From Luteimonas kalidii (lineage in GTDB: Bacteria; Pseudomonadota; Gammaproteobacteria; Xanthomonadales; Xanthomonadaceae): a stretch of 64,000 nt of DNA. The position numbers were made by a program, and so were the translations under genes. Location of the stretch: positions 62,001 through 126,000 of the forward strand of contig NZ_JARXRO010000015.1 in assembly GCF_029887935.1 (NCBI RefSeq), read 5' to 3'. The first letter of the stretch is position 1. Each line of letters starts with the position of its first letter. The notes below the pieces were generated by a model that had not been told where the DNA came from, made no database searches, and saw nothing but the letters and a program-made list of their open reading frames with translations. Below are positions 1-64,000 of the stretch, piece after piece.

Positions 1-53
1 TCCGCAACCGCAGCACGATCAACGTCGCCGAAATCGATTCGCTGAAGGGGTGA
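1..53 (+). CDS. nuoK: NADH-quinone oxidoreductase subunit K, 3' end only
   Basis: The first 53 bases read in one frame as RNRSTINVAEIDSLKG followed by TGA. This matches the usual C-terminus of NuoK (last transmembrane helix, then a short cytoplasmic R-N-R tail ending in ID-LKG). The rest lies upstream of the window. Its position directly before nuoL fits the universal nuo order K-L-M-N. NuoK is a small membrane subunit of the proton-pumping arm of complex I. The call rests on only 16 residues plus gene order. Confidence 0.85.
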   Translation, partial: RNRSTINVAEIDSLKG

Positions 54-66
54 GCCGCAGCGCTTG

Positions 67-274
67 CGCGCCACTGGCGCGCGCTGCGGCGAACGCCCGG
101 CCATGGATGGCCGGGCCGGGTCTCTCCGGAGCCCGAGTGGTACCGCCATGGATGGCGGCAGGAAAAAAATCAAGCGCCACGTACGCGCCACTGGCGCGCG
201 CATCGGCGAACGCCCGGCCATGGATGGCCGGGCCGGGTCTCTCCGGAGCCCGCGTGGTACCGCCATGGATGGCG
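67..274. repeat. Duplicated 91-bp palindrome-rich intergenic element
   Basis: Two direct copies, 67-157 and 184-274, are 91 bp each with three mismatches (at 85, 86 and one A/C change in the second half). They are separated by 26 bp holding an A-run. Each copy contains three inverted repeats: CGCCACTGGCG, a CCCGGCC/GGCCGGG stem around CATGGAT, and CGCCATGGATGGCG. The 329-bp space between nuoK and nuoL holds no plausible gene, only this element and about 100 bp of leader before nuoL. It resembles REP/MITE-like intergenic palindromes, but I cannot name the family. Confidence 0.75.
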
Positions 275-382
275 TGACAACCGGGATTCAACGCACGGCA
301 GCGGGCGCAGGCCCGCGCCGGCACAACGTCGCCGCAGGGCGGCAGTGAAGGGCGGCCGCATGGCGCCGGCAATGGACGAGAC

Positions 383-2497
383 ATGGCGATTTCGACAACC
401 CACCTGCTGATCATCGTGCTGGCCCCGCTGCTGGGCGCGATCGTGGCCGGCTTCCTCGGCCGCCAGGTCGGGCGCGCGGGCGCGCACTCGGCCACCATCC
501 TCGGGGTGGCGGTCAGCTGCGCGTTCTCCGGCTACGTGCTGTACCAGCTGGTGTCGCAGGGGGCGGCGCCGTACAACCAGAACCTCTACACCTTCTTCGA
601 GGTGGGCAACTACGCGGCCCATGTCGGCTTCATGGTCGACACGCTGACCGCGATGATGATGGTCGTGGTGACGTTCGTCTCGCTGCTGGTCCACGTCTAC
701 ACCATCGGCTACATGGCCGAGGACGACGGTTACCAGCGTTTCTTCAGCTACATCAGCCTGTTCACGTTCTCGATGCTGATGCTGGTGATGTCGAACAACT
801 TCCTGCAGCTGTTCTTCGGCTGGGAAGCGGTCGGCCTGGTGTCGTACCTGCTGATCGGGTTCTGGTTCAAGCGGCCGAGCGCGGTGTTCGCCAACCTCAA
901 GGCGTTCCTGGTCAACCGGGTCGGCGACTTCGGCTTCCTGCTCGGGATCGCGGCGGTGCTGTGGTACTTCGGCACGCTCGACTACGCCACCGTGTTCGCC
1001 AATGCGGGCGACGTGCTCGACGGGCGCACCGTTGAGGTGCTGGCCGGGCACGAGTGGTCGGTGGCGACCATGATCTGCATCTGCCTGTTCATCGGCGCCA
1101 TGGGCAAGTCGGCCCAGGTGCCCCTGCACGTGTGGCTGCCGGATTCGATGGAAGGCCCGACCCCGATCTCGGCGCTGATCCATGCCGCGACGATGGTCAC
1201 CGCGGGCATCTTCATGGTCGCGCGCATGTCGCCGATCTTCGAGATGAGCGTGACGGCGCTCAACTTCGTGCTGTTCATCGGCGCCACCACCGCCTTCTTC
1301 ACCGGCCTGATCGGCATGGTGCAGAACGACATCAAGCGCGTGGTCGCGTATTCGACCCTGTCGCAGCTGGGCTACATGACGGTGGCGCTGGGCGTGTCGG
1401 CCTACTCGGCCGCCGTCTACCACCTGATGACGCACGCCTTCTTCAAGGCGCTGCTGTTCCTGGCGGCCGGCAGCGTGATCATCGGCATGCACCACGAGCA
1501 GGACATGCGCAAGATGGGCGGTCTGCGCAAGTACATGCCGATCACGTTCTGGACCAGCGTCATCGGCACCCTGGCGCTGATCGGGACGCCGTTCTTCAGC
1601 GGCTTCTATTCCAAGGACTCGATCATCGAGGCCGCCAAGCTCGGCGCCGAGCGCGCCGGCTGGATCGGCACCTATGCCTACTGGGCGGTACTGCTGGGCG
1701 CGTTCGTGACCTCGTTCTACAGCTTCCGCCTGCTGTACATGACCTACTTCGGGCCGGAACGCTTCCGCGATGCCGTGCCGTCTCATGCGCACGCCACGCA
1801 CGACGAACACGGCCAGGAAACGCACCACGAGCCCCTGCACGACGACGGCCACGGCCACGACGCGCACGATTCGCACCATGGCGTGCACGAGCCGCATGAA
1901 TCGCCGTGGGTGGTGACGCTGCCGCTGGTCCTGCTGGCGATTCCGTCGATCGCCGTGGGCTTCTTCACCGCCGGGCCGATGCTGTTCGGCACCGACTGGA
2001 GCGGACACCACGAGGGCACGCCGTTCTTCGCCGGCGCGATCGAGGTGCTGACGGGCCAGGACGTGATGGCGCGGCTGAAGGAAGAGCTCTGGCACGGGCC
2101 TGTAGCGATGGGCCTGCATGCCTTCGTGACGCCGGTGTTCTGGCTGGTGGTCGCGGGCTTCCTGCTGGCGACGCTGATGTACCTCTGGAAGCCCGGGCTG
2201 CCGGCCAGGGTGGCGAACGTGCTGCGACTGCCGATCCGCATCCTGGAGAACAAGTACGGCATGGACGACCTGTGGATCAAGGGCTTCGCCGGCGGCGGCC
2301 TGATGCTCGGGCGCGGCTCGCGCGAGGTCGATGGCAGGCTGATCGACGGGCTGTTCGTCAACGGCGCCGCGCGACTGGTCGGATTCACCGCCGGTCTGGT
2401 GCGCCGCATGCAGACCGGATACCTCTACCACTACGCGTTCGCGATGATCCTCGGCCTGATCGTGCTGTTGGCCGTGCTGATCCGCCATTGGACCTGA
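383..2497 (+). CDS. nuoL: NADH-quinone oxidoreductase subunit L
   Basis: A 704-residue antiporter-like membrane subunit of respiratory complex I. Together with NuoM and NuoN it forms the distal proton-translocating arm. The sequence shows many transmembrane helices, the conserved FFGWEAVGLVSYLLIGFW segment, HVWLPDSMEGPTPISALIHAATMV (written here as one long conserved loop near residues 245-270) and the long C-terminal extension typical of NuoL (lateral helix and last membrane anchor). Residues about 468-508 form a His/Asp-rich hydrophilic insert (HDEHGQETHHEP and following) that is unusually long. It starts at the ATG that directly follows the nuoK spacer and ends 4 bp before the nuoM GTG, so the two are cotranscribed. 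Confidence 0.97.
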   Translation: MAISTTHLLIIVLAPLLGAIVAGFLGRQVGRAGAHSATILGVAVSCAFSGYVLYQLVSQGAAPYNQNLYTFFEVGNYAAHVGFMVDTLTAMMMVVVTFVSLLVHVYTIGYMAEDDGYQRFFSYISLFTFSMLMLVMSNNFLQLFFGWEAVGLVSYLLIGFWFKRPSAVFANLKAFLVNRVGDFGFLLGIAAVLWYFGTLDYATVFANAGDVLDGRTVEVLAGHEWSVATMICICLFIGAMGKSAQVPLHVWLPDSMEGPTPISALIHAATMVTAGIFMVARMSPIFEMSVTALNFVLFIGATTAFFTGLIGMVQNDIKRVVAYSTLSQLGYMTVALGVSAYSAAVYHLMTHAFFKALLFLAAGSVIIGMHHEQDMRKMGGLRKYMPITFWTSVIGTLALIGTPFFSGFYSKDSIIEAAKLGAERAGWIGTYAYWAVLLGAFVTSFYSFRLLYMTYFGPERFRDAVPSHAHATHDEHGQETHHEPLHDDGHGHDAHDSHHGVHEPHESPWVVTLPLVLLAIPSIAVGFFTAGPMLFGTDWSGHHEGTPFFAGAIEVLTGQDVMARLKEELWHGPVAMGLHAFVTPVFWLVVAGFLLATLMYLWKPGLPARVANVLRLPIRILENKYGMDDLWIKGFAGGGLMLGRGSREVDGRLIDGLFVNGAARLVGFTAGLVRRMQTGYLYHYAFAMILGLIVLLAVLIRHWT

Positions 2498-2501
2498 CCC
2501 C

Positions 2502-4016
2502 GTGCAGAACTGGCCCCTCCTCAGTCTCCTGATCTGGCTGCCGATCCTCGGCGGCGTGCTGGTACTCGCGCTGGGCGAGTCGCGCGCGCGTGTCGCCCGC
2601 TGGGTATCGCTGGCGCTCGCGCTGGCGGTGTTCCTGCTCAGCCTGCCGCTGTTCGCCAGCTTCGACTATGCCGCCGTCGGCATGCAGTTCGTCGAACGGC
2701 GCGCCTGGATCTCGGCCTACGACATCCAGTACCACCTCGGCGTGGACGGAATTTCGGTCGCGCTGATCGTGCTGACCACGCTGACCACCGCGCTGGTGCT
2801 GGTGGGCGCGTGGACGGCGATCGACCGGCGGGTGAACCAGTACTACGCGGCGATGCTGATCCTCGAGGGCCTGATGGTCGGCGTGTTCTCGGCCGTGGAC
2901 GCGCTGCTGTTCTACGTGTTCTTCGAGGGCATGCTGATCCCGATGTTCATCATCATCGGCGTCTGGGGCGGTCCGCGGCGCGTCTACGCGTCGATCAAGT
3001 TCTTCCTCTACACCTTCCTCGGCTCGGTGTTCATGCTGGTGGGCCTGGTGTACCTGTACCTGAAGGCGGGCAGCTGGCAGTTGCCGGACCTGTACGCCCT
3101 GCCGCTGAACGCTACCGAGCAGATGTGGCTGTTCTTCGCCTTCCTGGCGGCGTTCGCCGTCAAGGTCCCGATGTTCCCGGTACACACCTGGCTGCCGGAT
3201 GCGCACGTCGAGGCGCCGACCGGCGGTTCGGTGATCCTGGCCGCGATCATGCTGAAGATCGGTGGCTACGGCTTCCTGCGTTTCAGCCTGCCGATCACGC
3301 CCGATGCCGGCCACGAATGGGCCTGGCTGGTGATCGCCCTGTCGCTGATCGCAGTGGTCTACGTGGGCCTGGTGGCGCTGGTCCAGGAGGACATGAAGAA
3401 GCTGATCGCCTACTCGTCGGTCTCGCACATGGGGTTCGTGACCCTGGGCACCTTCATCGCCTTCGCGCTGGTGCGCGACGTGCCGGGCGGCGACGACGCG
3501 GCACGGCTGGGCCTGCAGGGCGCGATGGTGCAGATGATCTCGCACGGCTTCATCTCCGGCGCGATGTTCTCCTGCGTCGGCGTGCTGTACGACCGCATGC
3601 ACACGCGCATGATCAAGGACTACGGCGGCGTGGCCAACGTCATGCCGTGGTTCACCTTCTTCATCGTGCTGTTCGCGATGGCGAACGCCGGCCTGCCCGG
3701 CACGTCGGGTTTCGTCGGCGAGTTCATGGTGATCCTGGCCAGCTTCCAGCACCACCCGCTGATCGCATTCACCGCGGCAATGACCCTGATCATCGGCGCG
3801 GCCTACACCCTGTGGATGGTGCGCCGGGTGATGTTCGGCGAGGTGGCCAATGCCCATGTCGCTGAGCTGAAGGACATCAACGGACGCGAATGGCTGGTGC
3901 TCGGCGTGTTCGCCGCCGGCACGCTGCTGATCGGCATCTGGCCGCGTCCGCTGACGGACCTGATGGAACCGGCGATCGCCCAGCTGGCCAGCCAGCTCGC
4001 CGCGAGCAAGCTTTGA
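2502..4016 (+). CDS. nuoM: NADH-quinone oxidoreductase subunit M
   Basis: A 504-residue multi-pass proton channel subunit of complex I, homologous to Mrp antiporters. Recognisable signatures are YVFFEGMLIPMFIIIGVWGG near residue 145 (with the key membrane Glu), FPVHTWLPDAHVEAPTGGSV near residue 225, and AYSSVSHMGFVTLG around 300 with the loop Lys/His pattern of this family. The start is a GTG 4 bp after the nuoL stop. The next gene, nuoN, begins 13 bp downstream. Length and order are standard and nothing is odd apart from the GTG start. Confidence 0.97.
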   Translation: MQNWPLLSLLIWLPILGGVLVLALGESRARVARWVSLALALAVFLLSLPLFASFDYAAVGMQFVERRAWISAYDIQYHLGVDGISVALIVLTTLTTALVLVGAWTAIDRRVNQYYAAMLILEGLMVGVFSAVDALLFYVFFEGMLIPMFIIIGVWGGPRRVYASIKFFLYTFLGSVFMLVGLVYLYLKAGSWQLPDLYALPLNATEQMWLFFAFLAAFAVKVPMFPVHTWLPDAHVEAPTGGSVILAAIMLKIGGYGFLRFSLPITPDAGHEWAWLVIALSLIAVVYVGLVALVQEDMKKLIAYSSVSHMGFVTLGTFIAFALVRDVPGGDDAARLGLQGAMVQMISHGFISGAMFSCVGVLYDRMHTRMIKDYGGVANVMPWFTFFIVLFAMANAGLPGTSGFVGEFMVILASFQHHPLIAFTAAMTLIIGAAYTLWMVRRVMFGEVANAHVAELKDINGREWLVLGVFAAGTLLIGIWPRPLTDLMEPAIAQLASQLAASKL

Positions 4017-4029
4017 GGACCCGCACGCG

Positions 4030-5493
4030 ATGACCGCTGCCATGATGCCGCCACCCCCCGTCCGTTCCTTCGCCGAGCTCGCGCCCCTGGCGCCCGAGCT
4101 GGTGGTGGTGTTCGGCGCGTTCGCGCTGCTGATGCTCGACCTGTTCCTGGACGACCGCCGCCGCGTGGTCACCCACGCACTCGCGATCGCCACCCTGCTG
4201 GTGGCCGCGGCGATGCTCTGGTTCGACGTCGGCGGGCAGGGCACCACGCTGTCGGGCATGTTCGTGCGCGACGAGGGCGCCGACGTGCTCAAGCTCGTGC
4301 TGCTGGTGGTGAGCGCCGCGGCGATGGCCTACATCTGGCCGTTCCTGCGCGAGCGCGGGTTGTACAGGGGCGAGGTCGCGGTGCTGGTGCTGTTCGCCGT
4401 GGCCGGCATGATGCTGCTGGTCTCCGCCGGCAGCCTGACCATGGTCTACGTGGGCCTGGAACTGCTCGCGCTGTGTTCCTACGCGCTGGTGGCCACCGAC
4501 CGCGACAGTCCGCTGGCCTCCGAGGCGGCGATGAAGTATTTCGTGCTCGGGTCGCTGGCCTCGGGCCTGCTGCTGTACGGCATGACCCTGGTCTACGGCG
4601 CCACCGGCACGCTGGACCTGGTGGCGATCCGCGATGCCGCATGGGGCGTGGCCGGCGAAGACCGGATCCTGCTGCTGACCGGCACCGTGTTCGTGGTGGT
4701 GGGCATCGCGTTCAAGTTCGGCGCCGCGCCGTTCCACATGTGGCTGCCCGACACCTACCACGGCGCGCCGACCCCGATCACGCTGTTCATCGGCTCGGCG
4801 CCCAAGCTGGCCGCGTTCGGCATGACCTGGCGCCTGCTGGAGGTCGCACTCGGGCCCGCGCACGAACAGACCCAGCTGCTGCTCGCGTTGCTGGCGGCGC
4901 TGTCGCTGGCGGTGGGCAACGTGTTCGCGATCGCGCAGGCGAACCTCAAGCGCATGCTCGCGTACTCGACCATCTCCCACGTCGGCTTCCTGTTCCTGGG
5001 TCTGGCGGCGGGCGGCGAGGGCGGCTACGCGGCGGCGATGTTCTACGCCATCAGCTACGCGATCATGTCGGTGGCGGCATTCGGCGCGATCGTGATGCTG
5101 TCGCGGCGCGGGTTCGAGGCCGACCGGATCGAGGACTTCCGCGGCCTGGCCGCGCGCAGTCCCTGGATCGCCGGGCTGGTCCTGCTGGTGATGGCATCAC
5201 TGGCCGGCGTGCCGCCGCTGCTGGGCTTCTGGGCCAAGCTGGCGGTACTGCGCGCGGCGCTCGAGGGCGACCTGCTGTGGCTGGCGATCGTCGGCATCGT
5301 GTTCGCGGTCATCGGCGCGTTCTACTACCTGCGCGTGATCAAGGTGATGTACTTCGAGCAGCCCGCCGGCGAGCCGATCACGATCCGCGGTGGCGCCCTG
5401 CAGGCCGTGTTCGCGGTCAACGCACTGGCGCTGCTGGGGCTGGGCCTGTTCTGGAGCCCCATCATGGCCTGGTGCCAGCAGGCGTTCGCCTGA
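4030..5493 (+). CDS. nuoN: NADH-quinone oxidoreductase subunit N
   Basis: A 487-residue third antiporter-like subunit of complex I, closing the nuo operon. Conserved segments include MVYVGLELLALCSYALVA (membrane Glu), PFHMWLPDTYHGAPTPIT and the AYSTISHVGFLFLGL helix around residue 315. An ATG start followed by a short hydrophilic Pro-rich stretch (MTAAMMPPPPVRSFAELAP) precedes the first helix. A GC-rich hairpin follows the stop at about 20 bp, and the initiator tRNA lies 80 bp further on, so the nuo transcript most likely ends here. Confidence 0.97.
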   Translation: MTAAMMPPPPVRSFAELAPLAPELVVVFGAFALLMLDLFLDDRRRVVTHALAIATLLVAAAMLWFDVGGQGTTLSGMFVRDEGADVLKLVLLVVSAAAMAYIWPFLRERGLYRGEVAVLVLFAVAGMMLLVSAGSLTMVYVGLELLALCSYALVATDRDSPLASEAAMKYFVLGSLASGLLLYGMTLVYGATGTLDLVAIRDAAWGVAGEDRILLLTGTVFVVVGIAFKFGAAPFHMWLPDTYHGAPTPITLFIGSAPKLAAFGMTWRLLEVALGPAHEQTQLLLALLAALSLAVGNVFAIAQANLKRMLAYSTISHVGFLFLGLAAGGEGGYAAAMFYAISYAIMSVAAFGAIVMLSRRGFEADRIEDFRGLAARSPWIAGLVLLVMASLAGVPPLLGFWAKLAVLRAALEGDLLWLAIVGIVFAVIGAFYYLRVIKVMYFEQPAGEPITIRGGALQAVFAVNALALLGLGLFWSPIMAWCQQAFA

Positions 5494-5512
5494 GCGCAGT
5501 CCCGCGCGGTTC

Positions 5513-5534
5513 AGCCCGGGGAACCCCCCGGGCT
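5513..5534 (+). terminator. Possible nuo operon terminator hairpin
   Basis: An 8-bp perfect stem AGCCCGGG / CCCGGGCT encloses a 6-nt loop, 20 bp after nuoN. There is no U-run after it, so a factor-independent terminator is uncertain; it may be a Rho-assisted or mRNA-stabilising 3' hairpin. Confidence 0.4.
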
Positions 5535-5573
5535 TGTCAAAAGCCCCGCGCATCTTCATAATTCCGCGTCTGC

Positions 5574-5650
5574 TGCGGGGTGGAGCAGTCTGGCAGCTCG
5601 TCGGGCTCATAACCCGAAGGTCGCAGGTTCAAATCCTGCCCCCGCTACCA
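5574..5650 (+). tRNA. metY: Initiator tRNA-Met (CAT)
   Basis: A 77-nt cloverleaf with encoded CCA. The anticodon loop CTCATAA is flanked by three consecutive G-C pairs (GGG/CCC), the hallmark of bacterial initiator tRNA. The 1-72 position is an unpaired T-T, the other initiator feature that permits formylation and excludes EF-Tu. The T-arm reads GCAGG-TTCAAAT-CCTGC. It sits just ahead of rimP-nusA-infB, as metY does in Escherichia coli, so this copy is the operon-leading initiator tRNA gene. Confidence 0.97.
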
Positions 5651-5765
5651 GTTTCATCGGGTCGTCGAAGGCGTTGAGGCCTTCCACGGATGCCGGGGAA
5701 CCGGGCTCATCGAGGTGGCTGCTCGCCTCGATGCCGAAATCCGGCCGCATGGCCGGACATTCAGG

Positions 5766-5797
5766 ACAAGGGGCCCAATGGGCCCCTTGTTGTTTTC
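5766..5797 (+). terminator. Terminator/attenuator between tRNA-fMet and rimP
   Basis: A perfect 11-bp stem (5766-5776 with 5780-5790, arms ACAAGGGGCCC and GGGCCCCTTGT) has a 3-nt loop AAT and is followed by TGTTTTC. It is a convincing factor-independent terminator for the tRNA transcript. Because rimP starts 39 bp later with no obvious separate promoter, read-through here may set the level of the nusA-infB operon. The rimP frame is open through it, but the conserved RimP start lies after it. Confidence 0.8.
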
Positions 5798-5828
5798 GAA
5801 GATTGTCGAACGCGCAACGGACGAGGAC

Positions 5829-6401
5829 GTGACGGACAAGGCGACACAGCTCTCGACACTGCTCGCGCCCACGGTGGAATCGCTGGGCCTGCAGCTGCTG
5901 GGCATCGAGTACCTGCCCGCACCGGGCGGCTCGGTCGTGCGCCTGTACCTGGACGTGCCGGATGGCGAGGTCGAGACGCGGCACGTGACGATCGAGGATT
6001 GCGAGGCGGTGAGCCGCGAGGTCTCGGCCCGGCTCGACGTCGAGGATCCGATCTCCGGCAACTACACGCTGGAGGTGTCCTCGCCCGGCGTCGACCGGCC
6101 GCTGTTCGCCGCGGCGCAATTCTCGCGCTTCACCGGCGAGCGGGCCAAGGTCGGGCTGAAGCTGCCGCAGGACGGGCGTCGCCGGCTCACCGGCACGATC
6201 GTGTCGGTGGACGAGGCCGCGATCACGTTCGACGTCGACGGGCAGCCGATCGTGGTGGCCGTCGACAACATCGACAAGGCGCGGCTGGTGCCGGACTGGG
6301 CCGCGCTGGGCTTCGCGCCGGCGCGTGATCTGCCCGGGGGCGACGCACGCCCGGGCAAACCCGGCCGCAAGGCGCGTTCGGGCGGGTCGCGGGAAGGCTG
6401 A
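5829..6401 (+). CDS. rimP: Ribosome maturation factor RimP
   Basis: About 190 residues, needed for maturation of the 30S subunit. I choose the GTG at 5829 ([20 protein letters not shown]) because it matches the family N-terminus. Starting at an upstream ATG in the same frame (5715) would run the protein across the terminator hairpin. Conserved pieces are EYLPAPGG, the [19 protein letters not shown] helix and the hallmark [15 protein letters not shown] near residue 78, followed by a C-terminal SH3-like domain ([24 protein letters not shown]) and a basic Gly/Arg tail. First gene of the operon; nusA begins 115 bp later. Confidence 0.93.
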
Positions 6402-6516
6402 GTATTTCAGGCATCGCCTCCGCCTGCAGGGGGAGCGCGCAGCCAACGGGAGCCGGGCGGAAGTCCGGCGCTATCGAACACGGATCAAGCCGGTTTTCGA
6501 ATAAGGTCTGACAGAG

Positions 6517-8028
6517 ATGAGCAAAGAGTTGTTGCTGGTGGTGGACGCGGTCGCGAACGAGAAGGGCGTCCCGGAATCCGTGATCCTCGAAGCGATCGAG
6601 GCCGCGCTGGCCACGGCCGCCAAGAAGCGGTACGTGGACCAGGACGTGCTGACGCGCGTGGCGATCGATGCGAAGGACGGCAGCTACGAAACGTTCCGCC
6701 GCTGGGAAGTGGTGGCCGACGACGTGGTGATGGAATCGCCCGACCGCCAGATCCGCATGATGGACGCGGTCGACGAGGTCGAGGGCGTCGAGGTCGGCGA
6801 CTACATCGAGGAGCAGATCGAGAACGTCGATTTCGGCCGCATCGCCGCCCAGGCCGCCAAGCAGGTGATCGTGCAGCGGGTGCGCGAGGCCGAGCGCCAG
6901 CAGGTGGTCGACGCCTGGAAGGATCGCATCGGTGAACTGGTGACGGGCGTGGTCAAGCGCGTCGAGCGCGGCAACGTCTACGTCGACCTCGGTGGCAATG
7001 CCGAGGCGTTCATTCCCAAGGACAAGGCGATCCCGCGCGACATCGTGCGCGCCGGAGACCGCATCCGCGGCTATCTCTACGACGTGCGCAGCGAGCCGCG
7101 TGGCCCGCAGCTGTTCATCAGCCGCGCCGCTCCGGAATTCATGATGGAACTGTTCAAGCTCGAGGTGCCGGAAGTCGGCCAGGGCCTGGTCGAGATCAAG
7201 GCCTGCGCGCGCGATCCGGGCGACCGCGCCAAGATCGCCGTGATCGCCTACGACAACCGCACCGATCCGATCGGCGCCTGCATCGGCATGCGCGGTTCGC
7301 GCGTGCAGGCGGTGAGCAACGAGCTCAACGGCGAGCGCGTGGACATCGTGCTGTGGTCCGACAACCCGGCCCAGTTCGTGATCAACGCCATGGCGCCAGC
7401 GGAGGTGCAGTCGATCGTCGTCGACGAGGACAAGCATTCGATGGACCTCGCCGTGGCCGAGGACAAGCTGGCGCAGGCGATCGGCAAGGGTGGCCAGAAC
7501 GTGCGCCTGGCCAGCCGCCTGTCGGGCTGGCAGCTCAACGTGATGACCCAGGACCAGGTCGCGGCGAAGTCGGAGGCCGAGCAGGCCGCCGCGCGCGCGC
7601 TGTTCCAGGAGAAGCTCGAAGTCGACGAGGAAATCGCCGGCATCCTGGTCGCCGAGGGCTTCAACACGGTCGAGGAAATCGCCTACGTGCCGGTCGGCGA
7701 ACTGCTGGCGGTGGAGGGCTTCGACGAGGACATCGTCGAGGAGCTGCGCGCCCGCGCCCGCGACGCGCTGCTCAACGACGCGCTGGCGGTGGAAGAGGAG
7801 CTGGACGAGCACGCCCCGGCAGAGGACCTGCTCGCGATCGAGGGCATGGACGACGAGACCGCGTACGCGCTGGCCTCGCACGGGGTGCGCACCAGCGAGG
7901 ACCTGTCCGACCTGGGTGCGGACGAGGTGGTCGAATTCGGCATCGAGGGACTCGACGGGGAACGCGCCGCGGCGCTGATCCTGGCGGCCCGCGCCGAGGA
8001 GATCGCACGCCTGGAGCGCGGCGAATGA
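6517..8028 (+). CDS. nusA: Transcription termination/antitermination factor NusA
   Basis: A 503-residue RNA-polymerase-binding factor controlling pausing, termination and rRNA antitermination. Domains in order are the N-terminal RNAP-binding domain (residues 1-125), an S1 domain (VTGVVKRVERGNVYVDLGG near 145), KH1 with a GxxG-like loop (IGACIGMRGSRVQAV near 250), KH2 (AIGKGGQNVRLASRLSGW near 328) and two C-terminal acidic repeats (residues 360-500). These repeats also occur in E. coli NusA and mediate alpha-CTD and N protein contacts. A weak AAGG lies about 10 bp before the ATG. Standard operon member between rimP and infB. Confidence 0.97.
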   Translation: MSKELLLVVDAVANEKGVPESVILEAIEAALATAAKKRYVDQDVLTRVAIDAKDGSYETFRRWEVVADDVVMESPDRQIRMMDAVDEVEGVEVGDYIEEQIENVDFGRIAAQAAKQVIVQRVREAERQQVVDAWKDRIGELVTGVVKRVERGNVYVDLGGNAEAFIPKDKAIPRDIVRAGDRIRGYLYDVRSEPRGPQLFISRAAPEFMMELFKLEVPEVGQGLVEIKACARDPGDRAKIAVIAYDNRTDPIGACIGMRGSRVQAVSNELNGERVDIVLWSDNPAQFVINAMAPAEVQSIVVDEDKHSMDLAVAEDKLAQAIGKGGQNVRLASRLSGWQLNVMTQDQVAAKSEAEQAAARALFQEKLEVDEEIAGILVAEGFNTVEEIAYVPVGELLAVEGFDEDIVEELRARARDALLNDALAVEEELDEHAPAEDLLAIEGMDDETAYALASHGVRTSEDLSDLGADEVVEFGIEGLDGERAAALILAARAEEIARLERGE

Positions 8029-8123
8029 CCCCGCGATGAACGCCGCCCTGCGCCGCTCAGGGCTTAGAATCAGCGCTTCCCTTGCTCTGCGCGAGGGGGC
8101 GCCACACAGAGCATAGGATCCGA

Positions 8124-10730
8124 ATGTCGCAACAAACCACCATCCGCAAGCTTGCCGCCCTGGTCAACACGCCGGTGGAGAAGCTGCTCGAGCAGTTGTC
8201 CGAAGCGGGCATGGCATTCAGCGACCCCGACCAGGTCGTCACCAGCACCGAGAAGGTCAAGCTGCTCGGCTTCCTGCGCCGGACCCACGGCAAGGCGGAG
8301 AAGCCGGCCGAAGATCCGGACGCGCCCAAGAAGATCACGCTCAACCGCACGCGCAAGCAGGAAATCACTGTCGGCGGCGGCAAGAACCGCGCCACGGTCG
8401 ACGTCGTCGTGCGCAAGAAGGTGACCCTGGTCAAGCCGAGCGAAGCCGAGCGCGCCGCGGCACCCCAGGGCCCGGTGAACGACGAGCAGGCCGAGATCCT
8501 GCGCAAGCTCGAGGAATCGCGCCTGCGCAACCTGTCCGAGCAGCAGCGCCTGGCCGAAGAGGACAAGCGCCGCGCCGACGAGGCTGCCGAGCGCAAGCTG
8601 CAGGCCGAAGCCGAGGCCGAACGCGCGCGCCAGGAGGCGGCGCTCGCCGCCGCGGCGCCGCCGGAGGACGAGGCCGCCGCGCGCAAGGTGGCCGGTCACG
8701 GCCACGGACACGGCCATCCGAAGCCGGCTGCTCCGCGCAGCGAGGATCGGGGACTGGGCCCGAAGCACAAGGGCAACCGCGGTTCGCACGTGATGGTGGC
8801 CGGGGTTGAGGACGACGACAGCACCGCGCGCTTCGCCGGCCAGCTGCACCTGTCGGCCTCCGAGCGCGCGCGCCGCAGCAGCACGCGCGGCAAGCCCAAG
8901 TCGCGTCGCCACGTCGAGCAGTCGCGCAGTGGCGCCGGCCCGCACGGGTTCGAGCGTCCGACCGCGCCGGTGGTGCGCGAGGTCGCGATCGGCGAGGCGA
9001 TCACCGTGGCAGACCTCGCGCAGAAGCTCGCGCTCAAGGGCGGCGACGTGGTCAAGGCGCTGTTCAAGATGGGCGTCATGGCGACCATCACCCAGTCGAT
9101 CGACCACGACACCGCTGTACTGGTGGTCGAGGAACTCGGTCACCGCGCCGTGGTCGCCGACAGCGACGATGCCGAGTCGGAACTGCTGGCGCATGCCGAG
9201 CAGATGCAGGGCGACAAGGTCGCCCGGCCGCCGGTGGTCACGATCATGGGTCACGTCGACCACGGCAAGACCTCGCTGCTGGACTACATCCGCCGCACCA
9301 AGGTCGCCTCGGGCGAGGCGGGCGGCATCACCCAGCACATCGGTGCGTATCACGTCGAGACCGGCAAGGGCGTCATCAGCTTTCTCGATACCCCGGGCCA
9401 CGCCGCGTTCACCTCGATGCGCGCGCGCGGGGCGAAGCTGACCGACATCGTGATCCTGGTGGTCGCGGCCGACGATGGCGTGATGCCGCAGACGATCGAG
9501 GCGATCCAGCACGCGAAGGCGGCCAAGGTGCCGCTGATCGTGGCGATCAACAAGGTCGACAAGTCCGGCGCCGATCCGGAGCGGATCAAGAACGAGCTGC
9601 TCGCGCACGACATCGTCGCCGAATCGTTCGGCGGCGACACGCAGATGGTCGAACTCTCGGCCAAGACCGGCGATGGCGTCGACGAACTGCTCGATGCGAT
9701 CTCGCTGCAGGCCGAGGTGCTCGAACTGCGGGCGGTGGTCGAAGGCCGCGCCAGCGGCACCGTGATCGAGTCCTCGCTGGACAAGGGCCGCGGCCCGGTC
9801 GCGACCGTACTCGTTCAGCAGGGCCTGCTGGAGAAGGGCGACTACCTGGTGTGCGGCGTGCAATTCGGCCGCGTGCGTGCGCTGTTCGACGAAACCGGAT
9901 CGCAGGTGCCGTCCGCCGGGCCGTCGATCCCGGTGCAGGTCCTGGGCCTGTCGGGCGTGCCCGACGCGGGCGACGACTTCGTGGTGGTCGAGGACGAGCG
10001 CCTGGCCAAGGAAGTCGCGCAGCAGCGCGAGGCCAAGCGTCGCGAAATGCGGCTGGTGCAGGCCGCCGGCAACCGCATGGAGGACATCATGGCCCAGATG
10101 GGTCAGGGTGAGGCCCAGCAGCAGCTCAACCTGGTCATCAAGGCCGACGTGCAGGGTTCGGTGGAAGCGCTGCGCCAGGCGCTGACCGCCCTGTCCAACG
10201 ACCAGATCCGGATCAACGTGATCGTCTCGGGCGTGGGCGGCATCACCGAATCCGATGCCAACGCCGCGGCGACCGCGAAAGCCACGATCATCGGCTTCAA
10301 CGTGCGCGCCGACGCGTCCGCGCGCCGGATCATCGAGAACAGCAGCCTGGACCTGCGCTACTTCTCGATCATCTACGACGTGATCGACCAGGTGAAGCAG
10401 GTGGCGTCCGGCCTGCTGGGCGTGGAGATCCGCGAGGAGATCATCGGCATCGCCGAGGTCCGCGACGTGTTCCGCAGTTCGAAGTTCGGCGCCGTCGCCG
10501 GCAGCATGGTGGTGGAGGGCGTGGTCAAGCGCTCCAAGCCGATCCGCGTGCTGCGCGACAACACGGTGGTGTTCGAGGGCGAACTGGAATCGCTGCGCCG
10601 CTTCAAGGAGAACGTCGACGAGGTGCGCAGCGGCACCGAGTGCGGCATCGCGGTGAAGGCCTACAACGACGTGCAGCCGGGCGACCAGATCGAGTGCTTC
10701 GAGCGGATCGAGGTGCAGCGCACGCTGTAG
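8124..10730 (+). CDS. infB: Translation initiation factor IF-2
   Basis: An 868-residue GTPase that brings fMet-tRNA to the 30S P site. The ATG at 8124 gives [20 protein letters not shown], the conserved xanthomonad N-terminus; an earlier in-frame ATG at 8082 adds unconserved residues. Order: IF2_N helical domain (1-50), a charged Ala/Glu coiled region (130-195), a His/Gly stretch (GHGHGHGH near 193), a second N-domain (about 290-340) and the G domain with G1 GHVDHGKT at 375-382, G3 DTPGH at 422-426 and G4 NKVD at 476-479. Domains II-IV end at residue 868. The fMet-tRNA gene at the head of the operon supplies its ligand. Confidence 0.97.
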
Positions 10731-10856
10731 GGCCGCGATGGCCGGTGCGGGATCCGCGATCCGCCGAGGCGGGGCCGCGGGTTCCGGACCCCGGCCCCGG
10801 CGCCGCCGCTCGCCGACTCCCGCCCACCGACGCCCCCTCCCCGAGTAACCGACCCC

Positions 10857-11228
10857 GTGCCGACCAAGTCCTTCCATCGTACCGACCGCGTGTCCGCCCA
10901 GCTGCGCAGGGAGCTGGGTACCCTCGTGCGCGAGGCGGTGGCCGAACACGGGTTGCCTTCGGTGAGCGTGTCGGACGTGGAGGTCACGCGCGACATGGCC
11001 CACGCCAAGGTGTTCGTGACCGCGCTGCAGCCCGAACGGGCCGTGGAGGCGATGAAGGGCCTGAAGGCGGTGGCGCACGAGATCCGCTTCCGCCTGGCAC
11101 GCGCGATCAAGTTGCGCCATGTGCCCGAGTTGCACTTCCACTACGACGACTCGGTCGACCGCGGCGAACGCATCGACCAGCTGCTGCGCGACCTGCCCGA
11201 TGTGGGCGGCGACGACACGCCCAAGTAG
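10857..11228 (+). CDS. rbfA: 30S ribosome-binding factor RbfA
   Basis: A 123-residue single KH-fold protein that binds the 30S subunit and aids late 16S rRNA maturation and cold adaptation. The GTG start gives [20 protein letters not shown]. Family markers are [18 protein letters not shown] near residue 38 and the motif [20 protein letters not shown] near residue 86. It lies 126 bp after infB in a very GC-rich spacer with no evident gene, and precedes truB. The length is typical. Confidence 0.93.
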
Positions 11229-11480
11229 GACCGGCCTCGAGCCGCGGCGACGCGGCCGCCTCGTGCACCGGTCACGCCGTTCCGCAACAGGGTGTATGGA
11301 CCGTCGTGCCGGACGCGGTCGCCCGTTCGTGTCCTCCAGTACCCCGGCCAGCGCCCGCATTGCCATTCGGGCGTGCGGCGCGGCCGTCGGCACGCGCTGC
11401 GCGCCACGCCATCGTCTGCCTCGATGCCCACGGATCGCTCGCGCCTGCGACCGGCCGGGACCCACCCTACAATAACGACG

Positions 11481-12446
11481 ATGACCGCCCGCCCACGCAC
11501 GAAGTTCAGGAAGCTCGATGGCCTCCTGTTGCTCGACAAGCCGCGGGGCCTGAGCTCGAACCAGGCGCTGCAGCGCGTGCGCCATCTGTTCCGCGCCGAG
11601 AAGGCCGGACACACCGGCAGCCTCGATCCGCTGGCGACCGGTCTGTTGCCGGTCTGTTTCGGCGAGGCGACCAAGATCGCCGGCGGCCTGCTGGGCGCGC
11701 GCAAGGCCTACGACACCGTCGCCCGCCTCGGCATCGTCACCGATACCGACGACGCCGAGGGCCAGCCGCTGCGCGAACGACCGGTGCCTGCGCTGCGTAT
11801 CCCTGCGATCGACGCTGCGCTGCGCGCCCTCACCGGCCACATCCTGCAGCGGCCGCCGATCTACTCGGCGCTCAAGCGCGGGGGCGAGCCGCTGTACGCG
11901 AAGGCGCGGCGGGGAGAGGTGGTCGAGGTGGACGAGCGCCCGGTCGACGTGCACGCGTTCGAACTGCAGTCCGCCGCGGACCTGCTCGACGACCTGCAGG
12001 GCGTTCCACCCCAGTTGCGCCTGCACGTCGAGTGCGGCTCCGGTACCTACGTGCGCGCCCTGGTGCGCGATCTGGGCGAAGCGCTCGGCTGCGGCGCGCA
12101 CGTGGCCGAACTGCGCCGGCTGTGGGTGGACCCGTTCAGGGAGCCGCGGATGTGGACACTCGAAGAACTGAACGCGCTCGCCGGGCGGGGCGAGCGCAGC
12201 CTGCTCGCTTGTCTGCTGCCGCTGGAACACGGCATGGCCTCCTGGCCTCCCGTGGACCTGGACGCGGCCCAGGCCCACCGCCTGGGCCGCGGGCAGGCGG
12301 TGGACGGGCCGTTCCATCCACCCGGCAGCGTCGCCGTGTACGGCCCCGGCGGCCGCGCGCTCGGGCTGGGGCAGGTGGAGGACGGGCGCCTGCGCCCGCA
12401 ACGGTTGTTCAGCTGGGCCTGCGCGCCGGCGCCGGCTGCAGGCTGA
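11481..12446 (+). CDS. truB: tRNA pseudouridine(55) synthase TruB
   Basis: A 321-residue enzyme that converts U55 of the T-loop of all elongator tRNAs to pseudouridine. The chosen ATG gives [20 protein letters not shown], in line with the family. An upstream in-frame ATG at 11292 would add an unconserved Arg/Pro-rich piece. The catalytic Asp is in [23 protein letters not shown] (Asp near residue 52), followed by the conserved KAYDTV. A C-terminal PUA-like region follows after residue 250. The 252-bp gap before it holds no gene; a TACAAT box lies only 7 bp upstream of the ATG. Confidence 0.95.
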
Positions 12447-12448
12447 GC

Positions 12449-12477
12449 TTGTCCGCGGCGCCCGGAGCCGATACAAT
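12449..12477 (+). promoter_or_regulatory. Candidate sigma-70 promoter for rpsO
   Basis: TTGTCC (12449-12454) and TACAAT (12472-12477) are separated by 17 bp and start right after the truB stop. This would give rpsO its own promoter with a leader of about 140 nt, as in E. coli where rpsO has a separate P1 promoter and a structured, autoregulated leader. Confidence 0.55.
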
Positions 12478-12625
12478 TTCGCGGCTTTTTTCAAGCACTT
12501 CCGAACGACCCCGGGAACGTCGCCACGCGGCGGCGTCCCGTCCATCCATGACGAACCAAGCGGTGCGCCGCGGGCGTCCACGACGCCGCGCCGCCTCTGC
12601 CGGTTTCGCGACTACGAGGCACTCC

Positions 12626-12886
12626 ATGTCGATCGACAACAGCAAGATCATCGAAGAACACGCGCGCGGCGCCAACGACACCGGCTCGCCGGAAGTCCAG
12701 GTGGCCCTGCTCACCGCGCGAATCGTGCACCTGACCGAGCACTTCAAGACCCACAAGAAGGATCACCACAGCCGGCGCGGCCTGCTGCAGATGGTCAACC
12801 GCCGGCGCAGCCTGCTCGACTACCTGCACCGCAAGGACGCCAACCGCTACAAGGCGCTGATCGAGAAGCTCGGTCTGCGACGCTAA
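12626..12886 (+). CDS. rpsO: 30S ribosomal protein S15
   Basis: An 86-residue primary 16S rRNA-binding protein of the 30S platform. The ATG gives [20 protein letters not shown]. The core shows [20 protein letters not shown], the [23 protein letters not shown] segment that binds the 16S three-way junction, and the usual end [12 protein letters not shown]. Length and sequence are canonical. A strong terminator begins 12 bp after the stop, so rpsO is probably transcribed both from its own promoter and by read-through, while pnp depends on partial termination. Confidence 0.98.
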
Positions 12887-12897
12887 GTCCGGATACC

Positions 12898-12931
12898 ACC
12901 GCGGCGCAGTGATGCGCCGCGGTTCTTTTTT
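12898..12931 (+). terminator. Rho-independent terminator after rpsO
   Basis: An 11-bp perfect stem (12898-12908 with 12913-12923), a GTGA loop, then TCTTTTTT. This corresponds to the rpsO-pnp intergenic terminator/processing site of E. coli. Confidence 0.9.
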
Positions 12932-13008
12932 GGCCGTGGTGGACGCGGCCGCCCGACCGGGGCATGGGTCCCGGCCGGTCCATCGAAAGAGTCATCAAGG
13001 AATTCCAA

Positions 13009-15117
13009 GTGGCAAAAGTGACCAAGAGCTTCCAGTACGGCAACCACACCGTCACCCTCGAGACCGGAGAGATCGCGCGCCAGGCCGGCGGTGCGGTGAT
13101 GGTGTCGTGCGAGGGCACCGTGCTGCTCGTCAGCGCCGTGGCCAACAAGACCGCGCGCGAAGGGCAGGATTTCTTCCCGCTCACCGTGGATTACCAGGAG
13201 AAGTTCTACGCCGGTGGCCGCATCCCGGGCGGCTTCTTCAAGCGGGAAGGGCGCCAGACCGAGAAGGAAACGCTGATCTCGCGTCTGATCGATCGTCCGA
13301 TCCGGCCGCTGTTCCCGGACGGTTTCCGCAACGAGGTCCAGATCATCGCCACGGTGATGTCGATGAACCCGGAAATCGACGGTGACATCCTCGCCCTGGT
13401 CGGCGCTTCCGCCGCGCTGTCGCTGTCGGGCGCGCCGTTCGACGGCCCGATCGGCGCCGCGAAGGTCGGTTACAAGGGCGGCCAGTACCTGCTCAACCCG
13501 ACCGTCAGCGAGCTGAAGGAGTCGGACCTGGAACTGGTCGTCGCCGGTACCGCCAACGCGGTGCTGATGGTCGAGTCCGAAGCCAGGGAGCTGTCGGAAG
13601 ACGTGATGCTGGGCGCGGTGATGTTCGGCCACCAGCACATGCAGGTCGCGATCTCCGCGATCAACGAGCTGGTCGCCGAAGCCGGCAAGCCGAAGTGGGA
13701 GTGGCAGCCGCCCGCCGCGAACGAAAGCCTGGTGTCGGCGATCCGCACCGCGGTCGGCGAGCAGCTCGCCAGCGCCTTCCAGGTGCGCGACAAGCTCGAA
13801 CGCCGCGACGCCATCTCCAAGGTGAAGAAGGCGATCATCGACGCGCTGAGCCCGCAGGCCGAGGCCAACGCCTGGTCCACCGGCGAGCTGTCGAAGGAGT
13901 TCGGCGAGCAGGAATACCAGACGATGCGCGACTCGGTCCTCAAGACCAAGGTCCGCATCGACGGCCGCGCGCTGGACACGGTGCGCCCGATCGCCTCGAA
14001 GGTCGGCATCCTGCCGCGCGTGCACGGCTCGTCGCTGTTCACCCGCGGCGAGACCCAGGCGATCGTCGCGGTCACGCTGGGCACCGCCCGCGACGGCCAG
14101 ATCATCGATGCGGTCGCCGGCGAGTACAAGGAGCACTTCCTGTTCCACTACAACTTCCCCCCGTACTCGGTGGGTGAAGCCGGCCGCATGATGGGCCCGA
14201 AGCGCCGCGAGATCGGCCATGGCCGCCTCGCCAAGCGCGGCGTGCTCGCCGTGATGCCGACGATGGAGGAGTTCCCGTACACGATCCGCGTGGTCTCCGA
14301 GATCACCGAGTCCAACGGCTCCTCGTCGATGGCGTCGGTGTGCGGTTCGTCGCTGGCGCTGATGGACGCGGGCGTGCCGATCAAGGCGCCGGTGGCCGGC
14401 ATCGCGATGGGCCTGGTGAAGGAAGGCGACGAGTTCGTCGTGCTGTCCGACATCCTCGGCGACGAGGATCACCTCGGCGACATGGACTTCAAGGTCGCCG
14501 GTACCGAGAACGGCATCTCCGCCCTGCAGATGGACATCAAGATCCAGGGCATCACCGAGGAGATCATGAAGGTCGCGCTGGCCCAGGCCAAGCAGGGCCG
14601 ACTGCACATCCTCAAGGAAATGGCCAATGCGCTGACCGCGCCGCGCGCCGAACTGAGCGAGTTCGCGCCGCGCCTGATCACGATCAAGATCCACCCCGAC
14701 AAGATCCGCGAAGTGATCGGCAAGGGCGGCTCGGTGATCCAGGCGATCACCAAGGAGACCGGCACCCAGATCGACATCCAGGACGACGGCACGATCACCA
14801 TCGCGTCGGTCAACGCCGTCGCCGGCCAGGCCGCCAAGGACCGGATCGAGCAGATCACCTCAGACGTCGAGCCGGGCCGGATCTACGAGGGCAAGGTCGC
14901 CAAGATCATGGACTTCGGCGCGTTCGTGACCATCTCGCCCGGAAAGGACGGGCTGGTGCACGTGTCGCAGATCTCCAACGACCGCGTCGAGAAGGTCAGC
15001 GACGTGCTCAAGGAGGGCGACGTGGTGAAGGTCAAGGTGCTGGAAGTCGACAAGCAGGGCCGCATCCGCCTGTCGATGAAGGCCATCGAGGAAGGCGAGG
15101 GCACCCCGGCCGACTGA
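13009..15117 (+). CDS. pnp: Polyribonucleotide nucleotidyltransferase (PNPase)
   Basis: A 702-residue phosphorolytic 3'-5' exoribonuclease and degradosome component. The GTG at 13009 is chosen: [20 protein letters not shown] matches the family start and AAGGAA sits 6 bp upstream, whereas the in-frame ATG at 12964 has neither. Two RNase PH cores are seen ([22 protein letters not shown] near 47 and the second with [12 protein letters not shown] and [19 protein letters not shown]). Then come a KH domain ([20 protein letters not shown] near 567) and a C-terminal S1 domain ([20 protein letters not shown]). A U-tract terminator follows. Confidence 0.97.
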
Positions 15118-15144
15118 GGCACGACGGTCATTCGCTGAAAGAAG

Positions 15145-15172
15145 AGAGCGGGCTCCGGCCCGCTCTTTTTTT
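15145..15172 (+). terminator. Rho-independent terminator after pnp
   Basis: A 9-bp stem AGAGCGGGC / GCCCGCTCT with loop TCCG is followed by seven T. It closes the rimP-pnp operon. The 186 bp from here to the convergent DUF1501 gene contain no gene that I can see. Confidence 0.92.
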
Positions 15173-15358
15173 GTCTGCGGATTCCGGTCACCGGTCCCGA
15201 CCCGCCCGCGTCGCAGAGCCGTCGTGCCCCGAGCGGGCCCATCGAAGTGGCATGCATCGGTGTCCGCCGGGCCGGGTCATGACGCCGCGGGAGTGGCGAC
15301 TGAAGAGGACCGCACGCGGGTCGGGACAGGGGCGGGCGGCCCGCCCCTGAAGGTGCCG

Positions 15359-16903
15359 CTACAGCCGATGTTGCTGCATCAGCCGGAACAGCTTCAGGCG
15401 CAACCGCAGCAGGGGCTGCGAGAGGCGGCTGGGCATGCGCACGGTGCCGCGGCGATGGCGGATCGGGCCGGCGGCCATCGGAACGCTGCCGCCAGTGTTC
15501 TGCGACGCGGACGGCGCCGTGGTGCGCAGGTTGCGCAGCGCCGGCTGCGACATCTGCCGCGCGGGTTCCGGGGCCGCGGCCGCAGCGCCGGCGGCCGCGA
15601 ACATGCCGAGCGGACTGTAGCCCGTATAGCCCGGGAACACGTCGGCGGTGCGGGTATGGCCCATGCGCGACTGCAGCAGCTCGGTGAATACGCGCCGGAA
15701 GTCGGTGGTCACCGGCACGTCGCCGAAATACGGCGAGAGGATTTCCGGGTTGAGCCCGGGCCAGTTGCCGTAGAAGCGTCGGCCCGCGACCGGGCCACCC
15801 AGAACCAGCAGCGGATTGCCGTAGCCATGGTCGGTGCCGCCACTGCCGTTCTCGCGCACGCGGCGGCCGAACTCGGACTGCACCACCACAGTGACCCTGG
15901 CCATCTCGCCAGTCGCCTTGAGCTCACCATAGAACGCCGCCAGGGCCTGCGACAGTTCGCCGACGCGGCCGTGGAAATAGCCACCGCCACCGTTGCCCTG
16001 GCCCTCGTGCGTGTCCCAGCCGCCGAGGTCGACCGCGGCGTAGCGCAGCCCGAGGTTGAAGCGGATCGACTGCGCCACCGTCCACAGCTGACGGGCGAAG
16101 GTCGAGGTGGGCCAGGAGGCGGGCAGGGTGGACGTGTAGGGCTGCTGCGCGACCGTACGCAGCGCTCCTTCCGCAGCCCGGCCGCTGTGCTCGAGGCCGA
16201 CATTGCCCTGCCACATGCTGGCCAGCGTCTCGTTGACCCCCTTGTAGCCGGTCGGCGAGCCGTCCCGCGCGCGTTGCCAGGCCCAGGACCCGGAGTTCAG
16301 CTCGAAGTCGGTCGGACTGCCCATGGTCAGCGCTTGGGTGGCGCCGAGCAGGTTGGCAGGCATGCGGCTGTTGACCGCCAACGCAGGCATGATCGTCGAA
16401 GACGACGCACCGGGTTGGGTGCCCCATGCACGCGCGACCCATCCGGTGCCGTTGCCCTTGTTGCCCGGGGTGCCGAAGTCGAGGTATTGCTGGGCATCGA
16501 AATGGCTGCGCGTGACCGTGGTCTGCATGCCGCAGCAGTGCACGACCGCGAGCTTGCCGTCGACCCAGACGTCGCGCAGGCCGGTGGCGGCCGCGTGCAG
16601 GCCGAATCCGGTCGCGCTGCCGTTGGCCAGCGTGAGCGGCAGGGCTGCATTATCGCCGCTGAGCGGCACCCGGAGGTCGGGCCGGGCTTCCTCGTAGAAG
16701 CTGCGGTCGTTGCCCGACACGGGCAGCACGAGGTTGAGTCCGTCGATGCCTCCACGCAGGAATACGTGGACGATCGTGTCGTAGCTGTTGACCGCCGCTT
16801 CGGCCGGGCTGGCGAAGAACAGCGCGGGACCGGCCGCACCGACGGCGGCCGTCGCGCAGCAGCCCTTCAGGAATTCACGGCGATCGAGTTCGATCCTGCT
16901 CAT
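15359..16903 (-). CDS. DUF1501 family Tat-exported protein
   Basis: 514 residues. A twin-arginine signal (RREFLKG from residue 8, hydrophobic stretch to about 34, A-E-A cleavage site) sends it folded to the periplasm. The mature part starts with YDTIVHVFLRGGIDGLNLVLP and contains FDAQQYLDFGTPGNK and WDTHEGQGN near residue 290, typical of the DUF1501 family (sulfatase/alkaline-phosphatase-like fold; biochemical function unknown). The Shine-Dalgarno overlaps the stop of the upstream DUF1800 gene, 10 bp away, so the two are cotranscribed and probably work together, as these families do across bacteria. The Pro/Ala-rich C-terminal tail after residue 430 looks disordered. Confidence 0.88.
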   Translation of the reverse strand: MSRIELDRREFLKGCCATAAVGAAGPALFFASPAEAAVNSYDTIVHVFLRGGIDGLNLVLPVSGNDRSFYEEARPDLRVPLSGDNAALPLTLANGSATGFGLHAAATGLRDVWVDGKLAVVHCCGMQTTVTRSHFDAQQYLDFGTPGNKGNGTGWVARAWGTQPGASSSTIMPALAVNSRMPANLLGATQALTMGSPTDFELNSGSWAWQRARDGSPTGYKGVNETLASMWQGNVGLEHSGRAAEGALRTVAQQPYTSTLPASWPTSTFARQLWTVAQSIRFNLGLRYAAVDLGGWDTHEGQGNGGGGYFHGRVGELSQALAAFYGELKATGEMARVTVVVQSEFGRRVRENGSGGTDHGYGNPLLVLGGPVAGRRFYGNWPGLNPEILSPYFGDVPVTTDFRRVFTELLQSRMGHTRTADVFPGYTGYSPLGMFAAAGAAAAAPEPARQMSQPALRNLRTTAPSASQNTGGSVPMAAGPIRHRRGTVRMPSRLSQPLLRLRLKLFRLMQQHRL

Positions 16904-16913
16904 GGTCTCGTCC

Positions 16914-18683
16914 TCAACGGCTCAGGAATTCGGGGGACATCAGGATCAGCGACACCATGCTGCGGATCCGCTCTTGGTTGTAGTGCCGCTTGAGGTCGCC
17001 CTGCGCCCACGCATTGGTGTCCTCGATGACGTAGGTCGCCGGATCGCCGTTCTGGGCCAGGAAGGCGCGCAGCGCCGACACGCGCTGCGACTTGGGCATG
17101 TAGCCCAGGATCCGGCGGCACCAGAATTCGACCAGACGGTTCGCGGTCCACTGGCTGGCGGGCACGCCGGCGCGGGTGAGGTCGAGGATCGGCAGCAGCT
17201 TGCCGTCGCCGGCGACGTTGTTGGTCTCGGTCAGCCAGTTGAGCAGCTTCCAGGTCATGCCGAAGGTACTTGCGCCGGACCAGGCGGTCGCGACGTCGGG
17301 ATAACCGTTCGGCGCAGGCCAGTCGTAGGGCTGGTGGCCGGTGAAGCCCATGCGCCAGTTCAGGTCGTTGCTGCGGTTCTCGTCGAAGGTGTAGGTCCAC
17401 TCGCAGCCGAGCGCACGCAGCGAGGCGGCCACGGCCTCGAACGGGCGCCGCGTCTTGCGGCCCCAGCCGTGCTGTGCCTCGTCGGAGAGCAGGATGTGCC
17501 GGAGCGTACGCTTGATCTGCTCGGGGTGCTGCCAGTTGGTGCGGAACACGGCCGCGGCACTGTCGACCAGCGCCTGCGGCGGCTCGTCGGCGATGAAGCG
17601 GCGCGCCAGCTTGCGGCAGATGAACTTCGCCACCCGCGGATGGCTGGCGATGCGGTCGAGGATGTCGCGCCCGTCCTGCAGTGCCGGCCGTTCGGGATAG
17701 ATGAAGGTGCCGAGCACGAACTTCGGTCCCGAATCGTGCCAGTCGGCGTGGTAGTAGAACGCGCCGTCGTCCTTGCTGGCGTGGGTGAATTCCCAGTGGT
17801 TGTTGTTGATCGTCCAGCCGGTGAACGCCGCCGCCGTCTCGTAGACGTCGATGTCGGTGTAGCCGATCGGGTAGTTGCGGTCCTCTGGGCAGGGCGGCAC
17901 CTCGAACGGATCCATGAAGCCGAGGTAGTTCTCGGCGCCGAAGGTGTGCAGTTCCAGCAGCTCGCGGGCGAAATTCTCGTTCGGCCCGGAACGGCGGTTG
18001 GAACGGTTGTCGAGGTAGATCTGCATCGCCGTGCTCCTGGCCACGGCCTCGAGCATCTTGCGGAAGTTGCCGAAGGCGTTGGCGCGGATCACGTCGCGGT
18101 CGTAGTGGCCGTAGACCGGGCAGGTGTCGTAGTCGCCGAGCATGACGTTGAAATGGTCGTGCCAGAACGCGGTGGTCACCTCGAACAGCTGACGCTTCGA
18201 AAACACGGCACGCACCATGGCCTCGCGCTGCACTTCCCAGCCCGGGCGCATGCGCACCGCCCACTCCACGTCGGCGCGCACGTGCTCGGACCACTGCTGG
18301 GCGAGGGTCTTGCCGAGCGTGGTGTAGCCTGCGTTCGCCAGGCGGGTGGCGACCGCGGAATCGTCGATCGCGGAAGGGTTGAGCTGGCGGTCGACCCAGG
18401 CGGTCAGCCGCGCCGCATCGCTGCTGCCCAGCGCGTTGAGCTCGGCGATTGACGCCGGCGTGGCGCCATAACTCATGTTGTTGAGTACGCGTACCGCGAA
18501 CGGTGGCTTGGCCAGCGTGAGCAGGCGGCGGCGGGACGACTTCTCGGCAGCCGGCCCGGCCATCGTCCGGGAGGATGTCGTCGCAGGGGCGGGCTGGAAA
18601 CGGGGGGCGCGGGCAAGCTGGTACCGCTGGCGGTGCGCACGCTCGAGCAGTGCGCGCTCCGCCTGTGAAAGGCCTGGCGTCAT
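16914..18683 (-). CDS. DUF1800 domain-containing protein
   Basis: 589 residues from the ATG at 18683, chosen because AGGA lies 8 bp upstream; an in-frame ATG at 18758 lacks this. Family features: NNMSYGATPASIAELNALG near the start, the FWHDHFNVMLGDYD block, GPNENFARELLELHTFG near residue 245 and MTWKLLNWLTETNN. No clear signal peptide is seen. DUF1800 proteins are nearly always paired with a downstream DUF1501 Tat protein, as here. Their role is not established; a secreted or surface assembly has been proposed for some lineages. The upstream 244 bp to the divergent Nudix gene hold the promoter region. Confidence 0.85.
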   Translation of the reverse strand: MTPGLSQAERALLERAHRQRYQLARAPRFQPAPATTSSRTMAGPAAEKSSRRRLLTLAKPPFAVRVLNNMSYGATPASIAELNALGSSDAARLTAWVDRQLNPSAIDDSAVATRLANAGYTTLGKTLAQQWSEHVRADVEWAVRMRPGWEVQREAMVRAVFSKRQLFEVTTAFWHDHFNVMLGDYDTCPVYGHYDRDVIRANAFGNFRKMLEAVARSTAMQIYLDNRSNRRSGPNENFARELLELHTFGAENYLGFMDPFEVPPCPEDRNYPIGYTDIDVYETAAAFTGWTINNNHWEFTHASKDDGAFYYHADWHDSGPKFVLGTFIYPERPALQDGRDILDRIASHPRVAKFICRKLARRFIADEPPQALVDSAAAVFRTNWQHPEQIKRTLRHILLSDEAQHGWGRKTRRPFEAVAASLRALGCEWTYTFDENRSNDLNWRMGFTGHQPYDWPAPNGYPDVATAWSGASTFGMTWKLLNWLTETNNVAGDGKLLPILDLTRAGVPASQWTANRLVEFWCRRILGYMPKSQRVSALRAFLAQNGDPATYVIEDTNAWAQGDLKRHYNQERIRSMVSLILMSPEFLSR

Positions 18684-18927
18684 GGCGATGTCCTGAAGGG
18701 GTCCCCTGGCCGCAGCGTATCGGGCACCGGGTGCCCAAGGCTGTGACTGCGCCCACAATCCGCGCTTGCCCGGTTCACGTCAATCCGCCGGGACACCGGA
18801 GGGAGGCGCCGGGTCGCCCGGGTCGGGATCGGAACCCGTTCCGGGCGTATGCCTGACCGGAGTGTCCTCCCGGCTGACTGGTGGCGCTCCGGTACCATGC
18901 GCGGCCCCGCCGTCGCACGGACCGCCC

Positions 18928-19416
18928 ATGCCGTACACGCCCATCGCCGCCACGCTCGGCTACGTGCTTTCGCCCGACCGGCGCCGGGTGCTGATGATCC
19001 ATCGCAACGCGCGTCCGGGCGACCAGCACCTAGGCAAGTACAACGGCCTGGGCGGCAAGCTCGAGGCCGACGAGGACGTGGTGTCCGGCATGCGCCGCGA
19101 GATCCGCGAGGAGGCGGGCATCGACTGCGACGAACTGCAGCTGCGCGGCACGATCAGCTGGCCCGGTTTCGGCCGCCAGGGCGAAGACTGGCTGGGCTTC
19201 CTGTTCGTGGTCACGCGCTACTCGGGCGATCCGTTCACGGCCAATGCCGAGGGCACGCTGGAATGGGTGGAGGTCGGGCGCGTGCTCGACCTGCCGCTGT
19301 GGGAGGGCGACCGCCACTTCCTGCCGCTGGTGTTCGATGACGATCCGCGCGCCTTCCACGGCGTGATGCCGTATCGCGACGGCCGCATGCAGTCCTGGCG
19401 GGTGACGCGGATCTGA
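18928..19416 (+). CDS. Nudix hydrolase, MutT/8-oxo-dGTPase-like
   Basis: 162 residues from the ATG at 18928. The Nudix box GX5EX7REUXEEXGU is complete at residues 43-65 (GGKLEADED... REIREEAGI), so it should hydrolyse a nucleoside-diphosphate-linked substrate with Mg2+. The N-terminus (ATLGYVLSPDRRRVLMIHRN) and the HLGKYNGLGGKLE context resemble the 8-oxo-dGTP diphosphatase / MTH1-like group. The exact substrate cannot be read from sequence. A 5' extension in frame exists but lacks conservation signals. It is convergent with the efflux adaptor gene, 11 bp apart. Confidence 0.85.
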   Translation: MPYTPIAATLGYVLSPDRRRVLMIHRNARPGDQHLGKYNGLGGKLEADEDVVSGMRREIREEAGIDCDELQLRGTISWPGFGRQGEDWLGFLFVVTRYSGDPFTANAEGTLEWVEVGRVLDLPLWEGDRHFLPLVFDDDPRAFHGVMPYRDGRMQSWRVTRI

Positions 19417-19427
19417 TCCGCGGACTG

Positions 19428-20531
19428 TCAGCGCACCGCCAGGGCCTCCGCGCCCGCCTCGATCCGCAGTGCCTGGCCCGGTTCCAGCCGCTCGGCGCCG
19501 CGCACCACCAGCCGGTCGCCGGGGGCGATCGCGCCCTCCACTTCGACCAGCCGGTCGAGTTCCTCGCCAGTCCGCACGGGCAGCCGCTCGGCCTTGCCGG
19601 CTGCGTCCACCCGTACGACGAAGTCGCCTTCGCGGCGCAGCACGACCGCATCGCGCGGAACCGCGACCACGGCGCGCGCCCGGGCGCTCGGCAGGCCGAC
19701 GGTGACCGCGGTGCCGACGGCGAAGGCCTGTTCCTCGACCGCGACCCGCAGTTCGAGCTGGCGCGAGCTGTCATCGCCGACCGGGACCAGTGCGGTCACC
19801 ACCGCATCGCGCAGGTCGCCTTCGCTGCGCACCAGCACCGGCACGCCCGGCGCCAAGTGACGCGCCAGCGCGACCGGTGCATGCACGCGCACCTCGCGGG
19901 CCGCGGGATCGACCAGGCGCGCCACCGCCGCCCCGGCCGCCAGGTGCTCGCCAGGCTGCACCAGGCGCTCGGCGACCACGCCGTCGAACGGGGCCCGCAC
20001 CACCATCCGTTCGCGCTGGTGGCGCGTGACCGCGAGCGCGGCGCGTGCACCGGCGAGGTCCTGCGTAAGTACGTCGCGCTCGGCGCGTTGCTGCTCGTAC
20101 TGGGCGCGGGCGATGGCCTGCTGCGCAGACAGCGCGGCATAGCGACGCTCCTGCGCCTGGGCCAGCTGCAGCAGCGACTGCGCGCGCCCGATCGCGGCCA
20201 GGTGCCCGGCTTCGGCCAGACGCACCGCGGTGTCGTCGAGCACCGCGAGCGGCGCACCGGCCCGCACCGTGTCGCCGACTTCCGCGATGCGCAGCACGCG
20301 TCCGGACACCTCGCCGGCGACTCTTGAATCCCGGCGGCTGACCACGCTGCCCGGGGCCCAGTGCCGGGGCGCGAATTCGGTCCGCACCGCGGGCGCGACC
20401 TGCACCACCGCCGGCGGTGCGGGCTCCGCGGCGGGCGTGGCTTCGGTGGCGCCGGTGCCGCGTGCCAGCAGCGCGAGGGCAGTGGTGCCGACGAGGGCGG
20501 CGGCGAACAGGGATGTGGTCAGGGGACGCAT
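19428..20531 (-). CDS. RND efflux periplasmic adaptor (membrane fusion protein)
   Basis: 367 residues from the ATG at 20531, preceded by GGAG. An N-terminal hydrophobic segment (TSLFAAALVGTTALALLA) is followed by a barrel-sandwich half (VAGEVSGRVLRIAEVGDTVRAGAPLAVLDD), a helical hairpin (residues 105-160, Gln/Ala/Arg-rich coiled coil), the second half (VRAPFDGVVAERLVQPGEHLAAG) and a membrane-proximal beta barrel. It would link the RND pump to an outer-membrane channel. It is encoded downstream of its pump, 25 bp after the pump stop, the reverse of the common adaptor-then-pump order. No TolC-like gene is in the window. Confidence 0.88.
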   Translation of the reverse strand: MRPLTTSLFAAALVGTTALALLARGTGATEATPAAEPAPPAVVQVAPAVRTEFAPRHWAPGSVVSRRDSRVAGEVSGRVLRIAEVGDTVRAGAPLAVLDDTAVRLAEAGHLAAIGRAQSLLQLAQAQERRYAALSAQQAIARAQYEQQRAERDVLTQDLAGARAALAVTRHQRERMVVRAPFDGVVAERLVQPGEHLAAGAAVARLVDPAAREVRVHAPVALARHLAPGVPVLVRSEGDLRDAVVTALVPVGDDSSRQLELRVAVEEQAFAVGTAVTVGLPSARARAVVAVPRDAVVLRREGDFVVRVDAAGKAERLPVRTGEELDRLVEVEGAIAPGDRLVVRGAERLEPGQALRIEAGAEALAVR

Positions 20532-20556
20532 GTGAAGTCTCCGGGTCGGGCGCGGG

Positions 20557-23500
20557 TCACGCGGGCAGGGCGGCGATGCCATGGACGTCGTCGACGGTGT
20601 TCCGCGCGCGGCGATCCGCCAGCCGCATCAGCGCCGGCACCAGCACCACCGTGAATACGAGGCTGAGCGCGACGCCGCCCACCGACACCGCGGCCAGGCC
20701 GCGATAGATCACCGCGCCGGGTCCGGGGTTGATCGCCATCGGCAGGGCGCCGAGCACGCCGGTGAGTGCGGCGATCAGGATCGGCCGCAGCCGCTGTTCG
20801 AGTGCCTGGCGCAGCGCGTCGTCGAGCGTGGCGCCGGCGGCCTGCGCCTCGCGCGCCTGGGCGACCAGCAGGATGGCGTTGTTGATCACCATCCCCAGCA
20901 GCAGGATGAAGCCGATCATCGACAGCAGGTCGAGCGTCTGGCCGACGGCCAGGTCGAGCGCGCGCAGGCCCAGCACGCCACCGAACACCGCCATCGGCAG
21001 GGTCGCCATGACGAAGGCGCTGTCGCGCAGCGAGCGGAACATCGCCGCCAGCAGCATGAACAGCACCGCCAGCGCCATGGCGAAGTTGCCGCCCATGGCG
21101 CCGACCACCTGGTCGAGCCGGTCTGCGCTGCCGGCGACGCGGATCGAGGCGTCCGGCGGCAGTGTCGCCCGCAGGGCCGGCACGATACGGCCGTCGACGA
21201 TCTCCAGCGCCTGCTCCAGCGACATCGCCGACGGCGGATCGACGGTGAGCGTCACCGTGCGACGGCGGTCGATGCGGCGCAGCTGATTGGGCGCCAGCAC
21301 CATGTCCACGCGCGCCAGCTCGCCCAGCGACAGCACGCCGGCCGCGGGCGTGGCCAGCGGGGCGGCCTCGAGCGGCAGCCCGTCCTGGCGGTTGCCGCGC
21401 AGCAGGATCGCAAGCCGGCGGTCGCCGTCGAAATACTCGCCCAGCCACTGGCCGTCGCCGAGCGCGCGCACCACCGTGGCCAGTTCGCTGCGCTGCCAGC
21501 CAGCTTCCGCGAGGCGGCGATCGTCCGGCGCCACGCGCAGTTCGGGGGTGCCGGCATCCGCATTCGGCCAGGCCTGCACGTTCGCGCCGGGGAAATGCGT
21601 GGACAATGCCCGGCGGCCCGCTTCCGCCGCGGCTGCGAGCGCATCGCCGTCGCCGTGCTGCAGATGGATCGCGATCGCGCGCGGCGAGCCGCCGAAGCCG
21701 CCGAACAGCTCGCCCTCGCTGGCGAAGGCGCGGGTGTCCGGCAGGCCGGTCACGATCTCGTCGCGGACGATGCGTTCCAGTCTGCCGATCTCGGCCGGGT
21801 CGGCCACGCGCGCGCCCAGCGAGCCGGCGCCCGGCCACAGGTTGACGTACCAGTTGCTCAGCTGCGGCGCGCGCTCGCCGTCCATGTACGGCCGCATCCG
21901 TTCCAGCAGCACCGGCACGATCTCGCGGTTCACGCGCTCCGGACTCATGCCGGGCGGAAAGCTGAAGAACGCATCCACCGCCGCCCGCTTGACCGGCGGG
22001 AGGTAGTCGATCTGCGGCAGCAGCACGGCGGTCGCGAGCACCGGACCGACCACCAGTCCAACGACCCATGCCAGCTGCTGGCGCCGGGTCCGCGTGGCGC
22101 GCAGCGCCCAGTCGCTTATCCGCGACCAGGCGCGGTGGCGCGCGGCGCCGTCCTGCGGCGCGCGCAGCCAGCGGCCGGCTGCGGCCGGCAGCACCGTGAC
22201 CGCGACCAGCAGCGACAGGCCCACCGCGATCGAGATGGTCAGCGCCAGGTCGGCGAACAGCTGTCCCTCCACGTCGCGCATGAAGAGTACCGGCACGAAC
22301 ACCGCGACCGTGGTGAGGGTCGATGCGAACAGCGCGCCGCCGACCTGGCGTGTGCCTTCCAGCGCGGCGCGCGTCGCCGGCATGCCGCTCTCGCGCAGGC
22401 GCACGATGTTCTCGGCCACCACCACCGCCGCGTCCATCACCATGCCGACCGCGAACGCCAGCCCGGCCAGCGAGATCACGTTGAGGCTGCGCCCGGTCAG
22501 CTGCAGCACGATGAAGGTCGCGAGCAGGCAGATCGGGATCGCACAGGCGATCAGCGCGGTCGCGCGCAGGTCGCGCAGGAACCACCACAGGCAGCCGACC
22601 GCAAGCAGCACCCCGGCCAGCAGGCTCCCCGAGAGCAGTCCGATCGCGCGATGGATGAACACCGAGGCGTCGAAGCTCTGGGCGATGTCCAGGCCCAGCG
22701 GTCGCAACTCCTGTTCGCGCAGTTCGGCCACCACGCGCTTGACCTCGCCCAGCGTGGCCAGCACGTTGGCATCGTGGGTGCGCAGGATCCGCAGCCCGAT
22801 CGCCGGGTTGCCGTTCTGGTAGGCGAAGAAGCGCTGCTCCGGGCGTCGCACCTCCACCGTGGCCACGTCCGCCAGTCGCACCGGCCGGCCGTTGCGCCAG
22901 GCCAGGATCAGTTCGCCCATCGCGTCGGGCGAATAGCGCCCGGCGAAGCGCAGCACGTATTCGCGGCGCCCGCCCTCGACCACGCCGCCGGAGGCGTCGG
23001 TCGCGCGCGCCGCGGCCGCGGCCACGTCCGGCACGCCGATGCCCAGCGAGGCGGCGCGCGCCAGGTCCAGGGTGATGGTGAGCTCCTCCGGCGTGCCGCC
23101 GTTGATGTCCACGCCGGCAACGCCGTCGATCGCGGTCAGGCGCGGAACGATGCGGTCCTCGATGAACTGGCGGTAGTCGACGATCTGTCCGGCGGTCCCG
23201 GGCAGCTGCTGCACGAAGAAGTAGGTGAGCGAGTTATTGGCGTCGTCCGAGCCGGACCGCACCACCGGCGGCACCGCGTCGCGCGGCATCGGCGGCAGCC
23301 GGTTCATGCGCGCCAGCACCTCCACCAGCATCGCGTCCATGTCGCTGCCGACGGCGAAGGTGAGGTTGATCGTGGCGTTGCCGGCGTTGACGTTCGAAGC
23401 GATCTCCTCGAGGCCCGGCAGGCCCTGCAGCACGGTCTCGATCGGCTCGACGATCTCCGATTCCATCTCCTGCGGCGATGCCGCGCGCCAGGCGCTCTGC

Positions 23501-23640
23501 ACCGACATCTGCGGGCGTTCGATGTCCGGGAACAGCTGCAGCGGCAGGCGGCCGAGGCTGAGCAGGCCGAACGCGCACACCAGGGCCACCGCAACCGCGA
23601 CGGCGGCGGGGTTGCGCAGCGAGGCGTCGGTGAGCGTCAT
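20557..23640 (-). CDS. RND-family efflux transporter (HAE-type)
   Basis: 1027 residues from the ATG at 23640 (MTLTDASLRNPAAVAVAVAL), the usual RND start; an in-frame ATG 72 bp upstream gives a non-conserved leader. It shows the canonical two-fold layout: TM1, a large periplasmic loop (EMESEIVEPIETVLQGLPGL), TM2-6 with AFAVGMVMDAAVVVAENIVR (single Asp in the TM4 proton relay), a second periplasmic loop and TM7-12 with GFILLLGMVINNAILLVAQA. It exports hydrophobic compounds by proton antiport through the adjacent adaptor. The substrate is unknown. A LytTR regulator gene lies 133 bp upstream on the same strand and may control it. Confidence 0.92.
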   Translation of the reverse strand: MTLTDASLRNPAAVAVAVALVCAFGLLSLGRLPLQLFPDIERPQMSVQSAWRAASPQEMESEIVEPIETVLQGLPGLEEIASNVNAGNATINLTFAVGSDMDAMLVEVLARMNRLPPMPRDAVPPVVRSGSDDANNSLTYFFVQQLPGTAGQIVDYRQFIEDRIVPRLTAIDGVAGVDINGGTPEELTITLDLARAASLGIGVPDVAAAAARATDASGGVVEGGRREYVLRFAGRYSPDAMGELILAWRNGRPVRLADVATVEVRRPEQRFFAYQNGNPAIGLRILRTHDANVLATLGEVKRVVAELREQELRPLGLDIAQSFDASVFIHRAIGLLSGSLLAGVLLAVGCLWWFLRDLRATALIACAIPICLLATFIVLQLTGRSLNVISLAGLAFAVGMVMDAAVVVAENIVRLRESGMPATRAALEGTRQVGGALFASTLTTVAVFVPVLFMRDVEGQLFADLALTISIAVGLSLLVAVTVLPAAAGRWLRAPQDGAARHRAWSRISDWALRATRTRRQQLAWVVGLVVGPVLATAVLLPQIDYLPPVKRAAVDAFFSFPPGMSPERVNREIVPVLLERMRPYMDGERAPQLSNWYVNLWPGAGSLGARVADPAEIGRLERIVRDEIVTGLPDTRAFASEGELFGGFGGSPRAIAIHLQHGDGDALAAAAEAGRRALSTHFPGANVQAWPNADAGTPELRVAPDDRRLAEAGWQRSELATVVRALGDGQWLGEYFDGDRRLAILLRGNRQDGLPLEAAPLATPAAGVLSLGELARVDMVLAPNQLRRIDRRRTVTLTVDPPSAMSLEQALEIVDGRIVPALRATLPPDASIRVAGSADRLDQVVGAMGGNFAMALAVLFMLLAAMFRSLRDSAFVMATLPMAVFGGVLGLRALDLAVGQTLDLLSMIGFILLLGMVINNAILLVAQAREAQAAGATLDDALRQALEQRLRPILIAALTGVLGALPMAINPGPGAVIYRGLAAVSVGGVALSLVFTVVLVPALMRLADRRARNTVDDVHGIAALPA

Positions 23641-23773
23641 CGGTGCGTCCGCGGGGAAGGGCGGTGCGCACGATGCGCCGCGTTCCTGCAGCGGCGATGG
23701 CCCGGAAGTCATGCGCCGGCGCGATCTGCGCCGAAGCGTGGCGCCGTCGCGACGAGGCGCGGCGTGCGTCGGC

Positions 23774-24640
23774 TCAGAGCAAGACCTGCAGCCTGTCGCG
23801 ATAGCTGCGCGAGAGCTTGAGTTCCTGGCCGCAGTCCAGGCGCAGGAAGCTCTCGCCGTTGCTGTGCGGGCGCAGCTCGACCACGCGCGCGGCGTTGACG
23901 ATCGTCGAGCGGTGGATGCGCGGGAAGCGGCGCGGGTCGAGCTGGCGTTCGAGTTCGCGCATGGTGGCGCGCAGGACCAGGGTCTCGCCCGTCTCGCCGG
24001 CGCCGTCCAGGTGGAGGCACATGTAGTCGCCGGCGGCGTCGATCCAGCGGATCCTGCGCAGGTCCACGCGCACCGTGCGATGGCCGTCGCGCACGGCCAG
24101 CCGGTCCTCGCGCCGCAGGCGCTCGATCGCGTCCGGCTGCAGCGCGTCCTCCAGCCGCAGCGGTGCCTGTCCGCTCAGCTCGCCGAGCAGCTCCAGCAGC
24201 TGCCCGCAGTGCGCGTCCGCGGCGCGCTGCGCGCGCACCTGCCGCACCCGCGCCAGCGCCTGCGCCAGCCGGCCGTCGTCGACCGGCTTGAGCAGGTAGT
24301 CGGCGGCCGAGGCCTCGAAGGCGCGGATCGCGTAATGGTCGTACGCGGTCACGAACACCACCAGCGGCATCGCGCTGGCGGGGATCCGGCGCAAGGTCTC
24401 GAACCCGTCCAGCCCCGGCATCTGCACATCGAGGAAGACGAGGTCGGGCGGGTCGACGCGCAGGGCGGCGATCGCGGACGCGCCGTCTCCGTACTGGCCG
24501 ACGATCGTCACGTCCGGGTGCGCCTGCAGCCGGATCTCCAGCCCGCGCCGCGCCAGCGGCTCGTCGTCGACGATCATCGCGCGCAGGCGCGGCGATGCGT
24601 GCTGGAGGAGGGCGGGCACCTTGCCGTCCACGGCGCTCAT
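23774..24640 (-). CDS. LytTR-type response regulator
   Basis: 288 residues. The receiver domain has the acidic pair in MIVDDEPLARRG (Asp25/Asp26), phospho-acceptor Asp71 in VFLDVQMPG and the conserved Lys in DYLLKPVDD. The C-terminal LytTR DNA-binding domain (residues 190-288) shows DAAGDYMCLHLDG, RFPRIHRSTIVNAARV and LKLSRSYRDRL. The ATG overlaps the stop of the upstream sensor kinase (ATGA), showing translational coupling. It is followed by the RND pump, a likely target. Starting at Met22 would also leave a full receiver, but the ATGA overlap favours the longer form. Confidence 0.93.
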   Translation of the reverse strand: MSAVDGKVPALLQHASPRLRAMIVDDEPLARRGLEIRLQAHPDVTIVGQYGDGASAIAALRVDPPDLVFLDVQMPGLDGFETLRRIPASAMPLVVFVTAYDHYAIRAFEASAADYLLKPVDDGRLAQALARVRQVRAQRAADAHCGQLLELLGELSGQAPLRLEDALQPDAIERLRREDRLAVRDGHRTVRVDLRRIRWIDAAGDYMCLHLDGAGETGETLVLRATMRELERQLDPRRFPRIHRSTIVNAARVVELRPHSNGESFLRLDCGQELKLSRSYRDRLQVLL

Positions 24641-25752
24641 CCGCCGATCCCCGGCGCGGTCTCGAACGGCAGGCGCAGGGTGACCTCCACGCCGGGTTCG
24701 AGGTGGCGGATGTGGCACGTGCCGGCGTCGCCGTACAGCACCGCCAGCCGCTCGCACGTGTTGCGCAGGCCCACGCCCTTGCCCGGAAGCGGCGCGCCTT
24801 CGCCCAGCGCATCGCAGCCGGGACCGTCGTCGGCCACGGCCAGTACCAGCTGCGTGCCTTCGCGCCGGGCGCTGATGCGCAGCAGTCCGCCGGCCACCTG
24901 GCGCGCGACCGCGTACTTGATCGCGTTCTCGACCAGTGGCTGCAGCAGCAGGCTCGGCAGCAGCGCGCGCCAGCAGTCCTCGGCGATGTCGGTCTCGATC
25001 CGCAGCCGTTCGGCGAAGCGGACCTTCTCGATGTCGAGGTAGAGCGTGAGCGCGTCGAGTTCCTGGCGCAGGGTGACGCGCTGCATCGGATCGTTGTCCA
25101 GCGAATGACGCAGGAACGCCGACAGTCCCTGCACCATGCGGTTGGCGGTGCCGTTGTCGCGGTCGAGGATCAGGGTGGAGATCGCGTTGAGGGTGTTGAA
25201 CAGGAAATGCGGGTTGAGCTGGTATCGCAGCATCTTCAGCTGCGCCTGGTGGGCGATGCCGCGCGCGGCCAGCGAGCGCTCGGTTTCGCTCTGGAACTGC
25301 CGGTAGTACCTGATGCCCAGGTACAGGCCGACCCACGCCAGCACCACGTAGATGTAGCTGAGCGAATAGGCGACGAAGGCCATGTGGTTGGCCGGTTTGC
25401 AGGTCTCGCAGAAGTCCACCAACACCGCGCGAGTGCCGAAGTCGATGATCGCCGAGCTCGCCAGCACCGGCACCACCATCGCCGCGAGCAGGCGCCGTGG
25501 CGGCAGGCCCCACCACGCGCGCAGCAGGTAGCGCAGGGCCAGCGTCGCCAGCGCCCCGGTGGTCGCCGCGGTGAACGGCACCACCCAGTAGCCCGAGGGC
25601 TTGCCGTGGGCCACGGCGTACAGGTAGCCCTGGGCGAAGTACGCGCCCCATCCGCCCAGGTGCAGCAGCCAGAACAGCTGCTGGCGCGGGGCCTCCAGGG
25701 TGCGGGGCAGGGCGATCGACATCGACGGGGCATCCGGGCGCGACCGCGCCAT
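24637..25752 (-). CDS. LytS-family sensor histidine kinase
   Basis: 371 residues. The N-terminal part holds about four to five membrane segments (residues 25-150) with a CETC motif at 115-118 in a loop. A His_kinase domain follows with His182 in LNPHFLFNTLN and the HATPase domain with N-box LVENAIKYAV, GPGCD and GKGVGLRNT near residue 325. This is the LytS/YehU class that pairs with LytTR regulators, and the partner gene overlaps it by 4 bp. The signal is unknown. A second ATG at residue 11 (25722) is an alternative start. Confidence 0.93.
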   Translation of the reverse strand: MARSRPDAPSMSIALPRTLEAPRQQLFWLLHLGGWGAYFAQGYLYAVAHGKPSGYWVVPFTAATTGALATLALRYLLRAWWGLPPRRLLAAMVVPVLASSAIIDFGTRAVLVDFCETCKPANHMAFVAYSLSYIYVVLAWVGLYLGIRYYRQFQSETERSLAARGIAHQAQLKMLRYQLNPHFLFNTLNAISTLILDRDNGTANRMVQGLSAFLRHSLDNDPMQRVTLRQELDALTLYLDIEKVRFAERLRIETDIAEDCWRALLPSLLLQPLVENAIKYAVARQVAGGLLRISARREGTQLVLAVADDGPGCDALGEGAPLPGKGVGLRNTCERLAVLYGDAGTCHIRHLEPGVEVTLRLPFETAPGIGG

Positions 25753-25866
25753 GCTACCGCCGCCCGGGCCGGCGTGGATTCGCCCCGGCGCGGATCCCGC
25801 ACGCTTCGTCGTGCGCGGCCGCCGCGGCCTGCAGCCGGTCGCGCGGGAGGGTCGACCGCGGTGGGA

Positions 25867-26304
25867 TCAATCCCGCCGGAATGCCGCCTGCGGCGAATAG
25901 TCCGTCGGCAGCAGGACGTGCTCCTCGATGCCGCCGACGAAGCGGCCATGCTCGCGTCCGGTCTCGCGCTTGATCCGCGACCATTCTTCGTCGGCCATGA
26001 AGGCGGCCCAGCGTGTGCGCATCGTCGCCTCGTCCGGCCACTGCAGCAGGTAGACGAAGCGTGGCGTGCCGTCCTCGGCGCGGCTCTCCCATATCGAGAC
26101 GATGTGGAAGCCGTGGCGCGCCATGATCCGCGCCGCATGGTCGCGGAAGCGATCGTGGAAGGCCTGGCGGGTGCCGTCGAAGATCTCGTAGACCCGCAGC
26201 TGGTGGATCGGCCCCGCCTCCCGGGCGAGCAGGGGCGCGGCGTGCAGCAGGAGCAGCAGCAGGCAGGCGGCCAGCAGGCGGCGCGGGAGTGGGCGATGCG
26301 ACAT
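25867..26304 (-). CDS. NIPSNAP family protein, secreted
   Basis: 145 residues with a cleavable signal peptide (RRLLAACLLLLLLHAAPLLA) and a single ferredoxin-like NIPSNAP domain (IHQLRVYEIFDGTRQAFHDR through HGFHIVSIWE and FVYLLQWPDEATMRTRWAAF). NIPSNAP domains are dimeric alpha-beta barrels without a settled enzymatic role in bacteria. It stands alone on the minus strand, 114 bp upstream of the LytS gene and divergent from the 3HB-oligomer hydrolase. The 256-bp spacer to that gene should hold both promoters. Confidence 0.85.
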   Translation of the reverse strand: MSHRPLPRRLLAACLLLLLLHAAPLLAREAGPIHQLRVYEIFDGTRQAFHDRFRDHAARIMARHGFHIVSIWESRAEDGTPRFVYLLQWPDEATMRTRWAAFMADEEWSRIKRETGREHGRFVGGIEEHVLLPTDYSPQAAFRRD

Positions 26305-26560
26305 GATCGGTGTCTCCGGTGCGTATCCGCTGGCATTGGAGCGTGCGGTGCGCGCCGGGTTCCCGGTCAGCCCTGACGACCTTCACAGAACCGCGGATTC
26401 CTGCCGATCAGGGACCGAAGTAGGATGGAGTGGCATCGCGCCGGTACGAGCGTACCGTCACGTCGACCCTGCCTGCACTCGCGAAGCGGTGCGTGTCCGC
26501 GTACGCGGCCGGACGCATGCGCCGTGCGGGTGGACCACCCAGATCGCCCCCGGAGGCCCG

Positions 26561-28294
26561 GTGTTCACCGCGCAGCGCAGCAGCGAACATCGCGGACAGG
26601 ACGACCTGCTCAGCGCGGGCCTCGGCCTCGAGGGACTGCGCGCGATGGCGCCGCCGGCGTTCGCCGATCCCCAACGGCCGACCGCGGCCGAACTGCGGCG
26701 GCGTGCGCTGTGGAGCAACTGGCGCGGCATCGCCGACCTCTCGCCCGGCGGCGGTTTCGGCGACGTCTACGGCTGCCTGGCCCGCGTGCCCGGGCGCGAA
26801 TTCCACGGCTACGCCACACTGCCGGGCGCATCGCAGCCGCACCGGGTCCTGCTGCAGTTGCCCGATGCATTCGACGCGAGCCACCGCTGCCTGGTGGTGT
26901 CCGCCTCGTCAGGCTCGCGCGGGATCTACGGGGCGATCGCGGTCGCCGGCGCGTGGGGCCTGCCGAAGGGCTGCGCGGTGGCGTATACCGACAAGGGCGC
27001 TGGCACGGACTATTTCGACCTGGACTCCGGCACCGGCGTCCACGTCGACGGCACGCGGGGTGCGGGCGGAAGCCGCGGGCTGGCGTTCGTGCCGGAGACG
27101 ACGGCGGGCACCGGGGTCGCGGTCAAGCACGCGCATTCGCAGGACAATCCCGAGGCGGACTGGGGCCTGCACGTGCGCCAGGCCGCCGAGTTCGCGCTGC
27201 AGTCGCTGGACGAAGCGCTGCCGCACGCGGCACCGTTCACCTTCGACAACACCCGCGTGATCGCGGTCGGGCTGTCGAACGGCGGCGGTGCGGTCCTGCG
27301 CGCGGCCGAGCTCGACGGGGACTGGCTGGACGCGGTGGTCGCCGGCGAGCCGAACGTCCATGTGGACGGCCACGGCGGACGGTCGCTGTACGACTACACC
27401 ACCGAGGCGGCGCTGCTGATGCCGGGCGCCCAGTGGCAGTTCGACGAGCTGTCGCAGCCGCCGCCGCGGGCGCAGTTCGAGGCGGCAGGGCGGCTGCGCT
27501 GCGGGGCGCTGCAGGCCGCGGGACTGGTCGACGGGGTCGATCCCGCCGCGCAGTCGCGCTCGGCGTACGAGCGCCTGATCGCCGGCGGCTGGACCGACGG
27601 CGCGATCCGCGCAGGGGTGCTGTCCACCGGGTTCGACCTGTGGCGCGCGGTCGCGGCCAGCTATGCCTCGGCCTACGGGCGCTACGGCATCGGCGCCCAT
27701 CCCTGCGGTTTCATGTTCTCGTCCCGGCAGCCCGATGGCTCGCCACGCGCGGCGACGCCGGCGGAGCAGGCCGCCTGGTGGAGCGACGCCAGTGGCATCC
27801 CGCCGGGAGCAGGCGTCGATCTGGTCGACGCTGTCAGCGGAACACCCGGCGATGCGACGCTGCAGGGGCTGCTGAATCTGCGCGCATTGCACGACGGCGC
27901 GGGCGAGGACGCCAGGCGCGTCCGCGCCGGCATCGCGGCCACCCGCGCGGCGCCCCCGCGTGCGGGGCTGCCGGTGGTGATCGTGCACGGCAGCGACGAC
28001 GGCCTCGTGCCGCTGGCCTTCAGCAGTGCGCCGTACGTGGCCGCGGCGCGTGCGGCCGGCCGCGACGTGCGCTTCTGGCAGGTGCGCCACGTCCAGCATT
28101 TCGACGCGTTCCTGGGGCTGCCGGACTACGCCGCACGCTACCTGCCGCTGCTGCCCTACCTGCACGCCGCGCTGGACCGCGTGGACGCGCACCTCGACGG
28201 CCGTGGCCCGCTGCCGGAGGATGCGGTGATCGCGACACGCCCGCGTGGCGCCGGCGTACCGCTGCAGTCCGCCCATCTCGCGCTGCCCGACTGA
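26561..28294 (+). CDS. D-(-)-3-hydroxybutyrate oligomer hydrolase
   Basis: 577 residues from the GTG at 26561, chosen because GGAGG lies 4 bp upstream and the family-like RGQDDLLSAGLGLEGL follows. The frame stays open to 26303 without an alternative signal. It is an alpha/beta hydrolase: catalytic Ser239 in VGLSNGGGA, a C-terminal VIVHGSDDGLVPLAFSS (Asp) and VRHVQHFDAFLGLP (His). This pattern belongs to the 3HB-oligomer hydrolases that cleave short hydroxybutyrate oligomers released from PHB. No signal peptide is evident from this start, so it may be intracellular. The PHA synthase genes lie 1.3 kb downstream and share the pathway. Confidence 0.85.
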   Translation: MFTAQRSSEHRGQDDLLSAGLGLEGLRAMAPPAFADPQRPTAAELRRRALWSNWRGIADLSPGGGFGDVYGCLARVPGREFHGYATLPGASQPHRVLLQLPDAFDASHRCLVVSASSGSRGIYGAIAVAGAWGLPKGCAVAYTDKGAGTDYFDLDSGTGVHVDGTRGAGGSRGLAFVPETTAGTGVAVKHAHSQDNPEADWGLHVRQAAEFALQSLDEALPHAAPFTFDNTRVIAVGLSNGGGAVLRAAELDGDWLDAVVAGEPNVHVDGHGGRSLYDYTTEAALLMPGAQWQFDELSQPPPRAQFEAAGRLRCGALQAAGLVDGVDPAAQSRSAYERLIAGGWTDGAIRAGVLSTGFDLWRAVAASYASAYGRYGIGAHPCGFMFSSRQPDGSPRAATPAEQAAWWSDASGIPPGAGVDLVDAVSGTPGDATLQGLLNLRALHDGAGEDARRVRAGIAATRAAPPRAGLPVVIVHGSDDGLVPLAFSSAPYVAAARAAGRDVRFWQVRHVQHFDAFLGLPDYAARYLPLLPYLHAALDRVDAHLDGRGPLPEDAVIATRPRGAGVPLQSAHLALPD

Positions 28295-28305
28295 GCCGTC
28301 GTGCC

Positions 28306-28371
28306 CCGCTGCCCGTGACCGGCTGCCCGTGATCCGCTGCCCGTGACCCGTAGCCCATGACCCGTAGCCCG
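28306..28371. repeat. 14-bp tandem repeat, 4.7 units
   Basis: Units 28306-28319, 28320-28333, 28334-28347 and 28348-28361 share the pattern CCGCTGCCCGTGAC with one to three changes. A fifth, partial unit runs into the palindrome at 28364. They sit just after the hydrolase stop. This looks like a small VNTR that may vary between strains. Confidence 0.75.
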
Positions 28372-28392
28372 GATAAGCGCAGCGCATCCGGG
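28364..28392. repeat. REP-like palindrome, copy A
   Basis: A 29-bp element with CCCGGAT / ATCCGGG arms around AAGCGCAGCGC and a GTAG flank. It is the exact reverse complement (29 of 29) of the element at 28564-28592. Confidence 0.85.
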
Positions 28393-28563
28393 ATCGCGCC
28401 CGACCGTCGCCTGTCTACCGGTCCGCGCGTTGTTTCGCAGCCCGCACCGAGGAGGTCTGCCGTGTCGAAGTGCGCGGGGTTGCCAGCCCGTTGCATCAGT
28501 CGCAATCGGCGGCCGATGATTCGGCGCGGGAGCGACGTCGCAAGCTACCGGCGTCGTCGCGCC

Positions 28564-28592
28564 CCCGGATGCGCTGCGCTTATCCGGGCTAC
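28564..28592. repeat. REP-like palindrome, copy B (inverted)
   Basis: Exact inverted copy of 28364-28392. The two copies face each other across 171 bp. Two decayed copies of the same core (GCGCTTGTCCGGGC type) can be seen near 28729-28747 and 28803-28825. Apart from these repeats, 28295-28914 (620 bp) contains no gene I can support, only the pssA leader at its right end. Confidence 0.85.
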
Positions 28593-28914
28593 GCGAGCAA
28601 CGCGCGTGCGGTGGAGGGCAGGCTGGCGGGGCGAAGCGCGGGGCGTGAAGCCGGGCGATACGTCCATCGTCTCCGGGTGCTGCTGGATCGACACGTCGTG
28701 CCCACCCGGCGCCGACGCGTCGCGGGCGCATTGCGCTTGTCCGGGCGAGCCGAGCGGTCGCTTCCAGTGGAGAAACGGACCGGCCGATCGCGGCCCTGGG
28801 GAGGCGCTCCGCTTGTGCGGGCGAAGCATCGATCCGGAGACGCGCTTTCCGCGCTTCCGTCGTCCTCACGCCGGATTTGGCACCCTGCGGGTCCCGCCTC
28901 CCACAGGACCGGTC

Positions 28915-29535
28915 ATGTCCCGACCCCGCCACTTCTCGATGCTGCGCGACTTCCAGCTGGCCGACTGGTTCACGCTGGCCAATGCGGTCTGCGGGACCGG
29001 CGCAGTGTTCGCGGCGATGCGGTTCCTGCAGGACGGCGTGGTGCGCGATCTGATGATCGGCATGGCGCTGATTCCGCTGGCGTTCGTGTTCGACGCCCTC
29101 GACGGCCGCGTGGCGCGCTGGCGCAAGGTCGCCTCCACCCTGGGCCGCGAACTCGATTCGCTGGCCGACGTCATCTCCTTCGGCATCGCGCCGGCGGCGC
29201 TGGGCTACGCCTGCGGACTGCAGGGCGGATGGGACTGGGTGATCCTGAGCTACTTCGTCGGCTGCGGCGTCAGCCGGCTGGCGCGCTACAACGTCACCGC
29301 CGAGACCCTGGCCGATGGCGGCGACAAGGTGAAGTTCTTCGAAGGCACGCCGATCCCGACCAGCCTGCTGATCGTGGTGCTGCTGGGCGTGGCCGCATGG
29401 CAGGGCGCGATCGGCGATGCGGTCTGGTTCGGCCAGTGGCAGCTCGGCCCCTGGCAGCTGCATCCGCTGGTGCTGGTCTACGCGCTGTCGGGCTCGCTGA
29501 TGATCAGCAAGACCATCCGCATCCCCAAGTTCTGA
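28915..29535 (+). CDS. pssA: CDP-diacylglycerol-serine O-phosphatidyltransferase
   Basis: 206 residues from the ATG at 28915 with AGGA 6 bp upstream. It makes phosphatidylserine, the precursor of phosphatidylethanolamine, in the inner membrane. The CDP-alcohol phosphotransferase signature D-x2-DG-x2-AR-x8-G-x3-D-x3-D is complete: Asp60, Asp63-Gly64, Ala67-Arg68, Gly77, Asp81, Asp85. The rest is membrane helices, with GCGVSRLARYNVT and FFEGTPIPTS typical of the PssA type. It reads into the PHA synthase genes 61 bp downstream and may be cotranscribed with them. Confidence 0.93.
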   Translation: MSRPRHFSMLRDFQLADWFTLANAVCGTGAVFAAMRFLQDGVVRDLMIGMALIPLAFVFDALDGRVARWRKVASTLGRELDSLADVISFGIAPAALGYACGLQGGWDWVILSYFVGCGVSRLARYNVTAETLADGGDKVKFFEGTPIPTSLLIVVLLGVAAWQGAIGDAVWFGQWQLGPWQLHPLVLVYALSGSLMISKTIRIPKF

Positions 29536-29596
29536 GGGCGCAGCCGCCGGCGCGTCGCCTGCCGTTGCTATGATCGGGACGACACAGGAGGACGGC

Positions 29597-30898
29597 ATGT
29601 TCAACCAGGGTTTCGGGGCGGGTCCCGGACAGGGTCAGGATTTCGAACGGCTCGCCCGCCAGTACTGGGCGGCGTGGGGCGATGCGCTGCGCGGCGCCGC
29701 TCCGGGCGCCGGACAGCCCGGGATGCATGCCTGGCAGGATGCGATCGACTGGTGGACCCGCTACGCCCACGGAGGCCGCAGCGGGGTGAACGAGGCGCTG
29801 GAGCGCTTCAATGTCCAGGCGCGCGACTGGTACGGCCACATGCAGCAGGTGGCGGCCCAGTTCGCCGGCCGCGACCACAGCGCAGGCGACATCGCCCACG
29901 CGTGGAAGCAGGCCCTGGGCGCCGCGGGCGCCAATCCGTTCCCGGAGATGCTGCGTTCGCTGCGCGGACACGGGCTGCCGGGCCCGGACCAGTGGGTCGA
30001 GGATGCCTCGCCCTGGCTGGAAGCGGCGCGCGGGGAGGGCATGTCGTGGCTGCGCCTGCCCGCGTTCGGGGCCGGGCGCGAGCACCAGGAGCGCCTGCAG
30101 CGGCTGGCCCAGTCCGCGATGGAGTACGAACAGGCCAGCAGCGGCTACAACGCATTGATGCTCAAGGCCTCGCAGGACGCGTTCCGGATCTTCGAGGACC
30201 GGCTGGCCGCGCACGAGGAACCCGGTCGGCAGATCGAGACGCCGCGTGCGCTGTTCGACCTGTGGATCGACGCGGCCGAGGAGGCGTACGCGGAGATCGC
30301 GCTGTCGCCGGAGTTCCGCCATGCCTACGCGCAGCTGGTCGATGCGCAGATGCGGCTGCGTGCGGGCGTGCAGCGGGAAGTGGAGCAGGCCTGCACCACG
30401 CTCGGCATGCCCACGCGCACCGAGGTCGACGCCGCCCACCGCAAGATCGTCGAACTGGAACGCGCGATGCGCAGGTTGCGCGATGCGGCCGACGGCGGCC
30501 CGGCGCCGGCGGCGCCGCGGACTGCACGCGAGCGTGCGCAGGCGAAGGCCGGGCGCGGTGCGGCTCGCGCGCAGGCGGGATCCGCGGCGTCGGCGAACGT
30601 ACCCGAAGCCGGTGAAGCGCAGAAGGCGCAGCCCGATGCCACGACCCAGGCGCCCACCGGCAAGGCGGCCAGGCGCGGTACGTCCGCCGCAGGCGGCAAG
30701 CCGAAGGCGTCGAAGCGTGCGACTGGCGCCAGGGCGGATTCCGCCCGCGCTGCGCGGCGCCCGGCGCGCAAGGTCGCGTCGCGCCCGGCGGTGAGCGCGC
30801 GGCGGTCGCCGACCAATGGCTTCTCGTCCCATATCCCGATTCCCGACGCGCCACTGCCGCCGGACCCGACGCCCGACGACGGGCAGGAAGGAGCCTGA
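29597..30898 (+). CDS. phaE: Class III PHA synthase subunit PhaE
   Basis: 433 residues from the ATG at 29597, preceded by CAGGAGG at 5 bp. The N-terminal 320 residues fit PhaE, the activating partner of class III PHA synthase: DFERLARQYWAAW near the start, GEGMSWLRLPAFGAGREHQE in the middle, MEYEQASSGYNALM and LFDLWIDAAEEAYAEIA, with heavily helical content. After residue 320 comes a long Ala/Lys/Arg/Pro-rich tail resembling phasin or histone-H1-like domains, then a short end with PIPDAPLPPDPTPDD. phaC follows after 1 bp. Its own start and the operon with PhaC make the role clear. Confidence 0.92.
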   Translation: MFNQGFGAGPGQGQDFERLARQYWAAWGDALRGAAPGAGQPGMHAWQDAIDWWTRYAHGGRSGVNEALERFNVQARDWYGHMQQVAAQFAGRDHSAGDIAHAWKQALGAAGANPFPEMLRSLRGHGLPGPDQWVEDASPWLEAARGEGMSWLRLPAFGAGREHQERLQRLAQSAMEYEQASSGYNALMLKASQDAFRIFEDRLAAHEEPGRQIETPRALFDLWIDAAEEAYAEIALSPEFRHAYAQLVDAQMRLRAGVQREVEQACTTLGMPTRTEVDAAHRKIVELERAMRRLRDAADGGPAPAAPRTARERAQAKAGRGAARAQAGSAASANVPEAGEAQKAQPDATTQAPTGKAARRGTSAAGGKPKASKRATGARADSARAARRPARKVASRPAVSARRSPTNGFSSHIPIPDAPLPPDPTPDDGQEGA

Positions 30899-30899
30899 C

Positions 30900-31970
30900 A
30901 TGCACGGACCGCTGTCCATCACGCCCGACCGGCTTGCGAACGAATCGATGCGCGTCCAGCACAAGCTCGCCGCCGGCCTGCAGACGCTGCGCGAAGTCGG
31001 CGACTACGACTACGGCGCGACCGGCAAGGAAGAGATCTGGCGCGACGGCAAGACCGTGCTGTACCGCTACGTCGGCGCGAAGACGCCGACGGCGAAGGTG
31101 CCGCTGCTGGTGTGCTACGCGCTCGTCAACCGCCCGTACATGGTGGATCTGCAGGCCGACCGCTCCCTGGTGCGCGGACTGCTCGAGCGCGGCGAGGACG
31201 TGTACATCATCGACTGGGGCTATCCCGACCGTTCGGACCGCTACCTCACCCTGGAGGACTACATCGAGCGCTTCCTCGGCGGCGCGGTCGACGTGCTGCG
31301 CCGGCGCAGCGGCCGCGATGCGGTCAACCTGCTGGGCATCTGCCAGGGCGGCGCGTTCTCGCTGTGCTACGCGTCGCTGCATCCGGACAAGGTGAAGAAC
31401 CTCATCACCATGGTCACGCCGGTGGACTTCCACACCGACGACAACATGCTCTCGAACTGGACCCGCGAACTCGACGTCGACCTGTTCGTGGACACGCTGG
31501 GCAACGTGCCGGCCGACATGATGAACTTCTGCTACCTCACGCTGAAACCATGGCGTCTGTTCGTGCAGAAGTACGTCGGGCTGGTCGACATCCTCGACGA
31601 CCGCAAGGCGATGGAGGATTTCCTGCGCATGGAGAAGTGGATCTTCGATTCGCCCGACCAGGCCGGCGAAGCCTTCCGCCAGTTCATCAAGCAGTTCTAC
31701 CAGGGCAACGGCTTCATCGAGGGCGGGATCGTCATCGGCGAGCGCGAGGTGGACCTGGGCTTCGTCGACATGCCGGTGCTCAACATCTACGCCGAACAGG
31801 ACCACCTGGTGCCGCCGGATGCCTCGCGCGCGCTGAAGGACGTGGTCGGCAGCGACGACTATTCCGAGGTCTCCTTCCGCGGCGGCCACATCGGCATCTA
31901 CGTCTCGGGGCGTGCGCAGAAGGAAGTGCCGACGGCGATCCACGACTGGCTGGCGGCCCGCGCGCGCTGA
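30900..31970 (+). CDS. phaC: Class III poly(3-hydroxyalkanoate) synthase subunit PhaC
   Basis: 356 residues, the normal length for class III PhaC. It polymerises 3-hydroxyacyl-CoA into PHB granules as a complex with PhaE. The lipase-like box carries Cys148 (LLGICQGGAFS) in place of Ser, with Asp301 in YAEQDHLVPP and His330 in RGGHIGIYVSG completing the triad. AGGAG lies just before the ATG, inside the end of phaE. With phaE and the oligomer hydrolase upstream, the locus encodes both making and late degradation of PHB; a depolymerase and phaAB are not in the window. Confidence 0.96.
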   Translation: MHGPLSITPDRLANESMRVQHKLAAGLQTLREVGDYDYGATGKEEIWRDGKTVLYRYVGAKTPTAKVPLLVCYALVNRPYMVDLQADRSLVRGLLERGEDVYIIDWGYPDRSDRYLTLEDYIERFLGGAVDVLRRRSGRDAVNLLGICQGGAFSLCYASLHPDKVKNLITMVTPVDFHTDDNMLSNWTRELDVDLFVDTLGNVPADMMNFCYLTLKPWRLFVQKYVGLVDILDDRKAMEDFLRMEKWIFDSPDQAGEAFRQFIKQFYQGNGFIEGGIVIGEREVDLGFVDMPVLNIYAEQDHLVPPDASRALKDVVGSDDYSEVSFRGGHIGIYVSGRAQKEVPTAIHDWLAARAR

Positions 31971-32073
31971 TCCGCCGCATGCCGTGACGGGCTGTCCGCA
32001 GCGGCCCCGCCACGCAGCGAATCCTTCACGATCGCGGCGCTAGACTGCCCCCAGCATCCACGGGGGCGCCGCC

Positions 32074-32289
32074 ATGAACCAGACCACCACCGCCAAGCCC
32101 GCCGGGCTGACCCGCTCGATCCACGACCGCGTGCTGGCCGGCGTGGTCGGCGGCATCGCGCACCGCTACGGCTGGAACCCCACCCTGCTGCGCGTCCTGT
32201 ACGTGGTGGGTTCGGTGCTGTCCGCGGCCTTCCCCGGCATCCTCGTCTACCTGGTGCTGTGGCTGCTGATCCCGGAAGGCAACGATTGA
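32074..32289 (+). CDS. PspC domain-containing small membrane protein
   Basis: 71 residues. A PspC domain covers almost the whole protein: LTRSIHDRVLAGVVGGIAHRYGWNPTLLRVL (segment near residues 12-43) and then one hydrophobic helix (VGSVLSAAFPGILVYLVLWLL). Such short stand-alone PspC proteins are membrane proteins of unsettled role; PspC in E. coli takes part in the phage-shock response to envelope stress. No other psp gene is nearby. The next gene starts within or just after its stop. Confidence 0.85.
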   Translation: MNQTTTAKPAGLTRSIHDRVLAGVVGGIAHRYGWNPTLLRVLYVVGSVLSAAFPGILVYLVLWLLIPEGND

Positions 32290-32312
32290 ACCATCCGCGG
32301 CCGCGCGTCGGT

Positions 32313-32747
32313 ATGCCGCGCATGCTGCTCGGGGGGATCGGGATCGCCTGGACCCTGCCCAATACGCTGCTGGGGCTCGTCGCCGGCGCCGCCGGCCTGG
32401 CCTTCGGCGCGCGGCCGCGGCTCGATCGGCGTGCGTGCGCGCTGGTGTTCCAGCGTTGGCCCTGGGGTCCGGGCGGTGCGATGACCCTCGGCAACGTGAT
32501 CCTCCACACCGGCGATACACTCGACGTCGCGTGCACCACCTACGCCCACCGCGCGGGGATCTGCGAAGACCCGATGATCGTGCTGGGCGAGCACGAGCGC
32601 GCACATGTGTTCCAGTACATGGCGCTGGGGCCGCTGTTCCTGCCGCTGTACCTGGCCTGCGGTGGCATCAGCGTGCGCAACCGGTTCGAGCGCGCCGCGG
32701 ACCGGTACGCCCACAGCGGTCGCGGCTGGTGGCCGTGGCCGGCCTAG
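32313..32747 (+). CDS. Conserved hypothetical protein with HExxH motif
   Basis: 144 residues from the ATG at 32313; a TTG at 32286, overlapping the pspC-like stop, is an alternative start. An N-terminal hydrophobic stretch (LLGGIGIAWTLPNTLLGLVAGAAGLAFGA) is followed by VILHTGDTLDV, then GEHERAHVFQYMALGPLFLPLYLACGG (a segment near residues 90-117) and NRFERAADRYA. HERAH matches the zinc-metalloprotease HExxH pattern, and the downstream FERAADRY could supply a third ligand. Comparable small proteins with HE-x2-HV-x-QY and a hydrophobic follow-on exist, but I know no function. It is translationally close to the PspC gene. Confidence 0.7.
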   Translation: MPRMLLGGIGIAWTLPNTLLGLVAGAAGLAFGARPRLDRRACALVFQRWPWGPGGAMTLGNVILHTGDTLDVACTTYAHRAGICEDPMIVLGEHERAHVFQYMALGPLFLPLYLACGGISVRNRFERAADRYAHSGRGWWPWPA

Positions 32748-32810
32748 GGGTGCGGTCGCCGCGCTCACCGACGAACGGTCGCAGGGTTTGACGCCCACGT
32801 AACGGCCCCT

Positions 32811-32905
32811 GCGGTAACCTGCATCCGTCGAAGAAAAAGCGGATGGCGAAAGCCGGAAGCAATCGCTTCGGCAAGGAAGGCTCAGCCGACCGGGTCATAC
32901 CGGAA
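32811..32905 (+). ncRNA. Candidate structured leader RNA
   Basis: By hand folding, CGGTA-ACC (32811-32818) pairs with GGT-CA-TACCG near 32893-32903, enclosing two strong hairpins: CATCCG/CGGATG around a 12-nt purine-rich loop, and GCCgGAAGC/GCTTCGGC around AATC. Unpaired purine tracts GCGAAA and AAGGAA lie between them. TTGACG at 32787-32792 could be a -35 box just upstream. No known riboswitch consensus fits what I recall. Between 32748 and 33097 (350 bp) I see no other feature except GC-rich inverted repeats (CGTCGACG at about 32977 and 33010). Confidence 0.3.
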
Positions 32906-33097
32906 GACTGGGCCTTCTGCTTGTCCGGCATTCGCAGCCGTGGCATGCGCGCTCGGCGCGCGCCCGGATGCGCACGCGGACGTCGACGTGCGGCTTTGCG
33001 GGGAGGTGAGCGTCGACGCGTGCCGGAATGGCCGGCATGACGAGCCCCCTGGCAGTGAGCGGCGGGAATCCTCGGCTATGGCGATCGGGAGAAGCAC

Positions 33098-33661
33098 ATG
33101 CGCGAACGCGGCATTCGTGACGACGTGGCCCCGTGGTCGTTCTTCCTGCCGGTCACGCTGGCGGTGATCGTCGGCGTCGTGGCGGCGGGACTGATCGGTC
33201 GCGGGATCGATGCGGTGTTCACCGATGGCGACGACGGCGGTTCGGCCGCCCGGACGCCTGCGGCGACCCATCCCGCTGCGGCATCGGACCTGGTCGACGC
33301 GGCCGCACCTCTGGCTCCTGCGCCCATCGGCGCCACAACAGGTGGCGCCGCACCGGGCGCCGAAGCACCGCTGGACGCAGCCTCGACCCTGCCCGCCGAA
33401 GCGCCGCCAGACCCGCTCGATGCGCCCGGGGAAGGCGTCGCGTCCGGGGCGGAATCGACGGAACCGGCGGCGAATGCGGCGCCCGTTGCGGAGCCGGCGG
33501 TGCCCGCGTTGCCGGGCGCGATCGTCGCCCGCCGCGACGGCGCGCCGGAGGCCTGCATCAGCGGCACCATCGCCACGCGCGATGCGAACGGCTGGCAGCA
33601 GCGACTGGAGAACGACGCGCCCGTCGCCTGTACCGAACTCTCCACCGCGCCTCGACCGTAA
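33098..33661 (+). CDS. Hypothetical membrane-anchored Ala/Pro-rich protein
   Basis: 187 residues. One transmembrane helix (FFLPVTLAVIVGVVAAGLIG, residues 16-35) follows a short charged N-terminus. Then comes about 110 residues of low-complexity Ala/Pro/Glu sequence and a small C-terminal piece with two Cys (PEACISGTIATRDANGWQQRL, VACTEL) that could form a disulfide and small fold in the periplasm. GGGAGAAG precedes the ATG at 33098. I do not recognise a family. Codon use looks like that of its neighbours. Confidence 0.6.
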   Translation: MRERGIRDDVAPWSFFLPVTLAVIVGVVAAGLIGRGIDAVFTDGDDGGSAARTPAATHPAAASDLVDAAAPLAPAPIGATTGGAAPGAEAPLDAASTLPAEAPPDPLDAPGEGVASGAESTEPAANAAPVAEPAVPALPGAIVARRDGAPEACISGTIATRDANGWQQRLENDAPVACTELSTAPRP

Positions 33662-33666
33662 CGTGG

Positions 33667-33687
33667 CATGCGGCGCAGCGCCGCATG
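33667..33687. terminator. Perfect hairpin between convergent genes
   Basis: CATGCGGCGC and GCGCCGCATG form a 10-bp perfect stem around a single A, 5 bp after the hypothetical protein's stop. There is no T-run. Its location between convergent genes suggests a bidirectional 3' hairpin. Confidence 0.4.
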
Positions 33688-33730
33688 ACGGGCGGGCGGA
33701 TGTCCCGCCGGGATCGATCGCGCGATGTCG

Positions 33731-33764
33731 ATCTGGCGTCGGACGTTATCTGGCGTCGGACGTT
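33731..33764. repeat. 17-bp tandem duplication
   Basis: ATCTGGCGTCGGACGTT occurs twice in immediate succession (33731-33747 and 33748-33764). A third partial match, GCGTCGGACATT, lies in the end of the NRDE gene near 33780. It is a recent slippage or duplication in non-coding DNA. Confidence 0.8.
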
Positions 33765-33768
33765 CCCC

Positions 33769-34590
33769 TCAGGATCCCGCGTCGGACATTCCCGGGCCCA
33801 CGCGCAGCGCCAGCCGCTGCCAGGACGTCCCCTTCGCCGTGCCCGCGGCATCGAAGCGCCTTTCGGCGAACAGGATCCGGTCGGCGCCGACCAGGACCAC
33901 GCTGCTGCAGCGCGTGCCGTAGTGCGGATCAAGCACGAACGGTGGCGACAGTGCGCGTTCCAGCGCCTGCCCCACGCCCGTGTCCGGCAGCGCGTCGTCG
34001 GCCGCGCGGGTGGTGTCGCGCAATGCCGCGAACAACGGCTCGACCGCATCGTCGAACGTGTCGTCGCCGGTGTCGGCCATCGGCGAGCGCAACCAGGCCT
34101 CCAGCGCGCGGGTGGCGAACGTGCTCTTGGGCCAGGCTGCGTCGAAGGCGCCGTTGGACATCGCATGCAGTCCCGGCTCCACCGGGAACGCCACCGGGTG
34201 CGGATGATTGCTCGCGAAGGCGAGGGCGTCGCCGTCCCAGACCAGCAGGTTGAAGCGTCCGTAGGCATCCGCGTGGGCAGCGAGCGCGGCCACGTATCCA
34301 TCCGCAGACGCCTCGCCGCGCACGAACCCGCGCACCAGATCGCCGCGCGACCGCGCTGCCGGCGCCTGCGAGAGGCCTGCACGCACGTTGGTGACCGCGG
34401 CCAGGCGCCCGTGGGCGGACGCCTGCAGCCAGCTACCGCCCTGCACGAGGTCGCGTCCGCCGTAGACGTGCGGTGCCTCGGGATCGAAACCGGCCCCGGC
34501 GGTGGGTCGCGCGTGCAATTCGTCGCGGTTAGCGATCAGCGCGAGCGGCCAGCGCGGATGCGCGCGCCAGGCCAGGGCGATCAGGCACAT
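33769..34590 (-). CDS. NRDE family protein (TANGO2-like)
   Basis: 273 residues. The N-terminal Cys2 and the motif LIANRDELHARPT (Asn-Arg-Asp-Glu, residues 19-22) define the family; GGRDLVQGGSWL, RLAAVTNVR and SNHPHPVAFPVEPGLHAMSNG follow in the usual order. Similar proteins are annotated as transport and Golgi organisation 2 homologues, with an N-terminal-nucleophile-like Cys. A role in haem handling has been reported for some eukaryotic and bacterial members; the activity here is unknown. It begins 4 bp after the aldehyde dehydrogenase stop, so it is the last gene of that operon. Confidence 0.9.
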   Translation of the reverse strand: MCLIALAWRAHPRWPLALIANRDELHARPTAGAGFDPEAPHVYGGRDLVQGGSWLQASAHGRLAAVTNVRAGLSQAPAARSRGDLVRGFVRGEASADGYVAALAAHADAYGRFNLLVWDGDALAFASNHPHPVAFPVEPGLHAMSNGAFDAAWPKSTFATRALEAWLRSPMADTGDDTFDDAVEPLFAALRDTTRAADDALPDTGVGQALERALSPPFVLDPHYGTRCSSVVLVGADRILFAERRFDAAGTAKGTSWQRLALRVGPGMSDAGS

Positions 34591-34594
34591 GCGC

Positions 34595-36073
<1,479 letters not shown>

Positions 36074-36111
36074 GCAGCGTTCCTTGGTTCGATGCGGGGG
36101 ACGGGCGGCGC

Positions 36112-37758
<1,647 letters not shown>

Positions 37759-37920
37759 CGCGATCCAGTCTCGCACGGGGCGCGTGACAGGCACGTCCAG
37801 CACGCAGAACGCAGCATTGCCCGCGAGTGGTGCATTGCGCATCCGCGGTGCGGAGGCGTCGCTCGAATCGAAGCGACCGTCGCACGAGGCCAGCGGCCGG
37901 CTGGCGCGCCGCGCCCCGCG

Positions 37921-39288
37921 TCAGTCCCGGGACGCAGTGTCCGGCGCAGCCGCAATGCCGTCCACGCGCAGTTGGAGCCGCCCGTCGACGAGGCGCGCGG
38001 AGAGCGGTTCTCCGACGGCCACGTCGCCGACGCGACGCACGATGCCGCCGTTCTCGCGCTGCAGGATGCTGTAGCCGCGAGCGATGGTCGCCAGCGGGCT
38101 CACCACCTCGAGCGAGCGCGCCAGACCGCGCAGGTGCAGGGCATCGCGCTGCAGCCGGCGCACGATCGCCGCCTGCGGGCGCGGCGCGAACCCGGCGAGC
38201 CGGTCGCGCAGGGCCTGCAGACGGCGCTGCGGGCGGGTGGCCTGGAGCACGGCGCGGGCGTGCCGCAGGGTGGCCACGTGGCCGAGCAGGCGCTGGGTCC
38301 AGGCCGATCGCAGCCGGCGCAGCGCTTCGTCCCGCCGCTGCACGCAGGCCTGCAGCCGGGCCTGCGGACGGAGCGCGTTCAGGCGCAGCGCGGCGCGATC
38401 GGCGCGCTGCGCCCATTGCCGCAACCGGTGGTCCTGCAGCCCGGACAAACGCCGCTGCAGGCCGATCAGGCGCTGACCGAGGTCGACCCGGTCGGGTACC
38501 AGCAGCTCGGCCGCGGCCGAGGGCGTGGGCGCGCGCAGGTCGGCGGCGAAATCGGACAGGCTGAAATCGGTCTCGTGTCCGATCGCGGACACCACCGGTA
38601 CCGGCGCGTCGGCGATCGCGCGCGCCAGGCCTTCGTCGTTGAACGCCCACAGGTCCTCGAGCGAGCCGCCGCCGCGGGCGAGCAGGATCACGTCGTGGCG
38701 CCCGGCCGCCGCGACGCGGCGCAGGGTCGCCGTGATCTGCGCGGCGGCGGCCGCACCCTGGACCGGCACCGGCAGGATGTCCACCTGCAGCAGCGGGAAA
38801 CGCCGCGCAAGGACGCTGAGCACGTCCCGCACCGCCGCGCCCGAAGGCGAGGTGATCACCGCCAGCCGGCGCACGAACGCGGGCAGCGGGCGCTTGCGTG
38901 CGGCATCGAACAGGCCCTCGGCCTGCAGCCGCGCCTTGAGCTGGTCGAACGCGCGCCGCAGCGCCCCTTCGCCCGACTCCTCCAGCGAATCGAGGATCAG
39001 CTGGTAGTCGCCGCGCGCCTCGTACAGGGTCAGCCGGCCGCGCGCCAGCACCTGCAGGCCTTCGCGCGGCTGGAAGCCGAGCCACTGGCTCTTGGGCTTG
39101 AACATCGCGCAGCGCACCTGGGCGCGCGCGTCCTTGAGGGTGAAATACAGGTGGCCCGAGGCGGGGCGCGAGACGTTGCCCAGTTCACCCTCGACGAACA
39201 CCAGCGGGAAGGCGTCTTCCAGCAGGCCGCGCGCCAGCGTGTTGAGCTGGCTGGGGCTGAGGATCTCGCCGGTGATCGCGTCGGTCAT
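37921..39288 (-). CDS. xseA: Exodeoxyribonuclease VII large subunit
   Basis: 455 residues from the ATG at 39288 ([20 protein letters not shown]); an ATG 30 bp upstream is a weaker option. N-terminal OB-fold (residues 15-110: [20 protein letters not shown]), catalytic region with [53 protein letters not shown] and [14 protein letters not shown], then a long coiled coil (275-390) that binds XseB. It degrades single-stranded DNA to oligonucleotides. xseB is not adjacent. It is divergent from ispG across 188 bp. Confidence 0.95.
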
Positions 39289-39476
39289 GCGGTGCAGGAT
39301 AGCCTGCGGCGCGGACATGCCCGGCGCGCGCGGCGCCGCCCCGTCCACCGGTGCGCCGGTGTGGGCCGGGCGGCTGGCGCGCAGCCCGAACCCGCAGCCG
39401 AAACCCATGGAACGCCGCATGGCATTCCGGGGCCGCGGACAGGCCGGCCTCACGCCCGCGCGGGTAAACTGCGCGC

Positions 39477-40755
<1,279 letters not shown>

Positions 40756-40763
<8 letters not shown>

Positions 40764-41442
40764 ATGGAGCTGGCGGCACGAGGCCGCCAACGCCTGCGGC
40801 GCCATCGCGCGCCGCCACGGCTGGAAGCTGGTGCTGCTGTTCGCCGGCGTGCTGCTGCCCATGTGGGCGTTCATGGAACTCGCCGACGAGGTCCACGAGG
40901 CCGAGGCGATCGAGTTCGACGAACCGCTGCTGCGACTGGCGCAGGCGATGGCCAGCGACGGCTTCGACCGCGTGTTCCTGTTCTTCTCGCGGATCGGCTA
41001 TGCCTGGGGCGTGGTGCCGGTCGACATCGCCCTGGTGGTGGTGCTGGCGGTGCTGCGGCGCTGGCGCGATGCCGCGTTCGCGGCGGTCGCCACGGCCGGG
41101 TCCGGGCTGCTCAACGTGGCCGCCAAGCTGTTCTTCGCGCGCGACCGGCCGACGCTGTGGGAATCCATCGCGCCCGAAACCACCTACAGCTTTCCCAGCG
41201 GCCACGCGATGGGGTCGATGACGCTGGCGCTGGTGCTGGTGCTGCTGGCCTGGCCGACGCGCGCGCGCTGGTGGGTGGCGGCGGCGATGGCCGTGTTCGT
41301 GGGGATGGTCGGGCTGTCACGGGTGTACCTGGGCGTCCACTATCCCTCCGACATCCTCGCCGGCTGGGCCGCGGCCGCGATCTGGACGGTCGGCGCGCAC
41401 CTGCTGGTGCACCGCGGCGCCGCGCCTGGCGCCCGCCGCTGA
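40756..41442 (+). CDS. PAP2-family membrane phosphatase
   Basis: 228 residues from the ATG at 40756, which overlaps the ispG stop by 8 bp; an in-frame ATG at 40726 is less likely. All three PAP2 motifs are present: KLFFARDRP (K-x6-RP), FPSGH, and [12 protein letters not shown] (SR-x5-H-x3-D), spread over about six membrane helices. It would remove phosphate from a lipid such as undecaprenyl diphosphate, phosphatidate or another isoprenyl diphosphate. The overlap with ispG hints at a polyprenyl substrate, but that is inference. Confidence 0.9.
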
Positions 41443-41704
41443 GGCTGGCCGACCCCGTCCGCAGGAACGGTCTGCACCCTCCGGCGGCGGATGGTTGCAC
41501 GCGCCACCAACAGGCGTAGAGTCCGGGGGGCAGGGCACAGGGATTGCGCAATCGGACAGGGGCGGTTGTGCAGGGGACTCCGGACACGCCGGGGCCTCCT
41601 GCCGCACGCCTCTGATGCTCCGCGACAGCTTCGGCGATGGCCCGGGCGGTTGCGCGGGGACCATCGTCGATTTCCGAGGGGTATCGACGTTTTCCGGAGG
41701 CGGC

Positions 41705-44700
41705 ATGGACGGCAGGGTGCGTTGGGGAATCGTGGTCGGACTGTGCGTGACCGGCGCTGCGGCGCTGGCGGCGGTCGCGACCGTGGACACGGGCGGCGTC
41801 GGCCGCGCATGGCAACAGGCGGTCTCGCCGCAGACGGTGGCCACGGTATCGGCGACAGGCGGTTCGAAGATCGCCCCCGGGGCCGCGAACGCCGCGGTGG
41901 CCGCCACCACGGCCGCCGGGCGCGACGATGCCTCCGCACGCGGCACCTACATCGTGCTGTTCCGCGAGCCGGCGGTCGCCGGCTATCAGGGCGGCGTCCC
42001 CGGCCTGGCCGCACCGGCGAAGCGCACCGGCGCCACCGGCGTGGCGCGCGCCGACATGCGCAGCCCGCAGGCGCGCGCCTACGCGCGTTACCTGCTCGAC
42101 CGCCAGCACCGGATCGAAGGCGACATGGCGCGCGTGATCGGGCGCCAGCCGCAGGTCTCGCAGCGCTTCCAGCACGCGGTCAACGGCGTGGTCGCCGAAC
42201 TCGGCCCGGCCGAGGTCGAGCGCGTGCGCGCACTGGGTGAGGTGCTGCTGGTGGACGAGTATCGCGAGTATCCGCTCGACACCGATACCGGGCCCGCGCT
42301 GATCGGCGCGCCGGCGGTGTGGTCGGGCGAGGCCGACGGGGGCAACGAGCACCAGGGCGAAGGTGTCGTCTTCGGCATCCTGGATTCGGGCATCAACTTC
42401 GGCAGCCCCTCGTTCGCGGCGGTGGATCCGATCGACGGCCATGCGCATGCCAATCCGCTCGGCGCCGGCAATTTCCTCGGCACCTGCGCGGCGGGCGGGA
42501 TCGACGAGGGCCGCTGCAACGACAAGCTGATCGGCGGCTACGACTTCGTCTGCAACGCGCCGGGCAACACCTGCGGCGCGGCCAACATCCGCGAGGAGCC
42601 CGGTTTCGGCGACAGCAACGGCCACGGCAGCCACGTCGCCTCGACCGCCGCGGGCAACCGCCGCGACGTCGAGCTGCTGGGCAACGTGCGCCGCATCTCC
42701 GGCGTGGCGCCGCGCGCGAACATCGTCGCCTTCGACATCTGCTACACCAACACCGCGACCGGCCAGGGCCTGTGTCCGAACGTGTCGGCGGTGGCGGCGG
42801 TGAACCAGGCGATCGCCGACGGCGTGGTCGACGTCATCAACTACTCGATCGGCGGCGGCGCCTCGCCCTGGAGCGAGGCGGTGTCGCAGGCGTTCCTGGG
42901 CGCGGTCGATGCGGGCATCTACATCGCCGCCTCCGCCGGCAACAGTGGGCCGGCGCCGAACACGCTGGGCCATGTCGAGCCCTGGGTGTCGTCCACCGCA
43001 TCGGCCCAGCACGGGCGCGGCGATTTCGTGGTGGTGCTGCAGGTCACCGGCCCGCAGCCGGTGCCGGAGGCGCTGACCGCGATCGAAATGGCGCCCGGCA
43101 GCAACGGCGTGAGCCAGCAGGCCGCGATTCCCGGCGACACCCCGCTGGTGGTGAGCCCGGCGATCGATGCGGTCGACGACGGCTGCGCGGCGTACCCGGC
43201 CGACACCTTCGCCGCTGCGATCGCGGTCGTGCGCCGAGGCACCTGTGCGTTCTCGATCAAGGTCGACAACGCGGCCGCCGCGGGCGCGGTGGCGGTGGTG
43301 GTCGCCAACAACGCCGCCGGCGGGATCATTCCGTCGGTGCCCGGCACCAGGGTGCCGGCGTTCGGCATCCTGCAGGCCGACGGCAATGCGCTGCGCGATT
43401 TCACGGCCGCCAACCCGGGGGCGACCGCGGGCGTGCCGTATCCGGCGATCGTGCTCGAGAACCAGCCCGACGTGCTGGCCGCCTCCAGCTCGCGCGGCCC
43501 GGCGGGCACGTTCGACCTGCTCAAGCCCGACGTCACCGCGCCCGGAGTGCGGATCCTGGCGGCGGTCGCCGGCACCACCATCACCGGCTTCGAGAACGAC
43601 GTGGCGCTGTACAACGGCACGTCGATGGCCTCGCCGCACCAGGCCGGTTCGGCCGGCCTGATCCGCCAGGCCCGGCCGGGATGGACCCCGCCGGAAATCA
43701 AGTCGGCGCTGGCGATGACCGCCGAGCGCACGGTGCTGCTGGAGGACGGCGTGACGCCGGCCGATCCGCATGCCGGCGGCTCCGGTCGCATCCGCGTCGA
43801 TCTCGCGATGGCCGCCGGCCTGGTGCTGCACGAGACCGCAGCCGGCTACGCGGCGGCCAACCCCGCTACCGGCGGCGATCCGGCCGCGCTCAACCAGCCG
43901 AACATGATCCGCCGCAACTGCGCGCCGCAGTGCACCTTCGTGCGCACGTTCCGCAACACGCGCGCCACCGCGCAGGGCTATCGCGCCCGGGTGGACGGGC
44001 TGCCGGCGCGGGTGACGCCTGCCAACGTGAAGGTGCCGGCGGGCGGCACGGTGTCGCTGCGGGTAGTGGTCGACGGCAGCGCGCTGCCGGCCGACGGCAG
44101 CTGGAACTTCGGCGAGCTGGTGCTGACGCCGGTCTCCTCCGGCGCCGCGGCACCGCCGGTCCTGCAACTGCCGATCGCGGTGGTGGTGCCGCCGCCGGTG
44201 ATCCAGCTGCCCGACCTGGTTTCGCTCACGCTCAAGGCCGGACGCAGCGGAGCGGCGACGACCACGGTGGCGAACGCCGGCGGTTCGCCGCTGAGCTACA
44301 GCTTCGACAACACCGGCTCCGGGCTGGCGGGCCTGGTCGACGCACTCGGCCAGAATGCCACCAGCGGGTTCCGCGCCACGCGTTACGCGGATCCGGCGGT
44401 GGCCGGATTCGCGGCCCAGTTCTCCGCCGACGACTTCAGCCTGGCCGCACCGACGCGGCTGTTGTCGTTGCGCGCGGAAGGGTTCGTGGTGAGCGGCTCG
44501 GCGCTGGCGACCGTGTCGCCGACGCTGACCTGGGCGATCTATCCCGATGCCGGCGGCGTGCCGGCCGGCGATCCGGTGCGCTCGCCGGGCACCGCCGCGT
44601 GGACCTACACCGCGCCGGCGACCTCGGCGGGCGTGGACACCGCCGGGGCGGCGATCACGCTGGACCTGACGGCCGCAGGCCAGTCGGTGGACCTCGCACC

Positions 44701-45079
44701 CGGCCGCTACTGGTTGCTGGTGCAGACCAACTCGACGTTCGCCAACCGCTGGGCCTGGTACGCCTCCACCACGCTGGGCGACGGCGGTTTCGCCGGGCTC
44801 AACCTGAGCACCGCAGGTGCAGGCGCGTGGACCACGAATGCCAGCTTCCCGGGCCTGGCGATGCGGGTGGTCGGTGAAGTGGCCTGCGGTGCTCCGTGGA
44901 TGGGAGCGGTCACGCCGCCGATGGGCACGCTGGCCGCGGGCGCCTCGCGCGCCTCGCGGATCCAGCTCAGCGCCGCCGGATTGACGGCCGGGGTGCGCGA
45001 CGCGTTCTACTGCGTCGGCAGCAACGATCCGGCCGCGCCCAAGCGCGCCGCCGCGATCCGCCTGACGGTGACGCCGTGA
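41705..45079 (+). CDS. Secreted S8 (subtilisin-like) serine protease, multidomain
   Basis: 1124 residues from the ATG at 41705 with GGAGG 4 bp upstream. The N-terminal hydrophobic segment (VRWGIVVGLCVTGAAALAAVA) is a signal peptide. A propeptide follows (TYIVLFREPAVAGYQGG, RVIGRQPQVSQRFQHAVNGV). The catalytic triad is Asp227 (GILDSGINF), His307 (NGHGSHVAST) and Ser640 (NGTSMASPHQ). A protease-associated domain is inserted at about 455-580. After the catalytic part come a fibronectin-like domain (700-830) and a C-terminal beta-rich region (840-1124) with few Cys. Probably exported for protein degradation, as is common in predatory or proteolytic xanthomonads. Confidence 0.93.
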   Translation: MDGRVRWGIVVGLCVTGAAALAAVATVDTGGVGRAWQQAVSPQTVATVSATGGSKIAPGAANAAVAATTAAGRDDASARGTYIVLFREPAVAGYQGGVPGLAAPAKRTGATGVARADMRSPQARAYARYLLDRQHRIEGDMARVIGRQPQVSQRFQHAVNGVVAELGPAEVERVRALGEVLLVDEYREYPLDTDTGPALIGAPAVWSGEADGGNEHQGEGVVFGILDSGINFGSPSFAAVDPIDGHAHANPLGAGNFLGTCAAGGIDEGRCNDKLIGGYDFVCNAPGNTCGAANIREEPGFGDSNGHGSHVASTAAGNRRDVELLGNVRRISGVAPRANIVAFDICYTNTATGQGLCPNVSAVAAVNQAIADGVVDVINYSIGGGASPWSEAVSQAFLGAVDAGIYIAASAGNSGPAPNTLGHVEPWVSSTASAQHGRGDFVVVLQVTGPQPVPEALTAIEMAPGSNGVSQQAAIPGDTPLVVSPAIDAVDDGCAAYPADTFAAAIAVVRRGTCAFSIKVDNAAAAGAVAVVVANNAAGGIIPSVPGTRVPAFGILQADGNALRDFTAANPGATAGVPYPAIVLENQPDVLAASSSRGPAGTFDLLKPDVTAPGVRILAAVAGTTITGFENDVALYNGTSMASPHQAGSAGLIRQARPGWTPPEIKSALAMTAERTVLLEDGVTPADPHAGGSGRIRVDLAMAAGLVLHETAAGYAAANPATGGDPAALNQPNMIRRNCAPQCTFVRTFRNTRATAQGYRARVDGLPARVTPANVKVPAGGTVSLRVVVDGSALPADGSWNFGELVLTPVSSGAAAPPVLQLPIAVVVPPPVIQLPDLVSLTLKAGRSGAATTTVANAGGSPLSYSFDNTGSGLAGLVDALGQNATSGFRATRYADPAVAGFAAQFSADDFSLAAPTRLLSLRAEGFVVSGSALATVSPTLTWAIYPDAGGVPAGDPVRSPGTAAWTYTAPATSAGVDTAGAAITLDLTAAGQSVDLAPGRYWLLVQTNSTFANRWAWYASTTLGDGGFAGLNLSTAGAGAWTTNASFPGLAMRVVGEVACGAPWMGAVTPPMGTLAAGASRASRIQLSAAGLTAGVRDAFYCVGSNDPAAPKRAAAIRLTVTP

Positions 45080-45111
45080 CGCCAGCGGCATGTCGCCGCC
45101 GTTGAACCACG

Positions 45112-45137
45112 CGAAGGGCCGGGCAACCGGCCCTTCG
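45112..45137. terminator. Bidirectional hairpin between convergent genes
   Basis: An 11-bp perfect stem CGAAGGGCCGG / CCGGCCCTTCG with a stable GCAA tetraloop, 33 bp after the protease stop and 38 bp from the end of the convergent cyclase gene. There is no T-run. Confidence 0.6.
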
Positions 45138-45175
45138 TCCGTCTGCGGGTTCCGGTCCGTGGCGCGCGGGGCGCG

Positions 45176-46072
45176 TCAGCTGCCGATGCAGACCTGGTTG
45201 CGGCCGCCGTGCTTGGCCCGGTACAGCGCCGCGTCCGCGGCCGCCAGCAACTGGGAGCGGGTGCCTCCGGTGACCTGCAATGCAGCCACGCCCACGCTCA
45301 CGGTGATCCTGCGGGGAATGCCGCCGGGCGCGAACGCCGCCTCGGCGACCGACCCGCGCAGCCGTTCGGCCAGCACCCGGGCCGCGGCGAGACCGCCTTC
45401 GGGAAGCAGCACCGCGAACTCCTCGCCGCCGATGCGCGCCGCGATGTCCTCGCCGCGCACGTGTTCGCGGATGATCGCGGCGATGTGCCGCAGCACCTCG
45501 TCGCCGGCGATGTGGCCATAGGTGTCGTTGACCGGCTTGAACAGGTCGACGTCGACGATGCACAGCGCCAGTTCGCGCTGGTGGCGCTGCGCACGCGCGA
45601 TCTCCCTGTCCAGGATCTCCATGAAGTGGCGCCGGTTGCAGAGCTCGGACAGCGCGTCGTGGGTGGCGAGCTGGTAGATCTCCTCGTGGTAGCTCGCCTC
45701 CACGCTGGTCTGGCCGATGAACTTGAGCAGGCTCTCGCCGACCACGATGTGGTCGCCGTCCACCAGCACGGCCTCGTCGACGGGCAGGTCGTTGACCTTC
45801 GTGCGGTTGGTCGCGCCGAGGTCGCGGATGCGGAAGCCGGTGCCGTCGAACCAGATGCGGCAGTGCTCGCGCGACACGCTCTTGTGGCTGATGACCAGGT
45901 CGGCTTCCTGCGAGCGGCCCACCAGCATCGGCGAGTCGGCGATGTCGACGCGGCGGCCGAGGCCCTCACCGAGGATCACCACCAGGCAGGCGGCACGCGG
46001 CCCCGGCCGGTGCGGACCGCCGCTGAGCATCGTGCGCTGGGTGGTGTTGGCCGGATCGTCGGAGGCGGACAT
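45176..46072 (-). CDS. FHA-GGDEF diguanylate cyclase
   Basis: 298 residues from the ATG at 46072. An N-terminal tail with a Thr cluster (NTTQRT) leads into an FHA domain (residues 28-115: PMLVGRSQEADLVISHKSVSRE, SREHCRIWF, LGATNRTKVN), which binds phospho-threonine. The GGDEF domain (133-298) has LATHDALSELCNRRHFM, the active signature GGEEF and an RGED inhibitory site five residues before it. It should make cyclic di-GMP under product control. It is divergent from a Ser/Thr protein kinase, separated by 103 bp, which suggests kinase-controlled c-di-GMP synthesis. Confidence 0.93.
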   Translation of the reverse strand: MSASDDPANTTQRTMLSGGPHRPGPRAACLVVILGEGLGRRVDIADSPMLVGRSQEADLVISHKSVSREHCRIWFDGTGFRIRDLGATNRTKVNDLPVDEAVLVDGDHIVVGESLLKFIGQTSVEASYHEEIYQLATHDALSELCNRRHFMEILDREIARAQRHQRELALCIVDVDLFKPVNDTYGHIAGDEVLRHIAAIIREHVRGEDIAARIGGEEFAVLLPEGGLAAARVLAERLRGSVAEAAFAPGGIPRRITVSVGVAALQVTGGTRSQLLAAADAALYRAKHGGRNQVCIGS

Positions 46073-46175
46073 GTCGGCGACAGCAGGTGTGGCCCAAGTG
46101 TACCCGGTCGTCGCAGCGGTCGACCCTCCGTTACCATGCATGCGGGGACGTGGTCGTCGGGGGGACGCCATCACG

Positions 46176-48638
46176 ATGTCGATCGACGAGCGGGATCCGG
46201 ACCGCACCGAACTGCTGGAGACGCGCGCGCCCGGCGCCGCCGACGGCGGCGAGGGACTGGCGCGCGGCACGCGCCTGGGGCGCTACCGCGTCGAGGCGCT
46301 GCTGGGCCGTGGCGGGATGGGCGAGGTCTACCGCGCCGAGCAGCTCGAGCCGGTGCGGCGCACGGTCGCACTCAAGCTGCTGCGCGGGCGCACGCTGGAC
46401 CCGCGGCGCAAGGCGCATTTCGAGATCGAGCGCCAGGTGCTGGCGCAGATGCGGCATCCGTCGATCGCGCAGATCCACGATGCCGACACCACCGCCGACG
46501 GACATCCGTTCTTCGCGATGGAATTCATCGATGGCCAGCCCATCGTGGGCTACTGCGAGCAGCACGCGTTGCCGCTCGACCGGCGCCTGGAGCTGTTCAT
46601 CCAGGTCTGCGAAGGGGTGCAGCACGCGCACCAGAAGGGCGTGATCCATCGCGACCTCAAACCGGGCAACCTGCTGGTCGACGAGGTCGACGGTCGTCCG
46701 CGCCCGAAGATCATCGACTTCGGCATCGCCACCGCCTCGAGCCTGTCCGGCGCGCACGAGATCGCCGGCACGCCGGACTACATGAGTCCCGAGCAGGCCG
46801 CGGGCGATCCGGCGCTGCTCGATACCCGCAGCGACGTGTACTCGCTGGGCGTGGTGCTGAGCGAACTGCTGACCGGCCAGCGTCCCACCGTTGCGGGCGA
46901 AACCGTCACCGACCGTGCGCGCAGCCTGCGCCTGCCCTCGGCGCAGCTCGATACCCTGGGGCCGGACGAAGCCGCGCGCGTCGCGCAGGCGCGCGGACAG
47001 CGCCTGCGCACCATGCGCCGCGTGCTGCGCGGCGAGCTGGACTGGGTGGTGGCGCGGGCGATGGCGCACGACCGCGCCGATCGCTATCCCTCCGCGGCTG
47101 CGCTGGCCGAAGACCTGCGCCGGTTCCTGGCCGGGCGCCCGGTGCAGGCGGTGCCGGCCTCGCGCCTGTATGCCTGGCGCAAGTTCGCGCTGCGCCATCG
47201 CGCCGGCATGGCGGCGGCGGCGATCGCGCTCGCTGCCCTGCTCGGTGGCCTGGCGCTGTCGCTGCACGGACTGCTGCAGGCCCGTGCGCAGCGCGCGATC
47301 GCCGAGCAGCGCAGCGCGGAACTGGAGAAGGTGGTCGCCTTCCAGCAGTCCACGCTCGAGGACATCGATCCCGAGGCGATGGGCCGGGGCCTGGACGAGG
47401 CCCTGCGTGCGCAGGCCACACACCTGGAGGGCGCGGAGGCGGACGCCTTCTCGCGCGAGATCGACCGCACCAGCACCACCGACATCGCCCGCCAGCTGCT
47501 CGACGCGAACGTACTGGCCAGCGCCGAACACGCGCTGGAGCGCGACTTCGCCGGCGAACCGGGACTGGCGGCCGATCTGCGCGCATCGGTGGCGCGCGTG
47601 CGCCTCGCGCTCGGGTTGTACCCGGGCGCGGCGGAGGGCTTCGCGCAGGTGGCCGGGTATCGCGCCGCGGTGCTGGGGCCGGGGCACCGGCGCACGCTGG
47701 AGGCGGTCGAGGGCCAGGCGCTGTCGCTGCTGCGCGCAGGCCGGGCGGAGCAGGTGCGCGCACTGCTGCCGCCGCTGCTGCCGCTCGTCGCCGACTGGCC
47801 CGCGACCGATCCGCTGCGGGTGCGCCTGGAACTGGCCGACAGCGAGGCCCATGCCGCGCTGGGCGAACGCGAGCGCGCGCTGGAGTTGCAGCGGCCGCTG
47901 CTGCAGCGGGTCGAGGCGGCGCTGGGTCCGCGCGACCCGCTGACGCTGCGCGTGCGCACCAACCTCGCGATCAACGAAGGTGCGACCGGGCATCCGGAGC
48001 GCGCGGTCGCGCAGTTCCGGCAGGTGCTGGCGCTGCAGCGCGAACTGCATGGCGAGGATCACGACGAGACCCGTCGGGCGATGGGCAACCTGGCCGCGTT
48101 CCACGCCGATGCCGGCGACTTCGAAGCCGCCAGCGCACTCAACCGGCGCCTGGTCGCGCTCAACACCCGGCTGCTCGGCGCCAGCCATCCGGTCACGCTG
48201 AGCAACCGATCGAACCTGGCCACCGACCTGTCCGACCTCGGTCGCCTCGACGAGGCCTGGCCCGAGATGACGGCGGTGGTCGAGGCGCGTACCCGCGTCC
48301 TCGGACCCGATCATCCGCAGACGCTGCGCTCGCGCATCGCGCAGGCCTCGCTGCTGGCGAAGATGGGCCGGCACGCCGAAGCGGAGGCCGCCTTCCGCGC
48401 AGTGCTGGCCGACCGCACGCGCGTACTCGGCGCCGACCATCCCGACACCCTGACGGCCGTGCTGCGCCTGGCGGAACTGGTCGCGGCCCGCGGCCGCACG
48501 GACCAGGCGCTGGCGATGCTGGATGCGCTGCGCGTGCGCGCGCAGGGCGCCGGGCCCGCGGGCGAGCGGTTCGTCGAGCAGGCCGCGGGCATGGCCGCAT
48601 CGCTGCGCGCGCCGCCGGGCGCGGACGCGGCCCGCTGA
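46176..48638 (+). CDS. Transmembrane Ser/Thr protein kinase with TPR domain
   Basis: 820 residues from the ATG at 46176; an in-frame ATG at 46140 is possible. The Hanks-type kinase domain (40-310) has GRGGMGEVY, Lys67 in VALKLL, HRDLKPGN with Asp160, IDFGIAT and MSPEQAAGD. A single transmembrane helix lies at about 342-368. The C-terminal 440 residues are helical repeats of the tetratricopeptide type (repeated LG-HP-T / A-L-x-N-L-A units, for example ELHGEDHDETRRAMGNLAAF and RVLGPDHPQTLRSRIAQA). This is the standard kinase-TM-TPR receptor architecture. The FHA-GGDEF gene facing it is a likely partner. It is convergent with the EamA gene, 9 bp apart. Confidence 0.93.
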   Translation: MSIDERDPDRTELLETRAPGAADGGEGLARGTRLGRYRVEALLGRGGMGEVYRAEQLEPVRRTVALKLLRGRTLDPRRKAHFEIERQVLAQMRHPSIAQIHDADTTADGHPFFAMEFIDGQPIVGYCEQHALPLDRRLELFIQVCEGVQHAHQKGVIHRDLKPGNLLVDEVDGRPRPKIIDFGIATASSLSGAHEIAGTPDYMSPEQAAGDPALLDTRSDVYSLGVVLSELLTGQRPTVAGETVTDRARSLRLPSAQLDTLGPDEAARVAQARGQRLRTMRRVLRGELDWVVARAMAHDRADRYPSAAALAEDLRRFLAGRPVQAVPASRLYAWRKFALRHRAGMAAAAIALAALLGGLALSLHGLLQARAQRAIAEQRSAELEKVVAFQQSTLEDIDPEAMGRGLDEALRAQATHLEGAEADAFSREIDRTSTTDIARQLLDANVLASAEHALERDFAGEPGLAADLRASVARVRLALGLYPGAAEGFAQVAGYRAAVLGPGHRRTLEAVEGQALSLLRAGRAEQVRALLPPLLPLVADWPATDPLRVRLELADSEAHAALGERERALELQRPLLQRVEAALGPRDPLTLRVRTNLAINEGATGHPERAVAQFRQVLALQRELHGEDHDETRRAMGNLAAFHADAGDFEAASALNRRLVALNTRLLGASHPVTLSNRSNLATDLSDLGRLDEAWPEMTAVVEARTRVLGPDHPQTLRSRIAQASLLAKMGRHAEAEAAFRAVLADRTRVLGADHPDTLTAVLRLAELVAARGRTDQALAMLDALRVRAQGAGPAGERFVEQAAGMAASLRAPPGADAAR

Positions 48639-48647
48639 CGGCGCGCG

Positions 48648-49574
48648 CTACTCGGCCGGCTTGGCCGCTTCCAGCGGCGCGCGGGTGGCCGCGCGACGCA
48701 GCAGCAGCGCCTCGCGATGGGCGATGTAGCCGTTGGCGCCGAGCACGATCGCCGCGCCGAGCATGGTCCAGCCGTCGATCGTCTCGCCGAACAGCCACCA
48801 GCCCAGCGCCACCAGCACCGGCAGCTGCACGAAGCTGATCGGCTGCAGCGCCGACACCTCGCCCAGCGCGATCGCGCGCGTCCACAGCAGCTGGCCGAAG
48901 GTGCCCAGCACGCCGGTGGCGACCAGCCAGGCCCAGGCCGCGGGCGACGGCCACATCCACTGGAACAGGGCCGGCACCAGCGACATCGGCACCCAGAACA
49001 CGTAGGTGTAGAACACCACCGTGTCCGGCGCGTCGAAGCGCGAGAGCTGCTTGATCTGGATCGCGACGATGCCGGAAAACAGCGCGCCCAGCAGGGCGAC
49101 GATCATCCCGGGCGTGAAGTCAGCGCCCGGGCGCAGGATCACCAGCACGCCCGCGAACCCGGCCGCCACCGCCAGCCAGCGGCGGATGCGCACCGCCTCG
49201 CCCAGCCACAGTACCGCGCCGATGGTCACGAACAGCGGCGTGGCGTAGGACAGCGAGATCGCCTGCGCCAGCGGCAGGTGCCCCACCGCCCAGAAGCCGC
49301 ACAGCATCGCCACCAGGCCGACGCTGGTGCGCACCAGGTAGCGTCCCAGGTGGCGGGTCCGCGGCAGCGCCACGCCGCGGCGCAGGATCAGCGGCAGCAG
49401 CGCGAGCAGCCCGAACAGGTTGCGGAAAAAGGCGATCTCGGTGGTCGGCACGGTCGCGGTGGCGAAGCGGATCGCCAGCGCCATCATCGCGAACGACAGC
49501 GTGCTGCCGAGCATCAGCAGCGCGGCGCGGCCGTAGACCGAGCGCGGCCACAGGCGTGCGGGCAGGCCCTTCAC
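48648..49574 (-). CDS. EamA/DMT-superfamily transporter
   Basis: 308 residues from a GTG at 49574 that overlaps the murB stop (GTGA). Ten predicted helices are arranged as two EamA repeats: SFAMMALAIRFATATVPTTEIAFFRN in the first, and GALFSGIVAIQIKQLSRFDAP with VLGTFGQLLWTRAIALGEVS in the second (segments at roughly 15-40, 165-190 and 215-240). It resembles the RhaT/YdcZ-like drug/metabolite exporters. The substrate is unknown. Translational coupling with murB suggests shared expression, not necessarily shared function. Confidence 0.87.
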   Translation of the reverse strand: MKGLPARLWPRSVYGRAALLMLGSTLSFAMMALAIRFATATVPTTEIAFFRNLFGLLALLPLILRRGVALPRTRHLGRYLVRTSVGLVAMLCGFWAVGHLPLAQAISLSYATPLFVTIGAVLWLGEAVRIRRWLAVAAGFAGVLVILRPGADFTPGMIVALLGALFSGIVAIQIKQLSRFDAPDTVVFYTYVFWVPMSLVPALFQWMWPSPAAWAWLVATGVLGTFGQLLWTRAIALGEVSALQPISFVQLPVLVALGWWLFGETIDGWTMLGAAIVLGANGYIAHREALLLRRAATRAPLEAAKPAE

Positions 49575-50608
49575 CACGATGCGCCGACGATCCGCGGTTC
49601 CGGCTCCAGTGCCACGCCGAAGCGGTGGAGCACCGAATCCGCGACCGACCGCGCCAGCGCCAGCAGTTGCGCGCCGCTGGCGGAGCCGTGGTTGACCAGC
49701 ACCAGCGCGTGGCGCGCCGAGACGCCGGCATCGCCGTCGCGATGTCCCTTCCAGCCGCAGGCATCGATCAGCCAGGCCGCCGAGAGCTTGCGGCTGTCCG
49801 CATCCGCGCCCGGGAACACGGGCAGCCCCGGATGCGCCGCGGCGAGCGCGCGCGCGTGGTCCGTCGGCACCACCGGGTTCTTGAAGAAGCTGCCGGCGTT
49901 GCCGATGACCGCCGGGTCGGGCAGCTTGCGTCGCCGCAGTCCGCACACCGTGTCGAACACCTGCAGCGGCGTCGGCGCCGTGATTCCGGCTGCCGCCAGC
50001 GCCTCGCGCACGCCGGCGTAGTCGATCCTTGGCGGCGCCGAGCGCGGCAGCCGGAACTCGACCGCGGTGACGATGAAGCGGCCCGGTTCGCGCTTGAACA
50101 GGCTGTCGCGGTAGGCGAATCCGCACTGCGCGCTCGACAGCCGGTGCGATCGGCCCGTGGCGGGCTCGAAGGCCTCGACCACGTCCACGAATTCGCCGAC
50201 CTCCACCCCGTAGGCGCCGATGTTCTGGATCGGCGCGGCACCGACGGTGCCGGGGATCAGGGCCAGGTTCTCCAGCCCGCACAGGCCCAGTTCCAGCGTC
50301 CTGCGCACGAAGGCGTGCCAGTCCGCGCCGGCCTCGGCGCGCACGCGCGCATGCGCGCCGTCGTCTGCCGACAGTGCGATGCCGGCGGCACGGATCGACA
50401 GCACCGCGCCCTCGGGATCGCCCGCGAACAGCAGGTTGCTGCCGCCGCCGAGCAGCAGGGGCGATGCGTCCGCAGGCAGCTGGGCCAACGCTTCGTCGAG
50501 CGCCGGCAACGCATCGACCTCGACCAGCAGCGGCGCGCGCGCGGCCACGCCGAAGGTGTTGCGCGCGCGCAGGTCGGCGCCACGGATCACGCGGAAGGCG
50601 ACGCTCAT
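49571..50608 (-). CDS. murB: UDP-N-acetylenolpyruvoylglucosamine reductase
   Basis: 345 residues, a type I MurB (FAD flavoprotein) that reduces the enolpyruvyl group to make UDP-MurNAc for peptidoglycan. The FAD-binding part has LLLGGGSNLLFAGD and LENLALIPGTVGAAPIQNIGAYG; the extra loop and SAQCGFAYRDSLFK mark type I; NAGSFFKNPVV contains the catalytic Ser; KLSAAWLIDACGWKG closes the substrate domain. It begins 7 bp after the pyrD stop and its own stop overlaps the EamA start. Confidence 0.95.
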   Translation of the reverse strand: MSVAFRVIRGADLRARNTFGVAARAPLLVEVDALPALDEALAQLPADASPLLLGGGSNLLFAGDPEGAVLSIRAAGIALSADDGAHARVRAEAGADWHAFVRRTLELGLCGLENLALIPGTVGAAPIQNIGAYGVEVGEFVDVVEAFEPATGRSHRLSSAQCGFAYRDSLFKREPGRFIVTAVEFRLPRSAPPRIDYAGVREALAAAGITAPTPLQVFDTVCGLRRRKLPDPAVIGNAGSFFKNPVVPTDHARALAAAHPGLPVFPGADADSRKLSAAWLIDACGWKGHRDGDAGVSARHALVLVNHGSASGAQLLALARSVADSVLHRFGVALEPEPRIVGASW

Positions 50609-50615
50609 CGGCCGC

Positions 50616-51671
50616 TCACAGGTTCGGCAGGTTGCCCCGGCTGGGGGCTTCCTTGCGCCGGCGGATGGCTTCCACGCACTCGCCGATCAGCTCCGGACCG
50701 CGGTAGATCAGGCCGGTGTAGATCTGCACCAGCGACGCGCCGGCGGCCATCTTCTTCACCGCGTCGGCCCCGGACAGGATGCCGCCCACGCCCACCAGCG
50801 GCACCGCCTCGGGCATCCGCGTGCGCAGCATGCGCAGCACCGCGGTGGACTTGTTCATCAGCGGCTCGCCGGACAGGCCGCCGGTCTCGCGCGAACGCGG
50901 ATCGTCCTGCACCGCGATCCGCGAGACCGTGGTGTTGGTGGCGATCACGCCATCCACGTGCAGGTCGGTGAGCACGCGCGCCGCGGCGTGAACGTCGTCG
51001 TCGGACAGGTCGGGGGCCATCTTCACCAGCATCGGCACCCGCTTGCCGTGCTGCGCGGCCAGGCGCTCCTGGGCTTCGCGCAGGATCGCCACGAGCCTGC
51101 GCAGCGACTGCTCTTCCTGCAGTTCGCGCAGGCCGGCCGTGTTGGGCGAGGAGATGTTGACGGTGATGTAGTCCGCCAGCGGGTACACCCGCTCCAGGCA
51201 GTGCAGGTAGTCGCGGTCGGCCGACTCGTTGGGCGTGTCCCTGTTCTTGCCGATGTTGATCCCGAGCGGGCCGGTGCGTCCGCGGGCGCGCTCCACGTTG
51301 CGCACCAGCGCGTCGACGCCGTCGTTGTTGAAGCCCAGCCGGTTGATCAGCGCGCGATGGCGCGGCAGCCGGAACATCCGCGGCGTCGGGTTGCCTGGCT
51401 GGGGACGCGGCGTGACCGTGCCGATCTCTACGAAGCCGAAGCCCAGGCCGAACAGCGCATCGATGTGGGCGCCGTTCTTGTCCAGGCCCGCCGCCAGCCC
51501 GACCGGGTTGGGGAAGGTGAGCCCGAGGATCGGAGTGGGGAACGGCCGCGCTCGCGCGCCCAGCAGCCGCGTCAGGCCCAGGGCGTGCGCGCTGTCGAGC
51601 GCACGCAGGCCAACGGCATGGGCGCGCTCGGCGTCCAGACCGAACAGCAGCGGGCGCGCGAGACCGTACAT
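50616..51671 (-). CDS. pyrD: Dihydroorotate dehydrogenase (quinone)
   Basis: 351 residues, class 2 membrane-associated enzyme of pyrimidine synthesis passing electrons to the quinone pool. The N-terminal helix [20 protein letters not shown] is the quinone-site and membrane-binding part. [13 protein letters not shown] and [21 protein letters not shown] are signature 1; catalytic Ser lies in [25 protein letters not shown] and ANTTVSR bind FMN and orotate. It starts 1 bp after the DUF4190 stop, so both are in one transcript. Confidence 0.96.
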
Positions 51672-51672
51672 G

Positions 51673-51954
51673 TCAGCTGTTGAGCCCCAGCCAGAAAAGC
51701 CCGCCGAAGAAGGCGAACAGCACCACCAGGCCGACCAGGCTCAGTACCAGCATCGAGTAGCCCAGGATCAGGCCAGCCAGCGCCATGCCGTCGCCCTCCA
51801 GGCGCTCGGGCGCGCGACGCACCTCGCCACGGGCCAGGTGCCCGGTGACGATCGCGACGATGCTGCCGATCCAAGGCACGATGGTCCAGCCGAGGATGCC
51901 GGCGATCAGGCTGGTGATGGCCAGGCCGCTGGTCTGGCGGGGGGGCAGGGTCAT
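51673..51954 (-). CDS. DUF4190 small membrane protein
   Basis: 93 residues from the ATG at 51954. Two hydrophobic hairpins ([20 protein letters not shown] and [23 protein letters not shown]) with the family motif [16 protein letters not shown] between them. DUF4190 proteins are small inner-membrane proteins of unknown function, often with a Pro-rich N-terminus. It sits between a phosphoesterase gene (34 bp upstream) and pyrD (1 bp downstream). Confidence 0.82.
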
Positions 51955-51988
51955 GTCGGCGCTCCGCTTGCGTCGGGTCGGGGGACGG

Positions 51989-52729
51989 TCATGGCGGCAG
52001 GCGGCCGTCGCGCAGCGCGTCGGCCCACTCGTCGAAGCCCCGATCGCGAGCCAGCTCCGCCGCCGGGGCGGGATCGTGTTCGACGGCGAGCAGTCGCGCA
52101 TGCCAGGTGCCGCTGTCGCGTTGCAGCATCGCATATCGGGCGGCGGGAGTCCCGCTCTGCATCACGTGCGGATGCGGGGCGCGGCCACGGAACGCCTGCA
52201 GGCCGACGCTGCCTGGATTCACGCACAGGCGGCCGTCTTCCAGCTCGATGACGCGCGGCACGTGGGTGTGCCCGCACAGGACCACGCGCGCGTCGATGCC
52301 GGCCAGGTCGGCGGCCAGTTCATCGGGTCTCGCGGCACGCGCGCCGTCGCGGTCGACGCGTTCGGACAGATTGCCCACGTCGCTGGCAGGCGTGCCATGC
52401 AGCAGCAGGACTTCGCCGTCGATCCTGGCCTGGTCCGGCAGCGCGGCCATCCAGGCGAGCTGCGCGGGGGTCAGGACCGCATGGGTCAGCCGGTCCGATT
52501 CCCCCATCGCCGCCGGATCGCCCTCCAGCAACTGGCGCTCGTGGTTGCCGCGGATGGTCACCGCCGGCAGGTCCATCAGCAGGCCCATGGTCTCGGCCGG
52601 CCACAAAGGGCCGGACGCCAGGTCGCCCAGGTTGGCGATGGCATCGCAGCCACGGTGGCGGATGTCGTCCAGCACCGCCCGCAGCGCGGGCAGGTTGCCG
52701 TGGATGTCCGAGATGACGGCGATGCGCAT
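51989..52729 (-). CDS. Calcineurin-like metallophosphoesterase
   Basis: 246 residues. All metal-binding motifs are in place: AVISDIHGNLPAL (Asp, His), ANLGDLAS, TIRGNHERQ, LLHGTP and VLCGHTHVPR. It resembles the YfcE/MJ0936-type phosphodiesterases; in vivo substrate unknown. A C-terminal extension of about 60 residues after VNPGSVGLQAFRG ends with DEWADALRDGRLPP. It starts 11 bp after the stop of the aldehyde dehydrogenase gene and is cotranscribed with it. Confidence 0.9.
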   Translation of the reverse strand: MRIAVISDIHGNLPALRAVLDDIRHRGCDAIANLGDLASGPLWPAETMGLLMDLPAVTIRGNHERQLLEGDPAAMGESDRLTHAVLTPAQLAWMAALPDQARIDGEVLLLHGTPASDVGNLSERVDRDGARAARPDELAADLAGIDARVVLCGHTHVPRVIELEDGRLCVNPGSVGLQAFRGRAPHPHVMQSGTPAARYAMLQRDSGTWHARLLAVEHDPAPAAELARDRGFDEWADALRDGRLPP

Positions 52730-52740
52730 CGCGCGACGCG

Positions 52741-54276
52741 CTACAGGTCGAACTTGATGCCCTGGGCCAGCGGCAGCGCGTCGGAGTAGTTGATGGTGTT
52801 GGTCTGGCGGCGCATGTAGGCCTTCCATGCATCCGAGCCGGACTCGCGACCGCCGCCGGTCTCCTTCTCGCCGCCGAAGGCGCCGCCGATCTCGGCGCCC
52901 GAGGTGCCGATGTTGACGTTGGCGATGCCGCAGTCCGAGCCCCAGGCCGCCAGGAACTGTTCGGCGCGCTTGAGGTTGGTGGTGAAGATCGCCGAGGACA
53001 GGCCCTGCGGCACGTCGTTCTGCATCGCGATCGCCTCGTCCAGCTCGCGGTACTTCATCACGTACAGGATCGGCGCGAACGTCTCGTGCTGGACGATGTC
53101 GGCATCGTTCGACAGGCCGGTGACGATGGTCGGCAGCACGAAGTAGCCCTTGCGGTCGGTGAGTGCGGCGCCGCCGGTCTCGATCGTGCCGCCGGCGGCC
53201 TTGGCCTTCTCCACCGCATCCAGGTAGGCCTGCACGCCCTCGGGGCTGTTGAGCGGGCCCATCAGGTTGGCCGGGTCGGTGGGATCGCCGATCTTGGTTT
53301 CCACCTGCCTGTAGGCGGTGACCAGCTTGGCCAGCACGTCGTCGTACACCGACTCGTGCACGAACAGGCGGCGGGTGGTGGTGCAGCGCTGGCCGGCGGT
53401 GCCGACCGCGCCGAACACGATCGCCGGGATCGCGAGCTTCAGCTCGGCGGTCTCGTCGACGATGATCGCGTTGTTGCCGCCCAGCTCCAGCAGGCTGCGG
53501 CCCATGCGGCGCGCGACGCGCTCGCCGACCATGCGCCCGACCTTGGTCGAGCCGGTGAAGCTCACCAGCGCGATGCGGCGGTCGTCGACGAACTGCTGCG
53601 CCAGCTCGCTGCCGGCGTCGTTGAACAGGAAGAACAGGTCCGGGAAGCCGCCCTTGCGCAGCGCCTCGTTGCAGATCTTCATCGAGGCGATCGCGGACAG
53701 CGGGGTCTTCGGCGAAGGCTTCCAGATGCAGATGTCGCCGCAGGCAGCCGCGACGAACGCGTTCCAGGCCCAGACCGCCACCGGGAAGTTGAACGCGCTG
53801 ATGATCCCGACCAGTCCGATCGGGTGCCACTGCTCGTACATCCGGTGGCCCGGCCGTTCCGAATGCATGGTCAGGCCGTAGAGCTGGCGCGAGAGGCCGA
53901 CGGCGAATTCGCCGATGTCGATCATCTCCTGCACCTCGCCATCGCCCTCGGGCTTGGACTTGCCCATCTCCAGCGCCACCAGCGAACCCAGCGCGTCCTT
54001 GTGCGTGCGAAGCGCCTCGGCGCACAGGCGCACGGCCTCGCCGCGACGCGGCGCCGGCGTGGTGCGCCAGACCTTGAACGCGGCCTGGGCGCGCTCGACG
54101 ATCAACTCGTAGTCGGCCTGCGAGGACGCACCGACGCGGGCCAGCACCTCGCCGGTGGTGGGGTTGACCGGTTCGATCGTGCTGGCGCCGCTGGCCGGCG
54201 ACCACTCGCCGTTGCCGAGGTAGGTGCCGGATTCTTCGGCCCCGAGGCCGAGCGCGGTGAGGACGGGATGGGTCAT
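52741..54276 (-). CDS. amaB: L-piperidine-6-carboxylate (2-aminoadipate semialdehyde) dehydrogenase
   Basis: 511 residues, ALDH7/antiquitin type. Diagnostic features are [20 protein letters not shown], catalytic Glu in [10 protein letters not shown], nucleophile Cys in [14 protein letters not shown] and the C-terminal [20 protein letters not shown] that binds the carboxylate of the substrate. It oxidises 2-aminoadipate 6-semialdehyde in lysine breakdown. Symbol follows the Pseudomonas gene and is by family only. It heads the leftward run ending at the EamA gene; tRNA-Arg lies 61 bp upstream on the same strand. Confidence 0.88.
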
Positions 54277-54336
54277 GGGAATGCGGACTCCTGTACGCCG
54301 CGGGGCCGCGAAGCGGCAGCGGGCGCGTGCGATGGG

Positions 54337-54413
54337 TGGCGCCCCCGGCGCGATTCGAACGCACGACCTTCCCCTTAGGAGGGGGACGCTCTATCCAGCT
54401 GAGCTACGGGGGC
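54337..54413 (-). tRNA. tRNA-Arg (CCT)
   Basis: A 77-nt cloverleaf with encoded CCA on the minus strand. Acceptor GCCCCCG pairs with CGGGGGC, D-arm GCTCAGCTGGATAGAGC, anticodon loop CTCCTAA (anticodon CCT, reads AGG), T-arm with TTCGAAT. No terminator hairpin is obvious before the amaB gene 61 bp downstream. No second copy of its 3' end was noticed elsewhere in the window, so no integration scar. Confidence 0.96.
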
Positions 54414-54567
54414 AGCAGTGCGGGGATTTTCGCACGCGGCCCGGCGTTTCCCCAACCGTGCCGCCCGCGACGAGCGCGGCGACGCAGCGCGGTGGCGACA
54501 GGGCGCCCCGCGTCGATCCTGCGCCAATCCGTACCCGCGCGAAGCCGCGGGCGGGGTATTCGACGGG

Positions 54568-55236
54568 TCAGCGGTCCGCAGGAGACGCGGGGAAGCGCCG
54601 CAGAGTCTCGCCGACGATGGCATCCAGGCCGGCATCGCCGGCATCCGAGGCATGTACGCTGCCGCGGCTGTATGCGCTCCACAACAGGGCAATGGTCGCC
54701 GGATCGATGGCCTCCACCAGCAGGCCGCCTTCGACCTCCACATGATGGTGGACGCGCGCGGCCGGCGCCCCCGCGTTGCCGACCATCACCAGTTGCGAAC
54801 ATGTCCCGCCGGTGCACGCCACGCCCGCCATGGGCGTGCCCCGCACGGGATCGGCGGGCGTCGCGCGCACCTGGTCGACATCGCGCACGCCCGCGCGCCA
54901 GGCCAGCAGGAAGTCCGCGCCGGCCATGTCGTCCACCTTCCGGTAGCCCTTGTCCTGCATTGCGCGCTCGAGGGCGGACTGCAGCCGTGCGCGCAGCTGG
55001 GGATCCTCGATCCTGGGGTCATGTTCGGCCGCCAGCTGGCGCGGCATGGGGAACCAGGCGTAGGTGGCGCCGGGCATCGCGCTCGCCTCGTGCCGCACGG
55101 TGACGCGCTGCGGCGTATCCGGTGCACTCACCTGCGTCCCCGCGCAGGCGACACTGGCGATCGCGAGCGCGATCGTGATGACGAGCCGATCGACGGCACG
55201 GCGGCGCGGGGGGCAGGCGGGGCGGTACAGGTCCAT
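54568..55236 (-). CDS. DUF4136 lipoprotein
   Basis: 222 residues from the ATG at 55236, with GGAG 8 bp upstream. A basic N-terminus (YRPACPPRRRAVDR) and hydrophobic stretch end in a lipobox S-V-A-C with Cys near residue 32, so it should be lipid-anchored. The DUF4136 domain follows (TYAWFPMPRQLAAEHDPRIE near 58, SALERAMQDKGYRKVDDMAGADFLLAWRAG near 87-116). Function unknown. A loop with three Cys/Thr residues (GVACTGGTCSQL) is notable. It stands alone between tRNA-Arg and azurin. Confidence 0.82.
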   Translation of the reverse strand: MDLYRPACPPRRRAVDRLVITIALAIASVACAGTQVSAPDTPQRVTVRHEASAMPGATYAWFPMPRQLAAEHDPRIEDPQLRARLQSALERAMQDKGYRKVDDMAGADFLLAWRAGVRDVDQVRATPADPVRGTPMAGVACTGGTCSQLVMVGNAGAPAARVHHHVEVEGGLLVEAIDPATIALLWSAYSRGSVHASDAGDAGLDAIVGETLRRFPASPADR

Positions 55237-55436
55237 GTGTCGGCTCCGGATGGGGCGGGAAGGGCGCGGTCGTGCCGGCCCGTGCCCGAATCTACGCCTT
55301 CGGCGCGTCGACGTCGCGCAAATGCGCGCGACACCCGCGGCGCGGAGGTCGTGCACACGAGTCCCGCCGGAGTCCGGAGGCCGGACTCGCGCAGCGGCGC
55401 TGTCGGCACGCCGCGCACGACGACACGCCTGCGCGG

Positions 55437-55892
55437 TCAGGGCGTCACGGTCACCGTGCCGCGCATCAGCGACGCGTGTCCGGGGAACGAACAGAAGAAG
55501 GTGTAGGCACCGCCGGGCTCGAGCTTGCTGCCGGGCAGCGAGGCGGTCGCGGACTCGCCGCCGCCGACGAGCCTGGTCGCCGCCAGCACGCGCGCGTCGC
55601 CGGCCGGCACGTAGTTCGCCGCGGCGCCGGCCTTGATGCCGTCCTTGGCCACGGCATCGGCATCCGGGGTGGCGGTGAGCACGATGTTGTGGCCCATCGC
55701 GGCCACCGGCAGCTTGCCGGTGTGCTGCAGTTCCAGCGTGATGGACTTGCAGCCGGCCGAGACGCTGACGGTCTTCTGGTCGAACTGCATGTTGTCCCCG
55801 CCCTCGAGCTTGATCGTGCAGTTGGGCGCGGCCTGCGCGGCGCCCGCGCAGGCGAGCAGGGCCAGGGCGAGCAGGGAAGCGTGAAGGTGCAT
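55437..55892 (-). CDS. Azurin, type 1 blue copper protein
   Basis: 151 residues from the ATG at 55892, preceded by GGAG. Signal peptide LHASLLALALLACAGAAQA, then the mature protein starting APNCTIKLEGGDNMQFD. Copper ligands fit the azurin pattern: His in AAMGHNIVL, and Cys, His and Met in FFCSFPGHASLM (C-x4-H-x3-M). The disulfide Cys pair is NCTI / AGCKS. It shuttles electrons in the periplasm, for example to terminal oxidases or nitrite reductase. It lies next to remnants of a cbb3 oxidase assembly locus, one of its possible partners. Confidence 0.94.
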   Translation of the reverse strand: MHLHASLLALALLACAGAAQAAPNCTIKLEGGDNMQFDQKTVSVSAGCKSITLELQHTGKLPVAAMGHNIVLTATPDADAVAKDGIKAGAAANYVPAGDARVLAATRLVGGGESATASLPGSKLEPGGAYTFFCSFPGHASLMRGTVTVTP

Positions 55893-55983
55893 GGCGTACT
55901 CCGAGGGAGGTGGGTCGTTCCTGTGGACCGCATTGTCGCGCACCCGGCGCGCGCGCGGCTGAATCTGCGGCAGCCCACGCGGT

Positions 55984-56706
55984 TCACGGCAGCGGCCGGC
56001 AGCCGAGCGCCGCGAGCACGCCGTGCAGCGCGGGCACGCGCATCAGCCACGGTGCGGCGATGGCCAGCAGCCCCAGTGCGAGCACCAGCATCGCCGCGCC
56101 CGTGCGCAGGCCGGGGCGCTGCAGCCAGCGGCCCATGCGCTGGCCCGACCAGGTCAGCGGCAGCATCACCGGCAGGGTGCCGAGGCCGAAGGCGAGCATG
56201 GTCAGCGCGCTGTTGCGCGGATGCGCCTGCAGCCAGGCCACGGTCAGCAGGCTGAAGCTCAGGCCGCAGGGCAGCCAGCCCCACAGCGCGCCGATGCCGA
56301 GCCGACGCGGTAGGGTGTCAGCCGGAAGCAGGCGCCGCTGCAGCGGCTGCAGGAAGGCCCAGGCGCGCGTGCCGGGACGCGACAGGAAGCCGGGCAGGAC
56401 GCGCACGCCCAGCAGCCGCAGCGCGACCGCCACCAGCGCCGCACCGGCCAGCGCGCGCAGCGCGATGCCGAGCCACGGATTGGCCAGCAACCACACCAGT
56501 CCGTGGCCAAGGGCGCCTACCGCCAGCCCCGCCAGCGCGTAGCCGCCGATCCGTCCCAGGTTGAGCTGCAGCGCGCCGGCCCAGCCGCCGCCGGGCGCGG
56601 TCGCCGACAGTCCGGTGGCGATGCCCCCGCACATCGCGGCGCAGTGCAGTCCCCCGACCAGTCCGGCCGTGAGCGAGGCCAGCAGGACCAGCCAGTCAAT
56701 CGGCAT
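55984..56706 (-). CDS. Sulfite exporter TauE/SafE / UreH-like membrane protein
   Basis: 240 residues with about six membrane helices. The start LLASLTAGLVGGLHCAAMCGGIATG contains a Cys-His pair and a CxxxC-like motif (HCAAMC, residues 21-26) typical of the cytochrome-biogenesis/UreH-like branch found beside ccoS. A second motif is GALWGWLPCGLSFSLL. These proteins are encoded at the end of cbb3 oxidase assembly operons and are thought to handle copper. Its start overlaps the ccoS stop by 11 bp. Confidence 0.82.
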   Translation of the reverse strand: MPIDWLVLLASLTAGLVGGLHCAAMCGGIATGLSATAPGGGWAGALQLNLGRIGGYALAGLAVGALGHGLVWLLANPWLGIALRALAGAALVAVALRLLGVRVLPGFLSRPGTRAWAFLQPLQRRLLPADTLPRRLGIGALWGWLPCGLSFSLLTVAWLQAHPRNSALTMLAFGLGTLPVMLPLTWSGQRMGRWLQRPGLRTGAAMLVLALGLLAIAAPWLMRVPALHGVLAALGCRPLP

Positions 56707-56911
56707 CGGGCGTCCGGAGCGACGTCGATGGCGAGGTCGATGAGCTCGACAAGATCGTGCTGCGACGCGGCGTGTCGTCGTCGTTGGTGAGGATGTCGAG
56801 CGCGGGCGTGTCGAGATCGTCGAACTGGCCCCGCCGCACCGTCCACACGAACGCCCACACCGCCAACCCCAGCAGCACCAGGCCGATCGGCACCAGCAGC
56901 AGGATCCTCAT
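56696..56911 (-). CDS. ccoS: cbb3-type cytochrome oxidase assembly protein CcoS
   Basis: 71 residues. One N-terminal membrane helix (RILLLVPIGLVLLGLAVWAF), then VRRGQFDDLDTPALDIL, the hallmark of CcoS, and a Ser/Thr/Asp-rich tail. CcoS is needed for cofactor insertion into CcoN. Here its ATG overlaps the stop of a ccoI C-terminal remnant (ATGA), the normal ccoI-ccoS junction, but no other cco gene remains upstream. It may now be expressed from the ars promoter. Confidence 0.92.
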   Translation of the reverse strand: MRILLLVPIGLVLLGLAVWAFVWTVRRGQFDDLDTPALDILTNDDDTPRRSTILSSSSTSPSTSLRTPDAD

Positions 56912-57048
56912 GCGTCGCGCCTCGCCAGCCGCAGCGCGTTGAGGGTGACCGCCAGGGACGAGCCGGCCATGCCCAGTGCGGCGATCCAGGGCACCAGCGT
57001 GTTACGCGACGTGCCGCAGGCGGGGTCGTGGTGGATCACCGCGCGCAT
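56908..57048 (-). pseudogene. arsC-ccoI fusion remnant
   Basis: A 46-codon frame starting 11 bp after the arsH stop. Residues 1-18 (MRAVIHHDPACGTSRNTL) are the N-terminus of a glutaredoxin-type arsenate reductase with its active-site Cys, of about 140 residues normally. The rest (VPWIAALGMAGSSLAVTLNA then LRLARRDA) is the last helix of the CcoI/FixI copper P-type ATPase, normally over 700 residues. The junction lies near 56990-57000. The stop overlaps ccoS by ATGA. It reads as the scar of a large deletion that removed most of arsC, most of ccoI and whatever lay between. Confidence 0.85.
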
Positions 57049-57059
57049 GGCCGGCCCCC

Positions 57060-57869
57060 TCAGCGGCAGCAGGCCGGGCCGTTGGCGGTCCTCGTCGCCA
57101 CCGGTCGGGCCGGCATCGGAGGCGCGGATTCGACCGTGCCCGACGCCTGCGCCAGCGCGGTGGCCGCCGCCGCGCCCTTGCGTTCGCTGTAGCGGTCGGT
57201 GAGGTAGTCGCTGCGGCCGCGGACCATCCAGGTGAACTTCACCAGTTCCTCCATCACGTCGACCACGCGATCGTAGTACGGCGAGGGCTTCATCCGCCCG
57301 TCCGCGTCGAACTCCTGCCAGGCCCTGGGCACCGAGGACTGGTTGGGGATGGTCACCATCCGCATCCAGCGTCCGAGCAGTCGCAGCGCGTTGACCACGT
57401 TGAACGACTGCGATCCTCCGCAGACCTGCATCACCGCCAGCGTGCGTCCCTGGGTGGGGCGCACCCCACCGTCTTCCAGCGGCAGCCAGTCGATCTGGTT
57501 CTTGAACACGGCGGTCGGGCTGCCGTGGCGCTCCGGGCTCACCCAGACCTGGCCTTCCGACCACAGCGAGAGTGCGCGCAGCTCCTGGACCTTGGGATGG
57601 TCGGGTGTGGTGCTGCCCTGCAGCGGCAGGCCGTGCGGGTCGAACACGCGGGTCTCGGCGCCCATCGCGCGCAGCAGGTGTTCGGCTTCCAGCGCGAGCT
57701 TGCGGCTGTAGGATTCCGGCCGCAGCGAACCGTAGAGCAGGAGGATGCGGGGCGGGTGGGAGGGGTCCGCTGGATCCAGCCGGGCCCGGTCGGGGAGCTC
57801 GAGCGTGTCGGGAGCGAGGTTGGGCAGGTCGGTCACGGGCATGGGCATTGGCTGTCTTGTTGCGGTCAT
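57060..57869 (-). CDS. arsH: Arsenical resistance protein ArsH
   Basis: 269 residues from the ATG at 57869; ATGs at 57848 and 57842 are alternatives that fit the usual N-terminus better. It is an FMN/NADPH flavoprotein that oxidises toxic trivalent organoarsenicals. Seen are the FMN-binding [60 protein letters not shown] and [16 protein letters not shown]; the C-terminal 30 residues are a variable Ala/Pro tail ending in ACC. It is divergent from arsR and formerly led into arsC, now a remnant. Confidence 0.94.
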
Positions 57870-57894
57870 GATATTTCGACTATTCTAGAAATAT
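57857..57894. promoter_or_regulatory. Divergent arsH/arsR promoters with ArsR operator
   Basis: An AT-rich inverted repeat ATATTTC (57871-57877) / GAAATAT (57888-57894) lies in an otherwise very GC-rich region. On the plus strand TTGTTG (57857-57862), an 18-bp spacer and TATTCT (57881-57886) form a promoter for arsR. On the minus strand TTGCAT (57911-57906), 18 bp and TAGAAT (57887-57882) form one for arsH. Both -10 boxes share the palindrome centre, so bound ArsR would block both. The predicted arsR transcription start falls at the ATG at 57893. Confidence 0.65.
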
Positions 57895-58243
57895 GGAAAT
57901 GAAACATGCAACCGTTGCGCTCGCCGCACTCGGTCAGGACACCCGGTTGGCCGTGTTCCGCCTGCTGGTCGAGGCCGGCCCCGCGGGACTCGCGGCCGGC
58001 GTGATCTCGGAGACCTTGTCGGTTCCGCCGGCGACGCTCTCGTTCCATCTCAAGGAGCTGGGGTCCGCGGGCCTGGTCGTCGCGATGCCGCAGGGCCGCT
58101 CGATCCACTACCGCACCGACTTCGACGCGATGCAGGAGCTGATCGGGTTCCTGACCCACAACTGCTGCGGCGGCGACGCCGCGGCGTGCCGGCCGGCGCG
58201 ATCCGCGCCGGGTGCCAGGCGTCGAAAGGCGCCAGCAGCATGA
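57893..58243 (+). CDS. arsR: ArsR-family arsenic-responsive repressor
   Basis: 116 residues from the ATG at 57893 (MEMKHATVAL); the ATG at 57899 is an alternative. Winged-helix DNA-binding domain with the recognition helix in LSVPPATLSFHLKELGSAGL (residues 43-62) and the wing VVAMPQGRSIHYRTDF. The usual ELCVC metal site of helix 3 is absent; instead a C-terminal Cys pair NCCGGD and a further Cys (AAACRPA) could bind As(III), as in the group with C-terminal ligands. Its stop overlaps the ATG of the acr3 remnant (ATGA), showing the original operon. Confidence 0.9.
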   Translation: MEMKHATVALAALGQDTRLAVFRLLVEAGPAGLAAGVISETLSVPPATLSFHLKELGSAGLVVAMPQGRSIHYRTDFDAMQELIGFLTHNCCGGDAAACRPARSAPGARRRKAPAA

Positions 58244-58441
58244 GCGCACCGGGCTCCGCCAGAACGCACACGTCGTCCGCCACGCTGGCGCAGCGACGTC
58301 TTCGAACTCGCCGTCGCCACCGCGATCGTGCAGTTCACCGTCGAGTCGGGCACCGCACTGGCGACGGTGGTGGGGGTGCTGGTCGAGGTGCCGGCGATGC
58401 TGTCGCTGGTGCGCGTGGCCAACGGGTCGCGCGGCTGGTAG
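58240..58441 (+). pseudogene. acr3 (arsenite efflux pump) deletion remnant
   Basis: The start ATG overlaps the arsR stop and reads [13 protein letters not shown] in a frame typical of an ACR3 N-terminus. From 58295 a different frame reads [20 protein letters not shown] and ends at 58441 after VANGSRGW, the last 48 residues of ACR3 (about 350 normally). The middle of about 280 codons is missing and the two ends are out of frame, so no pump can be made. Together with the arsC scar this removes the classical arsenite-efflux route. Confidence 0.85.
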
Positions 58442-58555
58442 GGGCGCGCGACCGGTGATTCGTGTCCGGTCCACCCGGATAGCGGCGCAGGCCGCAACGA
58501 CGCCCGGCCGGGGCGACGTGCCCTCCGGGTTTCCATTCACTCCATCGGACATCGC

Positions 58556-59560
58556 ATGAGTATCAGCATCGGCATCAACGGCTTCGGACGGATGGGGCGC
58601 CTGGCCCTGCGCGCGGCCTGGGGCGACCCAGGCCCGGCCTTCGTCCACATCAACGACCCCGCAGGCGACCCGGCCACGCTGGCGCACCTGCTGCAGTTCG
58701 ATTCGGTGCATGGGCGCTGGGATCGCGGCATCCGCGCGGCAGACGGCGCACTGGTGATCGACGACGTGCGCATCCCGGTCAGCCGCCACCACGACATCGC
58801 CGCCAGCGACTGGTCGGCCTGCGACGTCGTGATCGAGGCCTCCGGCAAGTTCCGCAAGCCCGACGTGCTGCAGCCCTACCTCGACCAGGGCGTGAAGCGG
58901 GTGGTGGTGACCGCGCCGATCAAGGCCGCCGGCGCGCTCGACATCGTCATGGGCGTGAACCACCAGCGCTTCGATCCCGCGCGGCACCGCATCGTGTCGG
59001 CCGCCTCGTGCACCACCAACTGCCTGGCGCCGGTGGTGAAGGCGATCCACGAGGGGCTCGGCATCCGCCACGGCAGCCTGACCACCATCCACAGCCTCAC
59101 CAACACCCAGGTGATCGTCGATGCGCCGCACAAGGACCTGCGCCGCGCGCGCGCCTGCGGCAGCAGCCTGATCCCCACCTCGACCGGTTCGGCGACGGCG
59201 ATCGCCGAGATCTTCCCCGAACTGCGCGGCCGCCTCGACGGCCATGCCGTGCGGGTGCCGCTCACCAATGCCTCGCTCACCGACTGCGTGTTCGAGGTCG
59301 AGCGCGCGACCACGGTGGAGGAAGTCAACGGACTGCTGCGCGCCGCGGCGGAAGGCGAACTTGCAGGAATCCTCGGTTACGAGGAACGGCCGCTGGTGTC
59401 GATCGACTTCCTGCACGATCCGCGCTCGGCGATCGTCGATGCGCCGTCGACCCTCGTGGTCAACGGCACCCAGGTGAAGATCTACGCCTGGTACGACAAC
59501 GAATGGGGCTACGTGAACCGCACCGTGGAACTGGTGCGGCTGGTCGGCGGGGCGGGCTGA
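58556..59560 (+). CDS. ArsJ-associated glyceraldehyde-3-phosphate dehydrogenase
   Basis: 334 residues, GAPDH fold: NAD-binding [15 protein letters not shown], catalytic Cys152 in [28 protein letters not shown] and the C-terminal [34 protein letters not shown] replaces the NDL-D motif of central GAPDH in the way seen in ars-operon copies. With arsenate in place of phosphate it makes 1-arseno-3-phosphoglycerate, which ArsJ exports. It lies 114 bp after the acr3 remnant and 3 bp before arsJ, so it is under ArsR control by read-through. Confidence 0.9.
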
Positions 59561-59563
59561 CGC

Positions 59564-60790
59564 ATGTCCGCACGGCTGTCGCCCGACGTGCGCCAGTACC
59601 TGCTGGTCACCGGCAACTACTGGGCGTTCACCCTCACCGATGGCGCGCTGCGCATGCTGGTGGTGCTGCATTTCCACCAGCTGGGCTACAGCCCGCTGCA
59701 GATCGCGTTGCTGTTCCTGTTCTACGAATTCTTCGGCGTGGTCACCAACCTCGTCGGCGGCTGGCTGGGCGCGCGGATCGGGCTCAACCGCACCATGCAC
59801 ATCGGCCTGGCGCTGCAGGTGTTGGCGTTGGGGATGCTGCTGGTGCCAGCGGCGTGGCTGACCGTCGTTTGGGTGATGGCGGCGCAGGCGCTGTCGGGCA
59901 TCGCCAAGGACCTCAACAAGATGAGCGCCAAGAGCAGCATCAAGCTGCTGGTGGCGGACGATCGCCCGGGCACGCTGTATCGCTGGGTGGCGGCCCTCAC
60001 CGGGTCGAAGAACGCGCTCAAGGGCGTCGGCTTCTTCCTCGGCGGCGTGCTGCTGACCGCGGTCGGCTTCGCGCCAGCGGTGGCGATCATGGCCGCGGCG
60101 CTGCTGCTGGTGTGGCTGGCGAGCCTGGTGTTGCTCAAGGGAGAGCTGGGCAAGGCGAGCGCGCGGCCGAAGTTCCGCGACGTCCTGTCCAAGAGCCGTG
60201 CGATCAACCTGCTGTCGGCGGCGCGGATGTTCCTGTTCGGTGCGCGCGACGTGTGGTTCGTGGTCGCGCTGCCGGTGTTCCTGTCCACCACGCTGGCCTG
60301 GGATTTCTGGCAGGTGGGCGGGTTCATGGCGGCGTGGATCATCGGTTACGGCTTCGTGCAGTCGCTGGCGCCGTACGTCACCGGACGCGATGATGCGCGC
60401 ATGCCCGGCGGGCGCGCGGCGTTCGCGTGGGGCGCGGCGCTGGCCCTGGTGCCGCTGGCGATGGCCGCGATGCTCGGCGCCGGTGTACCGCCGCAGCCGG
60501 TGCTGGTGGGCGGGCTGGCCGTGTTCGGCGTGCTGTTCGCGGTCAACTCGTCGCTGCACAGCTACCTGATCGTCGGCCATGCGGCGCGCGACGGCGTGTC
60601 GCTGGACGTGGGCTTTTACTACATGGCCAATGCGATGGGCCGGCTGCTGGGCACGGTGCTGTCGGGCTGGGTGTTCCAGGTCGCGGGAATCGGCGCGTGC
60701 CTGGTGATTTCCGGCGTGTTCGTCGCGCTGGCGGCGCTGATCGTGCGCGCGTTGCCGGCGGTGCCCAGGGCGCGGTCGGGGAGGGAGTGA
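59564..60790 (+). CDS. arsJ: Organoarsenical efflux MFS transporter ArsJ
   Basis: 408 residues with about 12 membrane helices of the major facilitator superfamily. ArsJ signatures are LLVTGNYWAFTLTDGALRML near the start, LFYEFFGVVTNLVGGWLGAR, the loop GIAKDLNKMSAKSSIKLL near residue 115 and ARMFLFGARDVWFVVALPVF. It exports 1-arseno-3-phosphoglycerate, which decays outside to arsenate. Its partner GAPDH is 3 bp upstream. With ArsC and ACR3 lost, this is the only intact arsenate-export route in the cluster. Confidence 0.94.
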   Translation: MSARLSPDVRQYLLVTGNYWAFTLTDGALRMLVVLHFHQLGYSPLQIALLFLFYEFFGVVTNLVGGWLGARIGLNRTMHIGLALQVLALGMLLVPAAWLTVVWVMAAQALSGIAKDLNKMSAKSSIKLLVADDRPGTLYRWVAALTGSKNALKGVGFFLGGVLLTAVGFAPAVAIMAAALLLVWLASLVLLKGELGKASARPKFRDVLSKSRAINLLSAARMFLFGARDVWFVVALPVFLSTTLAWDFWQVGGFMAAWIIGYGFVQSLAPYVTGRDDARMPGGRAAFAWGAALALVPLAMAAMLGAGVPPQPVLVGGLAVFGVLFAVNSSLHSYLIVGHAARDGVSLDVGFYYMANAMGRLLGTVLSGWVFQVAGIGACLVISGVFVALAALIVRALPAVPRARSGRE

Positions 60791-60912
60791 CATCCGGCTG
60801 AGTGCGTGGATCCGCGACGCGACTCCGGCCGGTTCGCCTCACTCGATGGTCGGATGTTCACCGCATCGGCTCTGCCGGCCAACGTTTCGAGCGTAGGCGG
60901 CAGCGTTGCCGG

Positions 60913-61536
60913 CTATGCCGGACCGCCCCCGCGTGAGACAGGCAGCCGCCAGCCGCGCCGGATCGCCAGCCAGCGAATCACGAAACAGGCGGTGGCGCCG
61001 CCCACGGTCACGGGCGTGGGCGGCAGGTCCAGCGCATCGCCGGCCACCACCACGGTCGCGCCGACGAAGGCAGCGATCGCATACAGCTCGCGCTGCAGCA
61101 CGCTCGGAACCTGCGCCACCAGCACGTCGCGTACGATCCCGCCGCCGACACCCGACAGGATGCCGAGCATGATCGCCCCGGTCGGGCCGAGTCCGGCGTC
61201 CAGCGCCTTGTCCGCGCCGAGCACCGCGAACAGCGACAGCCCGACCGCATCGGACAGCTGCACCGGGTTGCGCATGCGCTCGACCTGCTCGTGGCGGTAG
61301 AACGTGAGCAGGCCGGCGGTGCTGGACACGGCGAGATAGCGCCAGTCGAGCACCGACACCGGCGGCGTCGCGCCCAGCAGCACATCGCGGATGATGCCGC
61401 CGGCCGTGGCTGCGGCGAACGCCAGCACCAGCACGCCGAACAGGTCGAGGCGATGGCGCACCGCCACCAGTGCGCCGCTGATCGCGAACGCGAAGGTGCC
61501 GACGAAGTCGATGATCGCGACGAAGGTGGAGGTCAT
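60913..61536 (-). CDS. TRIC-type (UPF0126) cation channel family protein
   Basis: 207 residues from the ATG at 61536. Two repeated halves of three helices each, with the paired motifs AATAGGIIRDVLLG and GVGGGIVRDVLVAQ that define the family, joined by FYRHEQVERMRNP. Bacterial members were formerly called UPF0126 or YadS/YicG; structural homology to trimeric intracellular cation channels suggests a K+-type channel. It is convergent with arsJ; the 122 bp between them hold nothing notable. Confidence 0.88.
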   Translation of the reverse strand: MTSTFVAIIDFVGTFAFAISGALVAVRHRLDLFGVLVLAFAAATAGGIIRDVLLGATPPVSVLDWRYLAVSSTAGLLTFYRHEQVERMRNPVQLSDAVGLSLFAVLGADKALDAGLGPTGAIMLGILSGVGGGIVRDVLVAQVPSVLQRELYAIAAFVGATVVVAGDALDLPPTPVTVGGATACFVIRWLAIRRGWRLPVSRGGGPA

Positions 61537-61621
61537 CGGCCTGGCCGGTGGGAATGCGACGAGGATGGCCCTTGGCGGCGACGCGCGGAAGCCGGGACAC
61601 GGGCCCGCGCCCGACCGGGCA

Positions 61622-62662
61622 TCATCCGCAGGGCTGGTCTTTCGCGAAGGGGTTGAGCCGGCGCACCCAGCTGTCGCCGCAGTCGATGTCCACCGGCGCC
61701 TCGCGGGCCTCGCGCGCCGCGGCCTCGCGGGTGGCGGCATCGCGGCGGGTCCGTTCGATCTCGGCCAGGCGCGCGCGGATCGCAGGCATCGCCGCGAGCG
61801 CGGCGCGTTCGCCCTCGAGGATGGCGGCGTTGCGCTGCTCGAAACTCACCGGCCCGATCTCGTTGACCTGCGGCCGGATCACCACGTCCGCGCGTTCGAG
61901 TTCCTGCCGCCCCAGCGTCTGGCCCATGATCGTGATCGACTGGTTGACGATCCCGGCCATGCCGGTCGGCGTACGCCCGCCCGCCTTGCTGGAGATGTCG
62001 ATGGCGATCACCACGTCCGCGCCCAGCTGGCGCGCCGCGTCCACCGGCACCGGGCTGACCACGCCGCCGTCGACGTAACTGTGCCGGCCGATGCGGGTGG
62101 GCTCGAACACGCCGGGGACGCTGCTCGAGGCGCGCACCGCCTGGCCGGTGTTGCCGCGTACGAACACCACGCGATCGCCGGTATCCAGCCGCGTGGCCAC
62201 GGCCGCGAAGGGCTTCTTCATCCGCTCGATCGGGAGTCGGCCGACCTCCGCGTTCACGTAGTCCTGCAGGGCCTGGCCCTGGACCAGGCCGCCGGAGAAC
62301 AGCCGGATGTCGCGCAGGGTGGACTCGTCCAGCGCGACCGCGCGCTCCTGCATCCGGAACGGGTCGATGCCGCTGGCGTAGAGCGCGCCGACCACGCTGC
62401 CGGCGCTGGTGCCGGCGACCACGTCGGCGCGGATGCCGTTGGCTTCGAGCATCTTGATCGCGCCGATGTGTGCGAAGCCCTTGGCCGCGCCGCCGCCGAG
62501 CGCCAGTCCGACCTTCGGCGGCGGGGAAACCGCGGCAGGCGCGACCGGAGTCGGGGCCGGCGGCGCAGGCGGACGGGTGGCCTCACCGCCGCCGCAGGCG
62601 ACGAGCACGACGCACAGCAGCGTGGCGCAGAACGGGCGGATCCGGCGTGGAATCGGGCGCAT
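61622..62662 (-). CDS. Patatin-like phospholipase lipoprotein
   Basis: 346 residues from the ATG at 62662 (MRPIPRRIRPFCATLLCVVL), chosen because it opens a lipoprotein signal with lipobox VLVAC (Cys23); the longer in-frame start lacks this. Patatin features: oxyanion loop GLALGGGAAKGFAHIG (residues 52-67), nucleophile Ser86 in GTSAGS and catalytic Asp198 in YVDGG. A charged helical C-terminus ends at DCGDSWVRRLNPF. It would act as a membrane-bound lipid acyl hydrolase, in the RssA/YchK-like group. It lies downstream of tRNA-Ala and its terminator. Confidence 0.9.
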   Translation of the reverse strand: MRPIPRRIRPFCATLLCVVLVACGGGEATRPPAPPAPTPVAPAAVSPPPKVGLALGGGAAKGFAHIGAIKMLEANGIRADVVAGTSAGSVVGALYASGIDPFRMQERAVALDESTLRDIRLFSGGLVQGQALQDYVNAEVGRLPIERMKKPFAAVATRLDTGDRVVFVRGNTGQAVRASSSVPGVFEPTRIGRHSYVDGGVVSPVPVDAARQLGADVVIAIDISSKAGGRTPTGMAGIVNQSITIMGQTLGRQELERADVVIRPQVNEIGPVSFEQRNAAILEGERAALAAMPAIRARLAEIERTRRDAATREAAAREAREAPVDIDCGDSWVRRLNPFAKDQPCG

Positions 62663-62776
62663 GCGTGGGCGGGCGTTGGACACCGCGGCGAGCATAGCGG
62701 CCAGCGGCCTGTCGCCAGCTGAAGCCGTCGCGCCGGACGCCCGCGCCTTGCGCGCGAACCACGCCGGCGCAGGCAT

Positions 62777-62801
62777 GAAAAAGGCCGGCGTGTGGCCGGC
62801 C
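62777..62801 (-). terminator. Terminator after tRNA-Ala
   Basis: On the minus strand GGCCGGC and GCCGGCC form a 7-bp stem (62801-62795 with 62789-62783) around a 5-nt loop, followed by TTTTTC. It ends the tRNA transcript before the patatin gene. Confidence 0.85.
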
Positions 62802-62820
62802 TCTTCCATGCGGTATCGAG

Positions 62821-62896
<76 letters not shown>

Positions 62897-62911
62897 ACGG
62901 CAGGACGGCGA

Positions 62912-64000
62912 TTATACGGGTGTAGAGCCGTCGTCGCCAGCCGGCAGCAGCAGCGGCGCGAGCGCGGGTTCGAGTTCGCTCCGGCGCCAGCCCGAGAGCA
63001 CGCCGGGCCAGTCCTCGCCGTCGAGCAGCGATTCCAGCCAGCGGCGCGATGCCAGCACCCCGTCGGGCAGCCCCAGTTCGCCGCTGCGCGCGGCCACGGC
63101 GTCCTGCAGCCGGCGCAGCGCCTTGCGGTCGCGCTCGCTGGTGCGAGGCGCGGGCGCGTCGTCCTCGTCGGGCAGGGGCGTGCCCAGCGCCTCGAACACG
63201 GAACCTGCGAGCTTGCGCGGCGCCTTGGGGTGCGTTTCGAACAGGCGGTCGAGTGCGCCGCGGTCCGCCGGCGCCTCGCGCGCCAGCGCCGCGGCGAGGT
63301 CGTTGTCCAGCACCCAGGTGCGAGGACGGTCGCTGCGCCGCGCCTGCGCATCGCGCCAGCGCAACAGGCGCAGCAGGCGGCGCTGTCCCGCGTCGTCGAG
63401 GAACTGCGCGCTGCGCAGCGACAGGTGCGGCCAGCGTTCGCCCTCGTCGCTGCGTGCATTGTCCAGCAGGCGCGCGCAATCCTCGTCGAACCACGCGCGT
63501 CGCCCCAGCGCGTCCAGCCGCGCCGACAGTGCGTCGTGCAGCGCGAACAGGTGGCGCACATCGTCGGCGGCATAGGCCAGCTGCGACGGCGACAGCGGGC
63601 GCTTCATCCAGTCCGACCGGGTTTCGCCCTTGTCCACGGCGATGCCGAGCAGTTCCTGCACCAGTCGCTGGTAGCCCAGGCCCGCGCCGATGCCGGCCAG
63701 CCCGGCCGCGATCTGGGTGTCGAACAGCGGCTCGGGCAACGCGTCGCAGGTACGCCGCAACGCGACCAGGTCCTCGCTGGCGCTGTGCATCACCTTGGCC
63801 ACGGACCGCTCGCGCAGCAGCGGTGCGAGCGCCTCGGGCATGCCGGGCGCGAGCATGTCGAGCAGCAGGATCACCGGCGCTGCGGGCGCGGCCGCTTCCA
63901 GCGCCAGCTGCACCAGCGACAGTTGCGGCCAGTAGGTGCGTTCGCGGATGAATTCCGTGTCGATCGCAACCCGGGTGGTGACGGTTTCGAGATGCGAACG
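62912..64000 (-). CDS. rnd: Ribonuclease D, 5' end outside window
   Basis: At least 362 residues; the start lies beyond 64000. Seen at the window edge is the first DEDD motif, [20 protein letters not shown], then the second Asp in [20 protein letters not shown] and [20 protein letters not shown], and the third motif around [13 protein letters not shown]. Two HRDC-like helical domains follow ([20 protein letters not shown] near the middle; [20 protein letters not shown] near the end). It is a 3'-5' exonuclease trimming tRNA precursors. tRNA-Ala lies 15 bp beyond its stop and could be cotranscribed. Confidence 0.94.

Follow-up and report, generated by a model that had tools for sequence, protein, structure and literature searches.

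Deletions that join the start of one open reading frame (ORF) to the end of another, with the split state being ancestral, have been named deletion-born fusions and reported across bacteria (Kaul, Rossine, Brinda and Baym, preprint 2026, PMC12803068). The cases described there include a deletion of 57.5 kb in the Lenski lines and deletions of 2 kb and 12.5 kb in the tuberculosis complex; the fusion candidates have at least 80% identity to their split relatives, and the main text of the preprint makes no mention of Luteimonas. The window analyzed here, a 64,000-nucleotide stretch of the Luteimonas kalidii genome, carries an ORF of comparable make-up that consists of the start of arsC and the end of ccoI, and the unfused state is ancestral as judged from three relatives (G021, G046 and G005) and an rpoB tree. 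The stretches on either side of the junction are 86 and 87% identical to G021, and the arsC and ccoI halves match G046 at 88% and 79%, respectively, which resembles the identity of the preprint’s candidates. Unlike the fusions described in that text, the window fusion is very short (46 codons) and sits among closely packed genes that have kept their overlaps. It is a fresh, well-bracketed case of an already described kind and not a new kind, and no description of this locus was found in the open-licence literature.

Two further systems invite comparison. In Halomonas GFAJ-1, which has been reported to be without arsenate reduction genes, homologues of ArsJ and GAPDH are reported to give arsenate efflux (PMC5930303). 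The window likewise keeps arsJ and its GAPDH gene after losing the glutaredoxin-type ArsC; however, acr3 is present in GFAJ-1 as described and broken in the window, and the state of the window arose by deletion, its sisters keeping both arsC and acr3. The other is the ccoGHIS operon for cbb3 assembly, from which the window differs in that no cbb3 oxidase is left to assemble and ccoS is an orphan.

The fusion ORF (MRAVIHHDPACGTSRNTL-V-PWIAALGMAGSSLAVTLNALRLARRDA, 46 amino acids) starts 11 bp past the arsH stop codon, and its TGA overlaps the ATG of ccoS as ATGA (Table 1). Codons 1-18 correspond to the start of a glutaredoxin-type ArsC and codons 20-46 to the last 27 residues of CcoI; Val19 is ambiguous and can be assigned to neither parent. 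In an NCBIfam search, residues 4-18 aligned with the arsenate reductase model PRK10026 at E 9.8e-4, and residues 16-41 with the last positions of the TIGR01511 copper P-type ATPase model (E 1.1e-3). In a PDB search, residues 4-19 matched ArsC structures of the plasmid type, with a best E of 0.0019, and residues 18-43 matched the C-terminus of a Cu-ATPase (E 0.55). A Pfam search of the 46-mer gave no match. Both halves are short and each scores weakly on its own; what lifts the two identities above chance is that the arms align to the arsC and ccoI genes of G021, G046 and G005, in each of which the two genes are co-oriented on one contig. The first-pass annotation had read this ORF as an ArsC start carrying a CcoI tail of about 27 residues, set between arsH and ccoS, and that reading is borne out by the ORF coordinates, NCBIfam, PDB and the relatives. 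It had also marked the ArsC-like nature of the N-terminal 18 residues as a point to be checked, and PRK10026, the ArsC structures and the alignment to arsC of the three relatives all agree with it.

Table 1 Features of the arsC-ccoI junction and its neighbourhood (window coordinates).
Feature	Position	Strand	Evidence
arsC'-'ccoI fusion ORF, 46 codons	56908..57048	-	Family searches, alignment to relatives
arsC-derived part, codons 1-18	56995..57048	-	Codon-by-codon alignment to arsC of G021, G046 and G005
ccoI-derived part, last 27 codons and stop	56908..56991	-	NCBIfam match, blastn arms, junction alignment
Deletion breakpoint interval	56991..56998	-	blastn arms, junction alignment
arsH, intact, first gene of hybrid run	57060..57869	-	TIGR02690 resist_ArsH, 375 bits, over cut-off
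ccoS (FixS), orphan, ATGA overlap with fusion	56696..56911	-	PF03597; TIGR00847 over cut-off
UreH-like/DsbD_2 membrane protein, intact, overlaps end of ccoS	55984..56706	-	PF13386, 141 bits
Azurin, after UreH-like gene, aligned in all three relatives	55437..55943	-	TIGR02695
Inverted repeat ATATTTC-10-GAAATAT at arsR/arsH divergent start, putative operator	57871..57894	.	Sequence reading
arsR-type regulator	57893..58243	+	PF12840 over cut-off; NF033788 53.1 bits, just below cut-off of 55
Second scar, within acr3, with loss of about 0.85 kb and of the reading frame	58250..58287	+	blastn, frame reading
Remnant of the acr3 C-terminus, in a different frame from the acr3 start	58287..58450	+	TIGR00832 positions 285-327
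ArsJ-associated GAPDH, intact	58556..59560	+	NF033735 over cut-off
arsJ organoarsenical efflux transporter, intact	59564..60790	+	NF033734 over cut-off

A first question is how the two genes came to be joined. In G021, G046 and G005, which belong to the same genus as the genome of the window (G000), the order is unbroken such that arsH, an intact arsC next to it and a cco cluster with the ccoI tail share one strand of a single contig. The DNA missing from the window amounts to 16,391 bp relative to G021, 17,020 bp relative to G005 and 19,789 bp relative to G046. For each of the three relatives, the left arm of the alignment stops at 56991, and the right arm begins at 56998 (G021 and G046) or 56992 (G005). 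With G021 and G046, the flanking DNA on either side aligns at 81-90%; for G005, the alignment beyond azurin shrinks to a 63-base match. With G021 as a stand-in for the ancestor, the homology at the breakpoint can be read as CGC (three bases) together with one C-to-T change, or as GCTGG (five bases) together with the loss of three bases. In a pattern search, the ccoI tails of 27 of 29 relatives (the other two gave no match) had one residue more than the window ahead of the Pro, which requires one or the other of these two small secondary changes unless the ancestor differed. The breakpoint homology is small and ambiguous. Few shared bases at a breakpoint are consistent with RecA-independent recombination at short homology.

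The gene content of the missing interval was resolved by a whole-interval family scan of G021. It comprises ArsC (TIGR00014, 131 bits, over cut-off), a chromate transporter (TIGR00937), NnrS, a DUF6522 protein, a NorB-type COX1 protein (NO reductase) with a cytochrome-c-like domain, a Crp/Fnr-family regulator, HemN (TIGR00538), CcoN, CcoO, CcoP, CcoG, FixH/CcoH and a Cu-ATPase that by context is CcoI. The intervals of G046 and G005 hold ArsC, CcoN and a COX1 gene whose score falls in the class of the NorB type of G021. COX1-family genes number three in G000 versus five in G021, six in G046 and four in G005, and two of those in each relative lie inside the interval, namely ccoN and a weaker-scoring gene that is of the NorB type in G021. 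The ccoN model has a cut-off of 583 bits and its best match in G000 scores 25, and no glutaredoxin-type ArsC (TIGR00014) is over cut-off in G000, whereas 48 of the 52 genus genomes have one. The comparison establishes the deletion, its place and its branch, and shows that ccoN, ArsC and the NO-reductase-type COX1 gene are gone; if the sister is a guide, the event would also have removed HemN, the Crp/Fnr-family regulator, the NorB-type NO reductase and NnrS. One deletion would have taken high-affinity (low-oxygen) respiration, NO reduction and arsenate reduction together.

An rpoB tree was built for 44 of the 52 genus genomes, the eight without a full-length rpoB in one piece being left out. 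G000 and G021 are sisters (100/100), joined next by G005 and G046 and then by G035, G002/G028 and G010. G000 is the sole member of this eight-genome clade without ccoN, and its position together with the presence of ccoN in the other seven places the loss on its own branch. Across the tree, ccoN presence changes six times, at least five of them on well supported branches. The gene is over cut-off in 29 of the 52 genomes, with pieces in three more (G040, G007 and G043), and ccoS occurs in 33. Only G000 has ccoS in the absence of any piece of ccoN; the other 19 genomes without ccoN are also without ccoS (three of these 19 are less than 90% complete). The loss of cbb3 is thus common in the genus, and in G000 the scar is still legible. 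Among the matches listed, which include the strong ones where a full-length match would stand, one spanning the whole fusion was found in 1 of 150 relatives and in 1 of 395 family genomes, both being G000 itself. Weak matches that run past the junction occur in G129 (residues 11-45 at 58%) and G069 (residues 2-33 at 41%, with a stop), and none of the weak matches listed covers both halves of the fusion.

Could the junction instead be an assembly error, in which the interval was passed over and arsC joined directly to ccoI? The species is represented by one genome, and its assembly is in 20 contigs, which leaves room for such an error. However, when a 16.6 kb DNA query from the G021 region was run against G000, with scoring of 40 out of 1,214 first-look candidates, high scores were obtained at the two flanks only and the best non-flank match covered 94 query bases at 77%; the DNA that would have been skipped is not found in the 20 contigs at this depth, and the genome, of 3.96 Mb, is rated 100% complete. 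The junction lies in the middle of a 232 kb contig with collinear flanks, and there is no long repeat at the joint. The arsC part also carries an Asp in place of a near-universal Asn, a change that decay accounts for and a misjoin does not. An artefact of assembly is for these reasons extremely improbable.

A more substantial alternative is that the cco, hem and nor genes disappeared in several events, the last of which left the present junction. The size of the interval differs among the relatives (16.4, 17.0 and 19.8 kb), as do the ORFs on its arsC side (G046 versus G021), the adjoining acr3 bears a deletion of its own, and ccoN has changed repeatedly in the genus, as counted above. Against this, the alignment consists of only two arms with no leftover pieces between them, a single event is simpler, and no intermediate was seen among the genomes read. 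We regard such stepwise loss as unlikely, though deserving of consideration. The first-pass annotation had proposed one large deletion from arsC into ccoI and, as a check, a search of related genomes for intact arsH-arsC and cco arrangements; such an arrangement was found in G021, G046 and G005. The large deletion stands, on the evidence of the unbroken order in these three relatives, the failure to find the lost DNA elsewhere among the candidates scored, the absence of ccoN and of the NO-reductase-type COX1 homologue, and the rpoB tree; that it was strictly a single event is less firm, as the size and part of the content of the interval vary among relatives. Its remark that nothing of ccoN is left while ccoS and its UreH-like partner remain also agrees with the ccoN model search and with the PF03597/TIGR00847 and PF13386 matches.

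Very probably, then, the junction was formed by a deletion on the G000 branch, through illegitimate recombination between arsC codon 18 and the last 27 codons of ccoI, and the fusion is its by-product. The recombination would have taken place at few shared bases, a mechanism suggested by the short homology, and the DNA lost between these two points, equivalent to 16.4 kb in the sister species G021, would have included the glutaredoxin-type arsenate reductase, the cbb3 oxidase and the majority of the genes for its assembly. The reading frame would have been kept by chance, a one in three outcome. The locus is an unusually well-bracketed natural case, with a sister in which the interval is unbroken and breakpoints placed within 8 bases.

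Does the 46-residue product do anything? The first-pass annotation had suggested that it might be a meaningful Cys peptide, and one can picture a small membrane peptide that sets the redox loop of ArsC on the last transmembrane helix of the Cu-ATPase and is kept for its action. The frame, the ATG start, a purine-rich GAGGGGG stretch upstream of it, the ATGA overlap and Cys11, the positional counterpart of the active-site Cys in ArsC, have all been kept, which favours this proposal. However, one in three deletions keeps the frame by arithmetic. Nearly all of ArsC is missing, with 18 of the 140 residues of G021 ArsC remaining and the whole catalytic domain absent, and the CcoI tail likewise comes without the catalytic P-type ATPase core. 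Over 42 codons (1-18 and 20-43), the fusion branch shows three amino-acid changes (Y6H, N8D and V33A) versus six silent ones, the outgroups disagreeing at codon 6. The position of N8D is near-constant elsewhere, Asn being present in 52 of 53 open arsC starts and His in one. These starts come from two sets: the 29 arsH-adjacent loci of the G-labelled genomes, which yielded 15 starts (14 open-frame, all Asn; 14 of 29 loci yielded none), and 80 named arsH loci, which yielded 39 open-frame starts (38 Asn, 1 His; 36 of 80 yielded none). The RNA fold of the fusion start region is no more stable than shuffled sequences (z 1.12). With the whole fusion confined to a single one of the 395 family genomes among the matches listed, this near-constant Asn changed to Asp and no sign of extra constraint, the suggestion of a meaningful Cys peptide finds no support, and a working peptide is very improbable. 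The 46-codon peptide is, as far as its sequence tells, most likely a scar and an unselected by-product.

The deletion has also brought ccoS and the UreH-like gene up against arsH. The genes arsH, fusion, ccoS and UreH-like are packed with a gap of 11 bp or with overlaps. Between 54400 and 58600, no terminator-like site was found on the minus strand and a consensus scan found no sigma-70-type promoter. Tight packing, the lack of a terminator and the inverted repeat at the divergent start, whose inner part is similar in the aligned relatives, make it likely that the four genes are co-transcribed under ArsR. They would form one run read from the arsR/arsH divergent control region, with the ATGA overlap retained, and ccoS and the UreH-like gene would come under arsenic-responsive control. 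A more elaborate proposal is that this cytochrome/copper assembly pair now belongs to an arsenic-responsive operon in which the fusion is kept as its translation carries ribosomes into ccoS, such that arsenic controls an envelope copper function no longer serving cbb3; we consider this quite unlikely.

Amino-acid versus silent changes on the G000 branch number 3/3 for ccoS (60 codons, hence few), 8/25 for the UreH-like gene, 7/5 for azurin and 14/14 for arsH, and on the G021 branch 1/1, 7/23, 3/8 and 7/12, respectively. By these counts the UreH-like gene displays no relaxation compared with the sister, which is equally expected from a recent deletion, and azurin and arsH lean toward more amino-acid changes than in the sister, on small numbers. 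The locus offers a test bed for expression rewiring by operon-fusing deletions and for the fate of orphan assembly genes. Between the UreH-like gene and azurin, G046 has an ORF that by reading resembles a truncated haemoglobin (L065 9795-10208; 27795-28208 of the joined stretch) and G005 a shorter ORF, for which there is no room in the window.

A second scar, which went unremarked in the first-pass annotation, lies on the other side of the divergent start. All that is left of the acr3 gene (58240-58458) is its start and, in another frame, a piece of its C-terminal end, and neither arm aligns well with the bases at the joint. This damage is a deletion separate from that between arsC and ccoI. 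Within one cluster, the frame was kept at one scar and lost at the other, and since the acr3 scar lost its frame, the kept frame at arsC/ccoI requires no selection.

What remains of the arsenic genes in the window after the loss of the glutaredoxin-type ArsC and Acr3 is arsR, arsH, GAPDH and arsJ, the last two intact and adjacent. In G000, no Acr3 is over cut-off, a single distant model match at 43 bits against a cut-off of 283 not being counted as Acr3, and ArsB has no match. The sole remaining gene of the ArsC fold is Spx/YffB-like (25 bits versus the 106-bit cut-off of TIGR00014), and the loss of arsenate reductase is claimed for the glutaredoxin type alone, not for every ArsC type. It might be supposed that the loss of acr3 brought about that of arsC, arsenate reduction being harmful where there is no export, but this is unsupported as a rule: 19 of the 52 genus genomes have neither ArsB nor Acr3 over cut-off (nor the large fragment seen in G007), and 16 of these 19 keep a glutaredoxin-type ArsC over cut-off. 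The reverse state is seen in G035, where Acr3 is over cut-off but no ArsC of the glutaredoxin type is.

Two observations concern the arsenic genes of G021. Between acr3 and GAPDH it has an ORF that by reading resembles a low-molecular-weight-phosphatase ArsC (L062 5481-5996), for which there is no room in the window or in G046. Although G021 is the rpoB sister, the protein of its arsJ (L062 3214-4425) is 84% identical to that of the window versus 93-95% for G046 and G005, and GAPDH follows less clearly (89% for G021 versus 93%); judging from these identities, arsJ of G021, and less clearly its GAPDH gene, may have been replaced by gene transfer.
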